From Saccoglossus kowalevskii (lineage: Eukaryota > Hemichordata > Enteropneusta > Harrimaniidae): a stretch of DNA of 42,234 nt. Shown here piece after piece: positions 1 through 42,234 of this stretch. The stretch lies in the NCBI RefSeq assembly GCF_000003605.2, contig NW_003105103.1, forward strand, positions 336,135 to 378,368, written 5' to 3'. Made by a program: the position numbers and the translations under genes. Within the stretch, counting starts at the first letter, position 1; every line of letters begins with the position of its first letter. Below the pieces are notes generated by a model. It was not told the origin of the DNA and searched no databases. It was given only the letters and a program-made list of their open reading frames with translations.

Positions 1-543
1 TTGAATATCTGTGCGATATGGCAGTGTCATCTAAAAACCACGCATCAAAATGATTTCTGTTTATTTATTTACTGTTGTAAGATCCTGAGAACTAGCCATT
101 GAATATGATGTCGGGATTAAATGGTTTTCTGAACAAGCTTTATTAATTATTGCTGGCAATATTCCAATATGAATTGGGAGCAAACTGTGACACCAAATCT
201 AGTCGTTGTATTGTTATGCTTCTAAAACATTTTTTTTTTAAATAAAAGAAATTAAATAGAAATATTATGTGTATTTTTGTATGTGGAAACATGGCTTGCC
301 CACTAAAAAATATAAAGAAGTGTGGTCTGCAGTTTTTTTGTTTTTTTTTATTTGTGAAAAAAACTGGAGTGTAAACAATAAAACACTCACAGTGCAAGGC
401 TAGTTCACCAACATGTCTATTATCTTGCTTGAGTGTGAAAGTACATGGTTTAGTGACTACCTCTTATATTTTTAAATTTTAGAATTTTTTTTTATTTGGG
501 AAGGTTCTTCTATAAAAATAGAACAGATGTAATGAATTAATTT
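1..543 (+). repeat. Dispersed repeat, copy A (5'-truncated by window edge)
   Basis: This stretch is a close copy of 39174-39832, with small indels and a shorter middle part; its first 230 bases also match about 41250-41460. Shared landmarks include a TTTATTTATTTACTGTT stretch, a sequence around GATGTCGGGA followed by an AATAAA-like word, and the block ending in AGAACAGATGTAATGAATT. It carries no convincing coding frame. It sits downstream of, or in an intron of, the minus-strand cyclase gene. Family unknown; the match is seen directly in the sequence. Confidence 0.85.
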
Positions 544-621
544 GCACGGATATAATAATATAATGTATAATAGTTTCAGAAACAAAAACGTCCCTTGACC
601 TAATTTAGAATGCTGGCTTAC

Positions 622-693
622 CTTGTAGACATCAAAGTTGACGATTGTGTCATCAAACATGTTGTACAAGTCATTGAGAAAGTCGACTACCTG
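622..693 (-). CDS. Guanylyl cyclase catalytic-domain exon (partial gene)
   Basis: On the minus strand this encodes 24 residues reading QVVDFLNDLYNMFDD and then TIVNFDVYK. This is the signature of the class III cyclase domain of receptor guanylyl cyclases, the stretch after the SDIVGFT metal-binding loop and just before the usual VETIGDAYMV motif. It is followed at once by a strong donor, AAG|GTAAGC. The start is less certain: I placed it at GGAG|CAG, but the pyrimidine tract is poor and there is an in-frame TAA a few codons upstream. The next downstream exon would lie beyond the left edge of the window. The enzyme family converts GTP to cGMP at the membrane. It probably belongs with the ligand-binding exons at 5.6 and 12.2 kb, but the kinase-homology exons expected between them were not found, so it could be an isolated or decaying exon. 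Confidence 0.75.
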
Positions 694-759
694 CTCCAAT
701 TAAGCGCCTTCATAAAAGTAATTGAAAATGAAATAAGAATACTCCATATTAAAGTTATT

Positions 760-3220
760 GCATGCTGTTCTAACAATAACATAAATACTATATCTGTTAC
801 CGTGCCGTCATAAAACATTGTGCTACAATATTTCCCTATTGCATGGAGTATCTGCATTATATCATATTGGGATTTACAATTTCAAAATATGGAACAATTA
901 CGCGGCATGGCAGACGTTTTTTTGAAAATAAACGTTCAGAGCAAGAAAGTTCCACTGCTGTTCACCGTCTTGTTCAGTTTTGGGCATCCTACACCAAGCG
1001 GTTGGGTCAGAAAGATGCATAACAAAGATACTGCAAAGTACTGGTATGTACATTGAAGATCACGTGAACCTTCGCTACGCGTCTGTCATACTCTTGCAGT
1101 ATTGTCTTCGAGCTTAATTTGCGGCATCATCGCAATAAACAAAAAAACAATTCTAAAGTAAACAATGATGTAGTGCATAATTTGGTAACTAGGGGACGTA
1201 ATTTGAAAACATTCCAATTCTCATTTTCCCGTAAAAAAAGTTTAGACTTCCTATTTGAGATGTTTCCGGTATTTCTCGCTATTTGTGTAACAAAAGAAAC
1301 AGTTTTATTATATTCACGCAACTTTTGAGAGTAAAAGTAAAACACTAATATATATATATATATATAAATTTAAATCGCGAATTGTGTTTTGCAGAGCGTC
1401 TTTATCAGAGACGCTACTTGAATATGTCTGCACGAACAAAAACTCTACTCAATCACGGAAGTGTCGTGAAATTGGTATATTTGTCATGCAAACTTAATAT
1501 AGTGATTTTCTTTTTTATCACTGTAAGAAGAGCATACTACGATGTAGTTATATTCGTCTTCGATTTATTTGTCAGTGCAAAAGATGCAAATTCACGACGT
1601 CGAGATTAAAATTTTGTATATAAAATCTATAGTTGTAAATCGATTACGTAATCACCAAATAAACTATTAATACATAGGGTGGGGAAAAATAGACAACTTC
1701 TTTTTTATATTTATTGTTTATTAAAATTTCATTTAAGTTATTCCAACTTCCAAGGTCAAACGCGCTGTTTTGTTGCTTTACACATCACGGGAGAGTCAAC
1801 GGCTGGCTTGCGCCGGTAGTAATATTACCAAACTTGATCTTACAAATACGTGATCTTACAAATATGTACGAAAGACGTTTTGCAACGAACTTGATAACAC
1901 ATAAAACACAAAGGAAACAAGGGTTAAGTGAATGTAGTAATTTCAAATGTTATGCATTCGGCTACTGGGAAGATTGCCAAATGTCCAAGTTCGCTGTAAA
2001 ATTGATTCACAGCCGGAATCGTGGTCACCACAAAAGTAAATTACGCCCTCAAAAGTTCGACAAGGAATTAAATCTCAACACAAATGAATGAAGATCAAAA
2101 CATTCCAAAGACGACGGTAATGCAATGTTTTCAAAACTTTATGAAACCAATAACTCATTTAAATAATGTAAAGGTAAAACGAATTGTTAAATTGTTTTAA
2201 CAATTAATTAACAATTATCAAAGCAGATGATAATGTTTCCAAACAGCTCGTTTTGTAACATGAACTTGTTTGCTTTATTTTGCGGCAGGACCCGGAGAAA
2301 ACAGACGGAGGCACCTGGGGTTATCCAGTGTAGTGTGGAGTTTTTGTTTAATACGTGTTCGTGCGCATCAGGCGTTTATATCGCAGCTTCTGAAAGTCGT
2401 CCGTAGATAGTTGATACCTGTAAACTCTTAAATGTGACAGGAATTATAGGATATAAATACCATACAGTTGCTTGTGAATAGAGAAAAATCTGGATGCTTT
2501 CGTTGAAAACTTGGGCGCGAGAAATCTTACAATGCAACGTTTTACAAAAATGTTTTATTCGTTATGATAATACAAATGTTGACCCAAGCCTGTGTCGATA
2601 TACGAAATGTTTGTTTTATTATCATAATAATAATAATGCAAACATTGACCTCAGCCACACCAGCCACGCCCGGGTTAATATAATACTTTATTATACCTCA
2701 AAATCTCATCAACCAATCAGATTCAAAATCGCGCATTTGGCGGTCGACACATTTGCATATAAAATATCAGCTGTCCAGGACATGATAATATTAGACTTCC
2801 GCGCTCGTGCAGATATGATGATCGATTTTAAAAATGCTGATTCACCGTTGAGGTTTGTCTAAGTTTTCCCGGGGTATCACCTTTAATTTGTAAACTGGTC
2901 GAATACCCGTTACACTATCTGCTCAAAAGATGACTAGCATTACCTGTTCGAGTTATGCTACATGTGAGTACTTGTAAATGGGGGGAAACAATCATCGAAC
3001 AACACGAGCGTAGTCGCCGCGCCGTGTACGTAGGGCTGGTTACTAAGATTTCACACCGTATCCCAGTTGTATATTTATATCCGCTGTGTATCGCACATAG
3101 AAGTGGGATTCATTAAATTGTTTTATTTAACCGGAAGTGTTTTGTTATATCACACGTAGACGCTCGACCTCGATGTTGTTTACTTGAATGTACCACCCGA
3201 TGATAAGAATACCCAAACAA
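760..3220. other. Non-coding, probably intron
   Basis: No recognisable exon in either direction. It holds a short (TA)n run at about 1349-1367 and several open frames of 70-125 codons with no family resemblance. About 2290-2420 and 2980-3190 are less AT-rich than the surroundings and could be old transposon pieces, but I found no terminal repeats there. Confidence 0.5.
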
Positions 3221-3225
3221 TTGGA

Positions 3226-3726
3226 ATGGCAAGCAGTGCCTTGGCTTGACTTCAAAAAATATGGGTTGCAAAGGATATTTCCAGGGCAAACAAGATTAAC
3301 CTAATGAGAGCAGTAGTAACGTCTGTGATGCTCTACGGATGCGAAAGCTGGACTATGACAACGAAAATAACGCAGAAAATAAATGCATTCGAATTGAAAT
3401 GTTATAGAAGACTCCTTGGTACCACATGGCGACACAAATCGGAACGTTGAGGTAAAGATGAAACTAAAAGACCAGCTGAAAGAAGGACAAAAAATAGAGC
3501 ATCTAATTGAAACAAGAAAATTGCAATTGTTTGGACACCAGTGAAGAAAAACAGTCTAACAAGACGTATTATGCAAGGAAAGGTTGAAGGATACAGAAAC
3601 AGAGGACGGCCAGGAAGAGAATGGGAAGATGACATCAAATTTAAAGAATGGACAGAGAATGGCGAGCAGCTTTACCATCTTGCTGATGACAGAAAGAGAT
3701 GGATGGGTGCACCAACGGCCTTCTGA
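3226..3726 (+). pseudogene. RTE-type LINE relic, C-terminal end of reverse transcriptase ORF
   Basis: Translating the plus strand across at least two frame changes and several stops gives the typical C-terminal end of RTE-like LINE polyproteins. There is a block containing INLMRAVVTSVMLYGCESWT followed by ELKCYRRLLG, then a charged stretch ending in KLQLFGHQ, then RIMQGKVEGYRNRGRPGREW and a tail with LADDRKRW. In intact elements this follows the reverse transcriptase. Stops and frameshifts mean it is dead. No 5' part, poly(A) tail or target-site duplication was seen. It lies within the putative intron of the minus-strand cyclase gene, in the opposite orientation to it. Confidence 0.85.
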
Positions 3727-4449
3727 AGCTATGGACTAAAGAAGAAGAGAAACAACCTGATACCCAAACTTTTTGACGGCGATGATTTGGAAATCGAATG
3801 GCGATGTAAATCAGCATATATTTTTACTTAACTATAAAATATGCAAATTATCTCAGCTTCTTTTTAGTGCACATCGCAGAACTTAAAAAATAGCTTTCAG
3901 ACGCTTTGACCTTTTCTTTTGAAATGTCCACAAATGATTGACAATGTGCTTATCTTCAAAACGCCGTCGGGGCATTGTTTTTGGTTGGACAGTGTTACAA
4001 CAATCGAACAGACAACTAGCCTGGGTGTTAATTTATGCATAAAGTTGAATTAGTGAAATTTGAGCTGCTGCCCTACAAAATTGACAACTGGTAGACAGGA
4101 AACAGAAGCATGGTTTAAAACTAATTTTGTTTAAATCACTTTTGCTTATTTCAAACTACAGTGTCCATTAAACATACTTCAAAAATTCATACAATAAGCA
4201 AATTACAAGGGAGGTCATCTTGGTTGCATAATTAACTAATTATAATACCTGTCAGGTAAACTACATCTCTACCTTAAGTTCAAGTGACTTTGTCTTTGTG
4301 AGTGCGCATCAAGAGTAAAACGTTGCAGCTTATGCAAAACATTCGCCCGTAGCATACCTACAAAATCCTAAATGTGTCAAAAATTTTGAATTAGATTATA
4401 GAATATAAATAGATGCTAACCACTGGACTTACGACAGAAAGGCTACCTA

Positions 4450-4726
4450 AAGGGCGGTGGTCTTCGTCGCGCTGCGCATGTGCGACATTGCGACATTTGT
4501 GTTGTATCACAATTTAATGCGCTCTTCTTATGGCAATCACAATTATGAGGCTTGTGCTTGGCGCGACTTGCACTAATTACCGCCAATGACTCCTTCCAAT
4601 CACCTAAAAAATACATAATTAAAGCATGGTAACGTCCCAGATCTGCGCAACAGTTAAAGTCACCATCTTTGTTTATATGAAACTCATACAGTATATCTCG
4701 CGCCTGGCGCGACGAACTCCGCCCTT
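4450..4726. mobile_element. MITE-like element, imperfect TIRs, TA flanks
   Basis: The left end AAGGGCGGTGGTCTTCGTCG and the inverted right end AAGGGCGGAGTTCGTCGCG match over about 28 bases with a few differences. Both ends are flanked by TA (4448-4449 and 4727-4728), the target duplication typical of Tc1/mariner-type elements. The 277-bp interior has no transposase. A 104-codon minus-strand frame spans it but is just the repeat read through. Confidence 0.6.
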
Positions 4727-4859
4727 TAAGAATGGGGAACATTCTGGATGTTGTCATCGTGAACTTAAACAGGCGATCTCTCGTAATAAAGCTGTTTGCA
4801 CAATGTGTGTTCCATTATACACCCTGTATGGGCGTCATCTTGGTCAGTGATATATAAAA

Positions 4860-5580
4860 TATATTCTCGCAATTTTATACATCTTTTATAATTGACTTCG
4901 CAATTCCCACCACCAATGAGATATAGAGTCACAAATCCAAAATAACTCCAATACTAATGTTCTTACTTTCCATGTGTACTATGTTTGCATTTGAAGTTTT
5001 GATAATTGTAATGGGAACGAAATACTTTATTGAATCGCATGAAATCCTACAGAGGCATTAAAATTGTACCGTAAAATTTTAAATAGAGGAGTATCGTATA
5101 TGTGTGTAGCATTTCAAGTCTATTGAAGGTGTTACCGTCAACATGCTGTTTTAATGTATTGGTCAAGTCGACTGTGAATGAAAATGTTGCTATACAGCGA
5201 CACTTCTACTAAAAGTTCGTTTGTATTTTTATATTCCATAATCTCTTCCATAAGTACTTTCTCATTTATAATTGTACACGAATTGGACACACGAATGATG
5301 ATGATAATCTATCAGGCATACAACAATAATATTTGAATATATAATTGACAAAACTTTTGTTTTTACTGTAAAATACTTTATATTAGCTTGACTTAATCTT
5401 CATTGACACGTTATATTGTATATTTTTGTATGAAATTTATTTTTACTGAAATTTGATTAGCTAAACGGAAAACATAAAATGTATGTTCACTTGATTTTAT
5501 TTTCGTTCAGTATATTATAATATATATATATTGGCGAGTCATGAAAATAGACGCTAAATCTCGACGTATGACATATAAAC
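4860..5580. other. AT-rich intron sequence
   Basis: Very AT-rich; no exon, RNA gene or terminal repeat recognised. It lies directly downstream (minus strand) of the 5.6-kb ligand-binding exon. The next exon of that gene, expected to begin with two bases completing a codon, was not found here. Confidence 0.5.
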
Positions 5581-5590
5581 GTATACTCAC

Positions 5591-5697
5591 CACTGGAACA
5601 AGGATGGCCGATTATTACATCTATGTTTTCCAGGTAATATAGTTTCACTGCAGCGTACAAGCCATCTCTCTCATTACAGCCAGCCTCAAACACAACC
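5591..5697 (-). CDS. Receptor guanylyl cyclase, ligand-binding domain exon 2
   Basis: The exon is bounded by a good acceptor (TTTTATTAACAG|G) and a good donor (CCAGTG|GTGAGTA). It reads VVFEAGCNERDGLYAAVK, then LYYLENIDVIIGHPCSS. This fits the ANF-receptor (periplasmic-binding-protein-like) fold of natriuretic-peptide-type receptor guanylyl cyclases. There, a Cys near the start of this region and an IIGP-C-S-type motif at the first disulfide loop are typical (here IIGHPCSS). It starts with one base that completes the AG left by the exon ending at 12163, giving an Arg codon, so the two exons join in frame. It ends in phase 1. The role would be extracellular ligand sensing. The ligand cannot be inferred. 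Confidence 0.85.
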
Positions 5698-5719
5698 CTG
5701 TTAATAAAAGGAACATAGG

Positions 5720-7700
5720 GTGAGTGTGACAGTAACTTAAACTATATATGCTCAAACTTGCAGTTTACGGATTAACATAACATGTACGTATTGCCGAGCC
5801 GAGAAATGAACGCGATAGGTCGACGTAATACAGACATCACATCTGCCCATGTAATTAAAAGTAAGTTATATATTTTTTTAAATAAAATAAAAACAAACAA
5901 TCTATGTAATCCTAAACCTTTCAACACTGTCACCAAAAGAGAATCCAAGCTTGTCGTACGCTTCAATAGTACACTGTAACTCGTGATCAAGACACAGATA
6001 CACACACTCGCACACACACACACGGGCGCGTTTGACATCTGGATTTTATTAAAACTGTTGCGTGAAGGATATTCACTAGTGCCCGCTGTCGTACTTTGAT
6101 GCCGGAACCCCATTTAAATCCCAGTGTCCGGTCAGTACGGTACATGAGTGCAGTAAGCAATTATGTCATTTTGAAGTGAAATCAAAGTTATTTATCTAAT
6201 ATTCCTATCAAATCATTATCCCAGTTTACTGACAACGAGTACTAGATTTATTGGATGTTATTAACAAGTAACTGATGATCTGGAAGAATTTTCCGAACAT
6301 GAATTTACAGCATGTATGACTAAACAATAACTGCTAGATTCTGAATTATTTGTTTTGAGGTCATCAAATAACTTACATCAGATTGGTATTTCAAAGTTGC
6401 CACAACAGAGGTATAGTATAGCACCAACACGAAACTGCGCCACCAACAGGCAATCACTTGATACACTAAATTCAACGTGACCATGGGTGGTGATATCGGT
6501 CCGGGGAACCCTTAGCGCAGGCACATTGAACAATGACATTTAGAAACACATTAAGAGTGATTTTTATACAATCACAAATTACGGGGAGATCTCCTCGGGC
6601 TCTCATAAACTAATTATTGTACTTTTACAGGAAGAAGAATGAGTCACGTGAAAAAGATAGCCGCAACTTACGCGTATGGTTTGAAAGGTTTAATGTCTGC
6701 ATCAGCGCACGTATGCAAAATCGATATTAACTTGCCGTCCGAATAATTGACTTCCAACAATGGTCAACTTGATGTGTCGTGTACAGTAAGTGTCGGGTAC
6801 ATTTCCATCGTCTGACTAAGTTGTAAATTAGTTGTGATGACAAATCTATAGCATGTTTACCAAGTAATATCACATTTATTAAAGTTAGTGTTGTAAGAGC
6901 TGTTGTGCACACTATATACTCACAATTCAAGACAAAAAGAATCCAAACATATAGCGAATTATCTTTTTCTGTGTAACATCTTGGGTATTCCGTAATGAGA
7001 AAAATTATCATTTTGTGTATACGGAATGCATTTTGTTATAAATTATTCTTACTATATTCCTGGATTTCCATTTCAAAATAAAAAAAATATTAGTTGTTTC
7101 GCCGAACAAAAATGTTCATAATGTCAAAAACGAAAAGTCTTTGTCGTAGTATTTCATGTCTAATATTACGAACATATAGCGATGGTGCTGCAAAGTAAGT
7201 ACAACGACAGCACAGGGGGGGTACATAAATTATAGTATCCTTGTGCTAACCGTATTATTATACATTTTCCCGATGCAATCGCTTGGTGTAGGATGCCCAG
7301 GTCTGGGCAAAATTGCAATAATGGTTAGAGGTCTTTATTAGAAATTAGTTTACACAATTGTTCACAATACTGCAAAAACTGTGTATTCGTTCCATAATTG
7401 GCATTCACATTTTTAATGTGATAGGATGCAGATATTGCGTGCAGTGCCGTGACAGGAACATTATAGTATGTTGTATCTCAAGGCGAAATGGTGACATGAG
7501 TATATTAATATACAACCGGCGCCAAGGATTGAAACTGCGACAAAGAGTTAGTGACAATTGGCGGCAGTACGTAGGAAGATTTGATGTACACTGCGCTAGA
7601 ATTCATTTGGCAAAACACTGCACAGGCGTGAGAAATTCGTGCAATGTTATTCTTGCAGGAGCACTTGTGATTCAGATATTTGGGTGAATCTTCTCAGCAA
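5720..7700. other. Intron of the cyclase gene, upstream part
   Basis: No exon recognised. It contains a short (CA)n run at about 6001-6022 and several open frames under 110 codons without family resemblance. The segment 7400-7690 is less AT-rich than its surroundings but yielded no recognisable protein. Confidence 0.45.
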
Positions 7701-7712
7701 GAGGAGTTCTAA

Positions 7713-8328
7713 GGTGGCCCATATATACAATCGGCGAAGAATGACCAAATTTCGGCGATCAATAACGCATTGCGACGATCAATAACCAATTACGACAATC
7801 AATAACGCATTGCAGCGATCAATAACCAAATTGCGGCGATCAATAACGCATTGCGTCGATCAATAACCACTTTGCGGCGATCAAAGACGCATTTCGACGA
7901 CCAATAACGCACTGCGGCGATCAATAACCAATTACAACGATCAATAATGCATTGCGGCGACCAATAACCAAATTGCGGCGATCAATAACGCATTGCGTCG
8001 ATCAATAACCGAATTGTGGCGATCAATAACGCATTGCGGCGATCAATAACGCATTGCGTCGATCAATAACTAAATTGCGGCGATCAATAACGCATTGCGA
8101 CAATCAATGACGCATTGCGACGATCAGTAACGCATTGCGGCGATCAATAAGGCATTATGACGATCAATAACCAATTTCAGCGATCAATAACGTATTACGA
8201 CGATCAATAACGCATTGCGACGACCAATTGATCGACCATTGATCGTCGTAATTGGTTATTGATCGTCACAATGCCTTATTGATCGCCGAAATTTGGTCAT
8301 TCTTCGCCGATTGTATATATTGGCCACC
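7713..8328. mobile_element. Palindromic MITE filled with a ~20-bp tandem repeat
   Basis: The first about 85 bases (from GGTGGCCCATATATACAATC) recur inverted at the right end (GGTGGCCAATATATACAATC on the minus strand). The termini are flanked by TA plus one mismatched base (7710-7712; 8329-8331). Between them lie about 23 direct copies of a 20-21-bp unit built on GCGATCAATAACGCATTG. Many alternate between a CGCATTG and a CCAAATTG version, giving a dimeric period of about 41 bp. About three inverted copies follow in the right arm. No protein is encoded. The TIRs plus TA flanks suggest a nonautonomous DNA transposon whose subterminal repeat expanded. It sits in the long intron between the two ligand-binding exons. 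Confidence 0.8.
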
Positions 8329-8334
8329 GTAGTA

Positions 8335-11300
8335 GTTCAATAAGTTGCATTGATATGGGTGGAACACTTTCTAGTTGTTATATAAACATGAATGCTGAAT
8401 TGTCAACGTAACCATTAGCCCACACTTACAACATAGACAATTTACATGCACTCATTATCTTTCACACCTACTAAACAGAAGAGAACGAAAATAGAGCTGT
8501 GCCTCTTCTTTTTTGGAAGCTATTCATCACTAATGAAAACGCTCAATTAAGAGCTGGTTTGATTTTGTAATCATACAACCAAGGGGCACAGGTAATGTAT
8601 GATACTAGTACTGTATTTCAGGACAGAATGTTCAGTCTGCTCGTTGTTAAGGTGTCAACATATAGGTAAACAATAATAATTCCTAAGAATTGTTTGTTCT
8701 ATTTATTATATGTCAAGTGGATCTATTTACGTGTTTAGTAGTTGTGTAAACCCATTTATATACCATTCATGTACACTCTGTGTTGGATGTCATTAATGAT
8801 GTACGTTGTTAATAAGGCAGTAAAATTTGAAAAATATAGTGACAAACTATTCTTTGAATAGTCCCTATTTTACAACTATATATCCTGAATCGAACAGGCT
8901 GCGGTAACCCTAAATGGCACCAATAGATAAGTGGAACTAACATATCCAATCTTAATAGAAAAGAAGCATGGCTTTAATTATTCAATGTGATATATAATTG
9001 GTGTTATACTAATGGGTAGGAAGAAAATATTTCGTTGTATTGGATTGAGAACGCGGTAAATGCAAATCGCATATATTTCAAAATCATGCGTTTTCACATA
9101 TTTCTTTCACAATAATACCACGCGATTAAGCCTCATTTATGTATTTGCTCACTACTTGGCCGAGGCAGTAGACCATTTCCCGTTTTCCTAATAAAGGCAT
9201 ATAATTTCATATAACATGAGGTCTTAAAACGGGTCGTACGCAACGGGTTGTGAACAACAAAAACGTCTCTTTAACTTTAATATACAATTCTTTTCGAACT
9301 ACACGTACACAATGTACAATTACTGTACAGATATGTTTACTCTGTTAAATATCAATATCGATCATTGTTCAAAGTGAGATATGTTTTGCCTGTGTTTTGT
9401 TTTGCATCGCGGCATGTACAATTCAATTGCAAGCAGTTCGGGGTTCTGAATGCTGTGTTCGGCAAGTGTCACACAAACGGTTAGGTGTTTCTCAAACCGT
9501 GGTTTAAAGAACATCAACCGCACGCAATTGCGATCTAAAACTGCTCAAATTAGTTTTCTACGCAGTCAAATTACTACTCCGTGTACCTATCTGAGCTTAT
9601 TCATCTAGCACGCGTAGTGGTAAAGTAAATTTTAATTGGCATAGAAGTGCGACTACTCTTGATACGGATGTTTACTGCACTTATCTGTCACGGTAAAACC
9701 TGCTTGAGAATCGTACGAGTAACGCTATTACTCAACAGCAACTCAGAAACGTGAGTGAAGCAAACATGCGCAGTCGTTTTGAGGATCGACATCGATCCTG
9801 TTTGGTTTCCTTCCATATTTGTACTACATTATTATATATTTATTTGACACACTTCATACTTGGTACACAACATAAACGGACAATAATAATGCTACCTGCC
9901 TTGGGTCGATATGTGCGTAAGGTTGTTTTTATTTAATAGGTTTATTGCTTAAAAAGTGATATTTACAGTACCATTTTTTATTTCAAATATATGCATATAG
10001 CCAGACGCTGCATTCGGTTGCATACGAATGTCGGGTCGCTTAATGGGTGTGTTGTTATCAACAAAAAAAGAAAGAATATCACATGAGTAGCCATAATTAC
10101 AGCTCGGTATATTTTTAGTGAACATACATTTTAACAATGCTAGCTATTAAGCAAAGAATTATAACAGTTTGTGAATTTAGAAGTCTATTTTATATTAGGA
10201 AGGATTTTATAAATAATGAATAAATGTCATCGGATTATCAGTTTATAAAATAATATGTGATAATGCATGGAAAACAACTAGGGATTATATATGTTCTATT
10301 TAATAAAACTATCAGCCGAAACAGGCCAGTTATTGTACATTGCATGACGCGGCATAAAACATATAAAATATGTACATATGACAAAAGCTGTTAGTAGTTA
10401 TGAGTGAACGTGGACTTAATGTCTGCTGAGAGAATATGTTGATGGCACCCAAAATAAGAATATCCTTTATTCACTTGCGCAATTAACGATGAAGCATTTA
10501 TGGAATTAATACAGAATGTTCTATGATGTTTTGAATACGCATTCATAAATTATTTTGCGTTAAAAGCTGCAAAGCGGTTTCATATCTCGTAATTTTCATT
10601 TGCGTGGAAAAAATTTGTTTCGACATATTAAAAATGCATAAAATTATGATGTTTAGGTTTGCTTCGCCAGATGTTCACCAATATTTATACAAATATTATA
10701 CTGGGCCATTATCTAAGTGTGTGATTCCGAGCATTGTGTGTTAATTTATATTTAGTGGTATATATAACTCTTTTGCTAATTAATTAAAATAATTTAACTA
10801 TCTTGGCTAGACCTTATTTTTCTACTTCTGTACTTATATTTATTTTCAAGTTTCATCAACACCGAGAGTATTATAATGAAGTGTTTTTGGACATTATGTT
10901 GATGTGATATCAGTTTGAGAGTAATTTATAATCAGACCAAAAGACCTGGATATCACCGACATTAAACATTACTTTGTCTATGACATGTAAAAGTACACAT
11001 CCGGCAAATTCTAGTGAAATACACTTCCACAGGTAATTAAAACTTGATATATTGATATTGCATTATTGAATTAACAAACTTATTGGGCTATATGTTTGTA
11101 TAATACATACAGGTTTACGCAATCGACGTACCATGTTTCTGGCATAGTCATCAGTTGTACCGTCTGTTGTGGTGGCACGGTACCGTGTTCACTACTTACT
11201 GTAATATATGCATGTTTTTGTGCCTGTAATTACAGTTGTATAAATTTTATAGTATTTCATGGGCATTAAAATTGATTTTCAATATTTCATATTAAATTTA

Positions 11301-12150
11301 AATTTTGAAGAACGTGTTTGATGTCTATAGCGCCAATAATTATAATATATTCGGATACTAGATCATTGTTAGTCATTATATACATGTTGTGTGACAACGC
11401 ATAAATGATTAACATCAACTGATCAGAAAAAAACAATAAAAACTTACCTCACTTATTTCTTCATAAGTTGGACTCACAATTTCAACTATAAGTGTTATTT
11501 TTCATGCATTGTTTAATTTGTTAAATGTCCAAACGTACGTTTAGTCGTATGTTTAATCACCTTTCTCCTGCGATTGCGTTATGAAATTCATGTAATAATT
11601 CAGAAATCAGTTACTTTCATTTTTGGTTAAACATATTAAGCGTATTGGTGAATATATACGAGTTTTGTTTTTCCTTTGGATATATACAAAAAACAATTTA
11701 TGGTACTAAAACAAGCGTTCAGAAAGTAGCATGATAAAAAGTAGATTACTTTGAGCCGAATGAAATACGATAACCAATCAATATACAAATGTAATTTTTT
11801 GTGGGATGTACTTGTTAATGGGAACGTATTTGTTGAGTTAACATTTGCTTTCAGTCACATATTAAAAAAAATATCTATGTTTAATTAATTATTTTCATAC
11901 AACATTCTAAAAAAATGTATGTGCCTAATCAGGGATATGGTTTATGATTTAATGAATAAACATTTATTCACTAAAGGTGAATATTCATCCTACGTGCTGA
12001 TGGCGAGGATGTGAAAACCAAAACGCAAATCACGGCAGTTGCATGACTACCCTTTTGGTATTTGAGTCACGGAGATCATCAACTATATACATATATATAC
12101 GCACAGGTGTGTGGTGTACTAGATATAGTGATTGTAACACTCGACAGTTC
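8335..12150. other. Long AT-rich intron, nothing recognised
   Basis: About 3.8 kb between the palindromic MITE and the first ligand-binding exon. Both strands are rich in stops. I see no exon with matching splice signals, no tRNA-like box A/B pair and no terminal repeats. Confidence 0.5.
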
Positions 12151-12162
12151 AAACGTACGTAC

Positions 12163-12365
12163 CTTATCGATCTACCATGTAATAGACTCTCGCGTTCTAT
12201 CTTCTCCAATGCAATAACTATCGCCCCGTAGTTGGTATAATAGGCGAAATTACTTTTGCTGATACTAGTAATAAAACTAACGTTGATATCATCTGTCCTG
12301 TCAACAGCCATCGCCGATACAGCAACAAGAATAACGAGTATGGTAAATATTGCGGTCGAGTGCAG
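12163..12365 (-). CDS. Receptor guanylyl cyclase, signal peptide and ligand-binding exon 1
   Basis: The minus strand reads a hydrophobic segment HSTAIFTILVILVAVSA, then MAVDRTDDINVSFITSISKS, then NFAYYTNYGAIVIALEKIER. This fits the N-terminus of ANF-receptor-type receptor guanylyl cyclases: signal peptide, then a first beta strand (INVSFITS) and a helix (GAIVIALEKI). The donor ATAAG|GTACGT is strong, and the AG left over joins in phase to the exon at 5697. The start is odd. The only ATG in frame (12309-12311) comes after the hydrophobic core, while the codon where a Met would be expected is CTG (12363-12365), two codons after an in-frame TGA. Possible explanations are near-cognate initiation, a sequence error, or loss of the start codon. 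A frame shifted by one base has an ATG upstream. Confidence 0.75.
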
Positions 12366-12419
12366 AAGTCAGTAATAAACCCTAGTAGAAATTGTATCTT
12401 GTTTAAATACAAAGCAAAA

Positions 12420-15400
12420 AGTATAATATATTAGTTACCAAGACAACAAGAATAAAGTTATGAAAATGAAATGAGTGTGCGTGTGCGATGACATAAAACG
12501 TAACGTGTTTTTTCTTTAATTATCAGCCAATCGGCTTTTAATGGAGCATGCGCAGATTCTCGTGAAAATGATCCTGGGGATCTTACAAAAGCAGTGAAAT
12601 ATGTTTATGTGGAGAGTAGAAACTTATTTATAGGTGTAAATTATAGGAATGCAACCGATATTACAAGCAAATAACGTATGCTAATTAGAACAAACTAGCG
12701 AGCTATGGTCTTTCAAAATTATGAAATAGTGTTTTGTAACATATCTCCAGCTGACAATATATAAAATTACATTTTAAAATCATTAACTAATGAAATTAAA
12801 TAAAACCAATTAAACTTAATTGACAATTCTCATCATATACTCTCACAGGCGCAAATTTATTTATAAAATTATTTATACATTGAACTTAAAATGATTATTA
12901 AAAGCGTGGGTCTCTGAAGTGTTAAAACAGTGTCAGATGTATGAAAGGTGTTCAACAATATTACTACTTAAAGCTCACAGATTTTATTCATGCAAACCAA
13001 GGCTAATAGAGCTGTCTCCTAAATAAGTATGTTTTACAGTGTTTAAATTTGTTCGAAATGTAGAAAAATCGATAGCATTGCTACCACATTGACTCCATGC
13101 TCAACATATGAGCAACATTGAACCGTGACTATTTACAGCATATGAACGATCTGTTAAGAAACGCTCTGAAGCATTTATTTTTAATAGATATAGGGTGTAG
13201 AATAAATGAATAACAATAAATGTAATGACGTGGTTATTCTTGCAGTGTTATATGTCGGATATTTTCCATGGTCCGCTATGTCGAATGTTGTATTCGATAA
13301 AGCCCAGTGGCCTAATCGTCTGAATACGAGGCATTGGAAAACAAAATGTGACAAATATTGTTGTCATTGCATGTGTATCCTGTCGTAGTTCTATGTGGTA
13401 AGTTTAAAACCTTGTAAATAGATGAATCCATTAAACAAAATATGTGCATACGTGCTGTTGTGCGATATTATTAGATAATAATTACCATAATATTCTGTGT
13501 TCGTTATTTATCCGTGTACAGTTTTTCAATGTACATTCTATTGGAATAGCCACACTTGTTCGCGCGAGTTAATGACTGTACATACAATCATACCGGTGTG
13601 ACATTTTTGATACTCTAGCCGGGTTGAGTCCGAAACGAGAAATTATGAGATTGGTTTCTTGAGTACGCGTATCCGTCAATTGTTCATTCTCGAACATGCT
13701 TGGGCCGATCGCGATTTTGTTCAGAGTCGATACGAAAATAAATCAAACCCAATTCAAACGTTGTGTTGACATCACTCATGGCATGTCGTGATTAGAATCA
13801 AAATTTAAAATTCAAAGTGTTAGCTGGTTTCTGAAAGATATTTCTGTTTTACATATTTGACTTCAATTCAGTGCAAAGGCAAAAACAAATTCGTTTAATG
13901 TCGTTTTCAGTTAAAGTTTTGTAGGCGCTACTATTCCTCTGAATTGTCTGTGTAACCAGATTGTGTTGTCTTTGTTTATATGTTATGTCCTGCACACATT
14001 TTCAGCAGTTTTAAATGTACAAATTCAGAATCACCATCATATTTATCATCTGTAATTCTTTGGAGAGAAAGATAAGGACACACTTACATAAGTTGAAAAC
14101 AATTTCATCGCTGCTGCATGAGTTGTATCTCCAATCTTCTCTGTCTTCGTAATTTCTTGTTTTATTATTCGGTAAAAAATAACATATATTTGCATTCAAT
14201 TTACTCTACTGCAGAATGACAATATATATAATAGCAGTCGATAAATAATCTGAAGTCACATTTTTTAAATATTTTAATCCACTTTTATGTCAGACAAAAT
14301 CTCGTTGACATTGTAGAGGCAATTTATTGGTACTTTGAATCTGAAAAAATAAATTTAATTTTCATTACTCCTAAACCTGATATAATGAGCGTAGGAGTTG
14401 AAAGTTGGCGTTTCAAGTCGTTTCTTTCGAATTTGTACAATTTAAATATCATTTTAATAAAAAGATCTTATATAAATCCAAAAATGTGAGCACATAACAA
14501 TTCAACAAGTTGTACAGGAGAAAATTCTGTTAAGCTTGTTCTACAGTAGGCAGTACATACATTTCTCAAAGTGCGAAAACAATCAAAGGTGGTATTTACT
14601 ATCTTTCCAATATGCATCAAATAAATGTAACACAGACAATTGTTGAGTTCTGAATGAATTTCAGTCAGGTAATCCATGAGTTGCAAATAAAGGGTTCTAT
14701 ATGGCAGCTAGTGAGCCTGTTGTTAAATACAATAACACTTGCAAATTAAATATGATCCCAGATAAAATTAATGTCACTTATGTAGACATCAGGATTTTCA
14801 TAGAAATTTGAATAGAACTCAGAATGATTATATAGCTGGTTCTACATGTGGATTATATGATAATCATTTATTTCTCTTAATAGTAATTTCACTCTATTGT
14901 GTACTGCACTCGTCAGTTGTTTTGTTTTGTTCGTGAAAATTCTTTTATTGGTTTTTGCTAGTCAGATGTTTTGCGTTCTTGGACTTGTTAATATATCTAT
15001 ACGACTTTTGCATCAAGACCAATGAGTGGGTATGTTATTTTCCACTTCCTCGTTTTTACATTTCCGGTTCCGAAAAAGTTCAAATATAAAGTCGTTCACA
15101 ATCTATCATATAAAGTATAACAATTAATTATACTACACGTTTGATAAATATACATCTATTATTTTGTATATATGCAAATTGTTGAAAAACAAAAGCTCTC
15201 ATTGAGTTCTACTAGCTCAGGTAGAAATAAAACGTCATAAATATCTTTTAACTGAGCATTTTACCCCATATGTGCTAAATCTTGTGCAACGTTTACCAGC
15301 AGAATTCCTTTGGCATGTCATATTATTTGAGACCTATATATCGCAATCGTGGCGCGCCGACTACCGCCTTTCAAACTAAATGTCAAACAGTCATGTCTTT

Positions 15401-17100
15401 GACAAAATTGAACAAGCACTGAAAGTCAATTTAGTTAACTTTCTAATCACAAAAGACCACAAGAAATCATGCAGCTTCTGCAAACAGCAGCTTCTTCAAA
15501 TAACACCAACATTTAAAATGTGTCGATATTCTTTGGTCAAAATAAAATCGTTACGTATTGCGCGCCCTCTATCGCCGATGTTACTTTTTTGCGAATTACT
15601 CTACAGATGGCGCGCGTCAATCAGCTGGTCATTCTATCAACACTTGTATTGTACATGTGTACACACTTAGTCGAATTAGTCTAGTACTGTTGACCGATCC
15701 TTAGATTCGGCAGATTGAAGATCATTCCCACAGATCTATCCACAGTGTATCTGAAGCAAAACTCTCCTGTTGAAGTATTTGAATTATTGTATAATTAATA
15801 TTTCATTTTACAGAGTCTAAGTCATTTGTTATTATTTTTCCCAAGCTGTCTTGATAGAGAGAAATCTCCGTGTATGCATTTAATGTTCAAGCCCAACAAA
15901 TGTTGACTTGAGTTGACACTAAGTTATTGTGGACCAGGTCACATTCAGGTCAACCCATCAGACTATAAACCTCACAGGAATTTGTTTCAGCTATTAGAAC
16001 AGAATACTAGAGCTTTTATAATAATAATTTAAAAACGCACTTTAAAAACAAAGATTGCAGTGTTTGAAAATGTTGATGAGCTTGCAACATGATAGAGGGC
16101 GTTTTGTGTTTACTTTTTCAACAGTAATGTAGTCACACAATGAATATAATAAGGCAGTTCATATTTGTCTCAATGAATCATTATTTTTTGACAGACACCT
16201 GTACAAAATACTTGAGCAAAAGCCAGCTGAGATTTTCTGGTATCTTGCATGATTTATGAATCTATTCACGTCTGAATGCAACACTTTTTTCTGAGATGCG
16301 GCATTTGTTTTTTTAATAAAAAATTTGAATTACTTTGAATAAAGCTGGAAATTATGTCCCTTAAAAAAATTAAACAAATTAGGCACCAATGTTTTTGGAA
16401 GATATTTACATCTATCAATGACATTCGGTAAACTGCTTTCCCACTGTTGTTCCTACCCCAAAAACTTATTTGTATTCAAAATTAATTATGACAAAGCATA
16501 TTCATATAGAAACAAACTATGATTAAGGGAATAATATTATATAACAAAGGACAAGGTCATCAGAGTTCAACTATGTTCTTGGAATTAAATTATCGCTGCT
16601 ATAATATAATAGTGACTTTATATATCTTATATATATATTGGCTTTGTCAAGGGCATGATAGCCAACTAATGATGTTTTTCCCCATAATTATAAATAGCGT
16701 ATTATTTTAGAACTAAGTTACTTATTTAACTTATTTAGGCCGATTACATTAAAAATACTTAGGGGGTCTGAGGGGAGAGGACTTGAAACTGTACTGTTTA
16801 GGGGGGACTTGAAAGTTTGTTTAATATCAGAGGACAGAAAAAATACAAAGGAAATCTTTATCCATGTACTTAAAACAATGTTAGTATCAACAACTTTATT
16901 TTATTAGTACACCATATCTTAATACATGGCCTACATGGGTTGGATTTAAATGTCTAAAACATAACAAAAGTGATATACTGTGTTCATCACAGACATCTGA
17001 GTAAAAAACCAACTCAAAAACATTGAAGCATGGAAATAGTATGTGAACAGTCAATTTTATTTTTAATGCACACAGCTTTGGTAATATTTGAGGGTAAACA
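12420..17100. other. Unassigned AT-rich stretch
   Basis: Upstream of the minus-strand cyclase exons. I checked both strands for cyclase, kinase-homology or other conserved motifs and found none. A minus-strand frame at 14011-14199 contains a short stretch (EDREDWRYNSCSSDEIVF) shortly before a GTAAGT donor, but no acceptor or family could be assigned. Around 15345-15640 there are short GCGCGCC-containing segments without clear terminal repeats. Confidence 0.4.
16895..16904 (-). promoter_or_regulatory. Possible polyadenylation signal
   Basis: The minus strand has overlapping AATAAA-type words here and another at about 17056-17061, both downstream of the TAA that ends the acidic exon at 17122. 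Such words are common in AT-rich DNA, so this only supports that exon model weakly. Confidence 0.3.
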
Positions 17101-17121
17101 AGTTGTTAGTTTTTTGGTAAT

Positions 17122-17210
17122 TTAAATTTTTTTAAACTGGCTAAACGTCATCCTGATGTGATCAGACTCCATCTCAATATCATCTGAATCATCACTGGAT
17201 TCATCACTTT
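17122..17210 (-). CDS. Possible terminal exon with acidic Ser/Asp-rich C-terminus
   Basis: After an AATAATACAG acceptor the minus strand encodes SDESSDDSDDIEMESDHI and then RMTFSQFKKI before a TAA stop. The run of Ser, Asp and Glu resembles CK2-type phospho-acceptor tails common at nuclear or cytosolic protein C-termini. AT-rich non-coding DNA would rarely give such a sequence by chance, because it needs repeated GAT/GAA/TCA codons in one frame. No upstream exon was found, so the protein is unidentified. It could also be the end of a transposon-encoded protein: the interval 16740-18450 has similar G-rich words near both ends. Confidence 0.4.
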
Positions 17211-18521
17211 CTGTATTATTACACTAATCTAAACAATAATATCCATGTATACCTATCCTCAAAAACCAGAAATTCTTTTATATAAAATGATTAATTTGAT
17301 CAAAAATAACTTATTAAAGCAATTAATAACAAATAAAAGTTGATCAAAAGCATTTTTGAATTATTTTGACTTTTTTTCTATTTAGGTAATGTCCCAAATC
17401 TGCAACAGTTTTCAATTTTTTCACTATATTATTGTTTTAACCAAGTAGCAATTAATGACCAACACATACTTTTAACCAGTTATGGCTGAAAACAGCTCAC
17501 CTCAAAAAGATGGTTGACATTTGTAGCAGACAACAAAAGCTCATTTAACTAGCATGTTCACTTACATATGCACTACCGGTAAATAAATTTGTTGTAAAAA
17601 GTGGCCTTAGTCTCATAAACATGTTCAGCGAATTAATACAATGAAGTGAATGAGTTTTTGCTATTAACATGTGAACTGTTTTAATATGTCAATAATGGAT
17701 TTCTGTCTTCATTGAAATGAATGTATCATATATAAAAAAAAATTGTACAATTTTTCAATTAAGCCACTGCATGTCTATTTCATCACCATAGAAAAATTCA
17801 CTTCTCTTCCTGTGGGTCTAGAAATTAGAAAAACATGTTTTTCCCTCAAAAATTACAGATTTGAGACTTAAGCTCTTATACAGTCAAATTTGCTGATTTA
17901 TATTTCCAAATTTTGATAAGCTATGTTCTATGTATGAATCACAGTTCTGTCCATATATGGAAGCATATTACAGGCAAGCTCACAGAGCTTTCTACTCCTT
18001 ATGACCAAATTTAATATTTACATGAACTTTTTTGTGTTGGCAGGTAAATTGTTTTTTCACACATTAATTATTTTCATGTTTTAAGTTTTATTGGAATAAA
18101 TTCCAATAATGTTTTTGAAAGTATGTGATGTTTTCAGAGGCATGCCTGTCTACCTATAATCAATCGTAACATTTCATGGTAACACGCATGGCTGTGATAA
18201 GAGATGTTTTTTTATTCCATTTAGATAACTGTCTGTGGCCTATAGTCAAATTGTTAAAATCAGTGTTGGATAGTCTGTTATCTTGTTGCCCTGGGAACAA
18301 CACTTTTGTCAAGTCGGCAAGTCGTAATTAGCCCATATATTTTGTTGAGACTGTGAGATAGCTGTGTTGGGGGCCAGAATTTATTCAAAACGTGTAAGGG
18401 GGACTTAACAATTCTACATCTGCTTGGGGGGGGGTACCGTAAGAAAATTAGGAATAAAAATTCATCTCTTCAAACTACCATGTATGCATCACCAATAGTT
18501 TTAATCTGCGTTACGTATTGA

Positions 18522-18615
18522 TGTGTGGCTGGTGTTGTTCGTCCCACTATGCCACGTTTTTGTCCCTTTAGTGACACGGTCAACACGGCATCTCGAATAG
18601 AGACTTTTGGGCGAG
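18522..18615 (+). pseudogene. Guanylyl cyclase catalytic-domain exon, degenerate
   Basis: The plus strand reads [16 protein letters not shown] followed by [15 protein letters not shown] and a GTAAAA donor. This is the conserved segment of class III guanylyl cyclases that normally reads [24 protein letters not shown]. Two differences hit very conserved positions: Ser for Gly before DTVNTASR, and Pro for Leu before the Phe. Directly upstream there is an in-frame TGA where the IHTGP motif should end, and the residues before it only faintly match. So the exon start is broken or unspliceable. It ends in phase 1 and joins in frame to the exon at 19275. It points the opposite way to the cyclase exon at 622-693. 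Confidence 0.8.
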
Positions 18616-19127
18616 GTAAAAAAAAAACATCTCTCTCGAAAACAATTCAATTTGCTTTCAATAAGTTATTTTAAAGTTAATCTTATCCAGGTAATATCAC
18701 CATCTGAATGACAACACTACAATGAAGACTTTCTGTTTTTGACATTGTGAAATTCTTTTTTTTTTGAGAGGAAAAAATGTATGTCGTATACTTCCATAAA
18801 TAATTTCCATATTTACCGATTACAAAAGAATATCACAGAAAAATAGTAATTTGCTATATCCCCTATACTTTTGCCTTTTATTTGTCTTAAGTTATGACGG
18901 AAAGAAGCCCAATAAAATGTAGTGTGTTCAAAAACTAATGTTTTAACAATAACTGTATTTTTTTCTGCATAAAAGCGAACGAATTTCACAATATCGAAAA
19001 CGGTCTGTAACGCAGTGTTTTACCATTTGCCAACCCCCCCAAAAATACATAATTTCCGCTTTGCCTTCTAGTTTGGCTGACTGATGTGTTTTCTTGAATT
19101 TGTTTGTAGTCAGTCGGTATTATAGAC

Positions 19128-19222
19128 NNNNNNNNNNNNNNNNNNNNNNNNNNNNNNNNNNNNNNNNNNNNNNNNNNNNNNNNNNNNNNNNNNNNNNNNN
19201 NNNNNNNNNNNNNNNNNNNNNN
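19128..19222. other. Assembly gap (N run)
   Basis: Ninety-five Ns between the two plus-strand cyclase exons. The true sequence and length are unknown. Order and orientation across it depend on scaffolding. Confidence 1.
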
Positions 19223-19274
19223 ATGCATTACACAAATTAAAGCTCTGTTTTGACTGTTTTTTTCCTTTTCACAG

Positions 19275-19366
19275 CTCTCAGCATTCATGTTAGCATGTCA
19301 ACAGCGCGTGCATTAGAAGCGCTTGGTGGATACAAGATGATACCCAGAGGATCAGTCAATATTAAA
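19275..19366 (+). pseudogene. Guanylyl cyclase catalytic-domain exon, C-terminal end
   Basis: Bounded by a good acceptor (TTCCTTTTCACAG|CT) and donor (TTAAA|GTATGT). It reads LSIHVSMSTARALEALGG and then YKMIPRGSVNIK, matching the last part of receptor guanylyl cyclase domains (IHVS..T...L...GGY...RG...KGKG). Phases fit perfectly: the G left at 18615 plus CT gives Ala, and the exon ends in phase 0 just before where KGKG and TYWL would follow. That last exon was not found downstream. The exon itself is intact, but I call it a pseudogene because its partner at 18522-18615 looks damaged. It could instead be the real 3' part of the left-hand gene if an inversion separates them. Confidence 0.8.
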
Positions 19367-19488
19367 GTATGTCAACACATCACCTTTCCCGCACTATTAA
19401 TAAAACTGCTAATAAGCTAACTGTATTAAGTGAGTCATTTGTTTTATCATAAATGTGAAGGTCTGGGAGCTCATCACAGATTATAAAA

Positions 19489-19720
19489 ATGGCGGCTTGT
19501 AGGCTTTGCGCGTTGCGCGTTGTTCCAATTGTTTTTTATTCCAACGTTGAGAAATGTTTATAGGCAACTGAATAAAAACGATGGGATGTCTAAATATTTG
19601 TGCAAACCGTGCCTTAGTAAAATGACGAAACTGTTGAAACAAATCGTTTGTTCCGATCCGAACTGTGGTTGCAATAAACACATCATTTCCATCAGATATA
19701 GCACTAAGCGTTTTCTTTAG
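19489..19720 (+). pseudogene. Possible CxxC...CxxC zinc-finger protein start, frameshifted
   Basis: An ATG in an AAAATGGCGG context begins MAACRLCALRVVPIVFYS. After a change of frame the sequence continues NVYRQLNKNDGMSKYLCKP and CLSKMTKLLKQI. Together these resemble the start of animal ZAD-like modules, where an early C-x2-C is followed after about 40 residues by DGL.KYIC..C...I. Both cysteine pairs are present but in different frames, with stops in each, so it is broken or spliced in a way I cannot see. The same DNA has an 86-codon minus-strand frame, which I take as a shadow. Confidence 0.35.
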
Positions 19721-19749
19721 ATTGTCAGTAAGCTCGGTCACATAGAAAA

Positions 19750-21730
19750 GGCTGGCAACACGTTCATTTATTACATTTTATTTTTATCAAGTAATCAAGT
19801 AATATGTCGTTTCTATCGTGGAAACTACCTTGTCATGATGTAAGTCACACAACATATTTTATTATGAACATTCAGTGTGGAATGATACAAATTTGTCAAA
19901 TACGTTTCTCTATATCGCGCCCCTACGATAATAAAGACTTTAGTTTAGTGACCCCAGTACATGGTCAGCTTCCGATAGGAATGGAATAAACTATTTTCTC
20001 GTTAATTAGGTCCAAATCAAAGTTCATATATCCAAAATTTAATTTAGACTATTTGGTTAAACAGACAATGTAGTGTAGACAATGACATTCATATTGATAT
20101 TGCAAATCAAATCATCTTTTTTTTATTTCTCTTTTATCTGCTGATGATACTCTTATTTATATTGTCATTTGTGTAGTATTTAGAAACAGTGAGCGGGTCA
20201 CATACGTTCTATGAAGCAAATATTTCTTACCATATTCCATTGTTGATTTAGATCTTGTATACAGGGTCGGTTATTAGATTATATTCAACATCGGAGTCGG
20301 GAGAATTTATTTTTCTGGATTTTCGTGTGCTAAAGTGCTAAAATTTATCATGCTCATCTTAGTAAAGAGAGATTGTTTAAAGTTATATAACAGGGGCTTT
20401 TCATATGGTTATTTTATGTTGTGGTCATTTGTATATTTTCATATTTCGGAAGCAGAATTTATCCAACTGTCAAATCTTTAATGTCCTTCCCCATGCCCTC
20501 ATTTCATCACTCTTTCTTTAATAATATTAATGGTCTACCCCGTACTTGATGCAACTATACATATTGGTGATTTGTATGAACTAATTACATCTGTGATTGG
20601 ATGTTTTAAACTACTATCTAACATTTATATGAGTTTTAGTATGCCTGTATATAATGAAAGTATAAATCCAATGCAGGCAGTACATCTATACTTTTCTTTG
20701 ACACAGTAGATGATTCAAATAAGCATGAACCACTAATTTGACAGGGTAGTGATACTTATAATGCAGCAAGCTGTTCTAATTGCTGTTGTGGTAGAGTTTT
20801 TCTATTTTTCTGTCAAATGCATTTATTGGTCCATTGAAAAAATGAAAATAATGTTCCCTGTAACTTAGACTCTTATTGATCAAGGCATTTTAAAAATCAT
20901 GGGTGTTAACTCCCCTCAAGTTATGACCCGTTGTCCCCTACAGAATAATGGTTGCATCTAATATTAAAATAAAGATGGCGGAGTATAGCGTTGATTCATC
21001 TCGTTCTACTCTGGATTACTTGAAGTCAATAAAGATCCTAGAAAGTTAGTATTTATATGCCTGTGTGTTTTTTTTGTTTGTTTTTTCACTGTCTTTGACT
21101 TTTCCAGTATGTTTGTTGCTGTTGACAACAACTCAGTCCTCTGCCAGGCTTCAGTCAATGTTTTTCTTCACTACCTACCCAACTCCTCGGCGGGCACTAT
21201 GTAGCTGGTGTGGTATATTTATCACAGACAGTAGGGCAATTGTCACATTTAGTGCTCCAAGAAAATATTCTCTGTCCATGTGTATTTATATAAATAGATG
21301 CAGTTTCTTTGGCTTGAATAACATTCACTGGCTTACATACTGGCTTACATACATACAGGTATACTGGTTTACCTGTTTCTAGTTGAAATTTAGCCAATCT
21401 TATTAACCAAGACATGTCACAACACTCATTTCCATGTGCCATAGCTTGAAACAAGTAGTCAAATCTGATATTGGCTGGAGCTTTAGTTTATATGGACATG
21501 GTAAATGGCAAACTAGATGGTCAGAAAGTAATAAAAATAATCACAGCTTTACTCCACCCACCCCACTATGAAGTAAAAGGCTGTTTATAAGGCCATGTAT
21601 GATGATTTCATGTTTCTTATGGAAAACAATTTCAATTATAAACTTCTATGCTCCTGTACCCAACCGTGGGGGTCCATCACACTAAACAACAGGTGTCACT
21701 ATTACTAAGAAAAATGTACTTTTTTTCATT
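19750..21730. other. Unassigned non-coding stretch
   Basis: No exon recognised. An AAGATGGCGG word at about 20973 opens a short frame (MAEYSVDSSRSTLDYLKS, then a stop within 10 codons), which looks like a promoter-proximal or 5' exon motif but has no supported gene. Other long frames are rich in Leu, Phe and Tyr from T-rich DNA. Confidence 0.4.
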
Positions 21731-21737
21731 AAAATTA

Positions 21738-21739
<2 letters not shown>

Positions 21740-21795
<56 letters not shown>
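21740..21795. repeat. (AT)n microsatellite
   Basis: About 56 bases of almost pure alternating AT. Prone to length change and assembly error. Confidence 0.95.
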
Positions 21796-21798
<3 letters not shown>

Positions 21799-22129
21799 GC
21801 AAGTTTAAAAAAGGAATTTATACAGTGACTCTAAAAACGAGTTATACCATTCAGAGTTGACAGTCCACAGGATATTAGCATTGTCTGCGCTTCGTTCTTG
21901 AACAGTAGTGCATTAACTAGTCTATTGTGAGAGTATTTGAACAGCTGTTTTAAAGGAGGCTACATATAAAGTGTGAATATGGTGGTTGAAGGCTTGTGAA
22001 GATTCTGACCTTAACAGAATGTGATGGACCATAACTATAGACGTTGCACAAAAGAACATTCTAATTCGTTCACGTTTCCTACTTGTGTACATATTGTCTG
22101 TCTATTTAGTTTTTTTCTAACCATTCAGC

Positions 22130-22372
22130 TGTGTATTTTATCGTATCACACCGAGTATGTATGTGTCTAATCAGACTGTATGTATATACATTTTTGCCGA
22201 TCTGAGCTTCTGTATTTGTTCTGACCAGTCCGCTGTGTATTTCATCATATCACACCGAATGTGTATGTGTCTAATCAGACTGTATGTATATGAATTGTTG
22301 CCAGATATGAGCTTGTGTATTTTGTCATCAAACCGTGCATGTATGTGTTTATTCAAACTGTATGCATATATG
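22130..22372 (+). repeat. Tandem repeat, ~105-bp unit, about 2.4 copies
   Basis: The unit carries GCTGTGTATTT, a TATCACACCGA word, a TATGTGTCTAATCAGACTG word and a GAGCTTCTGTATTT or GAGCTTGTGTATTT word. Two full copies follow each other with about 85% visible agreement, then a partial, more diverged third copy ends near 22370. Frames across it are periodic because of the repeat and are not protein genes. Confidence 0.8.
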
Positions 22373-22479
22373 ACAAATTTAGCCTAAATAGATTTTACAA
22401 AATTTATTATACAAAGACGTACGAGAAGCGTGTGTACATTCATACAATCTTCAATCTTCGACGGTGTTTGTCGTTGATG

Positions 22480-22680
22480 GCGGGCTCATATTGCTCAAAT
22501 ATTGGTACTTTGCGTGCGTGCAAGCTCTACGAGGGCGCTATGTGCGATTCTGGACTAATTGTAATTCTTTCGGGTCCTACTACTAGACGCGCTGACACGC
22601 GTTGGATTGTCCAGCCACGCGCGGGGCGAACGGGGGGAATACCTAACGCGCGGGGCAGCGACAGCAATCCTTGTACTGTA
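22480..22680. other. GC-rich island in AT-rich surroundings
   Basis: About 200 bases with several CG dinucleotides (GCGCGGGGCGAACGGGG and CTAACGCGCGGGGC words), much less AT-rich than both flanks. It could be the end of a transposon or an unmethylated promoter-like island. No gene start could be tied to it. Confidence 0.4.
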
Positions 22681-22689
22681 TAATATTGG

Positions 22690-23855
22690 TTTATGCTAAA
22701 ATGTTGAAACCTTGAATGTCACATAATCTATATAATTACTTTATGCATTGACACATTCAATAAAAGGCTTATCTATATTGACCGACTTTGTCACGTGTAA
22801 ATTCAGGCATGTCTTCTCGACCTCTAGGCAACACCCTCTGAAAAGGGTAATTAATAGCCGAGTTTAACGGCTTACGGGTTATGCATCCACACCGATTGTC
22901 CTTACACAGCATATCCTAGCTTAGGTAGGGTGGAGAATATAACTTTATTCTGAATTCGTTGGTCATTGGTACTGACAGGTATATATGAAAAAGTCGGGAG
23001 TACTACTCTGGAGTACTTCTCTTCTCACAGCGAGGGAACATTATTAAATACTCACTCCTTATTGTACAGCTCCTCAAACCATGTGGTCATTTCTCATTCT
23101 CCTAATGCCGAGAAAGAATCTGTGTGCTAAACCATGCTTGCCTCATGTTAAGTTTGTAATCATTTGCTTTATCCTTCGTTTGTAAAACTTACTCTGCACC
23201 CTACAATTTATTTCATTCAAATCAGTCTGCCTATTAAAGACAATATTAAATCATTATTTTTGTGTCTACCATTCAACAGGACCAATCTTGGTTTAGTGCT
23301 AATTTTATATTACATAACATCTATTACATTTTATTTACACCAAATATGTCACAAAAGGTAGAAAAGTTTGTGTTCTCAAATATTTATAGGGATATTTATG
23401 CTCTTGCATATTAACTCGTTTATTCTGGTAACTTTTATTTTTGTATTCTTTGATAAAGCAAAGACCAGTTATGAGGCCAGACAGAGTTTGTTGGGTTATA
23501 TTGGATTTATGGTTGGTTTTTTTGGGTGGTGTGGATGGATAAACGTGTGACCATGAACTAGTATCTTTCTTCGTTATTCCTTTTATTTGTACTCTAACCC
23601 TTTGCACAACATTGAACTGAATGCATGTGATCTGAGCAAGTATCGTGTGAACGCCCTCCAGTGGCGAGCCCTGTATTGGCTCCGCCTCAATATTTTGTCA
23701 TCCTATGCGGGATCAGTTTTGTTTTCATATACAGATTGAATCTGAATATAATTAATGTACATCTTTACAATTCGTTGCTGTATCTGACCAATTTGTTAAT
23801 GCGAAGATTGTGATTTTTTCCCAGTTATTTACTTCTGTTGATAAATGTTTCTGCT
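22690..23855. other. Unassigned stretch before the Harbinger-like element
   Basis: Contains AATAAAAGG at about 22760, a TATATATG word near 22980 followed by CT-rich sequence, and a plus-strand frame to 23550 with two hydrophobic segments (one containing YIGFMVGFFGWCGW). None is enough to call a gene. Confidence 0.35.
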
Positions 23856-23859
23856 GTTA

Positions 23860-24925
23860 GGGACGACGTCAAAATATCATTGTCGGATAAAAACTTAATC
23901 CTTTTTTACCCCCCCCCCCCCACTAAGACTTAATTGATACATATTGGTCATGGCGTCAGACTACATTCACCATTAAATACAAATTGATAATCGGACAGTA
24001 GTAACGCATAGCAGTTGGTTGTCGGGTGGGTGTAATGTCATGAATTTGTTTGCGTGTACCTGTTGATCGACTTATTTAGCTGATTACTAGCGAATGGCTT
24101 TGTTATGTCTGTCATCATTTAGGCTCATGCGAGGTCCTGGACGGAACTCGACTCAGTGATTTGGAACTAATTACGATATAACCGTTGCCATCCGGACCGC
24201 TATTTCAGACAGTTGGTATTCGCAGTTAGAAATATAGTGAACGATTAATTAAAAGATATGACGTGTCCAGTACTTAGTGTGATTGGTTGAATGTGTGAAG
24301 GCCACGCCTTAGAGTCTTTTAACTGCTTTGTAATTGGTTAAGGTTTTGAAAGTGAATAAAGTTGTTTTAGTTGGTCGTGGTGAGGACACCACGAGAGACG
24401 CAGTCTAGGAGAGTCTTGAGTCAGCCTTGTGATAGTCTTGGGGACTTTTCCCCAGGGCGCTGTGTCTTATAGAGTGCTCGACTGACCGACTAAAGACGAG
24501 AGTTGAAACGTATTTTGTTGTGTGCGTCTATTTGACTGTAAAGTTTAAGTGACGTTCCCGATCTCGTACCTCAAGGGGACGAGATATAGAGCCCAGACGA
24601 GATTCCCTCCTGACACGTGTGGAGAACCTCAGAGGAGAAGAATTTCCCCGTGATAGTAAAAAGACTTTACAAATGCACCTTATTTGACGCACATATTTAC
24701 ACTCGAACCAAACCATTTTCTCGTCTTGGATTTTTTTTTCTTTTCAGTTATTTCTGTCCATGATTGGATAGAAAAAAACGAACTACAAATACTCCAATAT
24801 TTGTTTATTAAAAAATAAAATCGTTTTTGTAGGATGAACACTTTTTGAGGTCAAACCTAACACCCCAACTCCCAAACTAAAGCCAATAATTTTTTTATCC
24901 GACATCGATCTTTTGACGTCGTCCC
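23860..24925. mobile_element. Nonautonomous Harbinger-like DNA transposon
   Basis: Inverted ends of about 35 bases: GGGACGACGTCAAAATATCA at the left and, on the minus strand, GGGACGACGTCAAAAGATCG at the right. Both continue with TGTCGGATAAAAA. The element is flanked by TTA on both sides (23857-23859 and 24926-24928), a 3-bp duplication typical of PIF/Harbinger. The 1066-bp interior has no transposase. It includes a poly-C run (about 23911-23921) and a GC-richer block (24250-24720) that resembles promoter or leader sequence. Family assignment rests on the TTA duplication and terminal GGG. Confidence 0.8.
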
Positions 24926-24929
24926 TTAC

Positions 24930-26330
24930 TGACAACCAAATTAAGTGGCTAAACTGCAATGGGATGCATGCTTTGTAATTATAATTTTGAGACAATGTCT
25001 GCAACTATTATATAAATGCATATTTGCAGTACTGCTAGACAATTGTCAAATTATGGAGATATTGCGAAGCATTGGAAATTTAGCGGCCATTTTTTTAATG
25101 CAAATTAGACCATTACAAATTCAAAATATCGCTTGGGAACCATGTTTAACATAATGCGTATTGTAATGCTCCACTATACAAAGCTGTCTTGGTTAAAATA
25201 ATGAGTTACAAATTTGAAGAGACATAATGATGTTAAAAATTGACTTTTGCATAATTTTCCATTCTGTTAAGAACCCTATACTGGCACCACTTAATACGTA
25301 CCGGCAATTCAAGTCACATGATTCATTTGTTTGTCTATTCCATATCATTTTCATATATTTTTCGTTTGAATGTTCAGACACGCTGACCAAAATGCCCCAG
25401 CTTGATTTGATTTGCATCCCTTATTTATTAATAGCCCGGATTTTGCTCGCGTGGGAACACAACATTCTCACTCTAGAACGTTGAACGATAATATACAAGG
25501 AATGACTTTCTGTTCATTTGAACTGTCAAGGTATCCTTGAACGAGGGATCTCACATGTTACACAATGTTACACTTAATTATGTTACTATGATAATATCAG
25601 ATTGTGTCTCACTTCTTCATTCATTGATTTTACGGTTTAATATTGGGATTTAGAACAGTGTTTTGCTGTAGACAAATGAATTAAATAGAAAAAGACAATT
25701 ACATTCCCCTTTATGTATTTTAATTATTATATTTTGTACAGCAATTCTCGAACAAGCATGATTTTACATAAACTATTTTTGAATATATAGTCATGCATTT
25801 CACCCAAAACTAAAATTGAATAAAATATACCTTCAAGCTTGCTAAGTATAAGTACTTTTGCTATTGTAATAGAAACTGAAAAAAGTACAACAGTGTACTG
25901 TTAGATTGAACATTGCTATGCAGTAACTCATATGATATGTATCATTTTGAAATGACCAGCTAATATATATTATGATGATCAGAAAAAAGATCATTTCTAA
26001 TGAAACAGTTATGATTAGACCCTAAATTTCATTTGATTAAAAATCCCAAACCACGAAACCGATCTATTGAACCATGCAATCCATCGATGTGATATTTCTA
26101 CTCACATCTAAAAAAAAAAATATATATATTAACTGAAAAACATTGACAGGAATAACAATGACATATTTTATTAAAGCACCATGCTCTCACTCTAATGTGT
26201 ATGGTGTAATATAGTATACTCTGTGTTGAGCAATTGATAATGGATATGCATCATCCATAGTTGTTGCATGGCCTATGATATACCCCCTTGGTAGAATACA
26301 ACTGTGTCGACAGTAAGTCTCACATTTACC
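24930..26330. other. Downstream region of the LamG/VWD gene; 3' exon not found
   Basis: The VWD exon ends at 26340 with a donor, so at least one more exon is expected to the left on the minus strand. I could not identify it. Overlapping frames at 25193-25484 on both strands show no family resemblance. Confidence 0.4.
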
Positions 26331-26339
26331 ATGTCTTAC

Positions 26340-26626
26340 CTCATGTCAGCTACTTTCCAAGTATCTCCAAATTCATTCACATCTTTGGAAACTTTGCCAT
26401 CAGACATCATGAAATCATTGTGGGAATCACCATCAGCGTTGCCAAGCAAACCACCAACTTTTCCACGGTATGCTGTTCCAGAAACGTCTGCAGTGAAGAT
26501 GTGTTTCCTTCCATTCCAATGCAAAGTGAACGTGGTATCCTTCACCGTGAATGATATCATCACAGTATTGTTATTGGAGCTAACATCTATTTGTCTTTTC
26601 CAGGGCTTAAAATCGTTGTTATTACC
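26340..26626 (-). CDS. VWD domain, second half (secreted LamG/VWD protein exon)
   Basis: Begins in phase 0 after ACCATAG and ends in phase 2 before GTAAGA. It reads GNNNDFKPWKRQIDVSSNNN, then a beta-rich stretch (VMISFTVKDTTFTLHW), then GGLLGNADGDSHNDFMMSDG and NEFGDTWKVADM. This is the C-terminal half of a von Willebrand factor type D domain, including the G-N-x-(D/N)-G...NDF turn and the F.DTWKV end. The usual CGLCGN is replaced by GGLLGN, so both cysteines of the CxxC are missing. The gene must continue further left, since the exon ends at a donor with no stop. The likely role is an extracellular adhesive or matrix protein. Confidence 0.88.
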
Positions 26627-26980
26627 CTATGGTATAAACATATACAATCAGTGATTTTCAACAATTTACAATTTGTTACTCGGACTTGTTTCACCTATTA
26701 AACACAATCGGTGTTATCATTTTTAGAATTATATTACATACATATTGTTATATTACAAATAAATATTTATTTTATTTGGAATTATTATTTATTTGGAATA
26801 TTTAAGTACAGAAATCATGCTTCCCCCATAATGCGTGCATGGCAAGGATGTTCATTTACAAAAATTTAATCCTAATATTACACAATTAAAATCTAATACC
26901 TTCTAATTATTTATTCAGATGGAAAGACTATGTAGTCATAAAACACATATAACCTTTCAAGGTGGTATTTTTATACTTAC

Positions 26981-27210
26981 AGATACTTTGTTGTTTTTGT
27001 CCACAATGATGCTTTCTTTGCCAACAGTTACATTCACAGCAACAGTTCTCGTCTTCAGACCGTCAATATCATCCCGGGGAGCAAAATGAGCACGGATTTC
27101 AAATTCAGGATTAGTATTGGAGCAGTCTTTTACCAGTGTATGCCAACACGTACCTTGGAAACTATATGCACGTCCGTCAAAAGTTGTCAAATGAGGATCA
27201 CCACTTACAA
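26981..27210 (-). CDS. VWD domain, first half (secreted LamG/VWD protein exon)
   Basis: Acceptor AAAATTTAG|TT, donor ATCT|GTAAGT. It joins the LamG exon in phase 1 (G plus TT gives Val) and ends in phase 0, matching the next exon. It reads VVSGDPHLTTFDGRAYSFQG, then TCWHTLVKDCSNTNPEFEIR. The GDPH...FDG...F.G.C motif is the hallmark start of VWD domains, which bind calcium and mediate assembly or adhesion in mucins, zonadhesin-type proteins and BMPER-like proteins. Two cysteines (TCW and KDC) are in their usual places. Confidence 0.92.
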
Positions 27211-27529
27211 CTAAATTTTTCAAACAAATGAAACAGTACCAGTTGAATTGTGAACGTTGAAGCTTTCTGTACTATTTATTTTTAATTTGAAAGTAACAGA
27301 ATACACGTGGCATTCAATATGTATGTATAAATAAAATGATATTCAGTATGTTCTCTCTTTAGAACAGACATAGAATATTGAACTCGTCTCATGTGCTTTT
27401 TATAGTTATTACATTTAAAAAAAATTGTATATTGATTAACATTATGCTGTATTTAATTTACATAATATCCAAATATTCCAAGAGCACCACATAGTGAGTA
27501 AGTAGCTGTTATTTCTGGAATTTACGTAC

Positions 27530-28162
27530 CTGCTGGACATTTAGTACATAGCTTCTCAGCTTCTATTATTTCGTCAGGCGACAACGCACGATTATATACT
27601 TGCATACATGTTACCAAACCTTTATAATACCGGGAATCGAAAGTAACCGCTCCCATACGAGCTTCGTACTGAGTTTCAATTTCCACTGAACCAATATTAC
27701 CACTTTTCACTACAGCACCATTCAAATATAGTTTTTCCTCGCCACTGTAGTAGTCGTACGTTACGCCAAAAAAATTCCAGTCGTTCTGGACGAGTACATT
27801 GGCTTTTAGTTCTGCAGTAGATGAAAAGTCGTTGCGTCCTGTCAGGCGGACAAATCCCTCATTGGGACCGGTTTGCCACAAATGGCTCCCCCAGTTATTT
27901 CGCTTATAATGAAATAGTGGACCTGCTACACCGGTGGGGTAAACGTATACCAGCAATGTTGTTGAAAAGCGTGTATCGAATCTACCGTTGTTGGGAAATT
28001 CGATGTATGATCCGCTATTACCAGAGAAGCTGTACGCACTACAAATATCACCATGTTTTGTATTATCAACTGTAACACCAGTTGGAAGACCGTCATTTGA
28101 ATCGATTTGATCAATGGTGCCTTGCTCTGCATTCAAAGGCCAGAATGCAACCATAGATGGAT
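27530..28162 (-). CDS. LamG-like jellyroll domain (secreted LamG/VWD protein exon)
   Basis: A single 633-bp exon in phase 1-1, between TTTTTAAATAG and GCAG|GTACGT. It encodes one complete concanavalin/LamG-like fold of about 205 residues. Visible blocks are VAFWPLNAEQGTIDQ, SGNSGSYIEFPNNG, NDWNFFGVTYDYYSGEEKLY with LNGAVVK, and YKGLVTCMQVYNRALSPDEI, then a short CTKCPAG linker into the VWD domain. Such domains bind glycans or proteins in extracellular proteins. The phase 1-1 exon is a classic shuffling module. It needs one base from an upstream exon, but the signal-peptide exon ends in phase 0, so an exon between them is missing from this model. Confidence 0.93.
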
Positions 28163-28189
28163 CTATTTAAAAAAAATAACAATGTGTTA

Positions 28190-28245
28190 TACTCACTCAC
28201 TCACTCACTCACCCACCCACCCACCTGCTCGCTCGCTTGCTTGAT
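28190..28245. repeat. (ACTC)n / (ACCC)n / (GCTC)n simple repeat
   Basis: Perfect ACTC units grade into ACCC and then GCTC-like units, just upstream (minus strand) of the LamG exon acceptor. Likely intronic microsatellite. Confidence 0.9.
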
Positions 28246-28249
28246 CACT

Positions 28250-30065
28250 CGACATAACAATCAACCACCCATTAATCATTAGTCGATGCATCTATTAATA
28301 GCCTCAGCTATTCACTCACTATTCTATTGGAATATTTACATACCGTAACTCCTTTTTTGAAATACTTTCTGAAACGAAACGAAATGAAATATATAAAATA
28401 AACATATCATACATATATTCCCGTTTATTTGACGGGACATGAAGGTTGTCTGATAGAGAGAATGCGATTTATTTAAAGGTTACAGGCCATTAATTCACAT
28501 TTTAGCCAGTTATTTTTTGTTTTGTTTACTAAACATATATCAAACTAAATACTGGTAGATATAATAACTTGCATGTGGTGTTGGTGTTGGTATTCCAGGC
28601 CTGGAACCGAAATGCTTGAAAGCATTCGTGTCAATTGAAACGAATTTGAAAAAGAAGAATTTATAATAAAAGTGCTGGAAAGGGACAACGACTAAGGCTA
28701 TACCATCTTTAACTAAGTGCATCAACACACGCTTCTCTGATCTTCTGATGTAGAAGCTAACTGGCGAATACAACATGTCTCCTGTAGAAGGTATGTTTCA
28801 GAATCAGATTATAAACTAATCAATACTTTATCGAACTTAAATATTTGTACTAATATTCTACAATGAGCTGGATACAAATCAACAGGATATTAATTTGAGA
28901 GGTTTCTAAATATCTTAGCTCTGAATAATCGCATGTTATTTCTTCCTGCATCTGAATCTGATGATGGACAAATATGAAACAACAAACAGAAATGGTGAAC
29001 TGAACGACAACTGAAAAAGCACTGTAAACAGAAAATGTGCTGTATTTCATACACAACTCCAGTGCAAACCAAAATGAATCAACTTTGAAGAGACCGGAAA
29101 TCGTTCTAACAAGCCTTATGTCAAAGCATAGCCTAATTATCTTCCAGTGAATATCAATTATTATAAGTATTAGGGTATGCGAGGCACCAACATTTGGTGA
29201 CAATCACGGCCCAAATAACAAAATTTGTTCTCTGAAACAAATTCACAAAACATAGTAATAGCAAAGTTAATCCATAATTTATGGCCAACTAAACCTAACA
29301 TAAGCACATATACACTAGTTCAAAATTATTGGAAAAGGAGCCCCTTGCCCAATATGAAACATAATTTAAGTAGCTTTCTACTAGTGACCCCGGACANNNN
29401 NNNNNNNNNNNNNNNNNNNNNNNNNNNNNNNNNNNNNNNNNNNNNNNNNNNNNNNNNNNNNNNNNNNNNNNNNNNNNNNNNNNNNNNNNNNNNAAAATTC
29501 CAGACCGGGTATGCATAGTCCCGCGCCTGGCTGAGGTACCGCGACAATTATGAACATGGAAATGCAAACATTGTTGCACTACCAACATCACTGTAACCGT
29601 AACTGGTAGTGTGTCCCTATAGGATGTGTAAGACGACTGTTATGCTACGAGCTTCAAACAGTGTGTACTTTCTCGGGTAGTTGTGTTTAGAGCAAACCCG
29701 AAACATGATTCGATACAGCAGTGCATGACTGGATTTACTGTAACGACGACAATAATAATTTAGTCGATAAACGGCTCAGTGCATGCGTCAGGTTATGTTA
29801 TAAATGTATACCTTTCAAGTGATTTGGTGAAACTAAAGGGGTTTCAACTAAGTTTTGCAAACAATACAACTTATGTACGCAATACTAATTAATGGTTTAC
29901 ATAGTGACACGTTGTTTATGCCCACGGAATGGAATAGTTATACTGCCTTATATGATCAACAATTCACGATCGTCAAGCTAAATCTATTTCTGCTTCGAAT
30001 GTGGTCGTTGAACTAACACTATACACGAAGACGTGCAAAACTAACTTCTAAAATAGAATTTGTAT
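28250..30065. other. First intron(s) of the LamG/VWD gene
   Basis: Phase logic requires at least one further exon here with length 3n+1. Candidate frames at 28540-28776 and 28850-29080 have AG acceptors in front (TTCTACAG, TGTTTACAG) but do not give matching phases and show no family resemblance. The N run at 29397-29493 may hide it. Confidence 0.45.
29397..29493. other. Assembly gap (N run)
   Basis: Ninety-seven Ns inside the first intron region of the LamG/VWD gene. Confidence 1.
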
Positions 30066-30073
30066 TTTCCTAC

Positions 30074-30133
30074 CTCTTTCGGCAAAGAGAGAGCTATGCC
30101 AACCACTGCAATTAAAACGAGAATACGCAGCAT
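30074..30133 (-). CDS. Signal-peptide exon of the secreted LamG/VWD protein
   Basis: The ATG at 30131-30133 starts MLRILVLIAVVGIALSLPKE, ending at the donor AAAGAG|GTAGGA in phase 0. A charged n-region (Arg3), a hydrophobic core and a small-residue cleavage region make a textbook signal peptide, probably cleaved after the Ala-Leu-Ser region. The start is chosen because it is the first ATG about 55-60 bases downstream of the expected TATA-directed start site. Linking it to the LamG exon rests on proximity, strand and function: the protein needs a secretory signal. Phases do not match directly, so an intermediate exon is inferred. Confidence 0.75.
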
Positions 30134-30214
30134 CGTTCTTTGGCTCAGTTGAACACTAAAATTCGAAAGTGTTTCAAAAACTTGCGAATACCACACTGCA
30201 CTGGTACACTGAGT

Positions 30215-30223
30215 GTATATATT
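30215..30223 (-). promoter_or_regulatory. TATA box of the LamG/VWD gene
   Basis: On the minus strand AATATATACACTCAGTG lies about 85 bases upstream of the signal-peptide ATG. A start site near 30187-30192 would leave a 5' leader of about 55 bases. Good position, but TATA-like words are frequent in this DNA. Confidence 0.45.
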
Positions 30224-30426
30224 CATTTTAGATACGTTTTTTATGAATACAGATTAGAGTTAATTCTATTGGATACTGAAAAGAACGATATCCGTATTGT
30301 TGAATTACTTTACTGATACAGATTTAATTCTTTTGGAAAGAAAGCAGATTAAAAAGACTGGTTCTAATGCTCGACAATAACTAGATTCACACGTCGTGTT
30401 AGGTGTATCAACTAGTCATTAAGCAT

Positions 30427-30525
30427 GTAGTATCCGCTTCACAAATAACGAGATGTTACAACAAATGGCACAAATGTTGTAGTATCCGCTTCGCAAATAA
30501 AAAGATCGTACAAATGTGTGAAATT
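30427..30525. repeat. Two-copy direct repeat upstream of the LamG/VWD gene
   Basis: GTAGTATCCGCTTCACAAAT and GTAGTATCCGCTTCGCAAAT occur about 53 bases apart, each followed by a similar tail with GAT and ACAAATG words. They lie about 210-310 bases upstream of the predicted TATA box. Confidence 0.75.
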
Positions 30526-30932
30526 AGTTAGTTTAAAACGTCACGTCAATGCACTGCACACATGTTGTCTCCATGGGTCTTCTGATTTGAATATTAGTGA
30601 CCATATGTTGACTGATTTCTGCCGTTGGTGGCGTGGCTGAGAGCGTCGAACTAGTCTCTGCCACAGGAAACATTTTACACAATCCTAGTATTTATAAATA
30701 CGCTGTATTACTTTTTCACTGTTTTAACACTGAAGTAAATATTTTTCGTTTCGCTGGAACGATCACGGTGCTGATAGCATTGCGATGCAATGGATAAATA
30801 CCATTGCGGTGCTGTCATCAATAACTAACTTACACGAACGAAATTAAAATACACACACGTAAAATGCTCGTTTAATTGAAAATAAAATAATACCCTGGAA
30901 ATTACAGAAAAATCGGCAATGAGATGCTGTTT

Positions 30933-31160
30933 TTAAACACCGAAAAAAAATCGAAAACTCCCTACACAGCTAGCATTCACCGGTAACGATGTCGCAAAGT
31001 ACGGCGACCTGGTACTAAGGAACTCTATGAATGAGATATTTTCAGAGGCTAGGATTCGTTTAATTTGTATCCACCCGTCTCGTCTGTAGTTAAACAAAAC
31101 CTGTCTCAATTTACATAACTTCCTTTTCCAATGCGACTTCACCGGCTTCACGTAAGCCAT
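30933..31160 (-). CDS. Short ORF, 75 aa, unknown
   Basis: Starts in a good context (ACACAATGGCT) and reads MAYVKPVKSHWKRKLCKLRQ at the N-terminus, strongly basic. It then passes through a moderately hydrophobic middle and ends in FRFFFGV. It is less AT-rich than its surroundings. No family recognised. It lies divergently upstream of nothing obvious and about 700 bases upstream of the LamG/VWD promoter on the same strand. It could be a first exon (an internal ACCAG|GTCGCC resembles a donor) or a chance frame. Confidence 0.25.
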   Translation of the reverse strand: MAYVKPVKSHWKRKLCKLRQVLFNYRRDGWIQIKRILASENISFIEFLSTRSPYFATSLPVNASCVGSFRFFFGV

Positions 31161-31199
31161 TGTGTCCCTTCCTCAGTGGACATGGTAACACGACGCTAT

Positions 31200-31940
31200 T
31201 GCAATTTTTAAGCAAGGTTTTGACTTCGGGACGATTTTAGATACGTTTCTCTCGAATTGAATTTTTTATCTTACGATTTAACATTAGCAAGCGTCAGTGT
31301 GTGGTGGACTTTGGCATGTCGTCGTGATGTTATAGCCATGTTTGTGGTCGATAAACATCACTTTCGTGGAAACGGGCATTATCTTCGTGTTTTCTGGCTG
31401 GTCAGAGATATTGAAAATTAATTAGCTCCCAAAGTTTTTGTCAGTTTGTCTTCAAATATACACACTATTTCGACGATGTATCTACGACCAAAAGATAGTC
31501 TGGGTTTATTTTTAAAGCTTTGAGTGCTCAGACAATGATATTTGAAGTGTAAAATATTTACCGGGATTAAATATAGGGCACACATTCTGCTTCACAACTT
31601 TGTAATATGAAAACATACTATATATACGCATGGACGCTGAATTGTTAATAAACAACTGATAAACGTACTGTGTGAAAGTTTAATTGTGAGGGCTGTTTAG
31701 ATTTGAATTTCCCTGGCAAACTACAATAATCTACCTACAATAAATCTTTACATGGGGCTCACAATATTAACATATGTGTAATGACTGAATTTGAGATTCT
31801 GGGATAGGGAATACAGCAATTGCAACTCTTTGTAATTGTATTGTTAGTTCTGAACTAAAGTGGCTAATAGACCCTATGTACAAGTCAAGTGCCCTCTTGT
31901 GTTAAATAATTCGGTGAAGGCAGTGTCCTCCAATTTGCAG
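31200..31940. other. Unassigned stretch
   Basis: No exon, repeat end or RNA gene recognised. Confidence 0.45.
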
Positions 31941-31949
31941 TTCTAATAA

Positions 31950-32170
31950 ATATCAGTGTCTGACATGTATGTGCCAAATTTGAATGGAAACTGACAAAGC
32001 ATGTCCAATATACCACATTAAAAAAAAGAAGTCTGCCTGTATGCCATTTTGAATCGAATCGCTAAACTACTACAGGTGCATATGTTCCACATAAAGTACT
32101 GGGCACATGCAAAGAAGAACGGAATCGGTCCAAAGGATTCTGGACGGACGGACGAACGGACGAACGAAGC
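31950..32170 (+). repeat. Possible SINE/MITE end with (GACG/GAAC)n tail
   Basis: A block with GTGCCAAATTTGAATGGAAA and ends in GGACGGACGGACGAACGGACG. Blocks of this style with a GACG-type simple repeat at the end are common as dispersed repeats in marine invertebrate genomes. No second copy is in this window to confirm borders. Confidence 0.35.
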
Positions 32171-32286
32171 CCATATTATAAGTCCCCGTTTTCGAACTTC
32201 GTTAGTCCACACTCTTCAAGTATTTTTAGTTGGAAAGAATCCAATTAATTTGATTTACTAGAATAAAAAATTACAACATTTTGAAA

Positions 32287-33850
32287 ATTAAGTGCAACTG
32301 GTGACTTCAATGCTCGCACTAAGAGCGACCAACACTGTCATTTACAGTAGTCTTGATTAGCAGTGATCAGAACAAATACATCATTAAAGCAAAGAAACTC
32401 TCAAGATTTAACACAAAATAATTATGATAAGATTTTCTTAGATCTTTGTACAGAATCTGACCTGGATATTCTAAATGGCAGATGCATAGGGGACTATACT
32501 GGCAAATTCACATCACCAGACAAATTGGAGTAGCACAATTGGCTAGACTATTGTCAGCTACAATTTATTAAAAAAAATAAAACTATTCTATATACATCTT
32601 TTAAACATATCTTTCACAGACCATTGCCAAATTTGCTGTCAAATACATAATTATATTGAGCATCTGGTGAATGATGTAAAATAAAAAAAAAATTACACAT
32701 CCTAAGAGGGCTAGCTGATACATAGTAGATCTTCTTAGTATGTAGAAAGATATCATTAAACTATCATCGAAGCTTAGCTCAGATCTCTATAATCAAGAGA
32801 AAAGTGTGTTAACGATATAAACAATTAGTCAAGGAAAAAAGAAGGGCATTTAAAAACAGCATCCTCACAAAGCTTGACAATTTAAGCCAACCAAAACCAA
32901 GTGACCATGTGAATTTAATTAATGAGTTAAAGAATAACTCTCAAGAGAATCAGTGACAAAAATATGGTTTGATTACTTTAAAGTGTAAATGTAAGTTCAG
33001 ACAATCAAAAAGCAGATCAAAGCATTGAAGGTGAACTTGAGGTTATGAAAAACAATGAACAATATCTAATGGTTTTAGATCATCCAATATCACCCAATGT
33101 ACAAAAATAAATAAATGATTTGAAAAACGAAAAAAACACCTGGTGCTTGTAACAAACGAAATGATTGAATCACTTTTCAGACAGCTATAACCTATGTATT
33201 ATAACTCCTATTGTGAAGAAAGTGGATCCAGGTAACTATATGGGTAATTAAATTCCTTCAGAAAATTATTCACAGTAATTTTAAAATCAGGAATGACTAA
33301 ACATCGCAATGATGAAAAAGTATTAAAAAGGAACAAATGGGTTTCATGCCAAAGTTCAGGTCATCTGATTATATATTTTACTTTAAACAATTAGTCACAA
33401 AATATCTATCCAAGGGTAAATACATCTGTGTATGTTTCATTGGCTTCAAGAAAGCCTTTGATTCTATTTGGCGCCGTGATCTGCTTTATAAGCTAATATA
33501 AAATAATATTTCTGATTAATTTAATCGAATTAAATCAATGCACATAAACTCCTTAGGCTGTGCCAAGGTCAAACATGGCCTCACTGAACAGTTTAAGGTA
33601 CAGTTTAGAATAGGAATTCAACAAGGTGACAGACTAAGCTCCATAGACATAGACTCTATTAACAGCGATCCGCCAACACTTCTAAACAGCCAGTTACCAC
33701 GACTTTTATATGCTGACTTAGTCCTATTGTCAAATTCAGGTCTAAAAATGCATTGAATGCTTTAGAGAAATAATGTACAAAATGGCACCTGAAAATCAAT
33801 ACATTAAAATCAAAGACCATTGTTTTTAATATATAATTCTTTCTACACAT
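32287..33850 (+). pseudogene. Degenerate non-LTR retrotransposon (endonuclease + reverse transcriptase)
   Basis: Across many stops and frameshifts the plus strand shows, in order: an endonuclease piece (TGDFNARTKS; then FLDLCTESDLDILNGRCIGD; then FTDHC), a linker (KPSDHVNLINELKNNS), a motif resembling KKTPGACN...NEMIES, then reverse transcriptase blocks. These are KYICVCFIGFKKAFDSIWRR, FRIGIQQGDRLS and LPRLLYADLVLLSNSG. The catalytic YADD is YADL here. Order and motifs fit jockey/CR1-type LINEs with an apurinic-like endonuclease before the RT. The element is clearly dead. Confidence 0.85.
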
Positions 33851-33999
33851 ACCTAGACATTGAACTAAATTACGCCGGTAAATTAAATAACGCTCCAGAG
33901 GAAGAAAAGCATGTTTTAGGCTGTATGTTCAAACTGTATTCAATTAAACTTAAATTCAAACGCTACCATATATTGAATTACATTGTAATTGAGTTTAAT

Positions 34000-36890
34000 T
34001 AAACTCTAATTAAAACGTTTCAATCGAGTTCATATCGCAACGATATTAAAAGTTAATTCAACAATATTAAAAATTACTCCAATGTGTGGCGTTACACGAT
34101 GGTAAGACGTGTATGTTGGGGAACGCGTGGTTACACTTCCATTACAATACACTTCTTACAAAATGACAATAATATTTAAATTTAACATTAAATTGGTTTT
34201 TATTAGATTAGAAATTAGATTAATGGTTTGTTAAATACAATTCAATATTTTAATATTGCTACTCAATTTTAGTTGATTTAAAAAAATCAAAAATATATCA
34301 GTAGGGATGCTAATTTGGAAAGTGTAGGATGTTTGTAGCTCCATATTTTGTTGTATAGTGTCATTTGAACAAAACATATACACAGCTGACATATTAATCG
34401 GTGAAACAAAATAATAACGATTCAGTTGTGTATAATATAACAGCGTGTGGATCACATCAACCTTTGTTATTTGACGATATTCTAGCAAAGCAGACACAAC
34501 AAACCTACTAATCATTGTTACAGCATTAGTAAAGTCTCGCCTGATTTAGGTACGATAGTCCTAATGGGACTGAACAGAATAAAAGAAATTGACGTCGTGG
34601 AATAAATTAAGATGGTGGCATGTATTAATAAAATGTGTTACTTTAATTCGACCTATGGCCGTTAAACATTGGTGAAGACTGTTAATAATAATTTAAAACA
34701 CCTAAGTAATAAACATGAAATTAACTACTATAAATTTAAATGTCAGAACCAGTGTATATTAGAAGACGGAGGAAACATTTGTTTGCATTTGAAAAGTTTG
34801 TTTTTATGTGTAACGGCGAAAAATTAGTTTTTTTGAAAAGTTATGTAAAGCGATCAGCTCGTTTGACTGCCAGACATCTGGTGCCCTCAGTTTCACTGTT
34901 GTCCGGTATAATTGTAACAACAAATTAACAACATTTTTAAAAACAATCAGTGTGGAGTTTAATGCAACAAACCAATTTACAATGTAAATTATTCTATTTG
35001 TGACCAATCGTTGATTGTGATGGATCGTTCGTATAAATGTCAGATCCTGTAGACAACAATTTAAAACAAGATTTGGATGGTAGCTACTTGAACAATTGTT
35101 AACAATATACCTACATCTAAAACATGCAATATTTAGGTCGGTGATTGACCAGAACTCGTGTTGAACGTTTCATTGTTAATAATGAAAATCTGAGCTTGAA
35201 TTGGTCAGGGAAACGGTGATTACTTAATCTAAGTATGGCGTACCAGAAACAAGTAAGCTACAAAAGGAAATGTGACAATTTTGCCTGGAGCATCGGGTTT
35301 TCTCTGAAGACTTAGTTTGTAACGAAAAAAAAAATATTCTCTTGTTATCGGAATGTGTTTTTCAACTGGTATTCACAGAAGACGAAATAATTCTCACGGA
35401 CAATGGTTGCTTTGATGTTCATTGGTAATTTCCGGTACAGATCATAAAAGTAGTCGAGAAATGTTCTCATGCAATGTCTGTGAGGCATCGTGACAGAGCA
35501 GAAAGACATCTCTGTGGAAAGACTCACCCAAACAACGTGCCAAATGAGCTAGGATCTGTCCCGACGAATAGAATGAGCCCAATTGTGTTAACAGTTCCCC
35601 CTAGAACTTTATATTGCAGTTAAAGAAAGTGAATCCGACGACCTGCATCACGAACTTGAGATTGAGGAGTTATAATCTGATCGAGGAACACAAAATATGC
35701 TATTTGTTTCCACTCGATAAAAAAAGAATACGGTGCGGTAAATGTCATTTACATGAATCGCATACACGTCGCAACTGGTTGCATGAAGTAATACATTCTG
35801 CTCATACAGATGAAATTACTGTTATAGATGTGGTAGTTAAGAATCGAGAGGACCCGGGCAAATCTACATAGAAAGCCGGAATAGAGCTTCAACAAAAGCA
35901 TCTGTTCATCTTTCGCATCTTTCGAAGTGATCAAGAAAACACCAAGTTAACATGTCTAGGGTCTTCAGTCTGAACGACAAATACTTAACAGGAATATTAA
36001 TATTTTAAAGAGACATTATTTGGGATAATTTCATTCAGTAATAATAAAGCACGAATTCGTTGTCAACTACCAAGCAAAATCGACACACCATTTTTCTAGG
36101 TTCTTGGTGAATTATTTCCCATACTTTGGATAAAGCCTGTAATACGGAAATAACTACAATTGGGAAAATCGTTAATGAATTTTAATAACGGCATCTACCT
36201 GGAAGTCGGAACTAACAGAATATGTATCCCTTCGTTTTATGTCAAACCTACTGTTTACGTCTTTTCACCGCCTGCTCACTTACATAATATGTAATGAGAT
36301 ATGAAGGTTTTCCTCTTCCTGACAATATCCTTCAAATATGTCATTTCTTGTTCTTCTGGATAATATTCCAGGAAAGAGCCTTCAAAAACAATATTGTTCA
36401 GTGTCGCAGAGGACTGATGTAAAAACATATCACAGAGGACTGATATAAAAATTCAAATTGTGAACAAATACTCCTCAAATGGTTAAGCTTGTATTGAATT
36501 ATAATTTGTATAATTAAAATATTTCAATCTCAGTACCCTTCAAAATATAGCAAATCCAAAAAAGTGTTTGTAATTCATCACAGCTATGATGTTTTTCATC
36601 AGAAAAGTTAGTTCAATATAATGCTAAGCAACTGTCATTTTCATGTCAGCTTCAGTTGCTTTAAAATGTCATTCTATGTACGCAATTGTTTATTTATTCT
36701 GTTTTTCTCAGTTTTATTTATTTATTTTTACAATTCTATTGTTTTGTTTATTTTTTATAGATTCTTCTATTTTTTAAATTTATTGTTTTATTCTTTGATT
36801 TATTTTCATATTTATTGTTCTGTTCTTGGAGTTATACTTTGATTTCTTGCACTGTTCTTTGGTTTATTCTTAGAATTGTTGGTGACACAA
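34000..36890. other. Unassigned stretch with possible transposon debris
   Basis: 34000-34750 is AT-rich without signals. Around 35290-35880 the sequence is less AT-rich and has overlapping frames on both strands (a plus-strand stretch with RIRCGKCHLHESHTRR), which may be an old transposase but fits no family clearly. 36600-36860 is T-rich and gives a Phe/Tyr-rich frame of no value. Confidence 0.35.
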
Positions 36891-37258
36891 ATGGCAGTTT
36901 ATGTATCCGCTACGAAAAGGAAAAACAGGAATCTCTCATGACTTTTTTTCCGATTTCTGCTCTTTCCTAATATCGACCCCATCCCAAGTCAGTAACCATC
37001 CGTCTATCCGAGCGTCAGTGAAGATGGATATCAACGTAAATGGTCAGCACCTCCAAAACGATAACGTATTGACCTTTTGTTATTGGTGAATACATACCTC
37101 AGAGTGATTTAAACAATAGAAAAAGTGGGCGATATTTTCGTGAATGACCACGTATTTTCGAGAACGACCTTTGGCGTCGGTCGATATTATGGTTATCGCC
37201 TCGGTAGTCTATATCTCAGACTTACCGACCCCCGAATTCGGAGGGCAGACAATCTGCT

Positions 37259-37780
37259 TTGCCACACACAGACTTCACATACCTTGAAAGTATGAACATT
37301 ACCAAAAGACCAATTTCATTTGAACAGATGAAAGAAAGTCTCGAAACAGTGTCGACTACAAGTGTATTTGTTTCAACCATCGGTCGGTCTGTTAAAAATA
37401 TGTTTACCGGATGTAGTTGGATCAATACTGGGTATACAGTTCGGTCAGCCAGTCAACTCTTTAGCTTGGTAACTTCGTAAACAGGCGTATTTGGATTTAT
37501 TGCATAATATAGAGCCAATGCTATTGAAATGTATGGATGAAAGTGGGTTTCAATTAAATTACCATTGAATAAGTCTACGATGTGTTGAGGTAGTATGCTG
37601 TGATCGCAGTAATGAATTTGGATTTACCCATGGATCTCGAGGGCATCGCATGTACAGGTTGTTGAACGGCAATCGAATTCAGTCACATTCTATCACTATT
37701 GTGTCGAGTAGGTTTTTCCCTTCTATCACCACCTCTCTGCTCCAAATAATGCACGTAGTCTGCACCATGCTTGGTTCATT
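37259..37780 (+). pseudogene. Degenerate Tc1/mariner (IS630)-like transposase
   Basis: The first frame has a helix-turn-helix-like stretch (ITKRPISFEQMKESLETVS, then TTSVFVSTIGRSVKN). A second frame, shifted by one base, then gives YLDLLHNIEPMLLKCMDESG followed by F. The pattern Y-L-D-x-L...D-E-S/A-G-F is the region of the first catalytic aspartate in a large family of IS630/Tc1-like DDE transposases. Later residues (GSRGHRMYRLLNGNRIQ) fit the following block weakly. Stops and frame changes show it is dead. Terminal inverted repeats were not found. Confidence 0.6.
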
Positions 37781-38186
37781 GAGCTCAGTAGTACAGATTC
37801 ATGCAGTCAGCCTATTTTAGTGTTTCACGTTTATATGTATGATATGTGGGCAGATATGTCTGTCTGTGATAAAAAATAACACAGTATGCAAACCTTGAAA
37901 ACTACTTGACTTAACCAGTACTGATTTCGGTCCCAGCATCAACTACTCATGTGTCTCTAATAATGGGAAACCCGTTATTCAAAAACACTACCGGGACAAA
38001 CTATATTAATAATACGTTTTATGCTGGCAAGCACCGTATTTATTATTGCGAATATTTGAGTCGAGTCATAACAAATTAGTACACAATTGTATAACAGGAT
38101 ATCACGAGACGAATGATTGTTGGTCCTCTATCTGCTCACATGTTTAAATGATTGGATATGTTGGTCAAAGACATAATACCCTAGGC

Positions 38187-38195
38187 TATAAAAAA
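38187..38195 (+). promoter_or_regulatory. TATA-box-like site, no gene assigned
   Basis: GGCTATAAAAAAGGG is a strong TATA consensus in a locally G/C-flanked context, followed about 30-70 bases downstream by TCACTGTTATTG and GCAGTCAGACG words. No exon or long terminal repeat could be linked to it. Confidence 0.25.
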
Positions 38196-38783
38196 GGGTT
38201 GATAAATAGTACATGCAAACAAACATACTCACATACGATCACTGTTATTGCCACGCTACTGCAGTCAGACGCACTAGCTAGCCACCACGTTACACTCAAG
38301 TATAGTTCTAAATGACGTATAGCAAACATCGCCCTCAATCCCAGACATAAAAAACAACGTATATAGCCACGTAGTCGATGTTATATATAATGTTTGAAAA
38401 GTAAAGTCATGTGGGCGCTGAAGCACCTAATATCTTAATATTTGTTCACAAACAAATCATCAACAAAAGTTTTTTTTCTAATGAATGGCATTAAAGTAAA
38501 CTAAGATGTTATATATCAGTGAATGCTTCTTAAGATATATACATAATATAGGAGCGGAGAGGTCAATATATTAACGTTTGATACTTTTCAGATGTAGACC
38601 CCAGAATCCATCACATAGTAAGACTGAGGACCAAGTAAGGTGATGATGTTCAAGATGGTCCCGAGTCTATATACGGGAGAAATAATTACTCATCACTGTA
38701 TTTAGTTCCACAATAGATTGGGAATGACACATACAGAAATAAACCTACCGTTATAGAATATGATTAAATTAATATATATATAT

Positions 38784-39832
38784 ATTTAATTCTTTTAAAA
38801 GATTCTTCTCATTTGTAAATAGCGCCCTCAATCAACAATAATTAAAATGAGCACGTGGTTTGTCAAAAGTGTAATGAGTCAGGTGCATCTATTGGCTAAG
38901 CTTGTTCTATATAGATGCAACTGAGTATAGGAACCATTAATGCTCTAGGGTGTATTGGGAAGGGTGAAGGATTTCATGTTTGTAATGACTGGTTGTAATG
39001 TGCTATCTCGTTGTTTTTAAGGATGCAGCCTGATATTTGTTGCTTTCTTGGTTGTTCAATTATGGCTAAAATTTGTGTGGTGGGTGGAAGATGTGTTTAT
39101 TGTTCGTTGAGTCATTGTTTAGACACCCTGCAGCTTGAAATGTATGGTCCAAATCCAAATTCGACATGGCGTGTTGAATATCTGTGCGATATGGCGGTGT
39201 CGTCTAAAAACATGGCATCAAAATGATTTCTGTTTATTTATTTACTGTTGTAGATCCTGAGAACTAGCCACTGTGTATGATGTCGGGAATAAACGGTATT
39301 CTGAACAAGCATTATTAATTATTGCTGGCAATATTCCAGTATGAATTGGAGCAAACTATGACATCAAATCCAGTCATTGTATTGTTATGCTTCTGAAATA
39401 TATTTTTCAAATGTCTTGAAACAGATTCAAATATAAGGATATGGATTGTAAAATATTAAGATTATATAGTGTCCAACACATTAATTTGTAAGTGATAAAT
39501 TTATTTTAAAGAATTCAGTGACAATATTATAAAATAACATAAATTAAATTGAAATATTATGTGTGTTTTTGTATGTGGAAACTTGGCTGGCCGACTCAAA
39601 AATATAAAGAAGTGAGATCTGCAGATCTTTTTTTTTTTTTTATTTGTGAAAAAAATGGTATTTTACAGAGTGCAAATAATAAAACACTCACAGTGCAAGG
39701 CTAGTTCACCAACGTGTCTATTCTCTTCCTTGAGTGAGAAAGTACATGGCTTAGTGACTACCTCTTATGTTAGAATTTCTTTTATTTGGGAAGGTTCTTC
39801 TATAAACATAGAACAGATGTAATGAATTGATT
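38784..39832 (+). repeat. Dispersed repeat, copy B (longest)
   Basis: Its first about 600 bases recur at 40878-41473 and its last about 660 bases recur at the window start. It contains a short frame at 39023-39226 (MQPDICCFLGCSIMAKICVV, Cys-rich) preceded by a TTTTTAAG acceptor-like end. Comparison with the same frame in copy C over 40 codons shows four base differences, all changing the amino acid, so it is not behaving like a constrained protein. An AATAAA lies at about 39290. Confidence 0.88.
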
Positions 39833-40872
39833 TTAATATTTTATTTTAATTTTAGAACTAGAGCTGAATCACTACCTGAGAAAGCATATATCACACAATT
39901 ATTTCACTGAGCATAGGCTACAAGAACTATAGGTACAAGTTATAAGTCCTCCCACAATATGTTTCCAGGTGAGTGAACTGTATACCTTCATTAATTAAAG
40001 CGTCACTTGATATTTACTGCTTGTAATTTTATTAATTTTAATATTTTAATCTAATTTCAGAACTAAAGCTGACTCACTACATGAGAAATCATATTTTAAA
40101 GAATTTCAACTGTGGCTAGACTCACCCCCTATGGGTACAAGTTATAAGTCCTGTTCCAATGTTTTCAGATGAGGGAACTGTATATCTTCATTAATTAAAG
40201 CATCACTTGATATTCACTGCTTGTAGTATTAATGAATTAATTTTAATATTTTATTTTAATTTCAGAACTAGAGCTGAATCACTACCTGAGAAATCATATT
40301 TTAAAGGATTTCAACTGTGGCTAGACTGAACCCCCTATGGGTACAAGTTATAAGTCCAGTCCAATATGTTTTCAGATGAGTGAACTGTATACCTTCATTA
40401 ATTAAAGCATCACGTGGTATTCACTGCTTGTTATACATTGTAATAAATAAATTTTAATATTTTATTTTAATTTCAGAACAAGAGCTGAATCACTGCCCGA
40501 GAAATCATATATCGCACAAGTATTTCACTGCGCCTAGGCTACAAGAAATATAGGTACAAGTTATAAGTCCGCCCACAATATGTTTTTAGGTAAGTTAACT
40601 GTATACCTTCATTAATTAAAGCATCACTTGATATTCACTGCTTGTAATATTAGAATTGTAATGAATTAATTTTAATATTTCATTTTAATGTGAACACTAG
40701 ATCTGATTCAATGCCTGAGAAATCATATATCGCACAGGTATTCAACTGCGCCTAGACTACAAGTACCATTGGTACAAGTTATAAGTCCTGTCTCAGTATG
40801 TTTTCAGGTAAGTGAACTGTATACCTTCATTAATTAAAGCATCACTTGATGTTCACTGCTTGTAATATTAGA
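39833..40872 (+). repeat. Tandem array of five ~205-216-bp exon-like units
   Basis: Five consecutive units share a T-rich tract ending in TTTAG or TTTCAG, a 108-113-bp core, then a donor-like end and a tail with CTTCATTAATTAAAGC and CACTGCTTGTA words. Cores lie at 39856-39968, 40061-40168, 40266-40375, 40477-40589 and about 40695-40807. Units 1, 4 and 5 have real GTGAG or GTAAG donors. Units 2 and 3 have ATGAG instead. Unit 5 has lost the TTTCAG. The array lies exactly between repeat copies B and C. Confidence 0.9.
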
Positions 40873-40877
40873 TCTGT

Positions 40878-41473
40878 TTAATTTTTTCAAAAGATTCCTC
40901 TCATTAGTAAATAGCGTCTCACTCAACAATAATTAGAATGAGTGGTTGATCAAAAGGTTTGATGAGTCAGGTTCATCTATTGGCTAAGCTTGTTGTACAT
41001 AGATGCAAATGAGTATAGGAACCATTAATGCTGTTCGGTGTATTGGGAGGGATGGAGGATTTCATGTTTGTAATGACTGGTTGTATCGTGCTATCTAGTT
41101 GTTTTCAGAATGCAGCATGATATTTGTTGCTTTCTTGGTTGTTCAATTATGGCTAAAATTTGTGTGTTGGGTGGAAGATGTATTTATTGTTTGTTGAGTC
41201 ATTGTTTAGACACCCTGCAGCTTGAAATGGTATGGTCCAAATCAAAATCGATATGGCGGTGTCGTCTAAAAACATGGCATCAAAATGATTTCTGTTTATT
41301 TATTTACTGTTCTAGATCCTGAGAACTAGCCATTGAATATGATGTCGGGAATAAATGGTATTCTGAACAAGCTTTATTAATTATTGCTGGTAATAATCAA
41401 ATATAAATTGAGAGCAAACTCTGAAACCAAATCTAGTCGTTGTATTGTTATGCTTCTATAAAAATAGAACATC
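40878..41473 (+). repeat. Dispersed repeat, copy C (internally shortened)
   Basis: Matches 38784-39395 of copy B, then jumps to the CTTCTATAAAAATAGAACA part found near the end of copies A and B. Its Cys-rich frame starts at 41110 after a GTTGTTTTCAG acceptor-like end. It directly follows the tandem array and is followed by an (AT)n run at 41473-41491. Confidence 0.88.
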
Positions 41474-41601
41474 TATATATATATATATATAGGAAGGTAG
41501 TCGATTATTCCAGGTGAGAGTGCTCGATACTAAACGATGAGTTTGTAGAGCAGATTTACATACGTGGACAGAGAAATTAAGACACGACTACATGAGTAAA
41601 G

Positions 41602-41665
41602 TTCACTCTACAGTACTGTTTCGTAAGGTACTAGTACATGGATTACCTCACTCATCAGGAGTTAA
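41602..41665 (-). ncRNA. Hammerhead ribozyme, type I, of a Penelope-like element
   Basis: On the minus strand all conserved parts are present in order. These are stem I 5' strand (41665-41659), CTGATGA (41658-41652), stem II GTGAGGTA (41651-41644), a 13-nt loop, stem II TACCTTAC (41630-41623) and GAAA (41622-41619). A short stem III hairpin (about 3-4 bp, with the A of GAAA as its first base) follows, then the cleavage triplet GTA, with the cut predicted after 41609. The stem I 3' strand is 41608-41602. Stem II pairs over all 8 positions with one G-T(U) wobble, and stem I pairs 6 of 7. Self-cleaving type I hammerheads with short stem III are known in Penelope-like elements. It lies about 90 bases downstream of the element's ORF. 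Confidence 0.9.
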
Positions 41666-41751
41666 GACTTTATTAAATAAACCACCGAAACAGACTATGT
41701 TATAAGCGCTACAGATTTGCATAACAATGGAGTGTGTTTACGATATTAAAA

Positions 41752-42234
41752 CTAGTTGTTGCATAGCAACGATTTGGCTCTGTGTCTACAGGAAGAAAAA
41801 AGCTCATTTCTTTTATTTAAACTACAGTAATGTGGTTGGAAAATTATAATATATTTCTCTCTAATACATAAGTTGCAACGTTTGCTTGAAGTATTGTATG
41901 GTGCAGCACGCGATAACACACTCCATTTGATGTCGTAATCGATGTTATTGTCTTTTAATGACCAAGCGTATTTACTGAGCTCTGTTGCGTTTCTCAATGA
42001 TTGGTTGCGTAGCGATGCTGTGTGGTTTCTGTACCGGGTTTTAAATTCATTTCCTGTTAGTCCCACATATGTTTCACACTTGTTGTTGTCTTGCCGTCTG
42101 ATATTAGCTTGGTAAACCAAGGCCGATTGTAAACAATTTCCGTCTAAGGGGCATTCAGATTTCTTACGGCAGTTACATAATCTGTGATCTCGTACTGGGT
42201 GTATTGGTGTTGGCCGCTGTAGCTGTTGTTTGTT
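41752..42234 (-). CDS. Penelope-like retroelement, C-terminal GIY-YIG endonuclease (partial)
   Basis: Open from the window edge to a stop at 41752 (160 codons seen). It first shows the PLE linker with cysteines (CNCRKKSECPLDGNC). The GIY-YIG-type endonuclease follows: LVYQANIRR, then CETYVGLTGNEFKTRYRNHT with the catalytic-type Arg, then NATELSKYAWSLKD with the conserved Glu, then RCNLCIREKYIII and a C-terminal SLNKRNELFSSCRH stretch. No stops or frameshifts in the visible part, so the copy may be young. In the full element this domain nicks target DNA and follows a telomerase-like reverse transcriptase, which should lie beyond the right edge. A hammerhead ribozyme lies just downstream. Confidence 0.95.
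   Translation of the reverse strand, partial: NKQQLQRPTPIHPVRDHRLCNCRKKSECPLDGNCLQSALVYQANIRRQDNNKCETYVGLTGNEFKTRYRNHTASLRNQSLRNATELSKYAWSLKDNNIDYDIKWSVLSRAAPYNTSSKRCNLCIREKYIIIFQPHYCSLNKRNELFSSCRHRAKSLLCNN

Follow-up and report, generated by a model that had tools for sequence, protein, structure and literature searches.

What might a small self-cleaving RNA do for a retrotransposon, and which RNA, the cut or the uncut, serves as the template for new copies? The question arises at the right-hand end of the 42,234-bp stretch of DNA analysed here (the window), whose last base is also the last base of its contig, so that the contig offers no extension to the right. The DNA appears to be eukaryotic and probably of animal origin. 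A minus-strand open frame of 160 aa reaches in from that end to a stop at 41752, and a putative hammerhead ribozyme follows it on the same strand. Hammerheads in the pseudo-LTRs of Penelope-like elements (PLEs) have already been published, in sections of PMC6155905, PMC7229834 and PMC7761336; those of the last describe small PLE hammerheads that are reported to act as dimers (Lunse et al. 2017, via PMC7761336), and call hammerhead function in PLEs a mystery.

The features discussed are these:
41752..42234, minus: GIY-YIG-like C-terminus (160 aa) of the element's ORF, whose frame stays open as far as the contig end
41594..41672, minus: type I hammerhead with outer stem I (core 41602–41665; predicted cleavage 41609/41608)
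41631..41643, minus: loop II, 13 nt, including a 6-nt insertion private to the window copy among 40
41492..41689, minus: pseudo-LTR, long form; outer limit set by comparison with two other copies, L016 and L022, and inner limit at the (TA)n start
41559..41563, minus: end point of the short form, which the window copy continues past
41474..41491, strandless: (TA)n run bordering the 3' end of the element, interpreted as the microsatellite that was targeted

Positions within the element are also given as q, which is 42235 minus the window coordinate, the ORF stop being q481–483. The assembly holds just the last 160 aa of this copy's ORF; the reverse-transcriptase part lies beyond the contig end. 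Pfam and NCBIfam searches recognised neither element domain (GIY-YIG, reverse transcriptase), in the window or in relatives. The relatives carry a long upstream frame with YRDDGL, which we take to be a motif of Penelope-like elements; this frame has no Pfam match and its structure model is poor. Structure models in general were weak (pLDDT 53 and 40), the reverse-transcriptase model being too poor for searching.

The hammerhead motif

The core starts 94 nt beyond the ORF stop, with C3 at q577, A17 at q626 and the predicted cut at q627. Read along the minus strand, it comprises CUGAUGA (41658–41652); stem II, in which 41651–41644 pairs with 41630–41623 through 8 bp, one of them G.U, under a 13-nt loop; GAAA (41622–41619); a stem III of A15.1–U16.1 plus two pairs, with loop GUAC; and the triplet GUA, of which 41609 is A17. 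In stem I, ACUC pairs with GAGU (4 bp), beyond which come an A.G mismatch and two more pairs. The invariant order CUGANGA ... GAAA ... UH is thus present, and three stems surround the core, loops closing stems II and III and stem I remaining open, the arrangement of type I. The first-pass annotation had described just this—a type I core on this strand and at this place, a stem II fully paired but for one wobble, and a GTA triplet predicted to be cleaved after 41609—and was right on each count. Where it gave stem I as paired 6 of 7, the pairing stands but the extent does not, for stem I can be longer: an alternative outer helix of 6 bp (UAAAGU/ACUUUA) joins 41672–41667 to 41602–41597. Little weight attaches to this helix, because 1559 of 20,000 random flanks contain one of such length.

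Stem III was called minimal, and short it is; as a hairpin, though, it is so weak that cleavage as a dimer becomes the likelier course. The calculated energy is +1.3 kcal/mol for the hairpin versus –13.4 kcal/mol for the self-duplex of two copies, and in L001, a related element on another contig, the same contrast recurs (+1.3 versus –13.0 kcal/mol, with one mismatch). These modelled energies suggest that the hammerhead cleaves as a dimer. PLE hammerheads described in excerpted sources (Cervera and De la Pena 2014; Lunse et al. 2017; via PMC7229834, PMC7761336) are likewise type I, in pseudo-LTRs and short in stem III. Reviews describe them as minimal and usually without helix III, whereas the window's stem III has three layers and a palindromic loop. 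A stem III of two pairs and a tetraloop has been likened, in a passage of PMC7229834, to invertebrate motifs.

Could such a motif arise by chance? Scanned for the motif on both strands, the window yields a single match, this hammerhead; 300 surrogates of it, generated by a first-order Markov model, gave three matches in the same scan, none as tight. When the scan was scored, the real motif reached 15 and the best of 53 matches in 400 surrogate windows 14. Surrogates of the 293 nt after the stop contained such a motif in none of 20,000 cases, and the tests at L001 and at L003, a second related contig, gave one and two per 20,000, figures that flatter the motif because the limits were chosen after the motifs were known.

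Rfam reported no match in the window at the gathering threshold, and its hammerhead families reported none up to E 10 with queries of 401 and 91 bases. The annotation had staked its claim on this search beforehand, and on this point the outcome went against it. The search also missed the L001 hammerhead and the 73-nt form common to ten copies (represented by L016), and had no known-hammerhead control; we do not take its outcome as deciding the matter. Plain folding prefers another fold (MFE –15.8 versus –12.9 kcal/mol for the best written-out hammerhead form), and the folding z of the window hammerhead is –0.64, 51 of 200 shuffles folding equally well. Judged by its sequence, the hammerhead motif is real, and is of type I.

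Copies in the genome and the Penelope-like plan

A 79-nt ribozyme probe found at least 41 matches in the same 572-Mb genome, the window's own among them (40 of 52 candidates were scored), and all copy counts from this probe are lower bounds. Up to 3.5 kb per side was taken for each locus, and 40 copies hold at least 60 nt of the ribozyme. The ORF C-terminus lies upstream of the ribozyme in 20 of these 40, with a spacing from alignment end to ribozyme of 81–84 nt in 16 of the 20. In one further copy, L016, the N-terminus of the ORF lies downstream of the ribozyme instead, after a leader, and is interrupted by an in-frame stop and by a gap in the assembly. Because it follows the ORF in some copies and precedes it in another, the ribozyme is placed in a Penelope-like pseudo-LTR, on the ORF strand, as had been proposed from the window alone. 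The Penelope-like plan is present at the level of the family, spread over its copies: pseudo-LTRs on both sides, and copies in tandem (a junction in L001) or inverted (pairs in L003, L014 and L033).

Similar arrangements are known. Penelope elements of Adineta vaga (PMC3846280, in part) share the pseudo-LTRs of ~200 bp, the optional tail, the head-to-head inverted copies, and TATATATA within the pseudo-LTR; the word hammerhead is absent from the text of that paper as excerpted. PAc, a Poseidon element of Anolis carolinensis (PMC11167929), shares the pLTR–ORF–pLTR plan, the hammerhead and AT-rich targets. It is cut 26 bp inside the ORF, whereas in L016 the first in-frame ATG comes ~155 nt past the ribozyme.

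Short sequence matches recur near ORF starts. The letters TCGAGCACTCT are found shortly before the start in L001 (1409–1420) and in L016, and also within the pseudo-LTR (window 41516–41527). The 12-nt match TCGAGCACTCTC, which the window shares with the leader of L001, catches the eye, yet an equal score is reached by 64 of 1000 shuffles; most of its letters also precede the ORF start in L016, and we keep it as a lead.

Neighbouring sequences in the window

A 0.5-kb stretch occurs twice near the element, at 38865–39402 and 40953–41466, the two ~90% alike and 2.06–2.09 kb apart; their likeness stops beside the PLE, and DNA adjoining another copy, L056, resembles the same repeat by eye. The pair lies round five tandem units of ~210 bp (39818–40894), each with an exon-like stretch of ~115 bp (lengths by eye) that has a T-rich tract and CAG before it and CAGGTAAGT-like letters after it. 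Farther off are two successive arrays of 20-bp units (7749–8293), the first a tandem repeat of ~24 copies and the second a short one whose unit, a different one, resembles reversed related letters; a minus-strand frame of 210 aa with a Laminin_G_3 (concanavalin-like) domain (27522–28154, E 2.1e-16); and a faint trace of a LINE-type ORF (33322–33495; tblastn E 3.6e-4 against the LINE frame of L001).

Where the copies end

Of 39 copies, a count that leaves out L016, which continues into the ORF, and two partial matches of 28 nt, 21 end in a short class, 13 in a long class, four elsewhere and one at +3. Thus 34 of 39 end in two narrow classes, which on window coordinates lie about 46–50 or 117 nt past the cut, and most of these ends run into (TA)n microsatellites. 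Two of the four others are short ends lengthened by a TA run, and the copy ending at +3 (L050) lies in a rearranged locus. The window copy is of the long form, with its end at 41492; an end at 41457/8, taken from BLAST ends, was rejected as spurious, TA runs having been aligned to one another.

Beyond the ribozyme, TA runs that reach 10 nt first appear at +22 to +47 in 20 of 40 copies and at +100 to +105 in nine, versus 134 and 34 of 20,000 random positions in the same loci; in one copy the first such run is at +9, and ten copies have none within 220 nt. At the 5' junctions, 14 of the 29 that could be scored have a TA run of at least 8 nt nearby (in a 44-nt stretch), versus 425 of 20,000 random stretches. 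In PAc, too, the 3' ends are internal to the RNA and come in a short and a long form, and the 'tail' is the stretch between two start sites (PMC11167929); the AT-rich targets of that element differ from the (TA)n runs of the window family. A literature search turned up no earlier Penelope-like element with (TA)n as its target, but it was too limited to support a claim that this one is new. In L016 the element's own sequence goes on with TA after both end points, so pairing between (TA)n and RNA may choose the site at which reverse transcription starts.

The copies also amount to a natural experiment, for a template of cut RNA should leave copies with their ends at the cut. Such a copy would keep 64 of the 79 probe bases and should be detected, a match of 27 bases having been reported. 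Of 39 matches to a second probe, which lies upstream of the ribozyme, nine were absent from the first list. Six of the nine were examined: they end at q536, q576, q582 and q601, or, in two cases, at the short end with damaged ribozymes. The other three align just with DNA further upstream and were left out. None of the 45 copies (39 from the ribozyme probe and six from the upstream probe) ends exactly at the cut, and the RNA that is reverse transcribed is therefore likely to be normally uncut at the ribozyme. Their ends suggest that these copies were not made from RNA cut at its 3' ribozyme, barring religation.

We read the locus, with a probability of roughly 0.8, as the 3' end of a Penelope-like element inserted in (TA)n, with a hammerhead near the start of its pseudo-LTR that cleaves as a dimer, and with uncut RNA as the template. 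Transcripts running through two pseudo-LTRs would bring two ribozymes together by pairing of their palindromic stems III; the paired ribozymes would cut as a dimer and release RNA of unit length. Reverse transcription would ignore the cut end and begin about 46–50 or 117 nt past it, where a spot in uncut RNA that carries TA could base-pair with the nicked (TA)n target, and would then copy back through the intact ribozyme. The cut RNA might serve as messenger or be discarded, leaving the uncut RNA as template.

Might the ribozyme act mainly as a monomer instead, trimming the 5' end of the element RNA as the HDV-like ribozymes of R2 do, its 3' copy being a by-product? The ribozyme of L016 stands where this would have it, at the element's 5' end directly after (TA)n, and 5' starts cluster at q546–571 in nine of 38 rows. 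These starts lie just before or at the beginning of the ribozyme, however, rather than at the cut (q627), with the proviso that the probe is blind to later starts, those at q627 included; and a monomer would have to form the unfavourable stem III hairpin. We consider this unlikely.

Age and upkeep of the ribozyme

Does the family maintain its ribozymes? Ten of the 40 copies have identical ribozyme sequences, and 28 distinct sequences occur in all. By a strict motif test 31 have an intact core and stems, seven have a changed core and two a broken stem I. Most copies have a 9-bp stem II; it is 8 bp long in the window copy and 3–4 bp in L001 and L003. Two changes set the window copy apart from all the others of the 40: its loop II is longer by six bases, and at the head of its stem II an A replaces C. 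The nearest relative of this copy among those examined differs by 1.2% over 170 sites, and two copies are 97.5–98.7% identical to the window ORF over 78–81 aa. The element family looks young on these sequence comparisons. The annotation had called the window copy recently active: youth seems to hold for the family, with its identical ribozymes and near-identical ORFs, and does not carry over to the window copy itself, with its private insertion, its stem II change and just 160 aa of ORF.

The more distant relatives come from a pattern scan of genome contigs that gave four loci. L001 and L003 are independent contigs with ORFs related to the window's (47–50% identity); L002 and L004 were rejected as relatives, having no tblastn match better than E 1. 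The hammerheads of L001 and L003, 125–127 nt beyond the ORF stop, were identified by eye; one scan missed both, and the scored scan also fails to pick up that of L001. The L001 hammerhead, whose stem I has 6 bp and whose stem II has a U.U at its base, separates the end of one ORF from the N-terminus in the tandem copy that follows; the L003 contig terminates within its motif. Relatives were also sought in viral contigs, and in phages and plasmids, and none was found there. Both contigs (L001, 1–6731; L003, 1–3787) are filed under a bacterial symbiont or bacterial MAG, yet carry eukaryotic-type retrotransposons, a tandem PLE and a LINE in the frames of L001 and a head-to-head PLE pair in those of L003.

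That the ribozyme is a passive remnant with no role in the life cycle of the family seems to us distinctly improbable. Nine of 40 copies damaged is what one might see of a remnant, and the ribozyme's divergence of 3.8% is little below the 5.3% and 4.9% of its flanks, a difference given without a significance test and too small for us to claim selection on the ribozyme. Ten identical copies fit such neglect poorly, as do elements ~50% different in protein that keep hammerheads, complete or cut off, at the same place.

We give hardly any credence to a hammerhead derived from a separate, non-coding retrozyme inserted next to the ORF: ~7 copies are short ORF-less pieces running from just before the ribozyme to the short or long end, but the constant spacing in ORF-linked copies, the ribozyme before the ORF in L016 and that in the L001 tandem junction all speak against it, and metazoan retrozymes, which also have canonical type I hammerheads, are described in a section of PMC7229834 as short non-coding tandem repeats, whereas the window ribozyme flanks an ORF.

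What the ribozyme may be for

If the preferred reading is right—dimer cleavage, with reverse transcription of uncut RNA at (TA)n targets—the ribozyme might sort RNA: just the uncut molecules, perhaps protected by protein, would integrate, and two starts set by (TA)n would replace the cut as the 3' end. We offer this tentatively, and think it rather less probable than its opposite. In Anolis, PAc reverse transcription begins inside the RNA, mutants of the ribozyme leave insertion in vitro unaffected, and the ribozyme does not cleave without its protein (PMC11167929).

The absence of copies ending at the cut agrees with that in vitro result, obtained for another family in another genome. The (TA)n junctions, for their part, give a clear target for endonuclease tests.
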